Shown in pieces: positions 1 through 46,751 of a stretch of 46,751 nt of DNA. The DNA comes from a virus. Positions within the stretch are counted from its first letter, which is position 1, and each line of letters starts with the position of its first letter. The notes under the pieces are model-generated. The model was not told where the DNA came from. It was given only the letters and a program-made list of their open reading frames with translations, and did not search any database. A program made the position numbers and the translations under genes. The stretch is taken from the IMG/VR virus record IMGVR_UViG_3300025674_009214, positions 1 through 46,751 of that record; one strand, written 5' to 3'.

Positions 1-1491
1 TGTATAGGGTTGACTAAAGTGTTTGAATTGAGCTTTAGTCATTCCTCTACCATTATCATCAACAATCAAGTGACCATCTTTATGATAAATATGTACTTTT
101 TTGGTAGAACTATCATTATATTTTAACCCATTTCTAATTAAGTTATCTATAGCAGTACAGAATAAGGGTTCATTTACTTCTAATGATGGTAATTCATCTA
201 TTGTAACTTGAGATTTGTATGAAGTAGATGATAAATATTCCTCTAAAATTTTATTTAGGTCCAAAAATTCTTTCTCTAATACAGCATCTTTTTTAACTAA
301 ATTAGTAAATTCTTTCACTCCATTATAAACTCTTTGGGCGTGTTTAAGACCCTCTTCCAACATTTTCATTGGTGATTCCAAACGGAGTTCTTTTATTTTA
401 TCCCCTGTAATTCTTCTTTTTAATGATGATAATCCTCTTGGAATGTAAGTATTAATTCCGGAATGCATATCATGTCTTAATATTTTGGCTGCATGTTCTA
501 GATAAGCATTTTTTCTTTCTATTTCCTGTTTTTGGAGAACTGAATCTGTTATGTCAGTTACTACTTTTAATACTTTTTCTAATTTACCATTTTCATCCAT
601 AATAGGATTATAGGTACCTTGAATATAAACTGTGTCACCATTCTTTTTATATCTAACAAATTCTCCAGTTCTATATTTTCCATTTCTTAACGATTTCCAG
701 AAATTATCATATTCTTTAGATAATGTGGTTTTTTCATCTACAAATATAGAATGATGTTGATCTACAATTTCATCTAAAGAATAACCCATTAAATCCAAAA
801 AGTTTTGATTAGCTGTTATGATGTTACCATAAGGGAAGAATTCTATAACTGCATTTGATTTGTCAATAGCTGATATTACATTTTCTACTTCTTTGGATTT
901 CTTATCAACCATATCTAATGAATCCATTAATTCAGTGATGTCTTGACTTACAGAAAGAAAACCAATGTGTTTACCATTTTCATCAAATTCAGCCATCATC
1001 CAAGTATTAACTATATAACACCTTTGGTCTTTATGCATGTTAGTTACTACTTCTTGCCAGATTGATTTGTATTCAACTGTTGTTTGAATGGCGTTATCCC
1101 AAAACTCTTCATTATGTTTTTTAGTACAACCCAATGAATTAAATGGTTTTCCTAATAATTCATGTGGTTTATACCCTGATGTTCTGCAGTATAATTCATT
1201 TACGAAATTGATTTTACCATCAGCATCTGCTCTCAATACTAAACAGGAATCATCTAAAATATCTTGTAATGCTTTTCTATTTATTTTTTCTTTTCTATTA
1301 TTATTATAAACCTGCCACCCCAAATAGAAGAAAAAGGGCATGAATAAAATTACTGAAATATATTCAAATACATCTACTGATTGTGTATGAGTGATAATAT
1401 CAAATACTCCTAATGTCTTTACCACAAAGAAAGTAAGCATTATGAGAGTTGCTATTATTCCACAAAGAACTGTTTTGATATTGATTTTCAT
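1..1491 (-). CDS. Membrane PAS-PAS sensor histidine kinase (3' end outside window)
   Basis: Reading the minus strand from the ATG at 1491 gives 497 codons open to the window edge, with no stop. Two hydrophobic segments (about residues 7-27 and 43-59) suggest inner-membrane anchoring. Two PAS-like domains follow (about 72-190 and 202-320), each ending in the typical 'xDIT' linker (QDITE, TDITD). A HisKA-like helix carries the H-box LRHDMHSGI, with H340 the likely phosphorylated residue. The ATPase domain shows an N-box (DNLIRNGLKYN, 449-459) and a G1 box (DDNGRGM, 478-484). Kinases of this kind autophosphorylate on His and pass phosphate to a response regulator; none is visible here. The start overlaps the stop of the preceding virion-type gene by one base (TAATG), so it is probably translated from the same message. 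Family assignment is secure; the role in the phage is unknown. Confidence 0.9.
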   Translation of the reverse strand, partial: MKINIKTVLCGIIATLIMLTFFVVKTLGVFDIITHTQSVDVFEYISVILFMPFFFYLGWQVYNNNRKEKINRKALQDILDDSCLVLRADADGKINFVNELYCRTSGYKPHELLGKPFNSLGCTKKHNEEFWDNAIQTTVEYKSIWQEVVTNMHKDQRCYIVNTWMMAEFDENGKHIGFLSVSQDITELMDSLDMVDKKSKEVENVISAIDKSNAVIEFFPYGNIITANQNFLDLMGYSLDEIVDQHHSIFVDEKTTLSKEYDNFWKSLRNGKYRTGEFVRYKKNGDTVYIQGTYNPIMDENGKLEKVLKVVTDITDSVLQKQEIERKNAYLEHAAKILRHDMHSGINTYIPRGLSSLKRRITGDKIKELRLESPMKMLEEGLKHAQRVYNGVKEFTNLVKKDAVLEKEFLDLNKILEEYLSSTSYKSQVTIDELPSLEVNEPLFCTAIDNLIRNGLKYNDSSTKKVHIYHKDGHLIVDDNGRGMTKAQFKHFSQPYT

Positions 1492-3299
1492 TATGTGTAA
1501 GTTCCGGATACTAATGATGGTGTATAACCTTCAGTTGAGTTAATTACTTGACCTTTATTTAAGGTTATACCCATATTAAATGCAGTTAATCCAGTTGTTG
1601 TTTTTCCATCAACTATTGATGCACCTTTTGCACCTAATCCAATTACATATTGTTCGGATTTTGCGTTTAGAGTAATAGTAAAGGCTCCATTAAAGTATAC
1701 TGATGTTTCTCCTTTATTTATAATTGATGGGTAAATTTTACCGCTAACCTGCCAAGTAGTAGCACCGGTTTTTTCATCTAATGTTCCTTTGTCGACTTCT
1801 GCCCATTGTATGGCATTTTTAGCAGCTAATCCACCAATAGTGTTTTCTTCACCTCCACCTCCAGCAGGTTGATCTTCATATACTCCTGGTAGTGCTATAA
1901 TAATAATAGATTCTGTACTTCTATTAGTATAATTACCAGTAATAGGGTATGAACGTTTAGAATCAGCTGGTGCAGTGTAGGGAGCTTCTAAATTATTATC
2001 TATAACCCATACTTTATCACTTTTACTATACCATAAAAATGTTGATTCACCATTAATGGTTCCTGAGTAGGTTGGTAGTTCGTTAATTTTTGTTGATAGA
2101 GATCTTGTTAATTCTCCTTGAGCATACTTATTCTCACCATTTACTGTTACATAATCAACTGCTTCAGGATATAAATTACTTTGTGATTCTGATGATGGTT
2201 CTTCTTTGTTTGTAGTACCTTCAAATATGGTTCCTAAATTTTGATATTCTTCTGCTTCTTTTTGAACAATATCTTCAGACCTAGTTTTGATTTGTGTTGT
2301 TGTATAGGTTCCAGCATATAATGCAGTAACATCAGCTTTGATTTCTCTTTTAGCTAAACGGTTTTGAGCCATAATAGAAGTGACTCCAAACTCTTTATCC
2401 ATATTACTATCATTAACAATCTCCTTCACTCTAGATAATTGATTATCAAGAGCTTCTCTTATTGCTTGAGCATTAGTAGTTGATACATTACTATCTACTC
2501 GCATTAGAGTATTTTTAAAGGTATTTTTAGAGTTTTCATCCGTTGAAATAGATAGGAAATCATTATCTCTACAAAGGGATCCTATTTGAGAATAAAAACT
2601 TTCTTTAGCTTTATTTAATGTTTTACCACTAGCTGCCCTATGTGCTGCTTCTCCTGCTACTTCAGCTGCTGATTCTAGTGTGGTGGCTAATCCTACTACT
2701 TTAAGAAAATCGCCATCCCCAGCTGCTAAATCGATAAAGTTTTCTTTTTTAATTCTTTCTCGTTTAGAAGCAGGAATATTAATATCATATACTTTAGCTG
2801 CGAATTCAAAAAATTCGGCTGTTGCCTGATTTTCTGATTTACCTGTATCCATTATCTCTTTAATAGCAGTAGTAATAGGAGAGATAATAGTTGAACCCTT
2901 AGGTGCTTTTAAAGTACCTGTAAATGCTACACCTGTTACTGTATCAGTTCCTCCTGTTAGCTCTATATCTCCCGAAGGAATAAAATTAAATGTAAAGAAT
3001 CCGTTTGCATCTGTTGTGGTGGTTATTCCTTCAGCTACAGCTAAAACTGTTGCTCTGGCAATAGGTCCATCAATCCCCTGACCTGAAAAACCCCCAAAAG
3101 CTGGTCCATTTCCTGTGGAACCCGCACCTAGTTTTTTTATCATTTGGAGATAAAGATTTTCCTTTTCTCTCTTTTCAGCCTCAAATAAAGCTAATTCTCT
3201 TAAATATTTTTGTTTAGCTTCTTGGATTGAAAGGTTAATATTATCTGGTCTTTGTAGAAATATTTGCCAAGATCCGGGATTAGGTACACCTAGTAACAT
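1491..3299 (-). CDS. Large virion-type protein with carboxypeptidase-regulatory-like domain
   Basis: 602 residues with no signal peptide. After a charged helical N-terminus (about 25-55) comes a beta domain (about 77-140) of the type GPIARATVLAV...TTTTDANGFFTF...GGTDTVTG...GTLKAPKGSTIISPITT. I recognise this from adhesin-like and marine phage structural proteins, where it resembles carboxypeptidase regulatory-like domains. The middle is rich in Ala, Glu and Lys and probably helical. The C-terminal 120 residues are beta-rich and Gly/Thr-rich, ending VSGTYT. The likely role is a virion surface or tail-associated protein. An ATATTTATAA motif lies 14 bases upstream of the start. The stop overlaps the ATG of the histidine kinase gene. 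The exact virion position cannot be told from sequence alone. Confidence 0.65.
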   Translation of the reverse strand: MLLGVPNPGSWQIFLQRPDNINLSIQEAKQKYLRELALFEAEKREKENLYLQMIKKLGAGSTGNGPAFGGFSGQGIDGPIARATVLAVAEGITTTTDANGFFTFNFIPSGDIELTGGTDTVTGVAFTGTLKAPKGSTIISPITTAIKEIMDTGKSENQATAEFFEFAAKVYDINIPASKRERIKKENFIDLAAGDGDFLKVVGLATTLESAAEVAGEAAHRAASGKTLNKAKESFYSQIGSLCRDNDFLSISTDENSKNTFKNTLMRVDSNVSTTNAQAIREALDNQLSRVKEIVNDSNMDKEFGVTSIMAQNRLAKREIKADVTALYAGTYTTTQIKTRSEDIVQKEAEEYQNLGTIFEGTTNKEEPSSESQSNLYPEAVDYVTVNGENKYAQGELTRSLSTKINELPTYSGTINGESTFLWYSKSDKVWVIDNNLEAPYTAPADSKRSYPITGNYTNRSTESIIIIALPGVYEDQPAGGGGEENTIGGLAAKNAIQWAEVDKGTLDEKTGATTWQVSGKIYPSIINKGETSVYFNGAFTITLNAKSEQYVIGLGAKGASIVDGKTTTGLTAFNMGITLNKGQVINSTEGYTPSLVSGTYT

Positions 3300-3312
3300 T
3301 TATTATTTTTGT

Positions 3313-3322
3313 TTATAAATAT
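3313..3322 (-). promoter_or_regulatory. Candidate late-type promoter element ATATTTATAA
   Basis: On the minus strand ATATTTATAA lies 14 bases before the ATG at 3299. The same core with A or G at position 9 (ATATTTATRA) precedes the starts at 11211, 12448 and 15506 at 13-19 bases. A late-gene role is inferred from position and the genes served. Confidence 0.4.
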
Positions 3323-4012
3323 TTAACTTTTTACAAGATATCTATTTTTCTTTCTAATTAAAGTAATAGAATCAGAATAAAGAGAGTCACCTTCCATGTC
3401 CATAATTTCGTTAGGATTAAATTGCGCTCCTAAAAATCTAGTTTCAAAATGTAAATGAGGTCCTAATGAATTTCCTGTACTACCTATTCTACCAATAGGT
3501 GTACCATTTGTAACGGTATCTCCTTCTTCTACTAATAATTCTCTAAAATGAGCATAGTAAGTTTCAATACCATTAAAGTGTCTAATAATAACTAAGTTTC
3601 CATATCCACCATTATATCCATAGCGGGACCATCTTACTACTCCATCAAAAGCTGATCTAGCAGTATCTCTATTATTGTATCCAATATCTAGAGCACCATG
3701 CCAACCTTGACGTCTATAACCATAACCACTTGTAACTTTACCTCCTACAGGAAAAGTAAATTCACCTGTATCTAAAACTAAAACTAAATTTACTGTATCA
3801 GGATATCCCTTATAAGGTTTAAAGTGCATATAACTAAGATCTCCTCCTTCATATAGCGTGTCAGCTTTTAAAGTGTCGGGAATTATGGGTAAAGCTTCAT
3901 CTTGAATTTGTATTGGAACTAGTTCTGGTATTGGGTGTTGATTAGTATATGTTTTTTGCATGAACATAAAACTAATTGCCAACAATAGCATTGCTAAATA
4001 ATATTTTTTCAT
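3323..4012 (-). CDS. Exported M23 (LytM-type) zinc peptidase
   Basis: I take the ATG at 4012 rather than the upstream TTG at 4084, because the protein then begins with a signal peptide or anchor (MKKYYLAMLLLAISFMF). The M23 domain occupies the C-terminal two thirds. The zinc ligands are visible as H-x3-D in GWHGALDIG and H-x-H in GPHLHFETR, with a further His in TYYAHF. M23 enzymes cut peptide cross-links of peptidoglycan from the outer face of the wall. With the lytic transglycosylase at 5970-6401 it gives two complementary wall activities in one gene run. It could act in lysis, or as a virion-borne entry enzyme if the N-terminus is processed. Family assignment is firm. Confidence 0.92.
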   Translation of the reverse strand: MKKYYLAMLLLAISFMFMQKTYTNQHPIPELVPIQIQDEALPIIPDTLKADTLYEGGDLSYMHFKPYKGYPDTVNLVLVLDTGEFTFPVGGKVTSGYGYRRQGWHGALDIGYNNRDTARSAFDGVVRWSRYGYNGGYGNLVIIRHFNGIETYYAHFRELLVEEGDTVTNGTPIGRIGSTGNSLGPHLHFETRFLGAQFNPNEIMDMEGDSLYSDSITLIRKKNRYLVKS

Positions 4013-4128
4013 AATAAATATTTGGTTGAAAAATATGGCTAGATTAAGCCTCGATATGTAATCGTTGGAAATACATATGAACAAAGTGTTGTAAAATATA
4101 ACTTGGAACTAATTGAACTACCGAGTCA

Positions 4129-4425
4129 TTAGTAGGTCTCCCATGAATTCTTTACCCTAAAAACAAGTTTATCAGCTTGATATGCATAGTCTACCCAATA
4201 TACTTTATATTTAGCTTGATAAGCGTAATCACACCAATACCAATGATGTCTTTGTTCACTAGCTTGATATCGATAATCAGCTACCCAATATTTAATATCA
4301 GCTTGCCAAGCATAATCTACTTCATACACTAAAATATCTGCTTGGTAAGCATAGTCTACCTCAAACATCAATTGTGAAAAACCTGTAATAGGTAAGAATA
4401 ATAAAATAAATAAGAATTTTTTCAT
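4129..4425 (-). CDS. Secreted DUF6150-like repeat protein
   Basis: 98 residues. It starts with a clean signal peptide (MKKFLFILLFLPITGFSQ, cut probably before or at Gln18). The rest is five copies of a 12-16 residue repeat built on V-D-Y-A-Y-Q-A-D (VDYAYQAD, VDYAWQAD, VADYRYQAS, WCDYAYQAK, WVDYAYQAD), alternating with aromatic/aliphatic strands such as KVYW or KLVF. This matches my memory of the small DUF6150-type proteins common in Bacteroidota; their function is unknown to me. It sits between the M23 peptidase and a lipoprotein, so an envelope role is likely. The repeat pattern is seen directly; the family name is recalled. Confidence 0.75.
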   Translation of the reverse strand: MKKFLFILLFLPITGFSQLMFEVDYAYQADILVYEVDYAWQADIKYWVADYRYQASEQRHHWYWCDYAYQAKYKVYWVDYAYQADKLVFRVKNSWETY

Positions 4426-4428
4426 TTA

Positions 4429-5082
4429 TTAATTATTAGGTTTACTTGGGATTGGGGTTCCTACTGGGTATGGAGCATTTTCTTTAGCTGCTGTTACTGA
4501 TGTTTGTCCATCTTTAGTGGGATGGGGTTTCCGGAGTGGAACAGCCATATGATTAAGAGGCCCATAACATTTAGATAAGATAATACCATTATCAAGTGTA
4601 TCAATTATTTCACAAGGCATTTGAAACATATCACTCTCACTAGTAATCGGAGAACTTAAGTCTATAGTAAATTCACGATTTGATGGAGGTAATAATTCCC
4701 ATTGATCCGTGTCCGGATTAAATTGAGGTATTGTATCTGAATCTGAAAAATACCAAAACAAAGACCATACAGTTTCTTTTGTTCCGTCTGGGGTCTGGAA
4801 ATTGTCTTTAGCATTAAATTCTCCTAAAGAACCTTCACCATACATTGCTAAACTAGAAATAGAAGGTCCTTCCAGTACAGGACAAATAGCACACCCCTCA
4901 TCAAACTCCTTGCCTTGGATAGTTATTTTTTTCCCTGTAGGTACTGCACTCGATGCTCCACAAAACGCAAACTTACCATGGTGAATCCTTAATATTTTTT
5001 TAGGGTGTTCTGTTTGACAACCAAACAATAATAAAGTTATAATAAATAATACTGATTTTTTCATTTTAATTGATTTTTTCAT
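4429..5082 (-). CDS. Predicted lipoprotein, function unknown
   Basis: The open frame reaches 5139, but that would run into the tRNA at 5111-5181, so the start must lie lower. Two ATGs 18 bases apart, at 5082 and 5064, each have the same upstream context because of a perfect 18-bp tandem duplication. Either gives a lipoprotein signal ending in the lipobox LLLFGC, so the mature protein probably begins at that Cys and is membrane-anchored. The mature part (about 195 residues) has five further Cys, including a C-A-I-C pair, and a Pro-rich tail ending in PSKPNN. I recognise no domain. The neighbours are all exported or wall-active. Confidence 0.7.
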   Translation of the reverse strand: MKKSIKMKKSVLFIITLLLFGCQTEHPKKILRIHHGKFAFCGASSAVPTGKKITIQGKEFDEGCAICPVLEGPSISSLAMYGEGSLGEFNAKDNFQTPDGTKETVWSLFWYFSDSDTIPQFNPDTDQWELLPPSNREFTIDLSSPITSESDMFQMPCEIIDTLDNGIILSKCYGPLNHMAVPLRKPHPTKDGQTSVTAAKENAPYPVGTPIPSKPNN

Positions 5083-5088
5083 TTTAAT
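5053..5088 (-). repeat. Perfect 18-bp tandem duplication at a start codon
   Basis: Two adjacent identical 18-base units (5053-5070 and 5071-5088), each containing ATTAAAATGAAAAAATC on the minus strand. It duplicates the start codon, its upstream context and the first four codons (MKKS) of the lipoprotein gene, giving two equivalent in-frame starts. Confidence 0.95.
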
Positions 5089-5110
5089 ATTTTTAGTTTT
5101 AAATATTAGT

Positions 5111-5181
5111 ACTCCCAGGAGGAATCGAACCTCCATCAAAGCTTTAGAAGAGCCTCGTTTTATCCGTTAAACTATGGGAGC
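5111..5181 (-). tRNA. tRNA-Arg (anticodon UCU)
   Basis: A 71-base cloverleaf folds by eye on the minus strand. It has a 7-bp acceptor stem (GCTCCCA with TGGGAGT, one G-U), a 4-bp D stem (GTTT/AAAC), an anticodon stem AGGCT/AGCTT with loop CTTCTAA, a 4-base variable loop, and a T arm GGAGG-TTCGATT-CCTCC. Anticodon UCU reads AGA (and AGG by wobble), an Arg codon favoured in AT-rich genomes. CCA is not encoded. It lies within the run of exported proteins and excludes the longer start of the lipoprotein gene. Confidence 0.93.
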
Positions 5182-5190
5182 ATGAGTTAA

Positions 5191-5541
5191 TTATCTTTTT
5201 CCTCCATCATAGACTTTAGCATGACCTTCTGTAATTAACATTTCGTTTATACTCCAACCATCTTTCTGTAGGAATATTTCTCCTAAGCATCTACCATATT
5301 TACCTACACCATGAGAAACTAGAATAAAATTATTATCGTTAGACTCTAATTGGTCAATTAAGTATTGTTTAGCAGCCAATCCTTTCTTTTTTTCTTCAAG
5401 ATTTCTGGTACGGGATTCCCAAGCATCTAATCCATGAAGTCTAATACGGACTTTTTTCCAAGTATCAAATCCTAAATCTACTAGAGCATCAACAGTATCT
5501 CCATCTACTACTCTATCTACTTTTGCGTTGTATGTATACAT
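5191..5541 (-). CDS. Staphylococcal-nuclease-like (SNase/thermonuclease) protein
   Basis: 116 residues covering one SNase fold. The family motifs are in order: VDGDT near residue 13-17, the catalytic-region block VRIRLHGLDAWESR (about 31-44) with Arg, Asp and Glu, and a later GKYGRCLGEIF with a conserved Arg. Such enzymes cut DNA and RNA with calcium. There is no signal peptide, unlike the genes on both sides. Its ATG overlaps the stop of the upstream gene (TAATG), so it is co-translated with an exported protein. A host nucleic-acid degradation or recycling role is plausible but inferred. Confidence 0.88.
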   Translation of the reverse strand: MYTYNAKVDRVVDGDTVDALVDLGFDTWKKVRIRLHGLDAWESRTRNLEEKKKGLAAKQYLIDQLESNDNNFILVSHGVGKYGRCLGEIFLQKDGWSINEMLITEGHAKVYDGGKR

Positions 5542-5960
5542 TATTTAGGTCCTATATAAGTTAAGTTACGTAATCGATAAATATTCTTAAATCGATTCCA
5601 TTCAGGAATCCATTCTATACAAAAATTAACCATACCTGCATCATAGAAAACATAAACGGCGCTTCCTGGTTCATCAGGAGATTCTAAAGCATAGATATCA
5701 GCTCTAGATTCAGCATCATATTGTAAAAATGTAACATCCATGACATTACTGGTTTGTTCTATGTAATCATAAATTACAATATTATCATGATAAAATGAAA
5801 CTTTAAGATCTACTGGTCTAGTTTCTTCTATAACATAATATTCATCTGAATATTTTACTGGGTCTAAGATTTCCATTGTTTTACAAGTGAAATCAAAACC
5901 TGTTAGTGATTGAGATATTGCTACTAACGGAGCAAATAATAATAAAAATAGTAAACGCAT
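5541..5960 (-). CDS. Secreted protein of unknown function
   Basis: 139 residues with an N-terminal signal peptide (MRLLFLLLFAPLVAISQ, cleavage likely near the SQ). The mature part is acidic and strand-rich (IYDYIEQTSNVMDVTFLQYD, then AVYVFYDAGMVNFCIEW), suggesting a small beta domain. I do not recognise a family. It lies 9 bases after the lytic transglycosylase and is coupled to the SNase-like gene downstream. Export to the periplasm or cell surface is the only supported statement. Confidence 0.6.
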   Translation of the reverse strand: MRLLFLLLFAPLVAISQSLTGFDFTCKTMEILDPVKYSDEYYVIEETRPVDLKVSFYHDNIVIYDYIEQTSNVMDVTFLQYDAESRADIYALESPDEPGSAVYVFYDAGMVNFCIEWIPEWNRFKNIYRLRNLTYIGPK

Positions 5961-5969
5961 TATAATAAT

Positions 5970-6401
5970 TTAGTGGTAATATGCTAATAGATTAAGTTCT
6001 TTTTTTACTTTATTCCAATAACATTTAGTATTGTGATGGCTACTACCAGATGGTCCTCCATTCCAGCATCGAGCTATTGTCTCCCAGTCTGAATCAGAAT
6101 GATAGTATTCTCTCCAGATATGAAACATTTCAATTGATTTCTTTACACTAAGACGATCAGTATAAACATATCGTACATCGTTTCCATTTTTTTCTTGGAT
6201 ACGATTAACTTCTCTAACCATAATAGGCCATATCTGCAGCACTCCAACTGCCCAACCTCGATCTCCTTTAGCGGTAGAATCTCCTCTTGATTCAACTTGA
6301 ATAATTGCTTCTACTAAGCAGTCAATAGGCATATCTTCATATTGTGCTTGAGATACGCTTAAAGATAAAAGCAGTGGGATAGTTAATAATAATTTTTTCA
6401 T
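5970..6401 (-). CDS. Exported lytic transglycosylase-like (SLT/lysozyme fold) protein
   Basis: 143 residues starting with a signal peptide (MKKLLLTIPLLLSLSVSQAQ). The domain begins DCLVEAIIQVESRGD, where the Glu is the likely catalytic acid, followed by RGWAVGVLQIWP and later IARCWNGGPSG, the typical SLT-type G-x-LQI and A-x-x-WNGG motifs. These enzymes cleave the glycan strand of peptidoglycan. It is the first gene after a well-formed host-type promoter (6415-6446) and heads the run of exported proteins. It is likely a lysis or wall-remodelling enzyme acting in the periplasm. Confidence 0.85.
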   Translation of the reverse strand: MKKLLLTIPLLLSLSVSQAQYEDMPIDCLVEAIIQVESRGDSTAKGDRGWAVGVLQIWPIMVREVNRIQEKNGNDVRYVYTDRLSVKKSIEMFHIWREYYHSDSDWETIARCWNGGPSGSSHHNTKCYWNKVKKELNLLAYYH

Positions 6402-6414
6402 AACGTGATTTATT

Positions 6415-6446
6415 TAAATATACAAAACAATTTTAAAATAACCAAA
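6415..6446 (-). promoter_or_regulatory. Host-type promoter (TTTGG-N19-TATATTTA)
   Basis: The minus strand has TTTGG at 6442-6446, exactly 19 bases, then TATATTTA at 6415-6422, 14 bases before the ATG at 6401. This resembles the Bacteroidota primary sigma consensus (TTTG, 19-21 bases, TAnnTTTG). The same arrangement occurs before the genes at 13946, 36374 and 41235. Confidence 0.7.
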
Positions 6447-6464
6447 TTTACCTTGGTTTTCTCC

Positions 6465-6701
6465 CTATAATGGGTTTAAGTATGTGTTTAAGGATTGTAC
6501 TCCTGTAAAGCGTTTAACTTCTCTTCCGTCTTTAACTAATACAACTGTAGGAACACTTCTAACTCCATAGTCAGAAACTGTTTGAGCATCTGTATCAACA
6601 TCAATTTTAGTTACGGGAATAGTTTTACTTACTTGTTCCATTACAGGTTTCAGTGTTTGACACGGTTGACACCAACTTGCTGTGAAAAGTAGATATTTCA
6701 T
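6465..6701 (-). CDS. Small thioredoxin-like protein
   Basis: 78 residues, a minimal thioredoxin fold starting at the first strand. The redox motif is W-C-Q-P-C (residues 10-14), then IDVDTDAQTVSDYGVRSVPTVVLVKDG with the conserved cis-Pro after SV. Typical thioredoxins are about 105 residues; this one lacks the first helix and strand. Its ATG overlaps the stop of the preceding small gene by four bases (ATGA). Phage thioredoxins or glutaredoxins usually serve ribonucleotide reductase; no such enzyme is in this window. No signal peptide, so it is cytoplasmic. Confidence 0.9.
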   Translation of the reverse strand: MKYLLFTASWCQPCQTLKPVMEQVSKTIPVTKIDVDTDAQTVSDYGVRSVPTVVLVKDGREVKRFTGVQSLNTYLNPL

Positions 6702-6901
6702 ATTTCTGTTTCTTTAATTAATTCATTTCCTTTTTCTCTCAGTAAATACCCTGTATGATCTATTCCTAAAGGTTTAGCTTCAGACCAATCACTTGAATAT
6801 TGAAATTTTCCTCTTTTAATACCTGTAAATACTTCTCCGTTTTGATTCATAACTACATAAAGTTCCGGAGCTACATATTTACGGTACTTTCGTTTTTTCA
6901 T
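6698..6901 (-). CDS. Small basic protein, function unknown
   Basis: 67 residues with a Lys/Arg-rich start (MKKRKYRKYVAPELYVVM) and two short strands (LYVVMNQNGEVFTGI and GYLLREKGNELI). I recognise no family. It is translationally coupled to thioredoxin (ATGA overlap), which supports it being a real gene. No ATATTTATRA or TATATTTA element stands directly before it. Confidence 0.5.
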   Translation of the reverse strand: MKKRKYRKYVAPELYVVMNQNGEVFTGIKRGKFQYSSDWSEAKPLGIDHTGYLLREKGNELIKETEI

Positions 6902-6921
6902 TCCTTGAATATAATAAAAGA

Positions 6922-6934
6922 GGTTATGGTAACC
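6922..6934 (-). terminator. Weak hairpin, possible terminator of the fibre operon
   Basis: On the minus strand GGTTA-CCA-TAACC forms a 5-bp stem with a 3-base loop, followed by TCTTTTATTATATT. It lies between the stop of the gene at 6959 and the start at 6901. The stem is short and the T tract impure, so it is only a candidate. Confidence 0.25.
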
Positions 6935-6958
6935 AAATATTTATCTGATTTTGTTTTG

Positions 6959-7207
6959 TTAATTTGGTACATTTACAAACCAATCTGGACCAGCTAAAAT
7001 ATTTAATATTTCACTATGTGTATATGGTCCTTGTTTAGTAGTTAAAGCAATTACAGACGAAGGCATATCGCCTTCATACTTAACATATGTTTTAGTGCCA
7101 TCAGCAGTTTTTTGAACAGTATTCACAGATGTAATTAATACCTGATCGAAGTCTATAGTACTAAGTTCGCTTGTATTAAATACGACATATTTTCTAGTAT
7201 TACTCAT
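6959..7207 (-). CDS. Small protein coupled to LamG protein, unknown
   Basis: 82 residues with the pattern KYVVFNTSEL...FDQVLITS...TKTYVKYEGDMPSSVIALTTKQGPYTHSEILNILAGPDWF. No domain is recognised. Its start overlaps the stop of the LamG-domain gene (ATGA), so it is expressed with the fibre genes. A structural accessory or fibre-chaperone role is possible but not shown by the sequence. Confidence 0.55.
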   Translation of the reverse strand: MSNTRKYVVFNTSELSTIDFDQVLITSVNTVQKTADGTKTYVKYEGDMPSSVIALTTKQGPYTHSEILNILAGPDWFVNVPN

Positions 7208-7953
7208 AATCCAAATCTTTCTTTCATTGCATTATAATTAATAGATACTTCATCAGCAGTTAAGTATTTATGATATACTCTTGCGATTGGTACTTTACCT
7301 TCTACTGCTCTATAAAAATATCCACCAAAAACCCATGAACCTAAATCTACTCTTTGTGCATTACTAGTTCCATTACTATAGGTTCCGGTGGTTGAAAATC
7401 GTTCTACACTATTAACATATATTTTTCGATCAGTAGTTGATTGTGTCATTACAATATGGTACCAATTATTTGTAGATATAATACTATTAGTACATGTAAA
7501 TTTAGAAAAAGATCCATCTGTAATACCATATATTCCTTCTATGGTTGCTATTGCTCCACTACCTCCACTATCATTTACTGTATGATAAATACCCCAGTCT
7601 AGATAAGGGGCAGAATCTCCTCCTCGACTAAATATTACATTTCCTGTTGTTTGAGCTCCATTACCTGTGGGATAGTACCAAACCTCAATAGTGTTTGATA
7701 CAGGTATGTTAAATGGGCTTGATGAATTATTAAATCTTATTAAATCATTAGTTCCGTCAAAGTCAATAACTCCTAGATTATTATTTTCAAATGTAGGACC
7801 ATTTGTAAATGTTCCATCTTCAGAATTAACTAAGTCTGTACATGTTGTTCCTGTTCTAGGATAACATGTAAATTTAGAAGAATCCATATTGAATTCTAAC
7901 CCATCAGTTATGATAGAAGTATCTGATTGTGCTATTGCTCCAATTTTACTCAC
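7204..7953 (-). CDS. LamG/concanavalin-like lectin-domain virion protein
   Basis: 249 residues, nearly all one jelly-roll domain. Typical laminin-G-like features are GLEFNMDSS near the start, LGVIDFDGTNDLIRF, NTIEVWYYPTG, NWYHIVMTQS and a terminal IARVYHKYLTADEVSINYNAMKERF. Such domains in marine T4-like phages sit on tail-fibre tips or receptor-binding proteins and probably bind glycans. The start codon is GTG at 7953, four bases after the stop of the large fibre gene. The C-terminal 'YNAMKERFGL' ending is a pattern I associate with phage LamG proteins. Receptor binding is inferred. Confidence 0.8.
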   Translation of the reverse strand: MSKIGAIAQSDTSIITDGLEFNMDSSKFTCYPRTGTTCTDLVNSEDGTFTNGPTFENNNLGVIDFDGTNDLIRFNNSSSPFNIPVSNTIEVWYYPTGNGAQTTGNVIFSRGGDSAPYLDWGIYHTVNDSGGSGAIATIEGIYGITDGSFSKFTCTNSIISTNNWYHIVMTQSTTDRKIYVNSVERFSTTGTYSNGTSNAQRVDLGSWVFGGYFYRAVEGKVPIARVYHKYLTADEVSINYNAMKERFGL

Positions 7954-7957
7954 AGTA

Positions 7958-9649
7958 CTATGTTAAGTCACCCATTAAGTGGAATGTAGTAGATGAAACT
8001 TTTTTAAGTACTGCTGATGAGCCTTGTTGAGCTAATCTTATACTACCATTCTTAGATATTACTGTTGTACCAGAAGCAGATTCAAATAAGAATTGACCTG
8101 CTGATGATGACTGGAAAAATTCATATTCAGCTCCTACTGGGGTAGATGAATTTATAACAATAGATGCTGTTAAGTTTCCTCCTACAATGTGATATTTACC
8201 AGCATTAGTTAAAGAAGATGAGATAGGAAGAGAGGTGTGAGTAATAATTGGTTTACCTGCTTGAAATAATCCATTTCCTTCACCTATCACATCTCCACTT
8301 ACCTTTACATCACTAGAAGCAGTAACATCCTGAAAGAATCTAATAGAACTATCATTATATCTAAAGCGTGCAACTGGATTATTACCATAACTATTAAAAT
8401 CTATAACATCAGCTTTTACAACTAATGCTTCTTCACCAGCTGAGGATCCAATTTCAAGAATAGAATTAGCAGTAGTTCCAAAACTATTTAATGTTATCTT
8501 ACTATCCTCAAATCTAATAAAGGTATCTGCATCTTTTCTAATTTCATCTATATTTGTTATATGGCGAAGTGAACCTGTATTGGCAAAAATATCTCCACTT
8601 GCACTTATGTTACCAGATGCCGTTATATTATTTATTATTGTTTGATCTAAAGCACCTGATATATGAATTTTTGCATAATTACTTCCTGAACCAAAGAATA
8701 TGTTTCCTTGATTTAAATTTGGAACATCATTAGTTCTATTGATAGCTGATACTTGTAAACTTTGAACTAAAGTTCCATTTGTTTTTAAAACTATACCAAC
8801 ATTCTGTATTAAATTTTGGTCGTTAGTATCAGGTTTTACATTAGTTAACCCCCCATTTTGCCCAACATAAAGTACCTGTCCTTCTTCTACTGTAATTGAA
8901 CCTGGTGCTAGTGTGATATTATAGTCTGGGAAAATTCCTGTTGTTACAGCATATCCATCTTTTGTATCTCCAGTTGGAGTTAGATCTGTTGCAGCAATAC
9001 CAAATGCAGGCATTGTGTCAGAATTACTTGAATCTGCTGATGCTGTTACTACTAATACTCTTGTACTTCCTCCTACAGAACCTACAGTGTGTAATGGTGT
9101 TCCTGCTGTAATGGTAAATGATTCATTATTTCTAACTTGAACTACTAATCTTTCTCCATGACCCATAGATAGATTACCTAACCCATCACTTACAATTACA
9201 GAACCATCTGTTCCATCAGCAGATGGATAATTTAATCCTGAAGCTGTAAATGAGCTAGTAACATTTAAAGAACCAGATATTATAACATTTTGTTCTAATG
9301 GATTAACATATGAAGCTGTATCAGAATATGATGCTGATGGTACATTAGTAATAGCAGCGAGTTGTTGTCCACCATTTGTTCTAATAGCTGTAATGTTAAA
9401 AGTGCTATTATTGTATGCTATAATATCAAAATTATTTGATGCTTCTTCAGCTAAGGATGCAGATGTAATATTTCCTACAATTAAATTTGTAGTAGATGCA
9501 CCTTGATCTGTTACTTGTTGTAGTGTAGGAGTACTTCCACCTCCCCCGGTACCAGTTAACCCACTACCATCTCCTACAAATGAACCAGAAAATGAACCTG
9601 ATAGAATTATAGTGGATGATAGTTGATTTCCTGTTATTTTTCCAACCAT
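7958..9649 (-). CDS. Tail-fibre-like protein with SGNISASGD repeats
   Basis: 563 residues, rich in Ser, Thr, Gly, Ala and Asn. The N-terminus has GSFSGSFVGDGSGLTG, a motif seen in many phage and adhesin beta-helical fibres. Repeated short strands such as NITASGNISASGDIFA and VTASSDVKVSGDV alternate with longer beta segments. The C-terminus (about 470-563: PISSSLTNAGKYHIVGG to VSSTTFHLMGDLT) resembles a small fibre-tip domain found in marine phages. A trimeric fibre or fibre-base protein is likely. It lies between a second repeat fibre and the LamG protein. Confidence 0.78.
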   Translation of the reverse strand: MVGKITGNQLSSTIILSGSFSGSFVGDGSGLTGTGGGGSTPTLQQVTDQGASTTNLIVGNITSASLAEEASNNFDIIAYNNSTFNITAIRTNGGQQLAAITNVPSASYSDTASYVNPLEQNVIISGSLNVTSSFTASGLNYPSADGTDGSVIVSDGLGNLSMGHGERLVVQVRNNESFTITAGTPLHTVGSVGGSTRVLVVTASADSSNSDTMPAFGIAATDLTPTGDTKDGYAVTTGIFPDYNITLAPGSITVEEGQVLYVGQNGGLTNVKPDTNDQNLIQNVGIVLKTNGTLVQSLQVSAINRTNDVPNLNQGNIFFGSGSNYAKIHISGALDQTIINNITASGNISASGDIFANTGSLRHITNIDEIRKDADTFIRFEDSKITLNSFGTTANSILEIGSSAGEEALVVKADVIDFNSYGNNPVARFRYNDSSIRFFQDVTASSDVKVSGDVIGEGNGLFQAGKPIITHTSLPISSSLTNAGKYHIVGGNLTASIVINSSTPVGAEYEFFQSSSAGQFLFESASGTTVISKNGSIRLAQQGSSAVLKKVSSTTFHLMGDLT

Positions 9650-9663
9650 TATATATTTTTATT

Positions 9664-11211
9664 TTATATGGATATTTTTACATTTCCTGATCCGTCTCTA
9701 TATAAGCGGCCTACAACACCAGGGTCTGAAGTAGGTAAATTTGTGAAATCAATGCTTTCTCCACTAATTTTTAAAGAACCGGCTGACCCTGTAGATGAAG
9801 CACTACCACTTATGTTGCCAGATACTGTTAAGTTTGATGGAACCGTTACAGGTTGGTTTTGGCCTGATATACCTAATGTGATATCAGTACCTGATAATAT
9901 AGTGGGTTGAAGTATTCCTCCTCCTAATTGAACGGCACTAGCTGCAAATTGTGCAATATCTACTCCATTTGAAATAAATTTATTTGCTTCTATTTCTCCA
10001 CTTGAGCTTATATTATTAGATGCGGTTATATTAGTGGTACTAACATTAACTATAGTAGTAACATCTAAAGTGGAAGATTGTATGTGATCAAATGAACCTG
10101 TTATACCAAATACTGTATTACTAGCGCTTACTAGGGATGCTGTTACATTAGTAGTATTAACATTAGCTATAGTAGTAACATCCAAAGTAGAGGTTGTTAC
10201 ATGGTCAAATGAACCCGTTATGCCAAATACTGTATTACTAGCGCTTACTAGGGATGCTGTTACATTAGTAGTATTAACATTGTATATTGTGACAACACCT
10301 AAGGTAGATGTTGTTACATGATCAAAGGAACCACTTATGGATGATATGTCACCACTTATACTTACATCAGCTGAAGCAGTTATAGGTTGCAAAGTTCCAG
10401 ATCCTATGCGTATAGCTTTACCAAATATTTCTAATTTACTCCCAGTTGATCCTAATTCTAAACTACCACTGATAAATCTTGCAAATTGTCGTCCGTTTGA
10501 AATAAATCCATTAGCTTCAATAAAGCTAGCTGTTATATGTTTAAATGAACCCGTTACCCCAAACGCATCCCCACTAGCACTAATATTCCCAGATGCAGTA
10601 ACATGAGTAGTATCTACATTAGTAATTTTAGTAACTGATAAGGTATCACCTGTAAATGTTATATCTGTATCTTCTGTTAGAATGCCATCGGTTCCAACTA
10701 ACACTACACTTCCCTCAGTAAGGCTGTCAGCCGTAAGTGTGAGTGCTCTAAAATCAAAATCACCTATATCTAAATCATTAGCAGCAGTTAAGCTAGAAAT
10801 TTGATCAAATGTTCCACTGTCTATATCCGCTGTGTTAAAAGCTCCTGATACCGCAGATACCTCTCCACTAGAACTTATATTACCTGAAGATGTTAAATTG
10901 CCTACAATAGTATGAGAAGAACCAGTAACTGCTAGTGAACCCGTAATGGTTTGATCACCTATAAATATATTTGAGGCTGTAACTGCATAAGAGCCTGTTA
11001 CTACTGTAAGGGTATCAACTCTACTAGCAGTAAACTCATGGAATGAGGCTGTGGTAAGATACCTAGACCCTGAATCTTCAGGAAATATGGCACTATCCAT
11101 AATGTTATTAAGTTCTGCCCTTAGCTTAAATGGAGTAATTTGCCCTGTATTATTATTGGGTAAATTATTTTGAAAACTTTGGGATAATGCTGTTCTACTT
11201 AGTGAGCTCAT
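9664..11211 (-). CDS. Repeat-rich tail-fibre-like protein
   Basis: 515 residues. A distinct N-terminus (about 1-60, SLSRTALSQSFQNNLP then FKLRAELNNIMDSAIF) probably docks to the virion. The shaft is beta-strand repeats of the VTASGNISASGD and GSFDHVTTSTL type. Three adjacent 39-residue units (encoded by 9979-10329) are nearly identical in the first two copies. The C-terminus is GRLYRDGSGNVKISI, a common end of phage fibre domains. An ATATTTATAA element precedes the start. It is likely a trimeric fibre shaft; recombination between its repeats could change its length. Confidence 0.78.
   Translation of the reverse strand: MSSLSRTALSQSFQNNLPNNNTGQITPFKLRAELNNIMDSAIFPEDSGSRYLTTASFHEFTASRVDTLTVVTGSYAVTASNIFIGDQTITGSLAVTGSSHTIVGNLTSSGNISSSGEVSAVSGAFNTADIDSGTFDQISSLTAANDLDIGDFDFRALTLTADSLTEGSVVLVGTDGILTEDTDITFTGDTLSVTKITNVDTTHVTASGNISASGDAFGVTGSFKHITASFIEANGFISNGRQFARFISGSLELGSTGSKLEIFGKAIRIGSGTLQPITASADVSISGDISSISGSFDHVTTSTLGVVTIYNVNTTNVTASLVSASNTVFGITGSFDHVTTSTLDVTTIANVNTTNVTASLVSASNTVFGITGSFDHIQSSTLDVTTIVNVSTTNITASNNISSSGEIEANKFISNGVDIAQFAASAVQLGGGILQPTILSGTDITLGISGQNQPVTVPSNLTVSGNISGSASSTGSAGSLKISGESIDFTNLPTSDPGVVGRLYRDGSGNVKISI
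9979..10329 (-). repeat. 117-bp (39-residue) tandem repeats in fibre gene
   Basis: Three units of 117 bases. Copies 1 and 2 (10329-10213 and 10212-10096) encode SFDHVTTSTL...NVNTTNVTASLVSASNTVFGITG with a 58-base identical run. Copy 3 matches over its first two thirds, then changes to SSSGEIEANK. The period is a whole number of codons, so copy number can change without a frameshift. Confidence 0.85.
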
Positions 11212-11229
11212 TTTTAGGTTTAAATATAA

Positions 11230-11239
11230 TTATAAATAT
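11230..11239 (-). promoter_or_regulatory. Candidate late-type promoter element ATATTTATAA
   Basis: ATATTTATAA on the minus strand 19 bases before the ATG at 11211 in a 36-base intergenic gap. A TATATTTA also lies at 11221-11228, but no TTG-type element stands 19 bases before it, so I do not count it as a host-type promoter. Confidence 0.4.
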
Positions 11240-11247
11240 TAGTAAAG

Positions 11248-12039
11248 TTATGTTCTTTTATTAAGTACCAAAGTAAGAAGGCTAGATACCATACTATACA
11301 CATGTCTAGAAAATCCATTACTAAATCCTGAACTAAAGGCATTAGGATCAAATCTACCTATTGCAGTTACAACGTCTGTACTTTGTATGGTAAATCCTAC
11401 AGAATCTCTTATAAAAGCTACTTCTACCCTTGCATTGCTAAGCTCTACTATTTCTCTTACAGTAGTATGGGGCATTAAAACCCCATTTACGTAATATTGA
11501 AAATCATGTTTTTCCAAAGGAGGAAAACCTTCGGGTTGAGGAGCAAAAAAAGCAGGTTGAAATCTAACTACATCACACTGAGTAACAGTTCCATCGGCAT
11601 CAACAAATTGGGCAGGGGTTACTGTATTAGATGAAAGTTCAACTCTAGTATCTAAATACTCTATTATAGGGGTTAATTCAAAAGCAGGATGAATACTACC
11701 TGTTATACCTCCAGATACATTTAATGACCCTGTTACAATAGCAGAACCAGTAATAGTAGTAGAACCGGTAATAATAGTAGAGTCAGAAATAATAGTAGAT
11801 GTAGAACCGGATATAATAGTAGAACCTGTTATAAATGTAGGTCCACCTATAGAGGTACGACCTATCACATCCATAGAACCTGATACAATAGCTGAGCCTG
11901 TAAAAGGTGCAGAAAGACCAGCTCCAGTGTCTCCTTTTACTCCTTGGGGTCCCTGAGCTGTTACAGTTACTATTTGGGTGTTACCCTGTGTTACTGTAAC
12001 CTGATTAGTAGTAGTATTTACATTAACTTGGTTAGCCAT
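11248..12039 (-). CDS. Virion fibre/baseplate protein with collagen-like and ITGST repeats
   Basis: 263 residues. The N-terminus NQVNVNTTTNQVTVTQGNTQIVTVTAQ is followed by a short collagen-like run (GPQGVKGDTGAG, about 30-41). Next come left-handed-helix-like repeats of ITGSTI/ISGSTS/IVTGSLN (about 46-112) and a globular C-terminal domain (about 118-263) containing YYVNGVLMPHT. Collagen-like plus short hexapeptide-like repeats are typical of trimeric phage fibres. It overlaps the next upstream gene by eight bases. It is probably part of the tail-fibre assembly; the exact position is not known. Confidence 0.7.
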   Translation of the reverse strand: MANQVNVNTTTNQVTVTQGNTQIVTVTAQGPQGVKGDTGAGLSAPFTGSAIVSGSMDVIGRTSIGGPTFITGSTIISGSTSTIISDSTIITGSTTITGSAIVTGSLNVSGGITGSIHPAFELTPIIEYLDTRVELSSNTVTPAQFVDADGTVTQCDVVRFQPAFFAPQPEGFPPLEKHDFQYYVNGVLMPHTTVREIVELSNARVEVAFIRDSVGFTIQSTDVVTAIGRFDPNAFSSGFSNGFSRHVYSMVSSLLTLVLNKRT

Positions 12040-12448
12040 TTTTGGGATTGATAAGAGTTACTTGGGAAGTATTTCTAACTTTACCTTCTACTAATCTGAT
12101 TCTTTCTTGACCATTAGTAAGTTCTAAATCATAAAAGGCTTCATCAAAAGTAAATTCATTGGTTACTGCATGTCCTATATATACTCCTATAGAGCCTGAA
12201 GTTAATGGATCAGTTAAACTACTACCTGAGAGTGATAGGAAAGATGAACCCGATGTTTTAGTATAAGTATCCCCAAGGGATGAAGTTAAGGAAGCATAAA
12301 GAATAGGACCATTTTTTTGATTTCTAATCTGCATGGCAGCTTCTCTTCCTCGTAAGTTTACTGGAATACCATCTGAGTCGTTGAATATTATTTCAAAATC
12401 AGTAGTAGCACCTTGTTCAATGGTAAAGGAGAATTTTCCCGCTGACAT
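12032..12448 (-). CDS. Small virion (baseplate/fibre-associated) protein
   Basis: 138 residues with FTIEQGATTDFEIIFNDSDG followed by GIPVNLRGREAAMQIR, then SLSGSSLTDPLTSGSIGVYIG and FDEAFYDLELTNGQERIRLVEGKV. This arrangement matches a small beta-sandwich protein I recall from many tailed phages, next to fibre genes, usually annotated as a tail or baseplate protein. It is the first gene of the fibre run, preceded by an ATATTTATGA element. The structural role is inferred from pattern and position. Confidence 0.62.
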   Translation of the reverse strand: MSAGKFSFTIEQGATTDFEIIFNDSDGIPVNLRGREAAMQIRNQKNGPILYASLTSSLGDTYTKTSGSSFLSLSGSSLTDPLTSGSIGVYIGHAVTNEFTFDEAFYDLELTNGQERIRLVEGKVRNTSQVTLINPKNG

Positions 12449-12460
12449 ATCTATGTTTAT

Positions 12461-12470
12461 TCATAAATAT
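12461..12470 (-). promoter_or_regulatory. Candidate late-type promoter element ATATTTATGA
   Basis: ATATTTATGA on the minus strand 13 bases before the ATG at 12448, at the head of the fibre gene run. It matches the elements at 3313, 11230 and 15520. Confidence 0.4.
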
Positions 12471-12778
12471 CAGGAGATATATTTTAATTCATTTCTACGG
12501 GAAGTAGTTTGTTGAGGGGAATTATCGCCCCAATTAATGCCTGGTTCTAATTGAGATTCAGGTACTATTTCATTAGTGTTATAATAATAAACAGGGCCAT
12601 TATATTCTATTTCTTGATGTTCACCATCTATAATTCCTGCTAATTTTCTTTTACCATTAAAAGACCTAAACATTCTTTCAGTGTTGTGAACCCATCTATC
12701 TTTATTTAGGACATAACAAGCTAAATTAGTGCTAAAGTCATAGTGTAGCTTACCTATATTACCTTTTTTTTCAGACAC
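12470..12778 (-). CDS. Hypothetical protein
   Basis: 102 residues starting with GTG and overlapping the stop of the preceding 62-residue gene by eight bases. It contains YDFSTNLACYVLNKDRWVHNTERMF and a C-terminal acidic/Pro-rich half (VPESQLEPGINWGDNSPQQ). No family is recognised. It has no signal peptide or membrane segment. Coupling to its neighbour and the well-kept frame support it as a real gene. Confidence 0.5.
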   Translation of the reverse strand: MSEKKGNIGKLHYDFSTNLACYVLNKDRWVHNTERMFRSFNGKRKLAGIIDGEHQEIEYNGPVYYYNTNEIVPESQLEPGINWGDNSPQQTTSRRNELKYIS

Positions 12779-12959
12779 TGCCTACTTTTATTTTTAATAT
12801 AACTGCGTTTTTAGGAACACCCGGCCATTTTTTCATTGATAATACTTCATCAATATTTTTATTTTTCCAGGTTTTAGTTTTTGTTCTAGCATTTTTCCTA
12901 GTTGACGTTTTATAAGTCATTGTAATAGGAGCATTGCCATATGAAGCTTGTCTAGCCAT
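12771..12959 (-). CDS. Small basic protein, unknown
   Basis: 62 residues, strongly basic in the first half (KTSTRKNARTKTKTWKNKN), which suggests nucleic-acid contact but proves nothing. The ATG is preceded by AATAAAAAGGTT, the same start context as the gene at 13665. No family is recognised. Confidence 0.5.
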   Translation of the reverse strand: MARQASYGNAPITMTYKTSTRKNARTKTKTWKNKNIDEVLSMKKWPGVPKNAVILKIKVGSV

Positions 12960-12966
12960 AACCTTT

Positions 12967-13317
12967 TTATTGATATCTTAGGGGTAAAGTTTGATCTTCA
13001 AATATATGGATTCTACTTAATTCCATTCTAGCTTGAATTTTGTTATCCATAATATCGTACATGTACATTTCTATTTCAGTTGGGGTGATTCTGCTTACAC
13101 TCATTTTTCTATCTAAAACATAACCACGTCCAACTGTATAACCTACTGATTTACCATCTATAAAATAACCTTCTAGTCTGAATGTTGCTCTATGGATTGG
13201 GTAAAGGCGTTCATAGGATTCACGAACATATTCAAAATATAACGTTTCACCTGCTCCTACAGCAATTAATTGGTGGTAAACCTCCTTATTGAGTTCTTCT
13301 AATTTTTCGTATTTCAT
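12967..13317 (-). CDS. Unknown protein, divergent paralogue of the next gene upstream
   Basis: 116 residues. It shares a pattern with the adjacent 115-residue protein: G-x-G-x-x-x-FEY, an F-x-x-x-G strand, YTV-x-R, a hydrophobic D-x-M central strand, then a L-S-x-I strand near the end (here GAGETLYFEY, VGYTVGR, YMYDIMDN, MELSRIHIF). Lengths are nearly equal and the genes abut without a gap, so tandem duplication followed by divergence is likely. A small beta-barrel-like fold is suggested by the strand spacing. Function unknown. Confidence 0.55.
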   Translation of the reverse strand: MKYEKLEELNKEVYHQLIAVGAGETLYFEYVRESYERLYPIHRATFRLEGYFIDGKSVGYTVGRGYVLDRKMSVSRITPTEIEMYMYDIMDNKIQARMELSRIHIFEDQTLPLRYQ

Positions 13318-13665
13318 TTATGCTACAACTCCTTTATTACGATAAGTCTCATTGTTGTAGGTATAGCCTAGTACCACAATCTTAGATAGATCAAACTGGT
13401 AAGAGGTACGCTGACCCATCATATCAAAGTTATATACTTTCATGATACCATCCTTAATATACTCTACATTCATAGACTGTCCCAGACGCTCTACTGTATA
13501 GTATAGGTTACAATCATCATTATAGCACTTAATACTTCCTACAAAAGTAAATAAAGCTCTTTTGTCTTCTAATACTGGATGCTTGTATTCGAACTTAATA
13601 AAATCTCCTTCACCAATAGCTTGAAGGGCTTCCTGATTCATTTTGCTGATGTTGATATTACTCAT
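13318..13665 (-). CDS. Unknown protein, divergent paralogue of its neighbour
   Basis: 115 residues with GEGDFIKFEY, NLYYTVERLG, VYNFDMMGQR and FDLSKIVVLGY aligned in order with the protein encoded at 12967-13317. Its stop is immediately next to the neighbour's ATG. The start context AATAAAAAGGTT-ATG is shared with the gene at 12959. GC content here (for example in the ATGATGGGTCAGCGTACCTC region on the minus strand) looks slightly higher than in the flanks. Function unknown. Confidence 0.55.
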   Translation of the reverse strand: MSNINISKMNQEALQAIGEGDFIKFEYKHPVLEDKRALFTFVGSIKCYNDDCNLYYTVERLGQSMNVEYIKDGIMKVYNFDMMGQRTSYQFDLSKIVVLGYTYNNETYRNKGVVA

Positions 13666-13688
13666 AACCTTTTTATTTATTTTTTATT

Positions 13689-13946
13689 TTACAGGTAAAA
13701 TTCTCTTTCGAAAAAAGTTTCTTTAGGAGATACTTCATAAGATTCAACATTGGGATTCTTCTTAAGTTGTTCAATGAAGTTATTATAATCTTCAAAAGTC
13801 TTTTGAGTACAAACAATAGTTTGACCATCCTTATAAGTGGTTCTTATTCTCACACAGTTGTAATCAAATTCAGAACATACTTGAGTTTCCTGACAATATT
13901 CACTGAATGTTTGAAATGTAAAATCTTTATTTGTAATTGTATTCAT
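13689..13946 (-). CDS. Small unknown protein behind a host-type promoter
   Basis: I choose the ATG at 13946 (MNTITNKDFTF), because the longer frame from 13976 would begin inside the promoter at 13962-13993. The product is 85 residues with four Cys-rich positions (YCQETQVCSEFDYNC then VCTQ) and a VRIRTTYKDGQTIV strand. No family is recognised. It is the first gene after a strong promoter, so probably an early-expressed small protein. Confidence 0.55.
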   Translation of the reverse strand: MNTITNKDFTFQTFSEYCQETQVCSEFDYNCVRIRTTYKDGQTIVCTQKTFEDYNNFIEQLKKNPNVESYEVSPKETFFEREFYL

Positions 13947-13961
13947 AACCTTTATTATACC

Positions 13962-13993
13962 TAAATATACGAACAATATTTGGCGTATCCAAG
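13962..13993 (-). promoter_or_regulatory. Host-type promoter (CTTGG-N19-TATATTTA)
   Basis: On the minus strand CTTGG at 13989-13993, 19 bases, then TATATTTA at 13962-13969, 16 bases before the ATG at 13946. The arrangement is the same as at 6415 and 41252. Confidence 0.68.
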
Positions 13994-13999
13994 TTTTTA

Positions 14000-14155
14000 T
14001 TAAAAAAGGTCTAAGAAGTCTTTATCAATAGGTTTATTTTTTAACTTACCTGCTTTCTCATCATTTTTGAGCATTTTAGTTGCTAAACGCTCTAAATGTT
14101 TATGTTTGGCTGCTTTGAAATCCTTACTTATTTCCTTATGTTTTTTATTTTTCAT
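14000..14155 (-). CDS. Small Lys-rich protein (51 residues)
   Basis: This is a short gene seen by reading the minus strand from the ATG at 14155 to TAA at 14000. The ATG overlaps the TGA of the HNH-type gene (ATGA), as in many gene pairs here. The product begins MKNKKHKEISKDF and ends PIDKDFLDLF; about a third of residues are Lys or Arg. The C-terminal D-F-L-D-L-F resembles a short docking peptide, such as clamp-binding motifs, but that is speculation. Function unknown. Confidence 0.5.
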   Translation of the reverse strand: MKNKKHKEISKDFKAAKHKHLERLATKMLKNDEKAGKLKNKPIDKDFLDLF

Positions 14156-14739
14156 ATTCTGGATATTAAATCATCTTCTGACTCCTCGTCTCCCCCTAAA
14201 CCTAATTCTTGTAACCTTTTCAAATGATAAGGATCTAAATCTAATTCTACTTTTTTAGTAGTTTTAAATTTAGGAACATAATCTTCAAATTGTTCAAGAT
14301 CTTTTTCATCAAATACCTCTCCATGGTATAAAAAATAACAATTGTAACAAAGCATTTCTATGTTTTCAGAACGGTAATGTTTTTTATTTCCGTCCTTAAA
14401 ATTCATTATAAGTGGCATTTTATAATCAATAACTCTTCTATCATTAAACCCACATTTATAACACTTTTCTTCTAGATAACCCTCTGTAATTAATCTATCT
14501 TTAATTTTTTGAGGGTCAAATGAGGATGGATCTATTCTACCCTCTATAATATCTAAAATAGGTGGAAATTTTCCTCTATTAGATAAAAATTTAGGAATGC
14601 CTTTACCAGCTTGGTTCTTATGGGCTTCAAGCAGTGTTTTTCCCTCCTCGTTTTTATAAAGTTTAGCATATTTTCGGTAATGCTGATACGAAACATTTAG
14701 ATAACGAGCTGCTGCTCTGTTTGACTTAGTTTTAGCCAT
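14152..14739 (-). CDS. HNH-type zinc-binding (putative endonuclease) protein with N-terminal HTH
   Basis: 195 residues. The N-terminal AKTKSNRAAARYLNVSYQHYRKYAKLY is a helix-turn-helix-like DNA-binding segment. A zinc-finger module follows: CYKCGF (about 93-98), a central hydrophobic PLIMNFKDGNKKHYRSENIEML, then CYNCYFLYHG. This is the Cys2/Cys2 scaffold of HNH nucleases, with the DGN-x-x-H segment where the catalytic His is expected. HNH proteins of this type nick DNA in homing or packaging; some small ones only bind. The frame stays open 16 codons upstream with family-like sequence but no ATG/GTG/TTG (see findings). Confidence 0.68.
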   Translation of the reverse strand: MAKTKSNRAAARYLNVSYQHYRKYAKLYKNEEGKTLLEAHKNQAGKGIPKFLSNRGKFPPILDIIEGRIDPSSFDPQKIKDRLITEGYLEEKCYKCGFNDRRVIDYKMPLIMNFKDGNKKHYRSENIEMLCYNCYFLYHGEVFDEKDLEQFEDYVPKFKTTKKVELDLDPYHLKRLQELGLGGDEESEDDLISRI

Positions 14740-14776
14740 AGCAGCGAGGCATTGTTCTTTACTTATTGGTTTAGCT

Positions 14777-15184
14777 CTAATAATCTTCTATTAATAGTTT
14801 AACATATTCCCATAAATCACCAGGTTCTTCAAACATATGAATATTATTATCATCATCAGTATATGGAATAATGTTCTCGTTTATATCTATTCTATCAAAT
14901 AAATACCATAACATTAGATTAGCAACCTGATTTCCATATAGGTTAGATAATATTAATTCTATGGAAAACCATAAGGGGTCCGTTACTGGTGATAAATCGC
15001 TTTCATTTTCCTTTTCAAATACCTTTTCCCCATAAACTCCTCTTTCTAAATTTTTTAAAATGGAAATAAAATGCTTTTTATAAACATTTACATTTTCGTA
15101 AACATTAACATTAGAGTTAAGGATAGAATCAAAAAGGGATTTGATATTTTCTTTTTCCTGTTCTGGGTTGGAAAAATCATTCAT
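14777..15184 (-). CDS. Acidic protein, function unknown
   Basis: 135 residues, acidic (for example TDDDNNIHMFEEPGDLWEYVKLLIEDY at the end) and mostly helical by composition. A middle block LWFSIELILSNLYGNQVANLMLWYLFDRID looks like a buried helix pair. No family is recognised, though acidic proteins ending this way occur beside phage packaging or replication genes. Its ATG overlaps the end of the previous gene by eight bases. Confidence 0.55.
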   Translation of the reverse strand: MNDFSNPEQEKENIKSLFDSILNSNVNVYENVNVYKKHFISILKNLERGVYGEKVFEKENESDLSPVTDPLWFSIELILSNLYGNQVANLMLWYLFDRIDINENIIPYTDDDNNIHMFEEPGDLWEYVKLLIEDY

Positions 15185-15506
15185 TTTCTATATATTGAAT
15201 TAAATTTTTTACAGTAGCACATTCTAAATAATCCTCTTTTTTCTCATACATTTTTAAAATATTGTTAAGAATAGGAATATAATCATCTTTTTTAATAGAT
15301 ACATTATACCCTAAATTAACAATATTGAATAGATCTATTTTATCAAGATTATTTTCAACAGCGTAGGAAATAGAATCATAAGTTTCTGTTAATATATGTT
15401 CAGTAAAACTCTCTTCCTCAATTAAATTAGGGATAAGTTCAACATCATCATAGGTTAACTCTATTTCAATAGCTGGTCTGCTTTTTATTTTCCTACTACT
15501 CCCCAT
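15177..15506 (-). CDS. Unknown protein with UVR-like C-terminal helix
   Basis: I choose ATG 15506 (MGSSRKIKSRP) over 15548, because the longer frame begins inside the upstream glycosyltransferase gene and the ATATTTATGA element lies between the two. The product is 109 residues: a basic start, an acidic middle (IEIELTYDDVELIPNLIEEES), and a C-terminal YEKKEDYLECATVKNLIQYIE that resembles a UvrB/UvrC-type helical motif. Function unknown. Confidence 0.5.
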   Translation of the reverse strand: MGSSRKIKSRPAIEIELTYDDVELIPNLIEEESFTEHILTETYDSISYAVENNLDKIDLFNIVNLGYNVSIKKDDYIPILNNILKMYEKKEDYLECATVKNLIQYIENE

Positions 15507-15519
15507 ATCTATATTATAA

Positions 15520-15529
15520 TCATAAATAT
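15520..15529 (-). promoter_or_regulatory. Candidate late-type promoter element ATATTTATGA
   Basis: ATATTTATGA on the minus strand, 14 bases before ATG 15506 and overlapping the stop codon region of the glycosyltransferase gene. It may separate the glycan operon from the downstream late genes. Confidence 0.35.
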
Positions 15530-16707
15530 TATAGATGGATAAGTTCATCTTGATATTCTTTCAACTGTGATATAGTTATTTTTAAATTTCCTAATTCAAA
15601 TTCCCCTACTTCGCCACTATCCTTAAGAATGGATGAAATTTCATAAATATTTTCTATATCAAATTTATTTACCCATTTACCATCTATCTTAATCAGTACG
15701 TCATTAGTAACGTCTTCCTCTATACCATACATCTTACTTAATAATGGATATAAAGTATTAGGTTGTTCCTTAGTACAGTAAGACTCAAAATTAACATCCG
15801 TATACATAGAGGTACACCATGGTTCTAAAGCTGATAATAGTTGTTCATTACCATTTACTAATTGGATACCTATATCATATTTAGGGGGTACAATAGGTTT
15901 CATTAGTGAGTCATGTTTTACGAAATGACCCCATTTACGAATAAAATTCCTAGTAGATCTCATATTTTGAGCCAACCATTCAGGAGAGTCTTGGTAAATA
16001 CTAGTAGCTTTATCAGCAGTGTTTCTTCTACTACCTCTACAAGTCATATGGTATACACACCCTTCCCAAGTTTGGATAAATTTAACCCCATTCAATTGGA
16101 AACGGTTAAAGATATCTGAATCTTCTTTACTTTGAGGAGCATATAATGGGTCATGTCCTCCTATTTCCTGGAAATCACTTCTGTAAAATGCCCACGGAGC
16201 AAAGATACCTTCAGTGGTTTTTATTTCTCGTTCACTATCCGTAGATTGAAGAAAAGCAAATAACCCATCCTCGTTAAATTCTTCAGGTTCAACTCCAAAA
16301 TCCTGTAGTATTTTTTCGGGTCCATCTGGATGTAAAGGTGGTTCAATACGTGTTAAAGAAACAATAACACCTTTTTGAATATATTTTTCAATAGCATTCA
16401 ATGCTTCTGGACAAAGATACATATCAGCATGATAAATCATGGCTATGTCTTTAGTAGCTACTTCATTTATTAAACGATCATACAAAATAGTATGTCCTAA
16501 TCTTATTCCTGTATCGTTTAATATGGCTTTAAAATGAGGATCTTTATCCATCATTTCCTTACACCATTCCCAAGTTCCATCTGTAGAAGCATCATCTGCT
16601 ACACAAATTTCAACTTCATGATTACCTTGGTTTTTTCTAATGGAGTCATAGCTCCACTTTAAATATTTAAGGTTATTCCTTGAGGGTTGAATAAAACTTA
16701 TTTCCAT
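15529..16707 (-). CDS. Family 2 glycosyltransferase, last gene of the glycan operon
   Basis: 392 residues. A GT-A fold opens the protein: ISFIQPSRNN at the N-terminus, the nucleotide-binding VADDASTDGTW (about 37-46), and the metal-binding H-A-D at 93-95. GGHDPLYAPQSKEDSDIFNRF (about 198-218) is the acceptor/ED-type motif. The C-terminal third (about 270-392) is extra and unrecognised, ending in a helical KITISQLKEYQDELIHL. It probably transfers a sugar from a nucleotide donor onto a glycan or protein acceptor in the cytoplasm. It overlaps the epimerase gene by ten bases. Confidence 0.82.
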   Translation of the reverse strand: MEISFIQPSRNNLKYLKWSYDSIRKNQGNHEVEICVADDASTDGTWEWCKEMMDKDPHFKAILNDTGIRLGHTILYDRLINEVATKDIAMIYHADMYLCPEALNAIEKYIQKGVIVSLTRIEPPLHPDGPEKILQDFGVEPEEFNEDGLFAFLQSTDSEREIKTTEGIFAPWAFYRSDFQEIGGHDPLYAPQSKEDSDIFNRFQLNGVKFIQTWEGCVYHMTCRGSRRNTADKATSIYQDSPEWLAQNMRSTRNFIRKWGHFVKHDSLMKPIVPPKYDIGIQLVNGNEQLLSALEPWCTSMYTDVNFESYCTKEQPNTLYPLLSKMYGIEEDVTNDVLIKIDGKWVNKFDIENIYEISSILKDSGEVGEFELGNLKITISQLKEYQDELIHL

Positions 16708-17561
16708 TTTAATGTTTTAATATAATCTAATAAATCAATTTGTGGTTTCCAACCTAGCACATCTCTAGCTACTTTAGATTCACACAATGTATTTCTTGCT
16801 TCCCCGGGTTTAGCATCTCGGTAAATAGGGGTTACATTAAACATATCAGCAACTTCATTTACTGAGTAATTTTTACCTCTTCCTAATTCGAAGTCTTTAT
16901 CGTAAGCTTGTTGTTCCATAATTTTGATAAGAGCATCTACTATATCACTCACATGAGTAAAATCTCTTCTTTGTTCTCCATCACCATAAATTTCACATGG
17001 TAATCCTTCTTGTAAATTATTAATCCATCTACCTATTAATGTGGTATATCCCCCCTCTAATAGTTGATTGGGACCATACACATTATAAAATCTGGCTATT
17101 GAATATTTTAAACCATAATTTTTAGCAAATAACTGTAATATCTCTTCTCCTACATCTTTTGAAAAAGTATAAGGATTTTTAAATTTACCTGAATGGTGAG
17201 ATGATGAACCGGCATAAATAATAGGTACATTATTTTTCACACACCAGTCAGCTAATATTAAAGTTCCATTTGCATTAGTATTAAAATATTTAATTGGATT
17301 ATCAAATGATGGTTGTATCCTAGCTACAGCAGCTAAATGAAAAATAATATCAGGTTTAATTTCATTTAACAAAAATGTAATATTGTGGATATTAAAAGGT
17401 CTAATATCACAATTGTAATATTGCACCTTTGGTATTTCATTTAATTTAAGTCCGGTACTATAATTATCTACTGAGTGGAGTTCGTAGTTATTATTATTGC
17501 TTAATATTCTCAGTAAATTAGTACCAACAAACCCAGCTCCTCCTGTTACTAATATTTTCAT
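16698..17561 (-). CDS. NAD-dependent nucleotide-sugar epimerase/dehydratase
   Basis: 287 residues of the extended SDR family. The Rossmann motif is TGGAGFVG (6-13). The acidic residue after strand 2 is in HSVDNYSTG. The active-site pair is Y131-x3-K135 (NPYTFSKDVGEE), with AGSSS before it. GDGEQRRDFTHVSDIVDA (about 195-212) is typical of UDP-glucose/GlcNAc 4-epimerase relatives. The usual length is about 310; the protein is complete but compact. The substrate is not fixed by the sequence; it may act on a UDP- or GDP-sugar for the neighbouring transferases. Four-base overlap with the upstream gene. Confidence 0.85.
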   Translation of the reverse strand: MKILVTGGAGFVGTNLLRILSNNNNYELHSVDNYSTGLKLNEIPKVQYYNCDIRPFNIHNITFLLNEIKPDIIFHLAAVARIQPSFDNPIKYFNTNANGTLILADWCVKNNVPIIYAGSSSHHSGKFKNPYTFSKDVGEEILQLFAKNYGLKYSIARFYNVYGPNQLLEGGYTTLIGRWINNLQEGLPCEIYGDGEQRRDFTHVSDIVDALIKIMEQQAYDKDFELGRGKNYSVNEVADMFNVTPIYRDAKPGEARNTLCESKVARDVLGWKPQIDLLDYIKTLKWK

Positions 17562-18277
17562 CGGTTTTCTCTTACAGTATCATATTCTAACAATAATACC
17601 TCATTTGGTATATAACATTTAAGATCCTTGAATCTAGCCATACCGTTATTAAAATCATAGTACCCTTCATAATAGTTAGGTTTGGAAGGATTATTGATAG
17701 GAATTGAATGGGTACATAAATGTCTTTTTTCTAAAAATTCTTTTAGTCTTTCTTTATACCAATCTGATTTATAAATTGCATCAGTACTTAACCTTTTATG
17801 TGGGGCATGTTGACCTAAATAAAAGTAGCCTTCTTTTAATTTCTTATATCCTGGGGAGGAATTAGAATTCCATGGAGTGTACCCATCTATATATTTTTGT
17901 TCAATGTATTTATTTATTCTAGTAAGTAAAAGATAATCATAATTATTTTCTACATATTCACTTATACACCTATGAATTTTATCTTTATCAGAATTCACAA
18001 CCATATCCTCACATAAAAACATAGTGTAGGGGGTATTAACTTCATTAGCTATAGCTAAAGTTACTTCAGCCCAATCTTTTTCTAAGTTATTATAAAAATT
18101 TAATTTAGGAATATATTTTTTATATAAACTATGAACTTCATCTAAATTAGTAGTAGTTCCATAGTTTACAAAAAATTCAAACTCACTGAATACTTCTCCC
18201 ATCTTGGGGAGATTATCTTTTAATATCTTTAACCTTTCGGGTTTAGTACATATAAAATTTTGTATTACACTTATCAT
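17558..18277 (-). CDS. Putative glycosyltransferase (GT-A-like)
   Basis: 239 residues. The N-terminus (MISVIQNFICTKPERLKILKDNLPKM) and the mid-protein NTPYTMFLCEDMVVN, an E-D-M in the place of a D-x-D metal motif, resemble small GT-A transferases. LTTRIN-type blocks (YDYLLLTRINKYIE) follow the fold. I cannot name the family. It lies between GDP-mannose dehydratase and the epimerase, abutting both, so a part in the same glycan route is likely. Confidence 0.55.
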   Translation of the reverse strand: MISVIQNFICTKPERLKILKDNLPKMGEVFSEFEFFVNYGTTTNLDEVHSLYKKYIPKLNFYNNLEKDWAEVTLAIANEVNTPYTMFLCEDMVVNSDKDKIHRCISEYVENNYDYLLLTRINKYIEQKYIDGYTPWNSNSSPGYKKLKEGYFYLGQHAPHKRLSTDAIYKSDWYKERLKEFLEKRHLCTHSIPINNPSKPNYYEGYYDFNNGMARFKDLKCYIPNEVLLLEYDTVRENR

Positions 18278-19252
18278 TTAAATACTTTTAAAATATTTTA
18301 ACCAATATTCTACCATTTCTTTCATCATTGCTTCAAAAGTATAAGTAGGTTTCCAACCCAATTCCGTTCTAATTTTAGTAGAATCTCCTCTTAAGTAGGG
18401 TAATTCTTCAGGTCTTAGGAATTTAGGGTTTTGGACCACATAATCTTTATAATTTAACCCTATATGGTTGAAAACTACTTCACACATTTCTCTTACTGAA
18501 TGGGTCTGCATGGTAGACACTACCCAATCCCCTGGTTTATCATGTTGCATCATTAAATGCATAGCTCTTACATAATCATATGAATGACCCCAATCTCTAT
18601 AAGAATCCATATTCCCTAATTCTAGCTTATCCTGCAAACCTAATTTAATTTTTGCTGCAGCTTTAGCAACTTTATTAGTTACAAAATTACTACCTCTTCT
18701 TGGGGATTCATGATTGAACAAAATCCCATTTGTAGCATGTAATCCATAAGCTCGTCTATAGTTCCTTACTATGTTATAACCAAATACTTTAGAACACCCA
18801 TATGGAGATACTGGGTTCATTATAGTGGTTTCTCTTTGAAAATTATCTTCTTCTACAGATAAACCAAACATTTCAGAACTACTCGCTTGGTAGAATTTTG
18901 CTTTAGGACAAGAGCGTCTGTAAGCTTCTAACATGTTCAAAACACCCAATGCATTAGTTTGAACGGTAAATTGTGGGATATCAAAACTAATTCTAACATG
19001 GGACTGTGCTGCTATGTTATATATTTCATCGGGTTGGATTTGGTCAAGTAATCTTTCTATACCCCCCTGATCTAATAAATCACCATAATAGGTAGTTATT
19101 TTATCTTCTATTTTAGCTAACCTAAGATCTTGGTTTTCAGGGGTGGAATTTCTTCTAACAATACCGTGAACATCATATCCTAATTCTATTAGATATTCAG
19201 CTAAATAACTTCCATCTTGCCCCCCAATACCCGTAATAAATGCTTTTTTCAT
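18278..19252 (-). CDS. gmd: GDP-mannose 4,6-dehydratase
   Basis: 324 residues and recognisable end to end. ITGIGGQDGSYLAEYL (6-21) is the NADP-binding motif of the family, with RRNST soon after. ASSSEMFG (123-130) carries the catalytic Ser/Glu, and SPYGCSKVFGYN has Y151 and K155. NHESPRRGSNFVTNK and NMDSYRDWGHSYDYVRAMH are diagnostic. It converts GDP-D-mannose to GDP-4-keto-6-deoxymannose, the branch point to GDP-fucose, GDP-rhamnose and GDP-perosamine. No fucose synthase is evident in the window, while an aminotransferase of the DegT class is the next gene upstream. Bacterial lengths are usually 340-370, so it is slightly short. Confidence 0.95.
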   Translation of the reverse strand: MKKAFITGIGGQDGSYLAEYLIELGYDVHGIVRRNSTPENQDLRLAKIEDKITTYYGDLLDQGGIERLLDQIQPDEIYNIAAQSHVRISFDIPQFTVQTNALGVLNMLEAYRRSCPKAKFYQASSSEMFGLSVEEDNFQRETTIMNPVSPYGCSKVFGYNIVRNYRRAYGLHATNGILFNHESPRRGSNFVTNKVAKAAAKIKLGLQDKLELGNMDSYRDWGHSYDYVRAMHLMMQHDKPGDWVVSTMQTHSVREMCEVVFNHIGLNYKDYVVQNPKFLRPEELPYLRGDSTKIRTELGWKPTYTFEAMMKEMVEYWLKYFKSI

Positions 19253-19839
19253 TTAAATATTTTCATTTTAGTTAAATCAGGCCAATCTGTTACAACCCAT
19301 TTTTTTGGAGGAGTTTTTATAGCCTCCGGTAATTTTTTTAAACCATTTTCCGCAGTTTCAGGAGTCATGTAATAATGATATCCCAAAGAACTTATGTTTT
19401 GTTCTCTCCAAGGTATATCAGGATCTCTACCATCATAAGTCATTTTTTTCAACTCTACAGATTCTGCTTTATTATCCGTTAATATAATACCTCCTCTACC
19501 CAAGGCCAAATGTTTTTTAAATTGAAAACTAATACACATAAAAGTATTGGGGATGTAACTGTTTTTTTTCCATAACACAGCAGCATCTATTATATTAGTG
19601 TCTCCAATGTAATAATAATCTTCCCAATTTTCATCTTTCCACTTAAGCTCAATATTAAGTTTATGAGATAGGAAAGGAATCGATAAGTAAGTTCTTTTTG
19701 GGACTGTAATACATTTAATATTCTGACGTCTTAAACATAGCTCAATTCCATGGGTGCAACAATCTACCGCAACAGCATAAGGAGCACCAAAAAATTCTGC
19801 TATTTTGTCCTCAAATTTTTTTATACTATTAAAACTCAT
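19249..19839 (-). CDS. Short DegT/DnrJ/EryC1-type aminotransferase
   Basis: 196 residues, only about half of a normal 360-400 residue enzyme. The N-terminal KKFEDKIAEFFGAPYAVAVDCCTHGIELCLR matches the start of the fold, with the Thr/His phosphate-binding turn. ISFQFKKHLALGRGGIILTDN holds the PLP lysine (K109) in the right setting. The C-terminal small domain is missing, although the gene ends cleanly and overlaps gmd by four bases. Full-length relatives put an amino group on 4-keto sugars (for example GDP-perosamine synthase). Whether this compact form is active is uncertain. Confidence 0.72.
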   Translation of the reverse strand: MSFNSIKKFEDKIAEFFGAPYAVAVDCCTHGIELCLRRQNIKCITVPKRTYLSIPFLSHKLNIELKWKDENWEDYYYIGDTNIIDAAVLWKKNSYIPNTFMCISFQFKKHLALGRGGIILTDNKAESVELKKMTYDGRDPDIPWREQNISSLGYHYYMTPETAENGLKKLPEAIKTPPKKWVVTDWPDLTKMKIFK

Positions 19840-19843
19840 ATTA

Positions 19844-20383
19844 TTATTTAATTGCTTCTACATTTAAACTTATTAGGGTTCCATTATTTTTATCCATATG
19901 GGGGATATAAGCTTGAGAATGATCATCAAAATTACTATGCTCTGTTGTTTTCCAATCATAACATTTAATATCAGAAAACCCACAACTATCTAATAATAGT
20001 TTTAATTCCTCTAAATCATAGGTAGTTCTGTGATATATAAAATCATCCCCCATTTTCATTTTTCCATAAAGAGGACCTAAAAATTTATTTAATGGGGTGT
20101 TTTTTTCTACATATAACTTAGCCATAGCTTTAAAGTTAGGTACGGCTAATCTTAGCACTCCCCCCTTTTTTAATTTATTTTTCCATTTGTTTAAAATAGG
20201 TAATATTTCCTCCCTATCAAAATATTCTATTACATGACTGGCGTATATTACATCTATTGAGTTGTTTTCATATGGTAAATTAATTATGTCTTTTGAGTCT
20301 AAATGGGGATAATCTCCCCCATCTATATGAATCCAATCTTTACCAAAATTCCTCCAACCACAACCTAAATTAATCTTTTTCAT
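19844..20383 (-). CDS. Class I SAM-dependent methyltransferase
   Basis: 179 residues. Motif I is KINLGCGWRNFGKDWIHIDGGD, motif II/III is IDVIYASHVIEYF, and LKKGGVLRLAVPN is the strand-4/5 region. This is the short methyltransferase type often found in O-antigen and capsule loci. It has no membrane segment. It is likely to methylate a sugar or a glycan end. It overlaps the cupin gene upstream by 14 bases. Confidence 0.82.
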   Translation of the reverse strand: MKKINLGCGWRNFGKDWIHIDGGDYPHLDSKDIINLPYENNSIDVIYASHVIEYFDREEILPILNKWKNKLKKGGVLRLAVPNFKAMAKLYVEKNTPLNKFLGPLYGKMKMGDDFIYHRTTYDLEELKLLLDSCGFSDIKCYDWKTTEHSNFDDHSQAYIPHMDKNNGTLISLNVEAIK

Positions 20384-20789
20384 ATATAAACATTTTATCT
20401 AATTCTTGCCCTTCATAAGGACCTGTTTTGTATTCATACACTAATGTATCATCTTCTAATATTTTATAGGTATGGCCTCCATATAAAGTAAAACTAGCAT
20501 CACCCGGGTATAATACAGGTTCAGATATAATAGTATCATCCAAGTCATATAAGATACATTTAACACTACCTTTAATTACTACCCAAGACTCCTGTGCTAT
20601 TTGTTCTGGGTAGTGTCTGTTTTTTGTTATATGCTTATGAGGGGGGAATGTTTTTCCTTTTTCCATTTTCAATATGGCACATTGTAGAAAATTATCCTCA
20701 GGAATAACATCTGTCCTATTCTTGAAATTACTTATTCTGTTTACTACATGTAGTAACCTTCCGTCTACTTTTGAATATATTTTTTCCAT
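20370..20789 (-). CDS. Cupin-fold protein (WbuC/sugar-isomerase-like)
   Basis: 139 residues with a cupin barrel. PPHKHITKNRHYPEQIAQESWVVIKG holds the metal-site His and Glu/Gln of motif 1. YPGDASFTLYGGHTYKILEDD is motif 2. The phrase QESWVVIKGSVKCILYDLDD is typical of small cupins in polysaccharide loci. It might be a sugar-nucleotide isomerase or a binding protein; the substrate is unknown. It lies between a methyltransferase and a glycosyltransferase-like gene. Confidence 0.75.
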   Translation of the reverse strand: MEKIYSKVDGRLLHVVNRISNFKNRTDVIPEDNFLQCAILKMEKGKTFPPHKHITKNRHYPEQIAQESWVVIKGSVKCILYDLDDTIISEPVLYPGDASFTLYGGHTYKILEDDTLVYEYKTGPYEGQELDKMFIYEKD

Positions 20790-20792
20790 TTT

Positions 20793-21581
20793 TTAAAATC
20801 TAGACCCACGAGGATAACGTGTTAACTTTTTTAATTTATCCACACCAGGAAAATTATCTCCTTTATACTCACAATCATCATAATATGCTCTTGCTATTAT
20901 AATACTTTCGGGTTCTTTATAATTCTCAAGCATGGCTACTTCAAGATTGCATTCTTTAGCAAAAACCATTGAATCTGTATGTGAATCAACTTTACCAGAT
21001 GAATCTGTTTTTTCTAATCTAGGAAGTAACCAATCATACAAACCTCCTAAGTACTTATCCATATTTTCAGAATTAGAAAAGAAAAAATAATCAACTATCC
21101 TTGGGTTATGGGGCATATAATTGTCATTGAAAGGAACATACAATAATGATTTATCTTTAAATAAATTAAAATTGATATCCTTTAAGAATAAAAAATCAAA
21201 CCTTGTAGACAAAACAAAATCGTATTTAAAATTATTTTTTATCTCATATTCTTTTTTTAATCTAATTGATTCCTTTGCTGAATACCATCTACTAAACATA
21301 TGTTCTTTGCGAAGGGTTCCTATTTCATTACTCCCCTTAGCATTAAATTTCTTTTGTTTTTCGAATAATGATAATTTGGGTTGGTAAAGTTTTTTGATAC
21401 CCTTCTCAAATTCTGTATTCCAACTATGTATAAAAACATCCACATTAGCATTAACATTGAATAGATGTTTATTAAAATGTGAATGTCCTATTCTATAATC
21501 TACATATTGGTCCCATTTATACTGATTTTTACTAGTATATAACATACCAATATTGCCATGTAGGCAAAGAGCTACTCTCAT
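20793..21581 (-). CDS. Putative glycosyltransferase
   Basis: 262 residues. VALCLHGNIGMLY, ANVDVFIHSWNTEFEKGI, FSRWYSAKESIRLKKEYE and NFKYDFVLSTRFDFLF form a pattern I associate with a family of phage, viral and bacterial glycosyltransferases in surface-glycan loci. R-F-D takes the place of a D-x-D motif. No membrane segment. Confidence in the transferase class is moderate. It shares a four-base overlap with the HAD-type gene. Confidence 0.6.
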   Translation of the reverse strand: MRVALCLHGNIGMLYTSKNQYKWDQYVDYRIGHSHFNKHLFNVNANVDVFIHSWNTEFEKGIKKLYQPKLSLFEKQKKFNAKGSNEIGTLRKEHMFSRWYSAKESIRLKKEYEIKNNFKYDFVLSTRFDFLFLKDINFNLFKDKSLLYVPFNDNYMPHNPRIVDYFFFSNSENMDKYLGGLYDWLLPRLEKTDSSGKVDSHTDSMVFAKECNLEVAMLENYKEPESIIIARAYYDDCEYKGDNFPGVDKLKKLTRYPRGSRF

Positions 21582-21952
21582 AATTCTAAACTTTTTATCC
21601 CTTCAACATCTCTTACTAAATTATAGGCAAAAGCTGTTTTTGTTTTACCATTGGGTTTCATGTCATTAATTAAGTGACGTTCACCTCCACCTACTCCTAA
21701 AATTAATTGGTCATAAATTATGCCTATTTCACTTAATTGCTTTTCAGTAACTTTTCTCATAGACTCTCTTCTCCCCGATATTAATATTATATTATATCCC
21801 TTTCTGTCCCAATCCAAAATAGTTTCTCGGGTTCCAGGAATTAATTCTAATTTATGGGTGGGTTTAGTAGCATCCATAGGGGGGTGGTGTTTAACTAAAG
21901 TACCATCTATATCACATATAATAGTTTTAGGTCTATTATTTAAATAACTCAT
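21578..21952 (-). CDS. HAD-like phosphatase
   Basis: 124 residues with the HAD nucleophile motif ICDIDGTLV (D14 and D16), motif II as ILISGR and a distal LINDMKPNGKTKTAFAYN. It is small and capless, like the phosphatase halves of capsule or polynucleotide kinase enzymes. The position next to the TIM-barrel, AroE-like and kinase/nucleotidyltransferase genes suggests it removes a phosphate from a sugar or polyol intermediate. A DNA 3'-phosphatase role cannot be ruled out. Confidence 0.75.
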   Translation of the reverse strand: MSYLNNRPKTIICDIDGTLVKHHPPMDATKPTHKLELIPGTRETILDWDRKGYNIILISGRRESMRKVTEKQLSEIGIIYDQLILGVGGGERHLINDMKPNGKTKTAFAYNLVRDVEGIKSLEL

Positions 21953-22880
21953 ATAATTTTTCTTTTATGTTATTTTTAATAACATCATTTATATTTGGCT
22001 TAATTGATAAAAAATCTGGGTGGGATAACACATAATGACCACATATTTTGATAAGTTTTTCTTTTTCTACAAAAGGATCAAAGTTTGAATCCACCCATTT
22101 TTCCCATCTCTTAGATTCATAACAAATTTTCCAAAATTTATCTATATCAATACCTTCTTTAAGATACGAATTAGTTTCCAATAATCCAAATTCAGGAGCT
22201 ATATTAATAGAATCTAACCCTAAGGTCATTTTTTCTTTTATCAATTGGGGTGGAATATAATCTCCATTATGTTCTTTTGATAAAAGATTCCATTTCTTTG
22301 CTACTTTTATCATCTTTAGCAGGCGATCTTTATCATAATGTCCTGTATTTAGATTACCTTTTAAAGATGTTCCTGATTGTATAACTAGATATTTTATTTG
22401 ATTGAATACTTTTTTAGATAATTTACTATTAAGATCTTTTAATAGTTGATTTAATTCATCAGGTTCAAATTTTCTAATTGCTTGCTCAGTGCCTATCTCA
22501 TATTCTACTTCTGGATTCCTCCCATAACAGAAATTAATCATATTAATAGTCCATGAAAGACCATCTTCATACTTAGGATATTTTTTCCACGGGTCAATGT
22601 GTATTAAATTAAAATACTTACAATCTTCCTCTAATGATTTATATCCATTATCATCTATATAACCTTGACCAGGACCAGCATGGTCTCTTTTTAATATCAA
22701 TTTATTTGAATATTTTGTAAACTCTTTTGTTGTCCAATTATTAACATAACCCCCATTCCATTCTACTTGTCTTCGTGATGGGATTAATCCAATATTATTA
22801 TTTGTTTCATTAGTAAACTCAATTATAGAATCTACTATATTTTTAGACATTGGTCCTATAAAAAACTTAACATTGCTCAT
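21936..22880 (-). CDS. GatZ/KbaZ-like TIM-barrel aldolase-family protein
   Basis: 314 residues. IGLIPSRRQVEWNGGYVNNWTTKEF and ILKRDHAGPGQGY resemble the early strands of the tagatose-bisphosphate aldolase GatZ/KbaZ group, where an N-Q-x-N-x-F-G-G-Y-T segment and a D-H-x-G-P motif lie in the same order. LIHIDPWKKY and EYEIGTEQAIR follow as later strand ends. INIAPEFGLLETN fits a C-terminal strand. The family members act on or near ketose phosphates, but catalysis by this protein is not shown. The neighbours suggest it makes a carbon skeleton for activation. Confidence 0.5.
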   Translation of the reverse strand: MSNVKFFIGPMSKNIVDSIIEFTNETNNNIGLIPSRRQVEWNGGYVNNWTTKEFTKYSNKLILKRDHAGPGQGYIDDNGYKSLEEDCKYFNLIHIDPWKKYPKYEDGLSWTINMINFCYGRNPEVEYEIGTEQAIRKFEPDELNQLLKDLNSKLSKKVFNQIKYLVIQSGTSLKGNLNTGHYDKDRLLKMIKVAKKWNLLSKEHNGDYIPPQLIKEKMTLGLDSINIAPEFGLLETNSYLKEGIDIDKFWKICYESKRWEKWVDSNFDPFVEKEKLIKICGHYVLSHPDFLSIKPNINDVIKNNIKEKLYELFK

Positions 22881-23502
22881 TTAAGTATAAATTTAATTGT
22901 TCTTCTGCTATTAACCTGGCTATTTCTTTTCCTTCTTTTGTAAAGGGTCTACCATCAATAATATCTTTGTTACTATTAATATCAATTGGTGTACAGTTAA
23001 ATACTATTCCTTTTTTGATATTATTTAATTCTCCCCAATTAGTTCTTGTTATTATATTATATTTAATGTTTGCTAATTCACATGCAGCCTTAACTGATCT
23101 ACCGAATCCTCCTTGTCCTACAATATTAATAAATTCAAGATTATATAACTTTATATATTTTAACACACCAATCTTATCTAAATTATACCCATACCACTCA
23201 TTATTCTTTTTTACGACTGTATTTATTGCCTTAATTTTATTATCACTATCATTAGGTATATTAACTAGTTTTGTGATTTCGTATTTAAAGGGCATACTTA
23301 CAGCAAATCCACTAAAATCTAAAATCTTAGCGGCCATAAAAGACTCTTTTATATTGTTAGAGTAATATGATTTATAGATTGCATTTATATTATTTTCTTT
23401 AAATTTTTTATTAAAGAACTTACAGCCGTTATTGCCAGGTGTTTGACTAAAAGAACCGTATAGTTTTGTATCTTTATTAGGAAACATTGTTAAGCATTTC
23501 AA
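22867..23502 (-). CDS. AroE-like (shikimate/quinate dehydrogenase family) protein
   Basis: 211 residues. The AroE substrate domain is visible as LYGSFSQTPGN, then GFAVSMPFKYEI with the catalytic Lys (K73), AINTVVKKNNEWYGYNLDKIGV with the catalytic Asp (D109), and the NADP loop IVGQGGFGR (128-135). This set matches shikimate dehydrogenase. Typical AroE is about 270 residues, so it is short, mainly in the C-terminal part. A shikimate role seems unlikely here; it may reduce a keto group of a small polyol or cyclitol. It overlaps the fusion gene by 26 bases. Confidence 0.72.
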   Translation of the reverse strand: MKCLTMFPNKDTKLYGSFSQTPGNNGCKFFNKKFKENNINAIYKSYYSNNIKESFMAAKILDFSGFAVSMPFKYEITKLVNIPNDSDNKIKAINTVVKKNNEWYGYNLDKIGVLKYIKLYNLEFINIVGQGGFGRSVKAACELANIKYNIITRTNWGELNNIKKGIVFNCTPIDINSNKDIIDGRPFTKEGKEIARLIAEEQLNLYLNEQC

Positions 23503-25390
23503 TGGATCTTACCCATAACATTTTACCAAACGATTCATCGTGCAATGGTGACATATTTAAAAATATAATTGCAGTTATTAGTTTAATTTTATCTAAATCA
23601 TATTTTGAATTATTAATCCATTTTTCAAAATATGTTTTAAATTTTTGGAGATTAACTGGTACATCGTGGTTATAATTTATAATAGTTTCTCCTTCAGATA
23701 ATTTTACATTATTTGGCTTCTTCATTAAATTATAGGGAATAAGTATACCCCCATATAATTTAGCTAAATCGTAATAAATATCCCCTCCTGATGTATTGCC
23801 GCCAAATGATTCTCTCCAATCAATATACGTAAATTTATCTTTTGATTCATTATATAAAATATTATCAAATTGAAGATCTCCATGAAAGTTTGAATAACAT
23901 TTACTATGTGTAAATTTATCTAATTTTAAATTATTCTTAAGCAATGTTTTTAAAGAAGGATATTGTTTACCATTAATAGTTAAAGGTTCATTAATATACT
24001 TTTCTCCATATTTGTTAATAAACCTTTGCTTTCTAGTATTGGTTTTATCTAAATAGAACTTTTGAAAAATATCTTCACTTAAATCTAACTTTAACGAATT
24101 ATCGATTGTACTATTTAAAAAACCTAGGAACTTTTTATAAAGATTTAAATTATCTAATTGGTATAGTGTATCACCATCCTCCCATTTGTAACTAATAAAA
24201 TGGTTTGTACTTTTAAAATCACTGGGTATTAATTTAGATAATACATTAGCTCTTTTTGATTTATTATTTATATTATTTTTATCTGGGTTGAATTTGATAA
24301 ATCTATTTTCTTTATAAGTTATTTCATCAGTTTCCTTATAGAGTGATAAGGGGTTATCATTAAAGTATAATTTGGTTCTATTTAAATCATCTAAATTCCC
24401 AGTATCTAACCATTTTAGGTCTTTAGTTTTGAAAGATGGATATAAGTTTGGATTATTAAATGCAGTTACTATTTCCCCATTTACCATATTATTTTCTAAC
24501 TGCTTCCAAAATATATCATAATCCCATATACTCGCTAATCCTATGAATGCTTTATCAAATCCTTCTTTGCTTTTATTTTTAAACTCTACTATTTCATCTT
24601 TATTATTTGTTTTTATAGTAGAATATTTTTCTGGGTAGCTTGTTGGATATACACCTAACCAATTGCCATCTAAGTGGGGAATTTTAGAATCAATTATACA
24701 ATCTGCTACTATCCAGTAAAATGGTCTTTGTAGATGTTGTTTACATAATAAAGCTGAATACCCTGGACCTGATTTATCCCCTGTATAGTTATCTATATTA
24801 ACAAATGTGAATTTGTGATCTGGGTATGTTAGTTTACAGTATTCTTTAATAAATTCTCCTTTATAACCTAGAGCAACTACAAATTCATAATTTGATGGAA
24901 ACTTATTAATAATATATGAAATAATAGCTTTATTATCTATAGGTAACATAGCTTTATTTATATTCTTAGTTAAATTTCCTAATCGACTTCCTATACCCGC
25001 AGCTAGAATTAATACAGCAGGGGTTTTATGTTCTGATTCTATTTTCCCATCTGATCTGTTAAATTCATCATTTATTCTAATCACATCATCCACTTCGGGG
25101 GTGGAAACTTCTTGTAAAATGATATCAGTTATTGCTATAACTCTATGCTTTTTAGGAGGGGATACATTAAAAAAATCTCCTGCTTTCATGATTTTTTTCT
25201 CTATTTCACCCTTATCATTTTCTAACCATACTTCAGCGGTACCATCAATAATATAATTAGTTTCTCTTTTTTGGAGGTGATACTGGAAACTAGTTTTATA
25301 ACCAGCATTTATGTAGATTCTTTTATAACAATATCTATCATTAAGTTCTAACCATTCTTCTTTACCCCAAGGTTTATGTACTACTTTCAT
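23477..25390 (-). CDS. Three-domain fusion: cupin, nucleotidyltransferase, APH-type kinase
   Basis: 637 residues. Residues 1-105 form a cupin like the C-terminal half of mannose-6-phosphate isomerase/GMP (KPWGKEEW, QYHLQKRETNYIIDG, GDFFNVSPPKKHRV). Residues 124-345 form a nucleotidyltransferase with the signature LAAGIGSRLG (129-138), K147 and IVADCII. Residues 370-637 are a choline-kinase/aminoglycoside-phosphotransferase-like domain with H503-G-D505 and N510, then TYIDW with D524. Together they could phosphorylate an alcohol and then make its NDP ester, like LicA-LicC. The cupin may isomerise the substrate. One-base overlap (TAATG) with the carbamoyltransferase gene. Confidence 0.85.
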   Translation of the reverse strand: MKVVHKPWGKEEWLELNDRYCYKRIYINAGYKTSFQYHLQKRETNYIIDGTAEVWLENDKGEIEKKIMKAGDFFNVSPPKKHRVIAITDIILQEVSTPEVDDVIRINDEFNRSDGKIESEHKTPAVLILAAGIGSRLGNLTKNINKAMLPIDNKAIISYIINKFPSNYEFVVALGYKGEFIKEYCKLTYPDHKFTFVNIDNYTGDKSGPGYSALLCKQHLQRPFYWIVADCIIDSKIPHLDGNWLGVYPTSYPEKYSTIKTNNKDEIVEFKNKSKEGFDKAFIGLASIWDYDIFWKQLENNMVNGEIVTAFNNPNLYPSFKTKDLKWLDTGNLDDLNRTKLYFNDNPLSLYKETDEITYKENRFIKFNPDKNNINNKSKRANVLSKLIPSDFKSTNHFISYKWEDGDTLYQLDNLNLYKKFLGFLNSTIDNSLKLDLSEDIFQKFYLDKTNTRKQRFINKYGEKYINEPLTINGKQYPSLKTLLKNNLKLDKFTHSKCYSNFHGDLQFDNILYNESKDKFTYIDWRESFGGNTSGGDIYYDLAKLYGGILIPYNLMKKPNNVKLSEGETIINYNHDVPVNLQKFKTYFEKWINNSKYDLDKIKLITAIIFLNMSPLHDESFGKMLWVRSIEMLNNVS

Positions 25391-27015
25391 TATTTTTTCT
25401 TTACTAAAATATTATAATCACTAAAATATAAAAAATCTATATTGGTTCTCAAAAAACAATTTACAGCATGTTCTGGAGTTTCCACTATTGGTTCTCTATC
25501 ATTAAAACTAGTATTAAGTATTATAGGTACCCCAGTTTTTTCTTTCCACTTTTTTATAAAATTGTAATACCATTTATTGTTATTCTCAGTTACAGTTTGT
25601 AGTCTTCCAGTACCATCTAAATGAACTACTGCTGGTACTTTATCTTTAACTTCTTCTTTGAAGGGTAATACAAAGCTCATATAAGGGCTTTCTATATCCA
25701 TAGTAAACCAATCACTAACATCTTCTTTTAAGATAGAAGGAGCAAACGGTCTAAACCATTGTCTATGTTTTACTTTTTCATTTATTAAATCCTTCATTTT
25801 AGGGCTTCTGGGATCAGCTATAATACTTCTATTACCTAATGCTCTTCTACCAGATTCTGCACCTCCATGAAATATAGAGATAATGTTTTGTTGGTCTAAT
25901 AAATCAAGAACTTCTTCATCAGTTGTTTCCGTGTATAAAACACTTTTAGAGGTTAATGAATTTATAACTTCTTCCCTACTATATGTTACTCCCATATATG
26001 AAGGACAATCATCTACCCATTTAATTCTAGGGTTCCCTAGGATATGATGCCAAACATATTGTGCCGATCCAATAGCTAATCCCCCATCATATGGAACAGG
26101 ACAAACGTACATATTTTTTATTTTGAACCAGTCATACATTTTACCCATCATAACTGAATTCAATATAACTCCCCCTGAAAAACAAATGTTTTTTGGTTTG
26201 TACTGGTCAATTATGGGTTTTATGGTTTCATAAGCTACCATTTCAGTTGCTTTTTGAATACCAGCAGCTATATCAAACTTTTCCTGTTCACTTATTTTAG
26301 CTATTTCCTTATATTTTCTACAGTTATTCATAGTGTGAATACTAGGACCTCCACCCCCTGCTTTAAATGCAGAATAAAAGTCTTGGTAATATTTATCTGG
26401 ATCACCTACTGAAGCCATAGCCATAATAGTGCCAGCTGCTAATCCATGGGGATGTCCAGCGGATAAACCAAAAATTTCTCTAGTATAAATCCTCCAAGGG
26501 GACCCTAAAGTTAATTGCTGCATAGGGATCCTTAAGATAGGACTTATTTTGTTGTCTTTCCCTTCCCAAAAAGTAAAAGATGTAGAAAAACCTCCTTTTT
26601 CAGTAGTTACATCTTCATGATTATTCTTTTCTGTACCTGATCCATCTATAGTTATAATTAAAGCTTCATCAAAATTACTTGAGAAAAAAGCATTAGCCGC
26701 ATGAGATTGATGATGGCCAATAACGTAATATTCTCCCTCATTTTGCCTTAATACTTCTTTCATTTTATCATCAGCAGATTTTTTCCCACAAGTTTTTTCA
26801 TACTTTCCACTTCTACCCCCGGGATTACCAAAAGCAAAATATTGTATATCATTTAAAGTACTGTTAGGGAGTCTTTGTATAGCCATTTCTAACCCATCAC
26901 CCAAGGGTTCTTTTTCTCTTATAAATCTTTCTAATTCTTCATGAATAGTAGGGATACCATTATCTAATATACAATATGATACATCATGACCACTTTGAAA
27001 TCCTAATATTTTCAT
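25390..27015 (-). CDS. NodU/CmcH-type O-carbamoyltransferase
   Basis: 541 residues. The N-terminal Kae1-like domain has ILGFQSGHDVSYCIL, the metal/adenylate motif HHQSHAANAFFSS (101-113), TIDGSGTEK and ICFSGGVILNS. The C-terminal YrdC-like half contains FHGGAESGRRALGNRSIIADPR, HRQWFRPFAPSIL and VPIILNTSFNDREPIVETPEHA. Enzymes of this family move carbamoyl from carbamoyl phosphate to a sugar hydroxyl, as in nodulation factor and antibiotics. Here the acceptor is likely a glycan sugar made by this operon. Full length for the family. Confidence 0.92.
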   Translation of the reverse strand: MKILGFQSGHDVSYCILDNGIPTIHEELERFIREKEPLGDGLEMAIQRLPNSTLNDIQYFAFGNPGGRSGKYEKTCGKKSADDKMKEVLRQNEGEYYVIGHHQSHAANAFFSSNFDEALIITIDGSGTEKNNHEDVTTEKGGFSTSFTFWEGKDNKISPILRIPMQQLTLGSPWRIYTREIFGLSAGHPHGLAAGTIMAMASVGDPDKYYQDFYSAFKAGGGGPSIHTMNNCRKYKEIAKISEQEKFDIAAGIQKATEMVAYETIKPIIDQYKPKNICFSGGVILNSVMMGKMYDWFKIKNMYVCPVPYDGGLAIGSAQYVWHHILGNPRIKWVDDCPSYMGVTYSREEVINSLTSKSVLYTETTDEEVLDLLDQQNIISIFHGGAESGRRALGNRSIIADPRSPKMKDLINEKVKHRQWFRPFAPSILKEDVSDWFTMDIESPYMSFVLPFKEEVKDKVPAVVHLDGTGRLQTVTENNNKWYYNFIKKWKEKTGVPIILNTSFNDREPIVETPEHAVNCFLRTNIDFLYFSDYNILVKKK

Positions 27016-27016
27016 T

Positions 27017-27931
27017 TTAATTAAGGTTTATGTTTTTTAAAAAAACTTTTTCGTTATAATACTTTTTATAATTTTCTATAGCAACTTGAGAACATTCTTG
27101 ATAAAACTTTTTATCTGATTTGAGTTTGAGAAGTATATTTTTAGCGGAAGATAAATCTCCTAATTTAACTGTTAGATTTGGGTGGCACTTTTCTTGTGTA
27201 TCTAACCCTTCATAACCTATACAAGGTATACCTAAGTAAGCACAGTTTAAAGCAAATGTACCTGCAGCATGGGTCCTCATTAAATGCACACCATATTTAA
27301 ATTTATTTAAGGTTTTAATCCACTCAACCCAATTCATATAAGGTAAATGGTGTAAATTAGGCATTTGTTCTTCTCCTTCAATTTTTCTACCCATAGTAGG
27401 TACATATATGGGGCTATTAGCTTCCTGGGCTACAATATAAGAATCAAATCCACCATACCAACTGCAAAAATTTCCTCCTATGATAATATTCTCTCTTTTT
27501 AGAGAAGGTAAATTTTGGATTGAATCTTCTATCATTAAACTAGGTAAAACTATACATTCTTTACTTGTTAAACCTTCATAATACTTTTTATCAGACTCAT
27601 TATGTACAAACATAAAATCACATTCTTGTATAGTATTATAGTACCATATTTGTTGTGGTAAAGAATAATCTTGCCAATACCAATTAGGGCCCTCTTGCAT
27701 GGACGCAACTTTACGACACATTGATTGTATTTTATGTAGGTTAAAGTTAGGGTTCTTTTTAGGGATGATGCATACTCCTAAATCATAAGATTCTTTCAAA
27801 TTATTACTATGAATGTTGTAATGATCCGCACCCAATGCTGACATCCAGGCTAATTCTGTTCTCATATTGGGGTGATTTCTAGGAACCTTGCCACTATAAC
27901 CACCTTCTGTAAAAAATGCTATTTTATACAT
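27017..27931 (-). CDS. GT-B-type glycosyltransferase
   Basis: 304 residues. IAFFTEGGYSGKVPRNHPNMRTELAWMSAL at the start and ECDFMFVHNES in the middle look like the N-terminal domain of a GT-B fold. GVHLMRTHAAGTFALNCAYLGIPCIGYEG matches the donor-site region with the usual x-E/T-F-x-L-x-x-A-x-G pattern. The family is probably near GT4 or DUF1972-like groups; I cannot fix it. No membrane segment. It lies between the carbamoyltransferase and a GT-A gene. Confidence 0.68.
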   Translation of the reverse strand: MYKIAFFTEGGYSGKVPRNHPNMRTELAWMSALGADHYNIHSNNLKESYDLGVCIIPKKNPNFNLHKIQSMCRKVASMQEGPNWYWQDYSLPQQIWYYNTIQECDFMFVHNESDKKYYEGLTSKECIVLPSLMIEDSIQNLPSLKRENIIIGGNFCSWYGGFDSYIVAQEANSPIYVPTMGRKIEGEEQMPNLHHLPYMNWVEWIKTLNKFKYGVHLMRTHAAGTFALNCAYLGIPCIGYEGLDTQEKCHPNLTVKLGDLSSAKNILLKLKSDKKFYQECSQVAIENYKKYYNEKVFLKNINLN

Positions 27932-28700
27932 TATATAAACTTTTATAAGTTCTTTCCATCCAATAACTTACATGTCTATCATTGGGTGGTATTGCATTGA
28001 AATGATACACCCATCCTGCGTCTAAAAACCTTAATTCATCCGGGAACCAAGAATGTCCTGGTATATGTAAAAGATTTTTTCGAAATAAATCCTGTAGATT
28101 ATAGGATTCCGACATATAATTAGTTTCAATGTTATTTAATTGAACTAAATAATTAATAATAGTTTGGTCAGTTCCTGCTTTTATTTCTTTTCCCAATTCA
28201 TTAATAAGATCAATATTAGATGTATAATATTCCTGAACTTTTATATAGAATGGGATATGATTTTTATTAGTTATTTGAAAACCACCATTAAAATATTCCC
28301 AAGGTTTGACTTTAGCCTCATTTGGAAATAAGGAATTACCCCATAATTTAATACTTCTTGTAACCCATTCATAACAACCATTATTTACAGTTACCCCAAA
28401 TTTATTATTGGTTTCTTCAAAAAAATTAGGACAATTAGGATGCACTATAGTATCAGCATCTACTATTAATACCTGTTCATAATCTATTTGATTATGGTTT
28501 AATATATCATGAACCCAATACCTTTGTAAAGTTATTTTAAATTTTTGGGGATCCATAATAGGTTCATCCCATTCAATAACTTTAACATTGTCATGTTGTT
28601 CAGACCACTTTTCCCAACTCTTTACAGAATAGTGATAAGGAGTACTCCTACCATTACCTAAATTTACATTAGGAATAAATACTATATTTGGCTTATCCAT
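27924..28700 (-). CDS. GT-A-type glycosyltransferase with D-x-D
   Basis: 258 residues. VLIVDADTIVHPNCPNFFEE (about 87-106) holds the D-A-D metal motif, and PWEYFNGGFQITNK plus GTDQTIINYLVQ are typical of GT8/GT-A transferases (N-G-G and D-Q). The end HIPGHSWFPDELRFLDAGWVYHFNAIPPNDR has an H-F-N-A segment like the C-terminal metal ligand of GT8. It is cytoplasmic. It overlaps the 481-residue gene by 19 bases. Confidence 0.78.
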   Translation of the reverse strand: MDKPNIVFIPNVNLGNGRSTPYHYSVKSWEKWSEQHDNVKVIEWDEPIMDPQKFKITLQRYWVHDILNHNQIDYEQVLIVDADTIVHPNCPNFFEETNNKFGVTVNNGCYEWVTRSIKLWGNSLFPNEAKVKPWEYFNGGFQITNKNHIPFYIKVQEYYTSNIDLINELGKEIKAGTDQTIINYLVQLNNIETNYMSESYNLQDLFRKNLLHIPGHSWFPDELRFLDAGWVYHFNAIPPNDRHVSYWMERTYKSLYNV

Positions 28701-30127
28701 TCTAGTAAGGGTTGTGGTTTTAAAGTTGCGGAGTGTTTTTCCATTTCATGTAATCTACGTAAATCATATACACTCTCCAAATCTATTAAACTAACTTGTC
28801 CATAAAAAGAATCCCTTATAATGTTTATAGGTACTAAATCGTAAAATACTTTACTTCTTTGTTTGCAGTTTCTAAGTACAGTTCTAATAAACCATTGGGG
28901 GATAGCTTCAAAATTGGATTCATCATTAGATATCATTTCTCCTGTTAATGTAATATAACCAATAATATCTTCCCCATCCATAACTAAATGGGTAAGAGCA
29001 GGTACTAAACCATTTAAAAATCCACTAGATAAGGCATCTCTGAAATTGTTTAATCTACAATATTCAGGGTGGAATATCTTAATATAATACCCATCTCCTT
29101 TATAAACAGCTCTACCATGATTAACTCCATCTACTACCCTATTATATTTATCCTTTATAAGTTCTAACGACTTAAGATCTAAAACTGATACATCTACACG
29201 TTCTACTGTTTCAGGTAATCCCCACTTATAATGTTCAAAATTAAAAGGATATCCCTTATGGGATTCTTTACAAAAAAATTCTTTAATCCCTTGCCAATCA
29301 GATATATCCCTTTCACTTTTATTAATAAATTTTCTAGCAAAATAAAATCTTGGTTCTAGAAACTTATACCCATCTATAGTGATACAATAATTTTCTAAAA
29401 TATCATCATCTCCTTCGGCACCAAAATAGTCAAACTTTTTTCTATCTTTATCAAACACTTCAACACCTAAGGGGTATGAAATGTTTTGGTTTCTAAGGTT
29501 AGAAGATATAATAATATCTAAATCATCATTATCCCTAACACCCATTATACTTAAAATACCACTCTGACATATGCAATATTCATCTCTATTAATACCCATT
29601 GCATCCATTTGTGATAATAATTTTATCCTATTAGTTACAGGGGTAATTCTATGTATACCATCTTTTTTTCTGGGTTCATAATAAATTTTAGAAGTTTCCA
29701 TGTAAAATGGGATATAAGGTTTACCATTAATAAGTCTTCCTATCATGGCACATGCCCTATGGTAATTATGTCTAATAAAACCATTATCAAACTCTACGGG
29801 GTTATCTTTTAAAAATATCTCAATTTCTTCATCAGACATAGGGTCTAAATTTTTATAGTACTCTAATGTCATATTCTCCCACCCTAAAATATGATGTTCT
29901 TGCACATTATGTCTAAATTCGGCTTTCATGCAGTTATAATACTGCCAATTTTCAGCTTTAAGAGATTCTTCTACATCTGCAGTATTTTTTTTATCCTTGA
30001 AATAATTTACTACATCAGATACTTTTTTAAGTTTACCATTCTGGTGAATTATCTCTTTACCCCCTCCCCCATGTTGGAGTTCCATATTTAAAAAATACTC
30101 TAAACTTATAGGTGAGTAAGTGCTCAT
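28682..30127 (-). CDS. Probable nucleotidyltransferase-like plus kinase-like fusion
   Basis: 481 residues. After a helical N-terminus with FIRHNYHRACAMIGRLINGKP there is SGILSIMGVRDNDDLDIII (about 189-207), which looks like the G-S-x-x-x-G-x-R-x-x-D-x-D strand of an NTase or LicD fold. The C-terminal part (about 325-460) looks kinase-like: GRAVYKGDGYYIKIF has a lysine in the ATP-lobe position, and YDLVPINII then VSLIDLESV stands for the D-x4-N...D-x-E catalytic and metal loop. It is unusual for both to sit in one phage protein. The assignment is by motif only; function unknown. Confidence 0.5.
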   Translation of the reverse strand: MSTYSPISLEYFLNMELQHGGGGKEIIHQNGKLKKVSDVVNYFKDKKNTADVEESLKAENWQYYNCMKAEFRHNVQEHHILGWENMTLEYYKNLDPMSDEEIEIFLKDNPVEFDNGFIRHNYHRACAMIGRLINGKPYIPFYMETSKIYYEPRKKDGIHRITPVTNRIKLLSQMDAMGINRDEYCICQSGILSIMGVRDNDDLDIIISSNLRNQNISYPLGVEVFDKDRKKFDYFGAEGDDDILENYCITIDGYKFLEPRFYFARKFINKSERDISDWQGIKEFFCKESHKGYPFNFEHYKWGLPETVERVDVSVLDLKSLELIKDKYNRVVDGVNHGRAVYKGDGYYIKIFHPEYCRLNNFRDALSSGFLNGLVPALTHLVMDGEDIIGYITLTGEMISNDESNFEAIPQWFIRTVLRNCKQRSKVFYDLVPINIIRDSFYGQVSLIDLESVYDLRRLHEMEKHSATLKPQPLLEWISQI

Positions 30128-30852
30128 TTTTTCTTATTTTGAGAATTTCTCCATTTTTTCATAAGCTTTACCCACTTATTATTATCTATATCTTCAGGGA
30201 TAAATTCATATGAAAAATTTTCTTTCCAACACACATAGGGGAAACTTAATTGATCCCTTTTACTATTATATTTTAATTCAACCCACCATTTTTCCATTAC
30301 ATTAATAACCTCGGCATTGTTATGGTTTCTCATAATAAGACTGTTTCGGGCTAAACCATTATTAGCAGGATAGCCCTCCAACTTATACCTTTCCATCTGA
30401 TTAAAAATAGTAGTTATATTATCCTTATAAGTCTTTCGTGGGTGGTTGTCTCCTAACCATTTGATAAAATTAGCTTCTTCATAAATACAGTTACGGGCAT
30501 TTAAGTTTCCTGTAGAATTAACCCCACATAATGAATGATCTAATACAGATAAAGGACTATTAATATAATCTTTAGCTAAAACTCCTATATCTTCTGTAAT
30601 TTTTAAATCTCCATCTACATAAATGCTGAAATCATATTCAGATAGATACCTGTGAGGTAAAAGCTTATATTTTCTATTATTTAAACCCTTATGGGAGTAT
30701 AGGGGAGTTACCTTTTTTATATTCCAAACATCTGATTGGTAATTTTCACTATCAGTAAAACAGATATAATCATATTCTTTAGATACTATTGTTGGGTCAT
30801 GTAAAAAATAATTGTCCCCAAAAATAGCAGTATAAATAACCTTTTTACTCAT
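30124..30852 (-). CDS. DUF616-type glycosyltransferase
   Basis: 242 residues. VIYTAIFGDNYFLHDP, YDYICFTDSENYQSDVWNI, YKLLPHRYLSEYDFSIYVDGDLKI and the NARNCIYEEANFI block are the sequence hallmarks of DUF616 (TOD1/MUCI70-like) proteins, which are glycosyltransferases with a D-G-D metal site. Basic tail (KKWRNSQNKKK). It overlaps the fusion gene by four bases (ATGA). The sugar specificity is unknown. Confidence 0.8.
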   Translation of the reverse strand: MSKKVIYTAIFGDNYFLHDPTIVSKEYDYICFTDSENYQSDVWNIKKVTPLYSHKGLNNRKYKLLPHRYLSEYDFSIYVDGDLKITEDIGVLAKDYINSPLSVLDHSLCGVNSTGNLNARNCIYEEANFIKWLGDNHPRKTYKDNITTIFNQMERYKLEGYPANNGLARNSLIMRNHNNAEVINVMEKWWVELKYNSKRDQLSFPYVCWKENFSYEFIPEDIDNNKWVKLMKKWRNSQNKKK

Positions 30853-30864
30853 TTGTACTAATTA

Positions 30865-32307
30865 TTAGCAAGTTTTACAAATTAATCCCTCTCTGTCTCT
30901 TAAAACTTTATTTTGTGTTTTTGGGTAAATTGTCCCACTATAATGACCTATCTTTTTTATAATTTCTAGTTTACCTTCATCTACATATTCATCTACAGCT
31001 TTCTTTATTTCTGGAAATAGACCGTAATCATCAAATACTAGGATAGGAGAAGTAAAAGTGTTAAGAGTATTATTAATATCACTTTTAACATGTTTATAAT
31101 CATGTACACAATCAATGAATACTATATCCATGTTAGAAAAATCCCATTTTTCTCTATATACATCCATCACCCTATAACTTATATTAGTTCTATCACTATT
31201 AAGGTTTTTTGAGTTTACATGTCGTTCTTCTAAACTATCTAAGGCAGTAACATGTTTAAATAGATGACTTAAGATTCTTGTGGAAGCCCCATTAGATGAA
31301 CCTACTTCTAAACAAGTTTTATCTTTAAATTCAGGTTTATTAAAAAAATCTATTAAATCAGCTTTCCATTTTAAAGAAGTAGTAGTTTTAGATACTGATT
31401 TATCTGGGATATTTGATAGTAAATCCTTTTTCCATTTATCTCCTATATACTTTTCAGTTTCTAAGTAATTATGTTTAAGGGGATATTGTCTTTGAACCGT
31501 ATATGTTTTAGAATATTTAGAGATACAATCTAACATTCCACATTGATTGCCAATATTAATTTTAGATTTACTTCTAATATACAATTGTATTCTTAAGGGT
31601 AAGTGTCCAATATCTAAAGCTTTATCTATAAAATTAAAATCAGTTTGGTGTATAGGTTTAGCAGTATAATAAAAATATGGTAAATTATTATCTTTTAATA
31701 AATCACAAATTGTTTTATCTTGTGTGTAGTCGTATCTGTTTGATATTAAAAAAGAACCAAATTCTTTATCTCCTACATGTTCTTTTATAATTTTATCCCC
31801 TAATTGTTTTTCATCTTCTGTAAAGTACAGTTCAGGAGAACAATCTTTCATTTCTTCATCCTTAAACTGCCAAAATTTAAGCACCTGTTGTACTAAAGGA
31901 ACATTAACATTTTCTTCATCATATATTCTAAAATGATCATGAAATATATCTCCACCAACTTCATCTATTTCTCCATCAACATAAGGATTATTAGCAAAAA
32001 TATTTTTTACATTTTCTAAGGGATTGCCCCATGAACCCCAATTTTGTTTTATTTCTCCAAATAACTTTTCTAATAAAGTTAGACTGGGTATGTAAACTTT
32101 ACAATTAGGATATTTTTGTTTCAGTAAACGAGGCATAGAAGATATAATTCCCTGATCACCTATACCAAAAGCAGATCTTAAGATTACAAATTTTTGTTCT
32201 TCTAAATATTCATCCGGTATGTAACTAGGATCAAATGAATTAAATCCTAATTTTTTAGTTTCATCTATACAGTGAACCTCATTATTGTAAATCCTCCAAA
32301 ACTGCAT
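30865..32307 (-). CDS. Fusion of GT9-like glycosyltransferase and methyltransferase
   Basis: 480 residues. The N-terminal half (about 38-285) has FVILRSAFGIGDQGIISSMPRLLKQKYPNCKVYI, LISNRYDYTQDKTI and INIGNQCGMLDC, like heptosyltransferase-type GT-B proteins. From about 320, a class I methyltransferase domain shows CLEVGSSNGASTRILSHLF (motif I), VTALDS, and DIVFIDCVHDYKHVKSDI (motif with D-x-V-H-D-Y). This H-D-Y pattern is shared with TylF/cephalosporin-type sugar methyltransferases. It probably glycosylates and methylates the same product. It ends in a Cys pair (CKTC). Confidence 0.7.
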   Translation of the reverse strand: MQFWRIYNNEVHCIDETKKLGFNSFDPSYIPDEYLEEQKFVILRSAFGIGDQGIISSMPRLLKQKYPNCKVYIPSLTLLEKLFGEIKQNWGSWGNPLENVKNIFANNPYVDGEIDEVGGDIFHDHFRIYDEENVNVPLVQQVLKFWQFKDEEMKDCSPELYFTEDEKQLGDKIIKEHVGDKEFGSFLISNRYDYTQDKTICDLLKDNNLPYFYYTAKPIHQTDFNFIDKALDIGHLPLRIQLYIRSKSKINIGNQCGMLDCISKYSKTYTVQRQYPLKHNYLETEKYIGDKWKKDLLSNIPDKSVSKTTTSLKWKADLIDFFNKPEFKDKTCLEVGSSNGASTRILSHLFKHVTALDSLEERHVNSKNLNSDRTNISYRVMDVYREKWDFSNMDIVFIDCVHDYKHVKSDINNTLNTFTSPILVFDDYGLFPEIKKAVDEYVDEGKLEIIKKIGHYSGTIYPKTQNKVLRDREGLICKTC

Positions 32308-32310
32308 GGC

Positions 32311-32934
32311 TTATGTTAATGTGTTATAAAAATTATTCTGTTTTTCTTGTCTTTCTATAGTTTTGGGGTGATGAAGAAATAACATCCCATACTCTATTCC
32401 AGGGGGTAAACTACTAAAAGTCTTATACCCATCCAACCTTTCATGCACCTTATTTATCCATTTTATTGAGGGATCGTTTCGATACAACCTCCATTGGTAA
32501 TCTGGCCAGTTAACTCTATTCATTTCATCTACTTTCCAGCCCCAATTTTTAACATGTTGTTCAGTTAAACCTTCAACGGTATTTTCTCTTGGTACTAAAA
32601 TTACATCTACTCCTTGTTCAATAATACTATGTAAAGAATCCATCAAATCCTGTGCAGGTAATTCATCAGCGTCAATTTGAAAAATATAGTCTTTTTTACA
32701 ATATGAATTTAATCTATTTTTCCAATCAGCAAAATGAAAATTAAATGGGGATTTACGTAAGGAAATATGGGGGGATATAGTATCTAAGAATGATTCAACT
32801 TCCTCCGTGCCATTATTAGTATCAAATAACACCACAATTTCATCATCAGGTTGTTTATTTTCAATTAAAAAACTAATTAATTTTTCAATTTCATTTCTTT
32901 CATTACAAACCGTGATAGCATAACTTATATTCAT
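32311..32934 (-). CDS. Family 2 glycosyltransferase (short)
   Basis: 207 residues of GT2 type. ISYAITVCNERNEIEKLI is the start of the fold, DEIVVLFDTNNGT the nucleotide site and YIFQIDADELPAQDL carries the D-A-D metal motif. WRLYRNDPSIKWINKVHERLDG and FLHHPKTIERQEKQ follow the WaaE/KdtX-like order (beta-1,4-glucosyltransferase relatives in LPS core). It overlaps the zinc-ribbon gene by four bases. Confidence 0.85.
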   Translation of the reverse strand: MNISYAITVCNERNEIEKLISFLIENKQPDDEIVVLFDTNNGTEEVESFLDTISPHISLRKSPFNFHFADWKNRLNSYCKKDYIFQIDADELPAQDLMDSLHSIIEQGVDVILVPRENTVEGLTEQHVKNWGWKVDEMNRVNWPDYQWRLYRNDPSIKWINKVHERLDGYKTFSSLPPGIEYGMLFLHHPKTIERQEKQNNFYNTLT

Positions 32935-33395
32935 TCTTCTACATTTTCAAATACACCTATATACTCAAGAGCATCCACATACTCTTTTTCTTCAAATTCC
33001 TTTAGGGTTTCCATATCCATTCTGTACTCATAGAATTGACCTTTTTTACCTGGAATAGGGTATTTAGATTTTTCTTCTTCTTTCACAGGTATAGCTTTAA
33101 CGGCTGCCCATTTCCACTGAGTAGCATTAGGACCATTAGCAAATACCATTCCTTGTGTAGGTAAATTAACCATAGAAGGCATCCATATTTTCCCATCATC
33201 ATCTTCACCCATAAGTTCTTTATATAGGTTAGGTAAAATTTCAACTTGTTCATCGAAGTATTTTTCACCTTTTTTCATAAGTGAATTAGTTTGAAACCCA
33301 CAACCATAACACATGTAATTTTTTATATTATGGTTTACTTCCTGGACATAGCAAGCATTGCCTCCACATCTGTCACATATAATAAGATTATCCAT
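32931..33395 (-). CDS. Zinc-ribbon protein of unknown function
   Basis: 154 residues. A Cys4 ribbon opens the protein (ICDRCGGNACYVQEV then YMCYGCGFQTNSLM). The rest is acidic, with WMPSMVNLPTQGMVFANGPNATQWKWAAVKAIPV. I recall similar proteins in marine T4-like phage genomes, without a known function. It stands inside the glycosyltransferase run, which may be chance; it could be a virion or regulatory protein unrelated to glycans. Confidence 0.65.
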   Translation of the reverse strand: MDNLIICDRCGGNACYVQEVNHNIKNYMCYGCGFQTNSLMKKGEKYFDEQVEILPNLYKELMGEDDDGKIWMPSMVNLPTQGMVFANGPNATQWKWAAVKAIPVKEEEKSKYPIPGKKGQFYEYRMDMETLKEFEEKEYVDALEYIGVFENVEE

Positions 33396-34736
33396 TTATA
33401 CTTTTTTAAGTTTAGGCAAATTTAACTTAGGTAGTTTATTTTTATCCTTATTACTGCCTATTTTTTTCAATTTAGGTAATGATAAAGACACTTGTTGGGC
33501 AATTGAAGGTACATGCTCATTTAATAAGTTACCTAAAATTTCTTCCATTTTGCTAAAGCTAAAATTATTTCTAGAATAGTAACCTTGTCTTTTTGCTTTT
33601 ACTTTCCAATCTTTATAATTATCAGTAATACTAGTTAATGCACTAGAAACATTAGTAGGTTCGGGAGAAAACCATTGTGATTCAGGTATTAACATATCTT
33701 TAATAACTGCGGTTTTATGTATAGGTTTTAATGAACCTTCAACTAAAGCACAAAATTCGGGTTGGAGAAAATCTAATTGACCGGACCAATTAGAAGCTAT
33801 AATAGGTTTATTAGTTAAAGAAAATTCTAAAAGAGGTCTACCAAACCCTTCTCCTTTAGTTAACGAAACCATAGCTTTAATTTTAGGATGGTTATATACT
33901 TCGTTCATTTCCTTATTGCTAAGATCACCATGTAAAATGTAAACATTGGGTAATTTTGAGGAATCAACCGATTTTTTAAGAAAATCTAATCTTTTCAATA
34001 TTTCAGTTTTACCTAATAAAGAAGCATTTGTTATGCTGGTTTTTAAAATTAAAGCAGGTGGATTTTTTTTATTTTTGTACTTTTCATAGAATATTTTTAC
34101 TAACATTCCTATGTTTTTTCTATCCTCACCTACATTACCTTGCATCCAATGTCCAACAGAAAGAAAAGCAAAATCCTCAGGGATTGAATTAATGTCATTA
34201 AATAACCCCTTACTAGCTAATTCATTGCGTTTTAAGGGTTTATATAAATCTATCAAAGCCCCTTCTAATAATACTTTTATAGGTTTTTCTAGTTTTATTT
34301 GTCTTAACAAATTACCATTTTGGTCTTTATGATCAAAAGCCGTAGTTTCAAAAACTTTTTTAGAATGTTCAGATGATACTAGGTTTAAGTCCATTCGATT
34401 TAGCCCCTCTATCCATTGTGGGGCACAGTGGGTAGTTTCAATCCCTGCGGTCAACCCAATATTATATTTCCCTACTGGTTGAAATTCGTTAGGTACAGTT
34501 ATCTGACACCAAATATCGGGTTTATTTGTTATTTTCTCGACAAATAGTGATTTTAAAAAACCCCATTCTTCTTTATGGTCATTAATAAAACCCCATGCAC
34601 AATTCCCCCATCTTTGGGGTAAAATTTTCACATCATATTTATCTAGATTTACTAGGGCTTTAACAAAATCTCTACTTCTGGAACCATATCCCGAATAGGT
34701 GTCTATGGGGCAACTTATATAAAAAGAATTTTTCAT
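33396..34736 (-). CDS. GT4-like glycosyltransferase
   Basis: 446 residues with a GT-B fold. YISCPIDTYSGYGSRSRDFVKALV is the acceptor-side start, and NVYILHGDLSNKEMNEVYNHPKIKAMVSLTKGEGFGRPLLEFSLTNKPIIASNWSG (about 270-325) is the donor site with the E-x-F/G-x-P-x-x-E motif (EGFGRPLLE). The C-terminal tail of about 30 residues carries three LPKLKK-type repeats, basic and unusual for the family. It abuts the zinc-ribbon gene and overlaps the next GT4 by one base. Confidence 0.85.
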   Translation of the reverse strand: MKNSFYISCPIDTYSGYGSRSRDFVKALVNLDKYDVKILPQRWGNCAWGFINDHKEEWGFLKSLFVEKITNKPDIWCQITVPNEFQPVGKYNIGLTAGIETTHCAPQWIEGLNRMDLNLVSSEHSKKVFETTAFDHKDQNGNLLRQIKLEKPIKVLLEGALIDLYKPLKRNELASKGLFNDINSIPEDFAFLSVGHWMQGNVGEDRKNIGMLVKIFYEKYKNKKNPPALILKTSITNASLLGKTEILKRLDFLKKSVDSSKLPNVYILHGDLSNKEMNEVYNHPKIKAMVSLTKGEGFGRPLLEFSLTNKPIIASNWSGQLDFLQPEFCALVEGSLKPIHKTAVIKDMLIPESQWFSPEPTNVSSALTSITDNYKDWKVKAKRQGYYSRNNFSFSKMEEILGNLLNEHVPSIAQQVSLSLPKLKKIGSNKDKNKLPKLNLPKLKKV

Positions 34737-36166
34737 TAATATATTATTTTATGTGATAAAACCTGTTTTTCTACTGTGGTATCAGTTATAAATTCATATT
34801 TGGGTCTAGGTGTCCAAGTATCAAATAAAGTATCAATAGCATTTATAATCCTATTAGACATTTTCTCAGAGGTAAAACCAGCTTCATCACCAATAGCCCA
34901 TTTATGACCTTCTAACCCTACTTTTTTTCTTTCTGAGGGAGATAAATTATATAAATTTTCAATTTGTACAGCGGCATCCTCCCAACTACATCTATCATCA
35001 AAAATATATGGAGTAGTAGGAGAACCCTGTAAGGATATGGATGTAGGGTATACGGGAAAAGCCCAATTTCCATGTTTTTTGTAAGTCCCTCTATGGTTAG
35101 AAGGTACATCAGGGGATGGGGTATACCAATTCCCCCCATCATCCTCAAATCTCATTTGATCTTGCATCCCTCCAGTAACATTAGCTATAAACGGAGTTCC
35201 AGTAAGTAATGCTTCAGTAAGAGCTAAACCCCATCCTTCATTTGAAGATAACAACGCTACTCCATCAGAAATATTATATAGGTAACTCATATCCTGAGAT
35301 GATAATTTATTCCCTATTATCTGAATATTGCTTTCGTTATCGGGAAAAAGGTATTCTATAACTCTAGGTATATCTGTACCATTACCATCTACTGGATCAG
35401 TTTTTAGTAAAAGGCTACATTTTTTAGCTTTAGATTTAGGTAACTTTTCAGTAAAAACTTTCCAAGCTAACAGCAAATCCATTATTGACTTACGTCTAAT
35501 ATTTCTAGAGTTAAATAATAAAGTAAATTCATAATCTTTACCCTGATATATTTTATTTTTAAATTCTAGTAAATCAGGATCTTCTGAATGGATTGGTTTG
35601 AAAATTTTATTGTTTAACCCATGAGGTACATACTCAATAACTTTATTTTTAGCCTTATCCCCTAAAACCATTTTATTAATATTTACGGTTTGTTTAGATA
35701 TTCCTAATAAAGCATCACAGCTATCATAAAAATCTTTATTATATACGGGTGCAGGCACATCGTCCCAAATATTAAGATAAATAAAAGGAATTTTTACTCT
35801 GAATTCATTTTCAACTTCAAATAACCATTTATAATATCTAGGGTCTGTTATAAAAAATATAGCATCGGGTTTTTCTATATCTATTACTTGTCTTAATATT
35901 CCTATATCACCATAACCATCAACTGGATATATAAAAACAGATGCATCCTGTACTTTACTTTCACCTCTAATAGGTTCAGATATATCAAATCTTTTTCCTT
36001 TATCAGGATGTTTAACTGCTCCTGCGATACATGCAAAGTTAAACCTATGACATGAATTTAAAACAAATTCCCTGCCTATTTGTGCTACACCAGAGTGAAC
36101 TCTAATATCATCCCCTAATAGGAGAATTTTTTTCCTCTGATCCCGAGGAATATAACCTTCTTTCAT
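34736..36166 (-). CDS. GT4 glycosyltransferase, first gene of the glycan operon
   Basis: 476 residues, GT-B. KKILLLGDDIRVHSGVAQIGREFVLNS is the N-domain start, LLFNSRNIRRKSIMDLLLAWKVF the linker to the C-domain, and SYLYNISDGVALLSSNEGWGLALTEALLTGTPFIANVTGG carries the EGWGLALTE donor motif. It follows 16 bases after the RHH regulator and begins an almost gapless run of genes down to 15529, so the operon is likely read from the promoter at 36415. Confidence 0.87.
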   Translation of the reverse strand: MKEGYIPRDQRKKILLLGDDIRVHSGVAQIGREFVLNSCHRFNFACIAGAVKHPDKGKRFDISEPIRGESKVQDASVFIYPVDGYGDIGILRQVIDIEKPDAIFFITDPRYYKWLFEVENEFRVKIPFIYLNIWDDVPAPVYNKDFYDSCDALLGISKQTVNINKMVLGDKAKNKVIEYVPHGLNNKIFKPIHSEDPDLLEFKNKIYQGKDYEFTLLFNSRNIRRKSIMDLLLAWKVFTEKLPKSKAKKCSLLLKTDPVDGNGTDIPRVIEYLFPDNESNIQIIGNKLSSQDMSYLYNISDGVALLSSNEGWGLALTEALLTGTPFIANVTGGMQDQMRFEDDGGNWYTPSPDVPSNHRGTYKKHGNWAFPVYPTSISLQGSPTTPYIFDDRCSWEDAAVQIENLYNLSPSERKKVGLEGHKWAIGDEAGFTSEKMSNRIINAIDTLFDTWTPRPKYEFITDTTVEKQVLSHKIIY

Positions 36167-36182
36167 ATTATTTTTTTAAAAC

Positions 36183-36374
36183 TTATTTTTCAATGTTGAA
36201 TTCCAAATTTGTATGTGATGATACTTGCTTTCTAAATTCTTCATTGGTAAGATACAAATGAATGCTGCGTTCTGCAAGTTTTTGGAAAGAGAATTTACGT
36301 TTAATACATTCTACCCTAAAATCATCCCACATATTGGAATCTATCTTTACACTAGTTAACTTTTGATTACTCAT
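36183..36374 (-). CDS. Ribbon-helix-helix DNA-binding regulator
   Basis: 63 residues. KLTSVKIDSNMWDDFRVECIKRKFSFQKLAERSIHLYLTNEEF fits the RHH fold: a strand (TSVKID), helix A (MWDDFRVECIKRK) and helix B (FQKLAERSIHLYL). Such dimers bind operators as repressors. The gene stands behind a promoter and just before the glycan operon, so it may regulate that operon or itself. Related small proteins are common in T4-like marine phages as I recall. Confidence 0.8.
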   Translation of the reverse strand: MSNQKLTSVKIDSNMWDDFRVECIKRKFSFQKLAERSIHLYLTNEEFRKQVSSHTNLEFNIEK

Positions 36375-36414
36375 GACAAATATTTTTATTAATAACGTTT
36401 GATATAAATATACA

Positions 36415-36446
36415 TAAATATATTAAAAATTAAAATTCTATTCCAA
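36415..36446 (-). promoter_or_regulatory. Host-type promoter (TTGG-N20-TATATTTA), duplicated -7 box
   Basis: TTGG on the minus strand at 36443-36446, 20 bases, then TATATTTA at 36415-36422. A second TATATTTA sits 10 bases closer to the gene at 36405-36412, without a good upstream TTG. It reads into the RHH regulator and then the glycan operon. TTGG lies within the end of the nuclease gene. Confidence 0.5.
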
Positions 36447-37377
36447 CCTTGCAAAGATTTTTATTGTCTGCATAGGGACAAAATCTACAACTATTGCCTG
36501 GTTTCGGGGAATGTGGGGTATCGTTGTGTCCTGATTTATTAAATGCTTCAGATATAAAAGTATTTAAAAATTTAGTAGCTTTATTTACTTTAACTTTACC
36601 TGATGCAGGTTTGAAAGTTTGGATTCTAGAAATAGCAAAATCAGAAAACTCAGGTACTTTTCGTTTAACTATAAAAAACTCTACATCTATTTTTTCTAAT
36701 GGAATTCCATATTGTTCTGAAAAAAACTTTTTATATAAAACTAATTGGGTTTGTTTAATTTCATCTTTTTTAGTTTTACTCCCCCATCCCCTAGTTGAGG
36801 TTTTTATATCGTAAATGTAAAATTTATCTTCCCATTCATTATATAACACTAAATCTAAGTAACCCATATACATGACATTATTTAGGTTTTTATTAGGTTG
36901 TATAACAATAGGAATTTCACATCCTACTAAAAATGTATCTCTTCTAGTAAAATACTTACGTCTTCGTTTCTTAAAGAATTCTATAATAGCTACTCCATCC
37001 TCATAAAATTCTCTCATTTCATCCGGAGTAGTGAAGTGTTTGTTATTATTAGATTCAAATTGATTAGTGTAATTTTCTCTAAAAGAATTTTCAAATATCT
37101 CTACTGTATTTTCCCTATCTGCGGCGGCCCCAGATATTTCAAACATTGTAGTCATATAATGTTGTAAAGCCTCATGTAAAGCTGTACCAAAAACAGTATG
37201 GATGTTTGATGTAAAAATTTTATGGCCATCTCTATACATAAGAGCCCATTTCTTGGGGCACTCCAAAAACATAGACATCTGAGAATATGATATATTCTTT
37301 TGATAAGAATAGTTAATCTCGGGTAATTCAAAATTTTGAATTTCTTTAACTATTTTTGGAATTTTTTTCTTGGCCAT
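36430..37377 (-). CDS. Cas4/RecB-like PD-(D/E)XK nuclease with Fe-S Cys set
   Basis: 315 residues. ISYSQMSMFLECPKKWALMYRDG (29-51) holds the first Cys (C40), and the protein ends with C297-R-F-C300 and C309 (NSCRFCPYADNKNLC), the four-cysteine Fe-S pattern of Cas4/AddB-like nucleases. GTALHEAL (64-71, H68), YLDLVL with D175 and YIYDIKTS with D190 and K192 are the metal and catalytic motifs. It is a DNA exonuclease or helicase-nuclease partner, probably in recombination or replication. Its stop is close to the clamp-loader gene's downstream end; neighbours are replication genes. Confidence 0.85.
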   Translation of the reverse strand: MAKKKIPKIVKEIQNFELPEINYSYQKNISYSQMSMFLECPKKWALMYRDGHKIFTSNIHTVFGTALHEALQHYMTTMFEISGAAADRENTVEIFENSFRENYTNQFESNNNKHFTTPDEMREFYEDGVAIIEFFKKRRRKYFTRRDTFLVGCEIPIVIQPNKNLNNVMYMGYLDLVLYNEWEDKFYIYDIKTSTRGWGSKTKKDEIKQTQLVLYKKFFSEQYGIPLEKIDVEFFIVKRKVPEFSDFAISRIQTFKPASGKVKVNKATKFLNTFISEAFNKSGHNDTPHSPKPGNSCRFCPYADNKNLCKVGIEF

Positions 37378-37378
37378 T

Positions 37379-37792
37379 TTAGGCTTTTAGTAATTTAGTA
37401 ATTTCTTTTTTTTCAAAACCCATTTTACCTAATATACCTTTAATTTTAGGTTTTCCTAGAATATCAAAATATTCTTTTGCTTCTTTTTTAGAGCATTCAA
37501 AGTGATTAGACAGCAGCTCTATTAAATCTACATTATATTTGGTAATATTACCTTTTATATATTTAAGAAATACCTTGCGTTTAGGTATTAATTCTCTATA
37601 AATGGTATAAATTTGTTGCTTTTCAGTGGGTAAAATAGTTTGGACCTCATTAGATAGTTCTACATAATAGGGATTCATAGATATAAACCTATGGATCATA
37701 TAACTATTAAAAGATTCCCAATCTTGTTCACTAAATGAATCTGCTGGAGATTTTTTATAGGTAATTTCCTCTAACCAATTCCAAATTGTCAT
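37379..37792 (-). CDS. gp62: Clamp-loader subunit (gp62-like)
   Basis: 137 residues. I choose the ATG at 37792, which overlaps the previous TGA (ATGA); the upstream TTG at 37798 gives two extra codons only. The start IWNWLEEITYKKSPADSFSEQDWESFNSYMIHRFISMNP is the known N-terminal pattern of the T4 gp62 family (W-L-E-x-I-T-x-x-K, F-x-x-Y-M-I-N/H-R). It partners the AAA+ subunit gp44 to load the gp45 clamp. It is shorter than T4 gp62 (187). Confidence 0.85.
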   Translation of the reverse strand: MTIWNWLEEITYKKSPADSFSEQDWESFNSYMIHRFISMNPYYVELSNEVQTILPTEKQQIYTIYRELIPKRKVFLKYIKGNITKYNVDLIELLSNHFECSKKEAKEYFDILGKPKIKGILGKMGFEKKEITKLLKA

Positions 37793-38037
37793 ACGCAATA
37801 TTCACTATATTCTTCACGTAGATCTGGTGGGATGGTATCTTTAAGAATTTTCCCTGTTTTAACATCATAGAAAATAGGTAGGGGCATAATGGCATCTTCA
37901 TCTGTACCAGCTACGAATTTTGATACTTGACGTAGTATCATTCCCTGTTGAAATACTACATCTCCGTCAGGAGTTTTAACCGCTGTAGTATTTTTCATAT
38001 CAATGTTAAGTTGTGGTTGATTAGTTTGTTGTTCCAT
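37789..38037 (-). CDS. Conserved small protein between clamp-loader genes, unknown
   Basis: 82 residues. KNTTAVKTPDGDVVFQQGMILRQVSKFVAGTDEDAIMPLPIFYDVKTGKILKDTIPPDLREEY has a compact beta-rich look. It lies between gp44 and gp62 and is coupled to gp62 (ATGA). I recall similar small proteins in the same place in marine T4-like phages. Function unknown. Confidence 0.6.
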   Translation of the reverse strand: MEQQTNQPQLNIDMKNTTAVKTPDGDVVFQQGMILRQVSKFVAGTDEDAIMPLPIFYDVKTGKILKDTIPPDLREEYSEYCV

Positions 38038-38045
38038 AATAAAAT

Positions 38046-38969
38046 TTAAATAATTGTGTTTGATTTTTTTAATTCAATAATTTTAGCTATAGCAGACATA
38101 ATATTAATTTCCTTATCAATTCTGAAATTGGCTTGGTATAAATGGGTATTAAGTATTACAGCTATAGAACCCTCTAATTCAGGGGCGTATTTAGAGGCAT
38201 AATCAAATAAAGCTCTAAATAGTTCTTCATAGTCATTTACTCCAGAATCAGCTATTATCTGTCGCAAATCTTTAAAATTAGGTTTAGTACCTGATAGTTC
38301 CTTAATAACACTTTTAATATAATTTGATGATACTAAAACATTTTTATCAGGTTGTAATTTACCCTCATTAGTAGAAAATTGTACAGTATTAAGTATTTTC
38401 CTTAGATCAGGATAATGTTTATTTACTATAGCACCTATAGCTTCTAATTCAAAGGTTATATCTTCTTTACATAGAATGTCATGTACATGACGTGCTATTT
38501 CCTGTTTAGATTGTGGTACTATTTTAAGTACCTGACATCTTGATTGTAATGGGTCTATAATTCGTTCTATAAAATTACAAGTCATTACAAATCGTGTATT
38601 ACGAGAAAAAGTTTCTATTATATTTCTAAGAGAGGCTTGTGCCTGAATAGTTAGGAAATCAGCCTCGTCTAAGATAATAATTTTAATAGGTTTAAAAGAT
38701 GCAGCACTAGCAAAATCAACAACCTTATTTCTAATAGTTTCTATTCCCCGTTCATCCGATGCATTAATGTATAAATAATCACAATCTAAATTTTTAACTA
38801 TAATTTTAGCTAGTGTTGTTTTTCCACTACCTGCGGGGCCATAAAATATAAAGTTTTGAATATCATTATTACTTAGATACTGTGAAATAGTTTGTTTGAC
38901 ATTTTCATTACCTACAAAGGTATCTAAATTTTGTGGTCTATATTTCTCATTTAGGAGAGTATGATTCAT
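38046..38969 (-). CDS. gp44: Clamp-loader ATPase (gp44-like, AAA+)
   Basis: 307 residues. [21 protein letters not shown] is the clamp-loader start. Walker A is GPAGSGKT (44-51). Walker B is [10 protein letters not shown] with DEAD at 101-104. SRC motif residues are at 143-145 (LQSRCQVL), supplying the arginine finger. It opens and loads the sliding clamp at primer ends with gp62. The length is like T4 gp44 (319). The start has AAATGTT before ATG. Confidence 0.96.
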
Positions 38970-38988
38970 AACATTTATTTATATTAAG

Positions 38989-39273
38989 TTACGCACCCTG
39001 CTTGAATTCTCCAAATAAACCATAACGTTTCTCTGGTTCTTCTTTAACTATAATTTCCTCTTCTTTTGTTTTGAGAGCGTATAATTTAGAGTCCAGGGGG
39101 GCTAATCTATATTCCCCCCTGAACTCTGTAGCTTGGAAGTAAGCTTCTAATACGTCCGTAAGAGATGGGTGGATTACTTCATAAGGATCATCCTTTAACA
39201 TCCACTTATCTCCAGGTGGTACCCTAACTGCTATGAGTTCAGGAAATTCAACTATTTCAGTCCGGTTTTCCAT
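38989..39273 (-). CDS. Small acidic protein after groEL, unknown
   Basis: 94 residues. ELIAVRVPPGDKWMLKDDPYEVIHPSLTDVLEAYFQATEFRGEYRLAPLDSKLYALK, then an acidic tail and YGLFGEFKQGA. It overlaps the groEL stop by one base (TAATG), so it is translated with the chaperonin. No family is recognised. It might be a phage-specific chaperonin partner, but only position suggests it. Confidence 0.55.
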   Translation of the reverse strand: MENRTEIVEFPELIAVRVPPGDKWMLKDDPYEVIHPSLTDVLEAYFQATEFRGEYRLAPLDSKLYALKTKEEEIIVKEEPEKRYGLFGEFKQGA

Positions 39274-40904
39274 TAAAACATACCATTATAGTTAGGAGTA
39301 GCTTCTTCCTCACTAGGTTCTTCTACTACTACACATTCTGTTAATAATACAGTTCCAGCAACTGATGAAGCATTTTCAAGGGCTGTTCTAGTTACTTTAG
39401 TTGGATCAATAATTCCTGATTTTCTCATGTCAATATAAGATTCATTTTTTAAATCAAATCCTGTCCAAGTATCATTTGAATCTAGGATTGTATTGATAGT
39501 TTCATAAATAGTACTAGGACCATAACCTGCATTGGTTAAAATCTGTTCTAGTGGTTTATAACATGCTTGTTTTACTAAATCAATACCTAAACAAAAATCC
39601 TGAGATAAAGAACTGTCTTTATGGTTTAGAGCTTCACTTGCATAAATGAGTGCTGCTCCACCTCCGGGGACAATACCTTCTTCTAATGCAGCTTTTGTTG
39701 CATTGAGAGCATCATCTACTCGATCTTTTTTCTCATGCATTTCTGTTTCATTATAACCACCAACATGGATTATAGAAACACCACCAACCATTCTACCTAA
39801 ACGATCTTGTAGTTTTTCCATTTCAAATGGTGATGCCGCATTTTCAATTTGTGATTGAAGTTCACCTACTCGACGATTAATATCTTCAACTTTACCTTTA
39901 CCATCAACAATTGTTGTTTGGTCCTTAGTAATAGTAACTGTACGAGCTTCTCCAAACCAGTCCCAACTGAATTTCTCAAGTTTCATTCCTTTGTTTTTAT
40001 CAAAAACTTGACCACCAGTTAGTACTGCAATGTCTTCAAGAACTAATTTTTGTCTATCACCGAATTCAGGTGCTTTTACAGCTGCTACTTTTAGAGTACC
40101 TCTAGCTTTATTAACAATAAGAGTAGCCAAAGCTTCATTATCAATATCACTAGCTATAATTAAAAGTGATTTATTAGTTGTAGAAACACTTTCCAGAATT
40201 GGTAATAAATCCTTAACAGTAGAAAATTTATGATCAGCAATTAGAATATAAGGATTTTCTAAAGTACAAGTCATAGTAGAATTATCAGTAACAAAAAAAT
40301 GAGATTTATAGCCTCTATCAAATTGCATACCCTCTACTGTTTCAAGATAAGTTTCTCCAGATTTAGATTCTTCAATATGCACAATCCCATCTCTGCCCAC
40401 TTTATCAATTGCAGAGGCAATAAGTTTTCCTACTTCAGGGTCATTATTGGCTGAAATAGTGGCAACTTGTTCTAATTGTTCTTCAGAAGAAATATCTTCT
40501 GCTACTTTTTCTTTAAGACAATCTACTACTTTTTTAGTGGCATAATCAATCCCTCTTTTAACTTCTACTGAGTTAACTCCTCTATTAATACTAGATAAAC
40601 CTTTTTTAATAATTTCTCTTGCTAGTAGAGTAGATGTAGTAGTACCATCCCCTGCTGAGTCTGCAGTTTGAATAGCTGCTTGTTTTACTAACTGTACTCC
40701 TGATTCCTTAATGGGATCTTTTAAGTTAATATTTTTAGCTACAGTTACTCCGTCTTTTGTGGATTTAATGGGTTCATTAGCTTTGGAGATTACTACGTTT
40801 CTACCATTAGGACCTAAAGTAGAAACAACAGCATCTGCTAATGTATCAATACCTGTAACTAGTTTTTCTCGAGCATCTGCTCCTAATTCAATAATCTTTG
40901 ACAT
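39273..40904 (-). CDS. groEL: Chaperonin GroEL (Hsp60)
   Basis: 543 residues, full length. The ATP-site motif is SAGDGTTTSTLLARE (83-97), with STLGPNGRNVVI (28-39) before it and DGVTVAKNINLKDP (51-64). VDDALNATKAALEEGIVPGGGAALIYA is the diagnostic C-terminal block. KKLEKFSWDWFGEARTVTITKDQTTIVDG is slightly unusual in the apical-intermediate hinge (W-D-W-F in place of the common L-G-x-A). The C-terminus is EEATPNYNGMF, lacking the G-G-M repeats of bacterial groEL. It follows groES by 10 bases. Confidence 0.97.
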   Translation of the reverse strand: MSKIIELGADAREKLVTGIDTLADAVVSTLGPNGRNVVISKANEPIKSTKDGVTVAKNINLKDPIKESGVQLVKQAAIQTADSAGDGTTTSTLLAREIIKKGLSSINRGVNSVEVKRGIDYATKKVVDCLKEKVAEDISSEEQLEQVATISANNDPEVGKLIASAIDKVGRDGIVHIEESKSGETYLETVEGMQFDRGYKSHFFVTDNSTMTCTLENPYILIADHKFSTVKDLLPILESVSTTNKSLLIIASDIDNEALATLIVNKARGTLKVAAVKAPEFGDRQKLVLEDIAVLTGGQVFDKNKGMKLEKFSWDWFGEARTVTITKDQTTIVDGKGKVEDINRRVGELQSQIENAASPFEMEKLQDRLGRMVGGVSIIHVGGYNETEMHEKKDRVDDALNATKAALEEGIVPGGGAALIYASEALNHKDSSLSQDFCLGIDLVKQACYKPLEQILTNAGYGPSTIYETINTILDSNDTWTGFDLKNESYIDMRKSGIIDPTKVTRTALENASSVAGTVLLTECVVVEEPSEEEATPNYNGMF

Positions 40905-40914
40905 AAACTTTTAT

Positions 40915-41235
40915 TTAAAATGGTAATTCTTGTTGGTGATCTTCATCAGTAATACGGGCTAATAATTGATTCTCAGGTCCTACATAATACTCTTCCCCAT
41001 CAAATTCCATACGCGTAAATCCCATTGTAGGAACAATTACGGTTTGTCCTACTTTTACTGTTGTAGGAATTAAATTTCCATTGATGGTTCGTTTTCCAGG
41101 ACCAACTGCTACAACTACTGCACGTTGGTTTTTTTCTTTACCCATATCAGGAACTACAATTGAACCATAAGTAGTATCTTCTTCTTCTACGGGTTTTACA
41201 ATAACTGCATCAAACAATGCTTCTAACTTCTTCAT
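40915..41235 (-). CDS. groES: Co-chaperonin GroES (Hsp10)
   Basis: 106 residues. The roof/mobile-loop region is KPVEEEDTTYGSIVVPDMGKEKNQRAVVVAVGPG, then VKVGQTVIVP and FDGEEYYVGPENQLLARITDEDHQ. The hydrophobic tripeptide at the mobile loop tip (SIVVP) is that of GroES (GGIVL). T4 encodes gp31 instead, so this is a true GroES with a phage GroEL. A host-type promoter stands 17 bases before the ATG. Confidence 0.93.
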   Translation of the reverse strand: MKKLEALFDAVIVKPVEEEDTTYGSIVVPDMGKEKNQRAVVVAVGPGKRTINGNLIPTTVKVGQTVIVPTMGFTRMEFDGEEYYVGPENQLLARITDEDHQQELPF

Positions 41236-41251
41236 AAACTTTTTTAAGATT

Positions 41252-41283
41252 TAAATATACAAAAAATGACCTAGGAGGCAAAA
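41252..41283 (-). promoter_or_regulatory. Host-type promoter of groES-groEL, with a repeat in the spacer
   Basis: TTTTG on the minus strand at 41279-41283, 19 bases, TATATTTA at 41252-41259. The 14-base repeat (41267-41280) lies within the spacer, so a protein bound there would block the promoter. Ends 17 bases before the groES ATG. Confidence 0.7.
41267..41280. repeat. 14-bp inverted repeat, copy 1 (TGACCTAGGAGGCA)
   Basis: TGACCTAGGAGGCA on the plus strand. A perfect reverse complement occurs at 41767-41780, so the two copies flank the hsp20 gene. On the minus strand this copy can fold as TGCCT-CCT-AGG(T)CA followed by six T, so it could also act as a weak terminator for hsp20. Confidence 0.9.
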
Positions 41284-41287
41284 CAAA

Positions 41288-41710
41288 TTAATTGATCTTT
41301 AAAGATCTGGGTTTAGCAGTATCAGCAAATGGGATGGAGATTTCTAATAATCCATTATTCATTTCGGCTGCTGCTTTGGTTAAATTAAATTTAGAGCTAA
41401 TTTTATATCCTAAATTAAAGGATCTTTTAGCTACTCCTCTGTGAATATACTTGTACCCATTATCTGTTTCGTTTTTCTCCTTATTGTAAGAAACACGAAG
41501 TACATCTCCTTCAATGTTGATATCAACATCTTTTTTAGTGAGACCAGTGCAAGCGATTTCAAAATGTAGACCAAAATCTGATTCGTAAATGTCTACAGGG
41601 TGAGGAATTTTACTTTCCACTACAGGAAAGAAATTACGATCAGGTTCGAAAAAGTTTCGAAATAATAAATCAAAAGGGTGAACGTTTCGTTCTAAAATAT
41701 GTGTACTCAT
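41288..41710 (-). CDS. Small heat-shock protein (Hsp20/alpha-crystallin)
   Basis: 140 residues. The alpha-crystallin domain runs from about 37: VDIYESDFGLHFEIACTGLTKKDVDINIEGDVLRVSYNKE, then HRGVAKRSFNLGYKISSKFNL and the hallmark A-x-x-x-n-G-L-L-x-I-x-I-P as AAEMNNGLLEISIPF. The C-terminal I-x-I like end is RSLKIN. It is a holdase that keeps unfolding proteins soluble and can pass them to GroEL, which is encoded next door. Hsp20 genes are common in T4-like marine phages. Confidence 0.95.
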   Translation of the reverse strand: MSTHILERNVHPFDLLFRNFFEPDRNFFPVVESKIPHPVDIYESDFGLHFEIACTGLTKKDVDINIEGDVLRVSYNKEKNETDNGYKYIHRGVAKRSFNLGYKISSKFNLTKAAAEMNNGLLEISIPFADTAKPRSLKIN

Positions 41711-41766
41711 AGTTACAAAATTTGTGAGTGCCTAAGCTACTCGGTTAAAAAAATAAAACAATTTAC

Positions 41767-41780
41767 TGCCTCCTAGGTCA
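41767..41780. repeat. 14-bp inverted repeat, copy 2 (TGCCTCCTAGGTCA)
   Basis: TGCCTCCTAGGTCA on the plus strand, the exact reverse complement of 41267-41280; with flanks, 17 of 18 bases match. On the minus strand it can fold as ACTG(A)CCT-AGG-AGGCAGT, a seven-pair stem with one bulge, followed after AAATTG by a T-rich tract. It lies between the sliding-clamp stop and hsp20. Confidence 0.9.
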
Positions 41781-41798
41781 GTTTTATTATACATATAA

Positions 41799-42533
41799 TT
41801 AAAATTCATTTTCTGCTTGTTGAACCATAAAATAGGTACTAGTTATTTTACCTCTTTTGAAGGTTATTTTCATTAAACCTTCGGTACTTAATTGAATTAG
41901 ACCTTCATCTGAATTCTTATTTACATTTAAGATATCTCTAAATTTGTCTAAATTAAAAGGCATTTTAGTTCCCATTTTATTTATTTTACCTCTTAGTTGG
42001 TATGATATTTTATTATCATGTCCTCCTTCTTCACCTAAAATAACTTCACAAACAGGATCACCATCTAAATCTTTAGTAGTACCTATAACTAACTTAGCAG
42101 TCTCAGACATTGCACTTCTTGCTTTAACAAGATTAAGTACATCCTCTGGATTTAATTCTAATTCTATATCGTATTCAATTTCCCTAATGGTACCTACTTT
42201 GGGGATAAGTAAGGCATCAGCTAATGCATATACTGTATTGAATTTTTCATCTGATATTTTTAGTTTAGTAGGAACTTTATTAGTTTTTTCTACTTCCATT
42301 AATATCTCACCTTCACATAAATCAACTAATGATTGTATCTTTTTAGTGTTAAAAATAGGTAGATCTATATTTTCGAATTCTATATCCTCACATTTAACAT
42401 TTCCTATAACATCTTTACTAGGTGTAGTAAAATTAACAGTTAAAGTATTATCCATAAAAGACCACACTACATGTTCATTTACTTTTAAGTAATATCTATT
42501 TATAAAACTTTGTAAATCTACTTTTTTAATCAT
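41799..42533 (-). CDS. gp45: DNA polymerase sliding clamp (gp45-like)
   Basis: 244 residues (T4: 228). DLQSFINRYYLKVNEHVVWSFMDNTLTVNFTTP is the first domain, with KKIQSLVDLCEGEILMEVEKTNKVPTKLKISD and a C-terminal GLIQLSTEGLMKITFKRGKITSTYFMVQQAENEF. The order of strands fits the gp45 ring subunit. It tethers the polymerase and, in T4, also the late sigma complex, which may matter for the ATATTTATRA late elements. It follows the polymerase C-terminal gene by two bases. Confidence 0.9.
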   Translation of the reverse strand: MIKKVDLQSFINRYYLKVNEHVVWSFMDNTLTVNFTTPSKDVIGNVKCEDIEFENIDLPIFNTKKIQSLVDLCEGEILMEVEKTNKVPTKLKISDEKFNTVYALADALLIPKVGTIREIEYDIELELNPEDVLNLVKARSAMSETAKLVIGTTKDLDGDPVCEVILGEEGGHDNKISYQLRGKINKMGTKMPFNLDKFRDILNVNKNSDEGLIQLSTEGLMKITFKRGKITSTYFMVQQAENEF

Positions 42534-42535
42534 AA

Positions 42536-43468
42536 CTAAAATTTAAAAAACTTTTGTTGGTATGGGTTTAAATTTAAAACCCACCCAAGGTCATTAAAAA
42601 AACCTTCTAATTTATTTAAAAGAATACTATCAAAAACCTTTTTCCTATCAGCATATTTTTCTATGAATTCATTTATTTTAGGTGGGATATCAGCACCCGG
42701 CATAAAAGCTAATGATTCTATATGGTATGGGTTAGGTTTTAAGTAAATCCATTTAATTTTACTGCCCTGGGTAATATAGGGGTATTGAGTATTAAGTTTC
42801 CAAAATCTAAGTAAATCATTATAAGCAACAGTAGCCTTAATAGCTGCAGTAGCACCTTTTTCTAAAGTAGAAAACATTTCTCCTGCAAGGGGTTTTTTAC
42901 TAACATACTTATTTAGTTTTTTAACAGATTGGGGATTACCTAATTCAGCAAGAGGGATAGTACCATCTAATATCTGTGATTTAAATTCCTTAACTCTGGT
43001 AATTATTTCCTCTTGCTCTGTACCTTTTAACACATCAATTAAAATATTCTTAAAAAATTTACCTAAAATAGGGGGAAAATTAGCCTTTTTAAATTCTAAC
43101 CCTTTCACATCAAGTGATTCTTTAGTTATACCCTCTTGTTTAGTAATCCATTGAGCATATCTACGAGTAGCTCTAAAATAAGCTGAGCGAATAACACATT
43201 CAGTTTTCATTTCGAGTCTATGGGATTTGACATTGAAGCAATTTTCAGCCAATGTGTCATATGAAGTAGTAATAATATCCTGATACTTAAGAGCAATTTT
43301 TTCTAATGCTTCATCCTTTTGTTCATCAGACATAATGTCAAAATCAGGGTAAAGATATCTTAGCATTGGTTCAGCATGGATGTAAACAGAGTCAGTATCC
43401 ATGTAAGCACAATAGTTAGTGTCCTCTTCGTTACAAATATACCAGGGTGTAGTTTCTAATTCTTTCAT
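42536..43468 (-). CDS. gp43: DNA polymerase B, C-terminal part (gp43B)
   Basis: 310 residues. CAYMDTDSVYI (20-30) is polymerase motif C, with both metal Asp (D24, D26). Palm and thumb follow: KTECVIRSAYFRATRRYAQWITKQEG has the K-x-Y/R-region, and ITQGSKIKWIYLKPNPYHIESLAF, then a C-terminal LNLNPYQQKFFKF that fits the clamp-binding tail of gp43. Starts at an ATG that overlaps the stop of the inserted 89-residue gene (TAATG). With the N-terminal gene (562) the sum, 872, is close to T4 gp43 (898), so nothing essential is lost. Confidence 0.93.
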   Translation of the reverse strand: MKELETTPWYICNEEDTNYCAYMDTDSVYIHAEPMLRYLYPDFDIMSDEQKDEALEKIALKYQDIITTSYDTLAENCFNVKSHRLEMKTECVIRSAYFRATRRYAQWITKQEGITKESLDVKGLEFKKANFPPILGKFFKNILIDVLKGTEQEEIITRVKEFKSQILDGTIPLAELGNPQSVKKLNKYVSKKPLAGEMFSTLEKGATAAIKATVAYNDLLRFWKLNTQYPYITQGSKIKWIYLKPNPYHIESLAFMPGADIPPKINEFIEKYADRKKVFDSILLNKLEGFFNDLGWVLNLNPYQQKFFKF

Positions 43469-43737
43469 TAAAATCTATCTTCTATTGAAGGTCCTTTAAA
43501 CATTCCTCTGTCCTTTTCTCCCTGTGAATTTAATAAAGGACCATCGGTTTTTATAATAAAATGTTGATTTTCTTTTTCTAATAAAATTTCTCCTCCATGT
43601 TTAAGAAGTTTCTTGAACTGTTTAATTAGATTCTCACTCCAATTTTCACTTATTTTCATAACTTCTTTCTTATCTATAGGTCTACCGTTTAGTAAAACTA
43701 TAGAACCTCTTTTAAATGCATGTCCAGTTAATTTCAT
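43468..43737 (-). CDS. Small protein inserted between the two polymerase genes
   Basis: 89 residues. KLTGHAFKRGSIVLLNGRPIDKKEVMKISENWSENLIKQFKKLLKHGGEILLEKENQHFIIKTDGP is beta-alpha-like. No GIY-YIG, LAGLIDADG or HNH motif is visible, so it is not an obvious homing enzyme. It is coupled on both sides (ATGA with the polymerase N-terminal gene, TAATG with the C-terminal gene). It may help assemble the two halves, but that is inference. Confidence 0.6.
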   Translation of the reverse strand: MKLTGHAFKRGSIVLLNGRPIDKKEVMKISENWSENLIKQFKKLLKHGGEILLEKENQHFIIKTDGPLLNSQGEKDRGMFKGPSIEDRF

Positions 43738-45422
43738 ATTTCAAATGGTTGATTTTCTTTGATTACTTTATTCATATGTTTGTTTACGCATAAAGCCGAT
43801 TCTTGAATAATGCGCTGACCCGACAAAGTTATAGCTTCAGATAAAATAACAGAACCATATCTAAAGCTAGGTAATGCAGTAGCACCATAAAGTGAGTTTA
43901 GTAGGATTTTCATGGTATACTGTTTCATATGAAATGATGCGCCTAATTCATTATTACCTGATTTGTATGCTTTTTTCATTTCAGTTTTATACTTAACCCG
44001 TTCATCAAACCATTTATTAAGTATAGTAGATAAAACGGATTGTTTATCAGTTCTAAAAAACACTCCATTAGCTGATATAGACATTCCCATGTCTTTAATT
44101 AAGTTAATTAGTTTACCTATTTTTATTTGAGTTCTTTGGCGTTTAGCATTTTCTATAGTTATTTCCTTTTCAGGGTCTTTATTCATTAAATCATTAAGAC
44201 CAAGACGATTATTCCTATCATCGGCATCAAGAATTCTACCAACTAATGTTTCCTTGCCTATATTAATAGTCATAATAATAGAAGGATATAATGAAGTTAG
44301 ATCTTCATCAAACATGTAATTGTAAATACCTGCTTTAGGACAGAATAAAAAACCACCAGCATAACCCTTTTTAGTAATATTACTTTTATCTTTGGAAGGT
44401 GGGATTAATCCTTGTTCTAATAAATATGCTGAGATAGCACCATCTTGGGTTTTAGTGTTGGCATAGACTTCACTATAATTATGTTTACCCTTATGGGATA
44501 GATTTTTGGTGAGTGCCAGGTATTCTAATTTCTCGTCTAATAGTTTTAGAATCTCAACATCACGAAAGTTATATTCAATAAATTTATTAATATCAGATTC
44601 AAACAAATCATCAAGATTACCTTCGTACTCAATTTTATTTACACCAACATATTTTTCGCCAATAGCATCTAAACGGTAAGATGGTTCATCAGCCCAACTA
44701 TATTTTTTGTGTAAACGCATGTAATCAAGAGATTCAACCCCCATGATTTGAATATATTGATCCTTAAACCAGGGGGTTTCTCTTACTTTTTGAATAGGAG
44801 AAAGATGGGCAGCTATATCTTCACCTAACACATTACACATCCTATAATAAAGATAAGGCACATCAAAATAATCACTATTCCAACCCACAATAATATCAGG
44901 GTCCATTTCTCGAAACTTTTCAAGAAATTTGTAAAGAAGTTCCCGTTCTGTTTGTACTGGGATTATTTCTTGATTTTTATTTTTAGTATACTCTAATTGC
45001 CGTTTAGTATCTAAAATTAAGATGCCCCACTGATCAACTTGCTTATCATACCAGGCAATAGAAGTTACTTTTTTAGGGGCTCGTTTTATATAATCCTCAG
45101 TAAGAGCATCTCCCATTTCGGTTTCAATATCAAAAAATACTTCTCTATGTGTAACTGAAGGTTCATCATTAGTGCCATATTTTTCTATAAGGAACTTTTG
45201 ATGGGCAGGTATATCCCAATAATGAAGATTAGGCTCCTCTCTTTCCCATTTAGAAGTAATTTTTAGAGGTTCACCATTTAAACCAGTGTGAGTGGCTGAT
45301 CCAGGATCACATTCCCTATAAGATTTATTGATCCACTCTATTTCTTCTTTACCAGCATCGGTCCATAGGTGGATTTTGTGTTTATTTTTTCCTATAGGTT
45401 GGGCGTATATTTTCTTATACAT
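43734..45422 (-). CDS. gp43: DNA polymerase B, N-terminal part (gp43A)
   Basis: 562 residues. The 3'-5' exonuclease motifs are intact: Exo I REVFFDIETEM (D98, E100), Exo II GWNSDYFDVPYL (D184) and Exo III YNFRDVEIL (Y284, D288). Polymerase motif A is DLTSLYPSIIMT (D374) and motif B is K-x6-NSLYGA (KILLNSLYGATAL, about 505-517). It ends at 562 with NKHMNKVIKENQPFEI, just before the motif C region, which the gene at 42536 supplies. The start overlaps the MazG gene by eight bases. Confidence 0.95.
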   Translation of the reverse strand: MYKKIYAQPIGKNKHKIHLWTDAGKEEIEWINKSYRECDPGSATHTGLNGEPLKITSKWEREEPNLHYWDIPAHQKFLIEKYGTNDEPSVTHREVFFDIETEMGDALTEDYIKRAPKKVTSIAWYDKQVDQWGILILDTKRQLEYTKNKNQEIIPVQTERELLYKFLEKFREMDPDIIVGWNSDYFDVPYLYYRMCNVLGEDIAAHLSPIQKVRETPWFKDQYIQIMGVESLDYMRLHKKYSWADEPSYRLDAIGEKYVGVNKIEYEGNLDDLFESDINKFIEYNFRDVEILKLLDEKLEYLALTKNLSHKGKHNYSEVYANTKTQDGAISAYLLEQGLIPPSKDKSNITKKGYAGGFLFCPKAGIYNYMFDEDLTSLYPSIIMTINIGKETLVGRILDADDRNNRLGLNDLMNKDPEKEITIENAKRQRTQIKIGKLINLIKDMGMSISANGVFFRTDKQSVLSTILNKWFDERVKYKTEMKKAYKSGNNELGASFHMKQYTMKILLNSLYGATALPSFRYGSVILSEAITLSGQRIIQESALCVNKHMNKVIKENQPFEI

Positions 45423-46014
45423 TAAAGAATTTTGATAAGTCAGGACGGAAATAGTTAACAGATTTCATTACTTTTTTATCACTTGTTCTGTATACAACAT
45501 AATTACTACCTACTTCCTCATAATGGCAGGGTTCACCTTGTTGCTCAGAACGTACTTTAACTGTTTCCTTAGCTTCTTCTAATGTAGTGCAAATTTTAGA
45601 TAAATTAGAAGCTTGTACTTCTTGATATGCTTCCCAAATTTTATCTTTTAATCCAAATACCATAGCACCATTACCTAGTCCTACGTAAGTGATATCTAGG
45701 ATTGCATCTAATACCTCCTGAATATTTTCTTGTTCAACAGCTTCTCGGAGTTCATCTAATTCTTCTTGAATAAAATTAATAACAAACTCAGCATCTTTTT
45801 TATCTATAGTGGGTTCAGTTCTATTCTGCCATTCTTTACCCATTACAGTATTAAATTCTTCTACTTCTGTAACAAATGGGACATACTGCCCTTCAAACTT
45901 TGAAGTAATATTATCTGCTAATTGTTCAGTCCATAATGTAGGATCATCATGAAATGGAAGTTGAATCAATGATTCTCGGATTTCTTGTTTGATTAATTTT
46001 TTAAAATATGACAT
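45415..46014 (-). CDS. MazG-like/PRA-PH-type NTP pyrophosphohydrolase
   Basis: 199 residues. The all-alpha core is DKKDAEFVINFIQEELDELREAVEQENIQEVLDAILDITYVGLGNGAMVFGL, with the E-x-x-E-L and D-A-x-x-D metal-binding residues, then YQEVQASNLSKIC, the usual S-N-x-S-K end. Such enzymes remove pyrophosphate from NTPs or dNTPs (or (p)ppGpp-linked pools), which is why phages carry MazG. The extended C-terminal part (about 150-199) is strand-rich. It follows folE by six bases and has AAAACGTT before the ATG. Confidence 0.82.
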   Translation of the reverse strand: MSYFKKLIKQEIRESLIQLPFHDDPTLWTEQLADNITSKFEGQYVPFVTEVEEFNTVMGKEWQNRTEPTIDKKDAEFVINFIQEELDELREAVEQENIQEVLDAILDITYVGLGNGAMVFGLKDKIWEAYQEVQASNLSKICTTLEEAKETVKVRSEQQGEPCHYEEVGSNYVVYRTSDKKVMKSVNYFRPDLSKFFNV

Positions 46015-46020
46015 AACGTT

Positions 46021-46713
46021 TTATTGATAAGTGTTTAAACCATAGCCAATCATATGCATTACCTCTTGTTTAGCAGTTTTATCGTGCTCTGCAAATACAC
46101 CGCTAACTTCAGATGTAATCATACTGGCTCCCATATGTTTTACTCCTCTACAAGATACACAATTATGTGTAGCTTGCATAACAACCATCACGCCTTTATT
46201 TCCTTCTACTACTTTAGAAGTGGCATTGTGGATAGCCATTGTGAGTTGTTCTTGAATTGCTCCTCGTCTTGAGAAATGCTCTACAATACGATTTAATTTA
46301 GATAAACCAATTACTCGTCCCTCTTCACCAGGAATATAAGCAATATGTGCTTTACCTAAAATTGTTTGGTGGTGGTGTGAACATTGAGAAACAACAGGGA
46401 TATCTTTTTCTAATACAATTCCTTTATAACCATCAGATGGAAATGAAGTAACATCAGAAATGGAATCATATCTACCCCTCCATAAATCGTTTACATATGC
46501 TTTAGCAACACGTTTTGGTGTTTCCATTGAATTAGGATCGTTTTCCCAATCGCATTTTAGAGCAGTAAGGAATTTGCCATAATGGTGAGCTGCTTCATTG
46601 ATCATTTCTTGTTTTTGTTCATCCGTTAAGGGATAATCTGCAGCAACTCCATTTGCAAATCCCTTTTGTACACATTCTATATCATTGTGTAATTTTCTTC
46701 TGTTATTCTCCAT
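46021..46713 (-). CDS. folE: GTP cyclohydrolase I (FolE)
   Basis: 230 residues. Zinc and catalytic residues: C111-S-H-H114 in SQCSHHHQTI, and C185/C188 in THNCVSCRG. The other blocks are ETPKRVAKAY, HIAYIPGEEGRVIGLSKLNRIVEHFSRR, QEQLTMAIHNA and MGASMITSEVSGVF. It makes 7,8-dihydroneopterin triphosphate from GTP, the first step of folate and of 7-deazaguanine (preQ0) synthesis. In phages it is often linked with 7-deazaguanine DNA changes; the other enzymes are not in this window. Confidence 0.95.
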   Translation of the reverse strand: MENNRRKLHNDIECVQKGFANGVAADYPLTDEQKQEMINEAAHHYGKFLTALKCDWENDPNSMETPKRVAKAYVNDLWRGRYDSISDVTSFPSDGYKGIVLEKDIPVVSQCSHHHQTILGKAHIAYIPGEEGRVIGLSKLNRIVEHFSRRGAIQEQLTMAIHNATSKVVEGNKGVMVVMQATHNCVSCRGVKHMGASMITSEVSGVFAEHDKTAKQEVMHMIGYGLNTYQ

Positions 46714-46726
46714 TATCTTATTTACT

Positions 46727-46734
46727 TAAATATA
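46727..46734 (-). promoter_or_regulatory. Host-type -7 element (TATATTTA) upstream of folE
   Basis: TATATTTA on the minus strand 14 bases before the folE ATG at 46713. The upstream TTG element, expected 19 bases away, would lie just past the right edge, so the promoter is only half visible. Confidence 0.5.
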
Positions 46735-46751
46735 CGAAATATTTTTTGCTT

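Follow-up and report, generated by a model that had tools for sequence, protein, structure and literature searches.

Introduction

What does a membrane histidine kinase (HK) do on a phage genome, and with which partner does it signal? The question is raised by the gene at the left edge of a 46,751-base IMG/VR fragment (record IMGVR_UViG_3300025674_009214), which was analysed over its full length and is called the window below. The fragment plainly comes from a phage, as it encodes a DNA polymerase, a clamp loader, GroEL and members of other phage families. Two-component systems as such are familiar, and annotations of single kinase or receiver genes exist for phages (PMC7289586). The original prediction, made from the letters of the window, took the gene for a sensor kinase by which a phage may rewire a two-component system of its host. 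From a survey of the relatives of this gene we arrive at another reading, namely a dedicated, apparently phage-exclusive two-component system of a kinase, a receiver (RR) and a third protein (G3), with an output at the membrane that is most likely the control of lysis; we put the probability of this reading at about 0.5. The direct evidence consists of the operon structure in the relatives, the co-occurrence of the three genes, their catalytic residues, a distribution restricted to phages in the collections searched, and proximity to lysis genes.

The kinase gene of the window

The kinase gene occupies positions 1–1491 on the minus strand, which also carries the protein domains and protein-coding genes whose coordinates are given below up to position 6401. 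It codes for 497 residues in a frame that runs without a stop into the contig edge, where its 3' end is lost, and is short of about 43 residues by comparison with a complete relative of 540 residues. Kyte-Doolittle hydropathy places two transmembrane (TM) segments joined by a short loop at 1306–1470 (residues about 8–62, the segments lying near residues 1–30 and 39–60). Two PAS domains follow, at 937–1257 (residues 79–185, Pfam PF00989) and 544–837 (residues 219–316, PF13426); PAS_9 (2.5e-24) and PAS_3 (1.4e-20) each match in two stretches. The dimerisation and histidine-phosphotransfer region lies at 292–534 and has the H-box LRHDMHSGINTYIPRGLSSLKRR, with the codon of H340 at 472–474. The catalytic ATP-binding domain begins within 1–162, with N450 of the N-box at 142–144 and the G1 box DNGRG at 43–57. 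Its partial match to HATPase_c (PF02518) scores 25.5 bits, slightly below the cut-off of 26.4, because the contig ends inside the domain; the G2 box would fall past the edge. None of the Pfam HisKA models matched either the window kinase or its full-length relative, and the H-box was assigned by alignment and by matches to kinases in the PDB. H340, D341, N450 and the DNGRG box do not vary among 52 non-redundant relatives, every one of which matches HATPase_c, and the H-box (RHDMHSG), G1 and G2 patterns were found in 151 of 153 kinases. The predicted architecture of two TM segments, two PAS domains, H340 and the N and G1 boxes is thus confirmed by Pfam, hydropathy and alignment.

A suggestion that the PAS domains might sense light finds nothing in its support, the matches being to ordinary PAS domains, with GAF domains in some relatives. 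The PDB structure nearest to the second PAS domain is that of a sensor protein (3ewk), which we take to be the FAD-binding MmoS; the idea that the kinase senses redox or energy state is no more than a lead.

A chimeric join of this segment to a host contig is unlikely. The codon usage of 1–1491 agrees with that of the remaining window (r = 0.92), the same kinase family occurs in about 200 of the phage loci that were fetched, with further genes of the window matching the contigs of these loci, and a phage homologue is 81% identical. The gene encodes a genuine phage-borne membrane PAS histidine kinase, which is probably functional.

The TAATG overlap of one nucleotide between the kinase gene and the gene directly upstream of it in the operon (1491–3299, 602 residues) is real. 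The label 'virion-type' that had been given to the upstream gene goes back to weak matches only, such as one to CarboxypepD_reg. Two genes upstream of the kinase is an M23 peptidase with a hydrophobic N-terminal segment (3323–4084, PF01551, 6.5e-26), a candidate endolysin or virion hydrolase. With an SLT-type murein transglycosylase that has an apparent signal peptide (5970–6401, PF01464, 24.8 bits against a cut-off of 21.3), it makes two murein hydrolases within 5 kb upstream of the kinase; either of them could be a virion enzyme instead of a lysis enzyme.

Other contents of the window are a tRNA-Arg (TCT) at 5109–5181, adjoining small secreted-looking ORFs whose signal peptides end in FSQ or SQAQ and suggest a host among the Bacteroidota. 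A long block for sugar or surface modification extends over 15529–36166 (glycosyltransferases, a nucleotide-sugar epimerase, a cupin/nucleotidyltransferase, a Nol-like carbamoyltransferase and a methyltransferase), several genes of which are common to other phages that carry the kinase operon. A phage GroEL (phrog_5725) is encoded at 39273–40904 and a GTP cyclohydrolase I (PF01227) at 46021–46713.

The complete operon in relatives

A search of viral contigs returned a relative, P0002, on a contig of 88.7 kb, that is identical to the window kinase at 81% over all 497 residues. Lack of a G2 box in the missing C-terminus had been named as a point that would speak against the kinase; the complete relative (540 residues, PF02518 2.4e-13) has the box, GSGLGL, followed by a stop. 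The end of its gene overlaps by four nucleotides a receiver gene of 145 residues, after which comes G3, of 195 residues. The earlier statement that no response regulator is present is true of the window, since the contig ends there, and fails for the relatives, in which the receiver gene follows; an RR and a G3 are predicted from these to lie past the left edge of the window.

The linkage was counted with an HMM for each part in those loci that had enough flanking sequence. Loci anchored on the receiver contained the kinase in 130 of 131 cases and G3 in 129 of 130, and those anchored on G3 contained the receiver in 71 of 71 and the kinase in 67 of 67. The intergenic gaps are mostly −4 and −1 nucleotides, and the order HK-RR-G3 is near-obligate. 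An orphan kinase can be rejected, since in almost every relative a receiver gene comes next. Pairwise divergences of the kinase core, the receiver and G3 are correlated (Mantel r 0.65–0.75, with permutations never above 0.17), a correlation to which shared descent contributes. The N-terminal part of the kinase is variable, whole proteins having 363–717 residues with PAS domains in 48 of 52 and GAF domains in 6 of 52; judged from these sequences, the inputs vary and the output is fixed. In seven loci (L220, L112, L116, L134, L145, L129 and L213) two ORFs of the kinase family precede the receiver, and in L208, L217 and L223 the kinase genes have just about 300 residues; these are candidates for split, duplicated or PAS-less sensors.

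The features of the receiver were read from relatives, since the window ends before the point at which its own receiver gene is predicted. The protein of the 88.7-kb contig clears the Pfam cut-off for Response_reg (PF00072, 33.0 bits against 30.2) and has no further domain. Residues D9, D10, D63, S94 and K116 are invariant in 206 of 206 sequences, and the receiver carries a conserved CVFVDLNIIGSSFDGIELIRK. Its predicted model has a pTM of 0.80, and the nearest folds are those of Rcp1-type and bacteriophytochrome response regulators. With a receiver fold, the phosphorylation residues and no output domain, the relatives encode a single-domain response regulator, and the conserved residues of both proteins support the proposed phosphotransfer between them.

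In G3, an EGN motif is conserved in the N-terminal part; the protein also has a long helix, predicted to be cytoplasmic, and a pair of TM segments at its C-terminal end that carry the motif WSNLFGILLTNSFSIIGTIMGVK. Hydropathy showed this pair in 95 of 97 proteins. It was modeled as a single helix of about 120 residues and a TM hairpin, with a mean pLDDT of 86 and a pTM of 0.39 that leaves the overall arrangement uncertain. Comparison with Pfam and PHROG gave no informative family and no holin match, and the sole real match by structure search was to a protein, itself uncharacterised, from an uncultured phage of the Caudovirales. These comparisons do not place G3 among the recognised holins or antiholins, though it could act in a holin-like manner.

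Distribution of the cassette

Relatives of the receiver were found in 590 viral stretches of IMG/VR, those of a divergent receiver in 56, and those of G3 in at least 596, so that the cassette is present on at least about 590 contigs of uncultured phages, the shortest of about 4 kb and the longest of 298 kb. The receiver and G3 had no match in 50,697 phage records, and the matches of the kinase in that collection were weak and look like bacterial DNA inside phage records. The view that full sensor kinases are rare on phages thus holds for the records of cultured phages that were searched, from which this one is absent, but not for uncultured phages, on whose contigs it is common. The receiver had no match in 72,556 plasmids. 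Among the matches listed from 84,980 species genomes there was one close relative of the receiver, 61% identical, and the others were unrelated receivers near 30%. The contig of this relative (16.8 kb, binned in a metagenome-assembled genome) has HK-RR-G3 followed by PhoH-, sigma- and terminase-like genes and is phage-like by its reading frames; no other relative was found in 245 genomes of the same phylum. The cassette is therefore likely absent from cells, and a cellular ancestor was not found among the matches listed from the species genomes, in the 245 genomes of the phylum, or in the plasmids.

The window kinase and that of the 88.7-kb contig are 81% identical, yet the DNA polymerases of the two are only 26% identical, a contrast that points to movement of the cassette between distant phages.

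These data bear on the original proposal, in which the kinase, the receiver, or both would enter host signalling, the receiver serving for example as a CheY-like decoy, a phosphate sink or a stand-in for a single-domain regulator of the host, and G3 only as a membrane tether. The receiver does consist of a single domain whose fold is closest to Rcp1-type receivers, and it is the most conserved part of the cassette (mean identity 76%, against 67% for the kinase core and 55% for G3), a pattern that contact with a conserved partner, perhaps a protein of the host, would produce. However, the kinase has its own receiver in the relatives, so that host regulators are not needed, and the phage almost always brings its own kinase and membrane protein as well. 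The phages that carry the cassette also differ greatly in gene content, which is awkward for a partner-specific hijack of one host pathway. We consider host rewiring less likely, and favour a system dedicated to the phage.

Genes next to the cassette

When the neighbouring genes were clustered, holin-like and murein-hydrolase families were among the commonest, including PF05105 holins, Amidase_2 with PG_binding, GH19, M15_3 and phrog_33083 endolysins. In deduplicated loci the density of five holin and endolysin families was 0.40 genes per kb in the −3 kb bin, 0.27 in the −2, 0.16 in the +1 and 0.12 in the +2 bin, and about 0.01 outside these four. Since these families had been chosen from the neighbourhood itself, the test was repeated with four Pfam families over 37 whole long contigs. 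Fifteen of the 23 lysis-family genes above the cut-off are no more than 4 kb away from the receiver, where 2.45 would be expected; 200,000 random placements never gave that many, a significance that is overstated in that the contigs are related and the four families were picked after the neighbourhoods had been seen. When one near-duplicate contig was left out, the count was 13 of 21 against 2.2 expected. By family, the genes within 4 kb were 5 of 7 for GH19, 4 of 4 for M15, 5 of 6 for holins and 1 of 6 for Amidase_2; in five contigs of 73–273 kb the sole Amidase_2 gene is 55–159 kb from the receiver. The deduplicated loci that could be tested numbered 75, and 38 of them had no member of the six scanned lysis-type families close by. 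Proximity to holin and endolysin genes, which the original prediction did not raise, is the strongest signal from the context; the association is strong and not universal. The neighbouring enzymes belong to unrelated families (GH19, M15, Amidase_2, phrog_33083), and their order and strand vary between loci, which makes repeated origins of the association probable. In L075, the only testable locus that lacks the kinase, an amidase gene immediately precedes the receiver.

Several small genes accompany the cassette. Family 3 (L050:3309–3563 and relatives; 79 loci) comprises proteins of about 82 residues with hydrophobic segments, which have no informative match in Pfam or PHROG and are candidates for a new holin or antiholin. 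Families 5, 7 and 24 (L188:1753–1953, L206:8259–9371, L172:7550–8044) are small membrane or coiled-coil proteins, found in 46 loci ahead of the kinase, in 33 behind G3 and in 15 between the receiver and G3, and are possible accessory parts of the cassette.

Such genes, together with the fact that most of the kinases and G3 are predicted membrane proteins, would also fit a module against superinfection or envelope stress, in which the kinase senses secondary adsorption or membrane damage and the receiver and G3 seal the membrane or exclude other phages; the module would be placed among late genes without timing lysis. Sensing of secondary infection at the same membrane is known from lysis inhibition in T4 and ICP1 (PMC11413866, PMC7182436). 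The PAS and GAF domains are, however, predicted to be cytoplasmic and the loop between the TM segments is short, which makes a direct periplasmic trigger improbable, and none of the genes next to the cassette was recognised as an exclusion gene; we regard such a module as quite unlikely. It is very improbable that the receiver binds a protein such as a phage sigma factor and so controls late transcription, lysis being just one of several effects: sigma-70-like genes are near the cassette in two loci (L003, by a Sigma70_r2 match, and L090, by a reading of the sequence only), but no sigma factor was recognised in the 60 most frequent neighbour families, and G3 is nearly always present.

A possible mechanism and its relation to known systems

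Returning to lysis control, we propose that the membrane kinase would sense a signal with its PAS domains, or in some cases GAF domains, autophosphorylate on H340 and hand the phosphate to the stand-alone receiver. As the receiver has no DNA-binding domain, it would act by protein contact, most likely with G3, its constant neighbour, so that the phosphorylated receiver would take effect at the membrane. G3 would in turn act on the holin and endolysin machinery, and the time of lysis would follow the state of the infected cell. Because lysis genes are often next door, this would be the most economical output; adjacency is not function, and accessory late genes can gather near lysis modules. A fuller version, in which a His-Asp phosphorelay that diversified in phages times lysis in hundreds of uncultured phages, with G3 as a phosphorylation-gated holin, antiholin or trigger, is tentative and in our estimate falls a little short of even odds.

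The closest known systems are bacterial pairs of a PAS kinase and a single-domain receiver of the Rcp1, bacteriophytochrome-RR or CheY type. They share with the cassette the layout TM-PAS-PAS-DHp-CA, the H, N, G1 and G2 boxes, the receiver fold with its full phosphorylation site and stand-alone form, and adjacent genes with a 4-nucleotide overlap. Unlike these, the cassette is confined to phage or phage-like contigs as far as the searched collections show, with no closely similar cellular pair found, its kinase has an H-box that no Pfam HisKA model matches, and a third membrane gene is nearly always there. In T4 lysis inhibition (holin T, antiholin RI) and in the ICP1 pair TeaA/ArrA, lysis is timed through antiholins (PMC7182436, PMC11413866). 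The likeness is that of phage-encoded sensing tied to the lysis machinery at the inner membrane, the effect of the cassette on lysis being a proposed one; the difference is that the cassette consists of a kinase, a receiver and a coiled-coil membrane protein instead of antiholins, and no homology was seen. CDS-30 of Alteromonas phage V22, an auxiliary metabolic gene annotated as 'histidine kinase/response regulator (CheY-like)' (PMC7289586), is alike in being a signalling gene, by annotation, of a marine phage. It is a single gene, and neither the kinase nor the receiver of the cassette matched V22 in the phage records, if V22 is among them. The open-access papers that were searched hold no description of a phage-dedicated operon of kinase, receiver and membrane protein.

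If the proposed role is correct, phages would run their own phosphotransfer sensing with a nearly obligate new membrane partner, where the phage decisions known to us so far rest on antiholins, peptides or repressors. What a lytic phage measures before lysis would become testable by the standard biochemistry of two-component systems, and a function would be assigned to uncharacterised genes in many environmental viruses.

Follow-up and report, generated by a model that had tools for sequence, protein, structure and literature searches.

The window, a 46,751-nucleotide stretch of viral DNA (IMG/VR record IMGVR_UViG_3300025674_009214), carries on its minus strand an overlapping run of four genes (21578-25390) that probably constitutes a phage cassette converting a ketose phosphate into an activated, nucleotide-linked form of an uncommon sugar or sugar alcohol, for use by glycosyltransferases of the same locus in remodelling a surface glycan (probability of approximately 0.6). 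Their products are a HAD phosphatase, a TIM barrel of the GatZ/KbaZ type, a short reductase of the AroE type, and a fusion of cupin, nucleotidyltransferase, and kinase domains (Table 1), and the overlaps between neighbouring open reading frames were 11-26, 14, and 17 bases. The four families, as originally read from the sequence alone in a preliminary description of this DNA, were confirmed at the stated position, on the minus strand, by the open reading frames, Pfam and profile matches, and fold comparison. The cluster of the glycosyltransferase-like protein that comes after the HAD phosphatase was found in 29 of 82 neighbourhoods, and this protein is a candidate consumer of the pathway product.

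Table 1. Module genes, hub domains, and adjoining gene in the window
Feature	Coordinates	Strand	Basis
Cupin-nucleotidyltransferase-kinase fusion, type A hub, 637 aa	23477..25390	-	Pfam MannoseP_isomer, NTP_transferase, weak APH; 17-sequence alignment
Cupin domain, phosphomannose-isomerase type	25055..25390	-	PF01050 4.9e-8; putative ligands Q36, H38, E43, H82
LicC/MurU/HddC-like nucleotidyltransferase domain	24371..25024	-	LicC 1jyk (4.4e-8) best PDB profile match; 17-sequence alignment
APH/choline-kinase-fold kinase domain	23480..24358	-	AlphaFold pLDDT 92.9; Foldseek matches
AroE/HI0607-type reductase, shortened	22867..23502	-	Likely start ATG 23487; K73, N94, D109 kept; L108, I198 atypical
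GatZ/KbaZ-type TIM barrel, 314 aa	21936..22880	-	Putative catalytic set D66, H67, E132, H204
Small cap-less HAD phosphatase, 124 aa	21578..21952	-	Pfam; D14, D16, R61, N96, D97
Conserved glycosyltransferase-like protein	20793..21581	-	Comes after HAD; weak DUF7796 match

Families and conserved residues

The TIM barrel protein matched no Pfam family at E<=0.1, and direct searches of Pfam and NCBIfam were of no use; its kinship to GatZ/KbaZ emerged via an intermediate sequence, L008 (PF08013, 1.9e-15). Profile-profile alignment to other bacterial relatives gave 100% (2e-78), and the first five PDB matches of the predicted fold were the GatZ-family entries 3txv and 2fiq (TM 0.69-0.77, E 3e-14 to 7e-13). 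Residues D66, H67, E132, and H204 were invariant across 26 sequences and were mapped by motif onto D87, H88, E171, and H257, the proposed catalytic residues of GatZ (PMC11907403). On the historical annotation of PF08013, the protein would merely assist a class II aldolase without catalytic activity of its own, which is very unlikely here: E. coli GatZ and KbaZ are themselves fructose 6-phosphate 4-epimerases, with GatZ yielding tagatose 6-phosphate (PMC11907403), the metal and base residues of the TIM barrel are invariant, stand-alone copies exist, and the annotated shared neighbours included no recognisable aldolase gene. Such lone TIM barrels, 56-65% identical and away from nucleotidyltransferase-kinase genes, occur in marine flavobacteria, and the protein thus also works outside the NDP-sugar pathway; when the marine flavobacterial genomes that encode a close relative of the TIM barrel were searched for the rest of the module, most did not have it, and they therefore do not represent a bacterial version of the pathway. 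PHROGs contained no family for the TIM barrel or the AroE-like protein.

The AroE-like protein matched Shikimate_dh_N (1.8e-10) and PRK12550 (1.7e-25), the latter with 89.8 bits at best, below the curated cut-off of 306, and its nearest PDB relative was HI0607 (1npy, 5e-17). Judging from its relatives, translation likely starts at ATG 23487 (M6) rather than TTG 23502. The catalytic lysine and aspartate (K73 and D109, corresponding to K65 and D102 in E. coli AroE), already picked out as retained in the preliminary description, were invariant in 28 aligned proteins, and the S-x-S carboxylate clamp for shikimate has given way to N24-x-G26, a change shared with HI0607-type relatives. Since the clamp is lost, the protein was not classed as a shikimate dehydrogenase, and a true shikimate-pathway role was ruled out. 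Together with the missing clamp, the location of HI0607-type relatives in sorbose/fructose PTS settings suggests that this branch probably acts on a keto-sugar. The window's copy has L108 and I198 where all 27 relatives have T108 and Q198.

The fusion matched a phosphomannose-isomerase-type cupin and NTP_transferase (1.7e-8) in Pfam and has a C-terminal APH/choline-kinase fold. The presumed cupin ligands were kept in every version of the module described below, and G132xG134xR136, K146, and D230 of the nucleotidyltransferase domain were invariant, as were HGD 503-505, N510, and D524 of the kinase domain. In profile searches of the PDB, LicC ranked first, in agreement with the LicC-like assignment made initially, with sugar-1-phosphate nucleotidyltransferases close behind. 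HddC and MurU were also among the matches of the nucleotidyltransferase domain. The kinase domain profile gave only weak protein-kinase-like matches to PDB sequences; its model matched APH(3')-Ia, ethanolamine/choline kinase, and methylthioribose kinase, all of them distant (TM of about 0.5 at best) and indicating no substrate. The alignments behind fold prediction leave out one row from an annotated phage record. The HAD protein matched Acid_phosphat_B/HAD_PNKP in Pfam (E of about 1e-7), and D14, D16, R61, N96, D97, and K99 showed complete or almost complete conservation across 72 aligned proteins. Catalytic residues proved to be conserved in relatives of the module's proteins.

Three versions of the module

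Three versions of the module were distinguished. Type A, present in the window, combines the fused hub with AroE, TIM barrel, and HAD genes; type B has the cupin and the nucleotidyltransferase-kinase as separate genes, with TIM barrel and HAD but without AroE; and type C keeps AroE and has a split transketolase and an SIS/GmhA-like isomerase instead of the TIM barrel. Each of the nucleotidyltransferase-kinase clades A, B, and C was split from all other sequences by a single branch (SH-aLRT 100, 97, and 100, respectively), and this sequence therefore predicts the module version, whereas the TIM barrel tree showed approximately 16 changes between A and B, at least 7 of them forced by starred branches. 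From these trees, the versions appear to be exchangeable cassettes of matched specificity around a common core. Distance matrices for type A loci were less clear than the clade test and gave no indication that AroE tracks the nucleotidyltransferase-kinase more than TIM.

AroE was the sole recurrent gene difference between types A and B, and the nucleotidyltransferase-kinase clade switched along with it, which favours a sharper form of the main proposal, namely that type A makes an NDP-alditol. A ketose freed by the HAD enzyme (e.g., tagatose) would be reduced by AroE to a hexitol, phosphorylated by the kinase, and joined to CTP by the LicC-like domain, giving a product like CDP-glucitol or CDP-ribitol, while type B, being without the reductase, would make an NDP-aldose. 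Sugar operons house HI0607-type enzymes, and in C. jejuni HS:5 a cytidylyltransferase acts with an NADPH-dependent reductase to produce CDP-6-D-glucitol (HS5.18 and HS5.17; PMC10918830). An alditol route needs no cupin, however, and the cupin is still fused in type A with its presumed ligands invariant; no TagF/LicD-like phosphotransferase was recognised among the annotated shared neighbours either. We regard this form as a reasonable possibility, short of even odds.

The transketolase and GmhA-like isomerase of type C again point to ketose-phosphate chemistry, and they also recall the logic of ADP/GDP-heptose synthesis, in which the TIM barrel or transketolase would supply the ketose phosphate and an isomerase, an anomeric kinase (the APH-fold domain in place of HddA/HldE), the HAD enzyme, and the nucleotidyltransferase would lead to an NDP-aldose. 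The HddC and MurU matches fit this reading, as does the HAD protein, since GmhB is likewise a small cap-less HAD enzyme. In the related virus L006, a GHMP kinase, a cupin, and a nucleotidyltransferase form a separate set that resembles HddA/HddC by eye. Heptose-like logic nevertheless leaves the AroE of types A and C unexplained, and LicC outranks HddC in the PDB profile searches, which makes it somewhat unlikely. Because the cupin is retained in type C beside the GmhA-like isomerase, a plain isomerase role for it is doubtful there.

Distribution in viruses and bacteria

In 33 other viral loci, AroE, TIM barrel, and fused hub lay side by side, usually with HAD in the stretch read; their aligned TIM and AroE proteins were 37-74% identical, and an arrangement recurring in this manner is not due to chance. 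In a reciprocal scan, viral AroE-like loci contained the nucleotidyltransferase-kinase in 73 of 74 cases and the TIM barrel in 63. Both AroE and TIM barrel were present in 66 of 71 loci with the fused nucleotidyltransferase-kinase, the remaining 5 being short, cut-off loci, and a TIM barrel adjoined 77 of 80 type B nucleotidyltransferase-kinase genes. The idea of a co-inherited pathway thus holds in that the set recurs across loci, but the set is not indivisible: AroE was missing from 48 loci, and 10 AroE loci carried the transketolase and GmhA-like isomerase without a TIM barrel.

These associations also bear on another reading, in which the kinase and nucleotidyltransferase would activate choline, ethanolamine, or a similar non-sugar alcohol in the manner of LicA and LicC, and the remaining genes would be mere neighbours. 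LicC is the top nucleotidyltransferase match and ethanolamine/choline kinases are among the kinase fold matches, but the TIM barrel beside nearly all type B genes and AroE beside every untruncated fused gene are not chance neighbours, and choline activation requires neither epimerase, reductase, nor phosphatase; we consider such a system highly improbable. Activation of phosphocholine itself was ruled out, as the partner genes encode sugar enzymes.

All four families also co-occurred in a marine Flavobacteriaceae capsule locus (L101), together with WecA-type, Wzy_C, and Ugd genes, so that, with the viral loci above, their association extends beyond the window's phage. In bacteria the co-occurrence seems to be rare, at 1 of the 400 genomes searched in that family. 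The usual account of phage sugar loci is that they are copies of host O-antigen genes. Since viral contigs with one of the three versions number well over a hundred, whereas the complete set turned up in just three contigs from bacteria or MAGs, phages may hold sugar chemistry of their own that is largely missing from their hosts.

Proposed pathway

In the cassette that we favour, the metal-dependent TIM barrel would first break and re-form the C3-C4 bond in a ketose phosphate, through a retro-aldol/aldol mechanism like that proposed for E. coli GatZ, and the cupin would interconvert ketose and aldose phosphates in the manner of phosphomannose isomerase. In type A, the AroE/HI0607-type enzyme would then reduce a keto-sugar with NAD(P)H. 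The HAD enzyme would take off the original phosphate, the APH/choline-kinase-fold domain would phosphorylate a different hydroxyl, and the LicC-like domain would join on a nucleotide, perhaps from CTP. We infer these reactions, their order, and the substrate, nucleotide, and product from what is directly supported, namely the families, their conserved catalytic residues, co-inheritance, and cassette exchange. The new pathway from ketose phosphate to NDP compound suggested at the outset accordingly stands as regards folds and co-inheritance; its chemistry and product remain proposals, with the atypical AroE of the window and the rarity in bacteria weighing against it.

No described pathway with the module's gene combination, or combining transketolase/GmhA with nucleotidyltransferases, was found in the open-access literature. 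More tentatively, at a little under even odds, the module may represent an undescribed, mainly phage-carried route in which a cupin-nucleotidyltransferase-kinase hub is supplied by interchangeable front ends (a GatZ-type epimerase or a transketolase with a GmhA-like isomerase) and, optionally, by a keto-sugar reductase of the AroE type, yielding new nucleotide-activated sugars or alditols for the host surface. It offers testable roles for GatZ/KbaZ-like and HI0607-like proteins, whose long-standing names refer to activities that they may lack, and it is small enough to be a target for reconstituting the synthesis of a new nucleotide sugar or alditol.

Comparison with known systems

The module's TIM barrel shares the fold and the proposed D-H...E...H catalytic set of the GatZ/KbaZ family (PF08013) but is shorter (314 versus about 420 residues), lies below Pfam detection, and occurs in biosynthetic viral loci with no aldolase partner seen. 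Similarly, HI0607-type proteins (PRK12550) are nearest to the AroE-like protein by sequence, with N-x-G for S-x-S and the Lys/Asp pair kept, whereas the module's protein is about 60 residues shorter and found in NDP-sugar loci. With LicA-LicC, the module has in common a choline-kinase-fold kinase and a LicC-like cytidylyltransferase, although its pair is fused to a cupin and located beside sugar-phosphate enzymes. The GDP/ADP-heptose pathways (GmhA, HddA or HldE, GmhB, and HddC) share the isomerase/kinase/HAD/nucleotidyltransferase logic, including the GmhA-like isomerase in type C, but their kinases are of the GHMP or PfkB type rather than the APH/choline-kinase fold, and the TIM barrel and AroE are extras of the phage module. 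The CDP-6-D-glucitol pathway likewise pairs a nucleotidyltransferase with a reductase and leads from a ketose phosphate to an activated polyol for surface polysaccharide, as the phage module may do; its reductase, however, is an SDR working after activation rather than an AroE-type enzyme, and the TIM barrel, HAD phosphatase, kinase, and cupin belong to the phage module alone.

Composition and setting of the gene module

The IMG/VR virus record (46,751 bases) carries phage genes including those for a DNA polymerase, an exonuclease and a GroEL-like protein. The four-gene module lies on the minus strand, in a sugar-gene stretch of approximately 20 kb containing glycosyltransferases, methyltransferases, a carbamoyltransferase and a GDP-mannose dehydratase-like gene, and its successive genes overlap by 11–26, 14, and 17 bases. 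All four folds named in the preliminary description were borne out: Pfam detected the HAD and AroE-like proteins, the fusion (the hub) comprised a PMI-type cupin, a nucleotidyltransferase (NTase) and an APH/choline-kinase-fold domain, and the TIM barrel was assigned by fold and profile. The latter had no Pfam match, and was linked to GatZ/KbaZ through an intermediate sequence (PF08013, 1.9e-15) and by profile–profile alignment; its AlphaFold model (pLDDT 94.7) gave 3txv and 2fiq as first fold matches (TM up to 0.77). Elsewhere in the stretch, a half-size aminotransferase gene was 74% conserved in another locus (L003) and present in five further viral neighbourhoods, some with an adjoining GMD-like gene; a simple pseudogene is unlikely.

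Coordinates of the module and of additional features in the window and compared loci
Locus	Position	Feature	Remarks
Window	21578-25390 (-)	Four-gene module	
Window	19249-19839	DegT/DnrJ aminotransferase, half-size	196 aa versus the usual about 360-400
Window	39273-40904	Phage-borne GroEL-like chaperonin	PHROG 5725, E 6e-151
Window	45415-46014	PRA-PH (MazG-like)	Adjoins GTP cyclohydrolase I gene
Window	46021-46713	GTP cyclohydrolase I	Adjoins PRA-PH gene; close to DNA polymerase gene
L006	3169-5026	Second module in this virus	By eye, APH-type kinase, then nucleotidyltransferase-HAD fusion: same three activities, arranged differently
L007 (Enterococcus phage 9183; Gram-positive host)	4645-6620	HAD and NTase-kinase fusion	TIM/AroE absent nearby
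L018	7950-9083	Methyltransferase (Methyltransf_23), 377 aa	Also in about 19 other viral loci
L101	10836-13886	1016-aa protein directly after module	PPDK/PEP-utiliser domains; N-terminal nucleotidyltransferase-like region (by eye)

Co-occurrence and exchange in viral loci

Scanning viral contigs with a TIM alignment yielded 179 relatives, of which the best 80, together with a marine single-cell virus (L006) and the window, formed a set of 82 loci; the IMG/VR loci are partly non-independent (of the 81 TIM proteins retained, 71 were distinct). A cupin/NTase-kinase gene lay near the TIM gene in all 82, HAD was present in most, and AroE adjoined TIM in 34, the window included. Every intact fused hub was accompanied by AroE (29/29), and none of the 47 loci with a separate NTase-kinase had it; the few loci outside this pattern were truncated or broken by contig ends or frameshifts. 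We defined these arrangements as type A (fused hub with AroE) and type B (split hub, no AroE). Reciprocal scans agreed: the fused protein recovered 71 loci, of which 66 had both AroE and TIM and the other five were short and cut off, and the type B NTase-kinase recovered 80, with TIM in 77, two cut off, and one (L398) having HAD and no TIM. The methyltransferase of L018 and other loci often sits between TIM and HAD, so some module products may be methylated.

The AroE scan recovered 74 viral loci, with NTase-kinase in 73 and TIM in 63. Ten had NTase-kinase without TIM (type C), and in all ten the same three kinds of gene, identified by Pfam as a SIS/GmhA-like isomerase and two halves of a transketolase, stood between NTase-kinase and AroE. 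No TIM barrel was found across four whole type C records, a set without a positive control.

On the NTase-kinase tree, each of types A, B, and C was set apart from the rest by a single branch (support 100, 97, and 100, respectively). On the TIM tree the A/B label switched 16 times, at least seven of them on starred branches, and the barrels of L023 (type B) and L033 (type A) were very similar despite the type difference; the HAD tree likewise gave 16 switches, with poor resolution for so short a protein. Because the types are intermixed on the TIM and HAD trees and form separate clades on the NTase-kinase tree, the phylogenies indicate that the TIM/HAD core is common to both types and that hub and AroE are swapped around it as alternative cassettes. 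This exchange is the strongest evidence that hub specificity is matched to whether the reductase is present.

Active-site conservation

GatZ/KbaZ converts fructose 6-phosphate to tagatose 6-phosphate, with H88, E171, and H257 of GatZ as proposed metal ligands and D87 as base (PMC11907403). Mapped by motif, this set corresponded to D66, H67, E132, and H204 of the TIM protein, all invariant in aligned relatives. The presumed cupin ligands (Q/H/E/H) were kept in types A, B, and C, and the NTase and kinase motifs were invariant in the alignment of hub relatives.

In the AroE-like alignment, K73 and D109, previously noted as kept, were indeed invariant, as was N94. The shikimate carboxylate clamp of AroE (S-x-S) was replaced by N-x-G, as in HI0607-type proteins. 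The genes of these bacterial relatives adjoin a fructose-type PTS in Salmonella and a sugar-binding regulator in Priestia; on a Serratia plasmid, one belongs to a sorbose operon. Given these features and the AroE-fold enzyme (7cok) that reduces 5-ketofructose (PMC7954740), a keto-sugar is the likelier substrate. The window copy carried L108 and I198, versus T and Q in 27/27 relatives, and lay on a long branch of the AroE tree; it may be altered or decaying.

Bacterial occurrences

In a genome scan, a marine Flavobacteriaceae MAG (L101) proved to carry the complete type A set, adjoining WecA-type, Wzy_C and UDP-glucose dehydrogenase genes in a real capsule/O-antigen locus. The 1016-aa protein encoded after the module may be a further enzyme involved with an activated phospho-compound. 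Among 400 genomes of the same family, the module was found in L101 alone. Type A also occurred on an alphaproteobacterial MAG contig (L102) and type B on a Gribaldobacteria contig (L104), both short, which may be viral rather than bacterial. Many marine flavobacteria (L089-L100, L103, L106) carried a stand-alone TIM barrel 56–65% identical to the phage protein, and the rest of the module was absent from most of them; the barrel gene's neighbours were succinate dehydrogenase genes at one examined locus (L094), with the same gene-length pattern in most others.

Proposed pathway and comparison with known systems

A short pathway from a sugar phosphate to an NDP-linked product is the best-supported reading of the families, conservation, co-inheritance and exchange observed. 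The reactions, their order, the nucleotide and the product are as we infer them: TIM (or transketolase plus isomerase) would make or remodel a ketose phosphate, the cupin would isomerise it, AroE, where present, would reduce it, HAD would take off the old phosphate, the kinase would phosphorylate a different position, and the NTase would couple the product to a nucleotide, perhaps CTP since this domain is LicC-like. An alditol end product in type A and an aldose in type B is a reasonable but unproven expectation.

No description of this gene combination was found in the open-access literature searched. NDP-heptose pathways share the isomerase–kinase–HAD–NTase logic, but employ other kinases and lack a reductase. 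The nearest described route is that to CDP-6-D-glucitol in C. jejuni, which combines a cytidylyltransferase with an SDR reductase (PMC10918830), whereas the reductase of the phage module is AroE-type.
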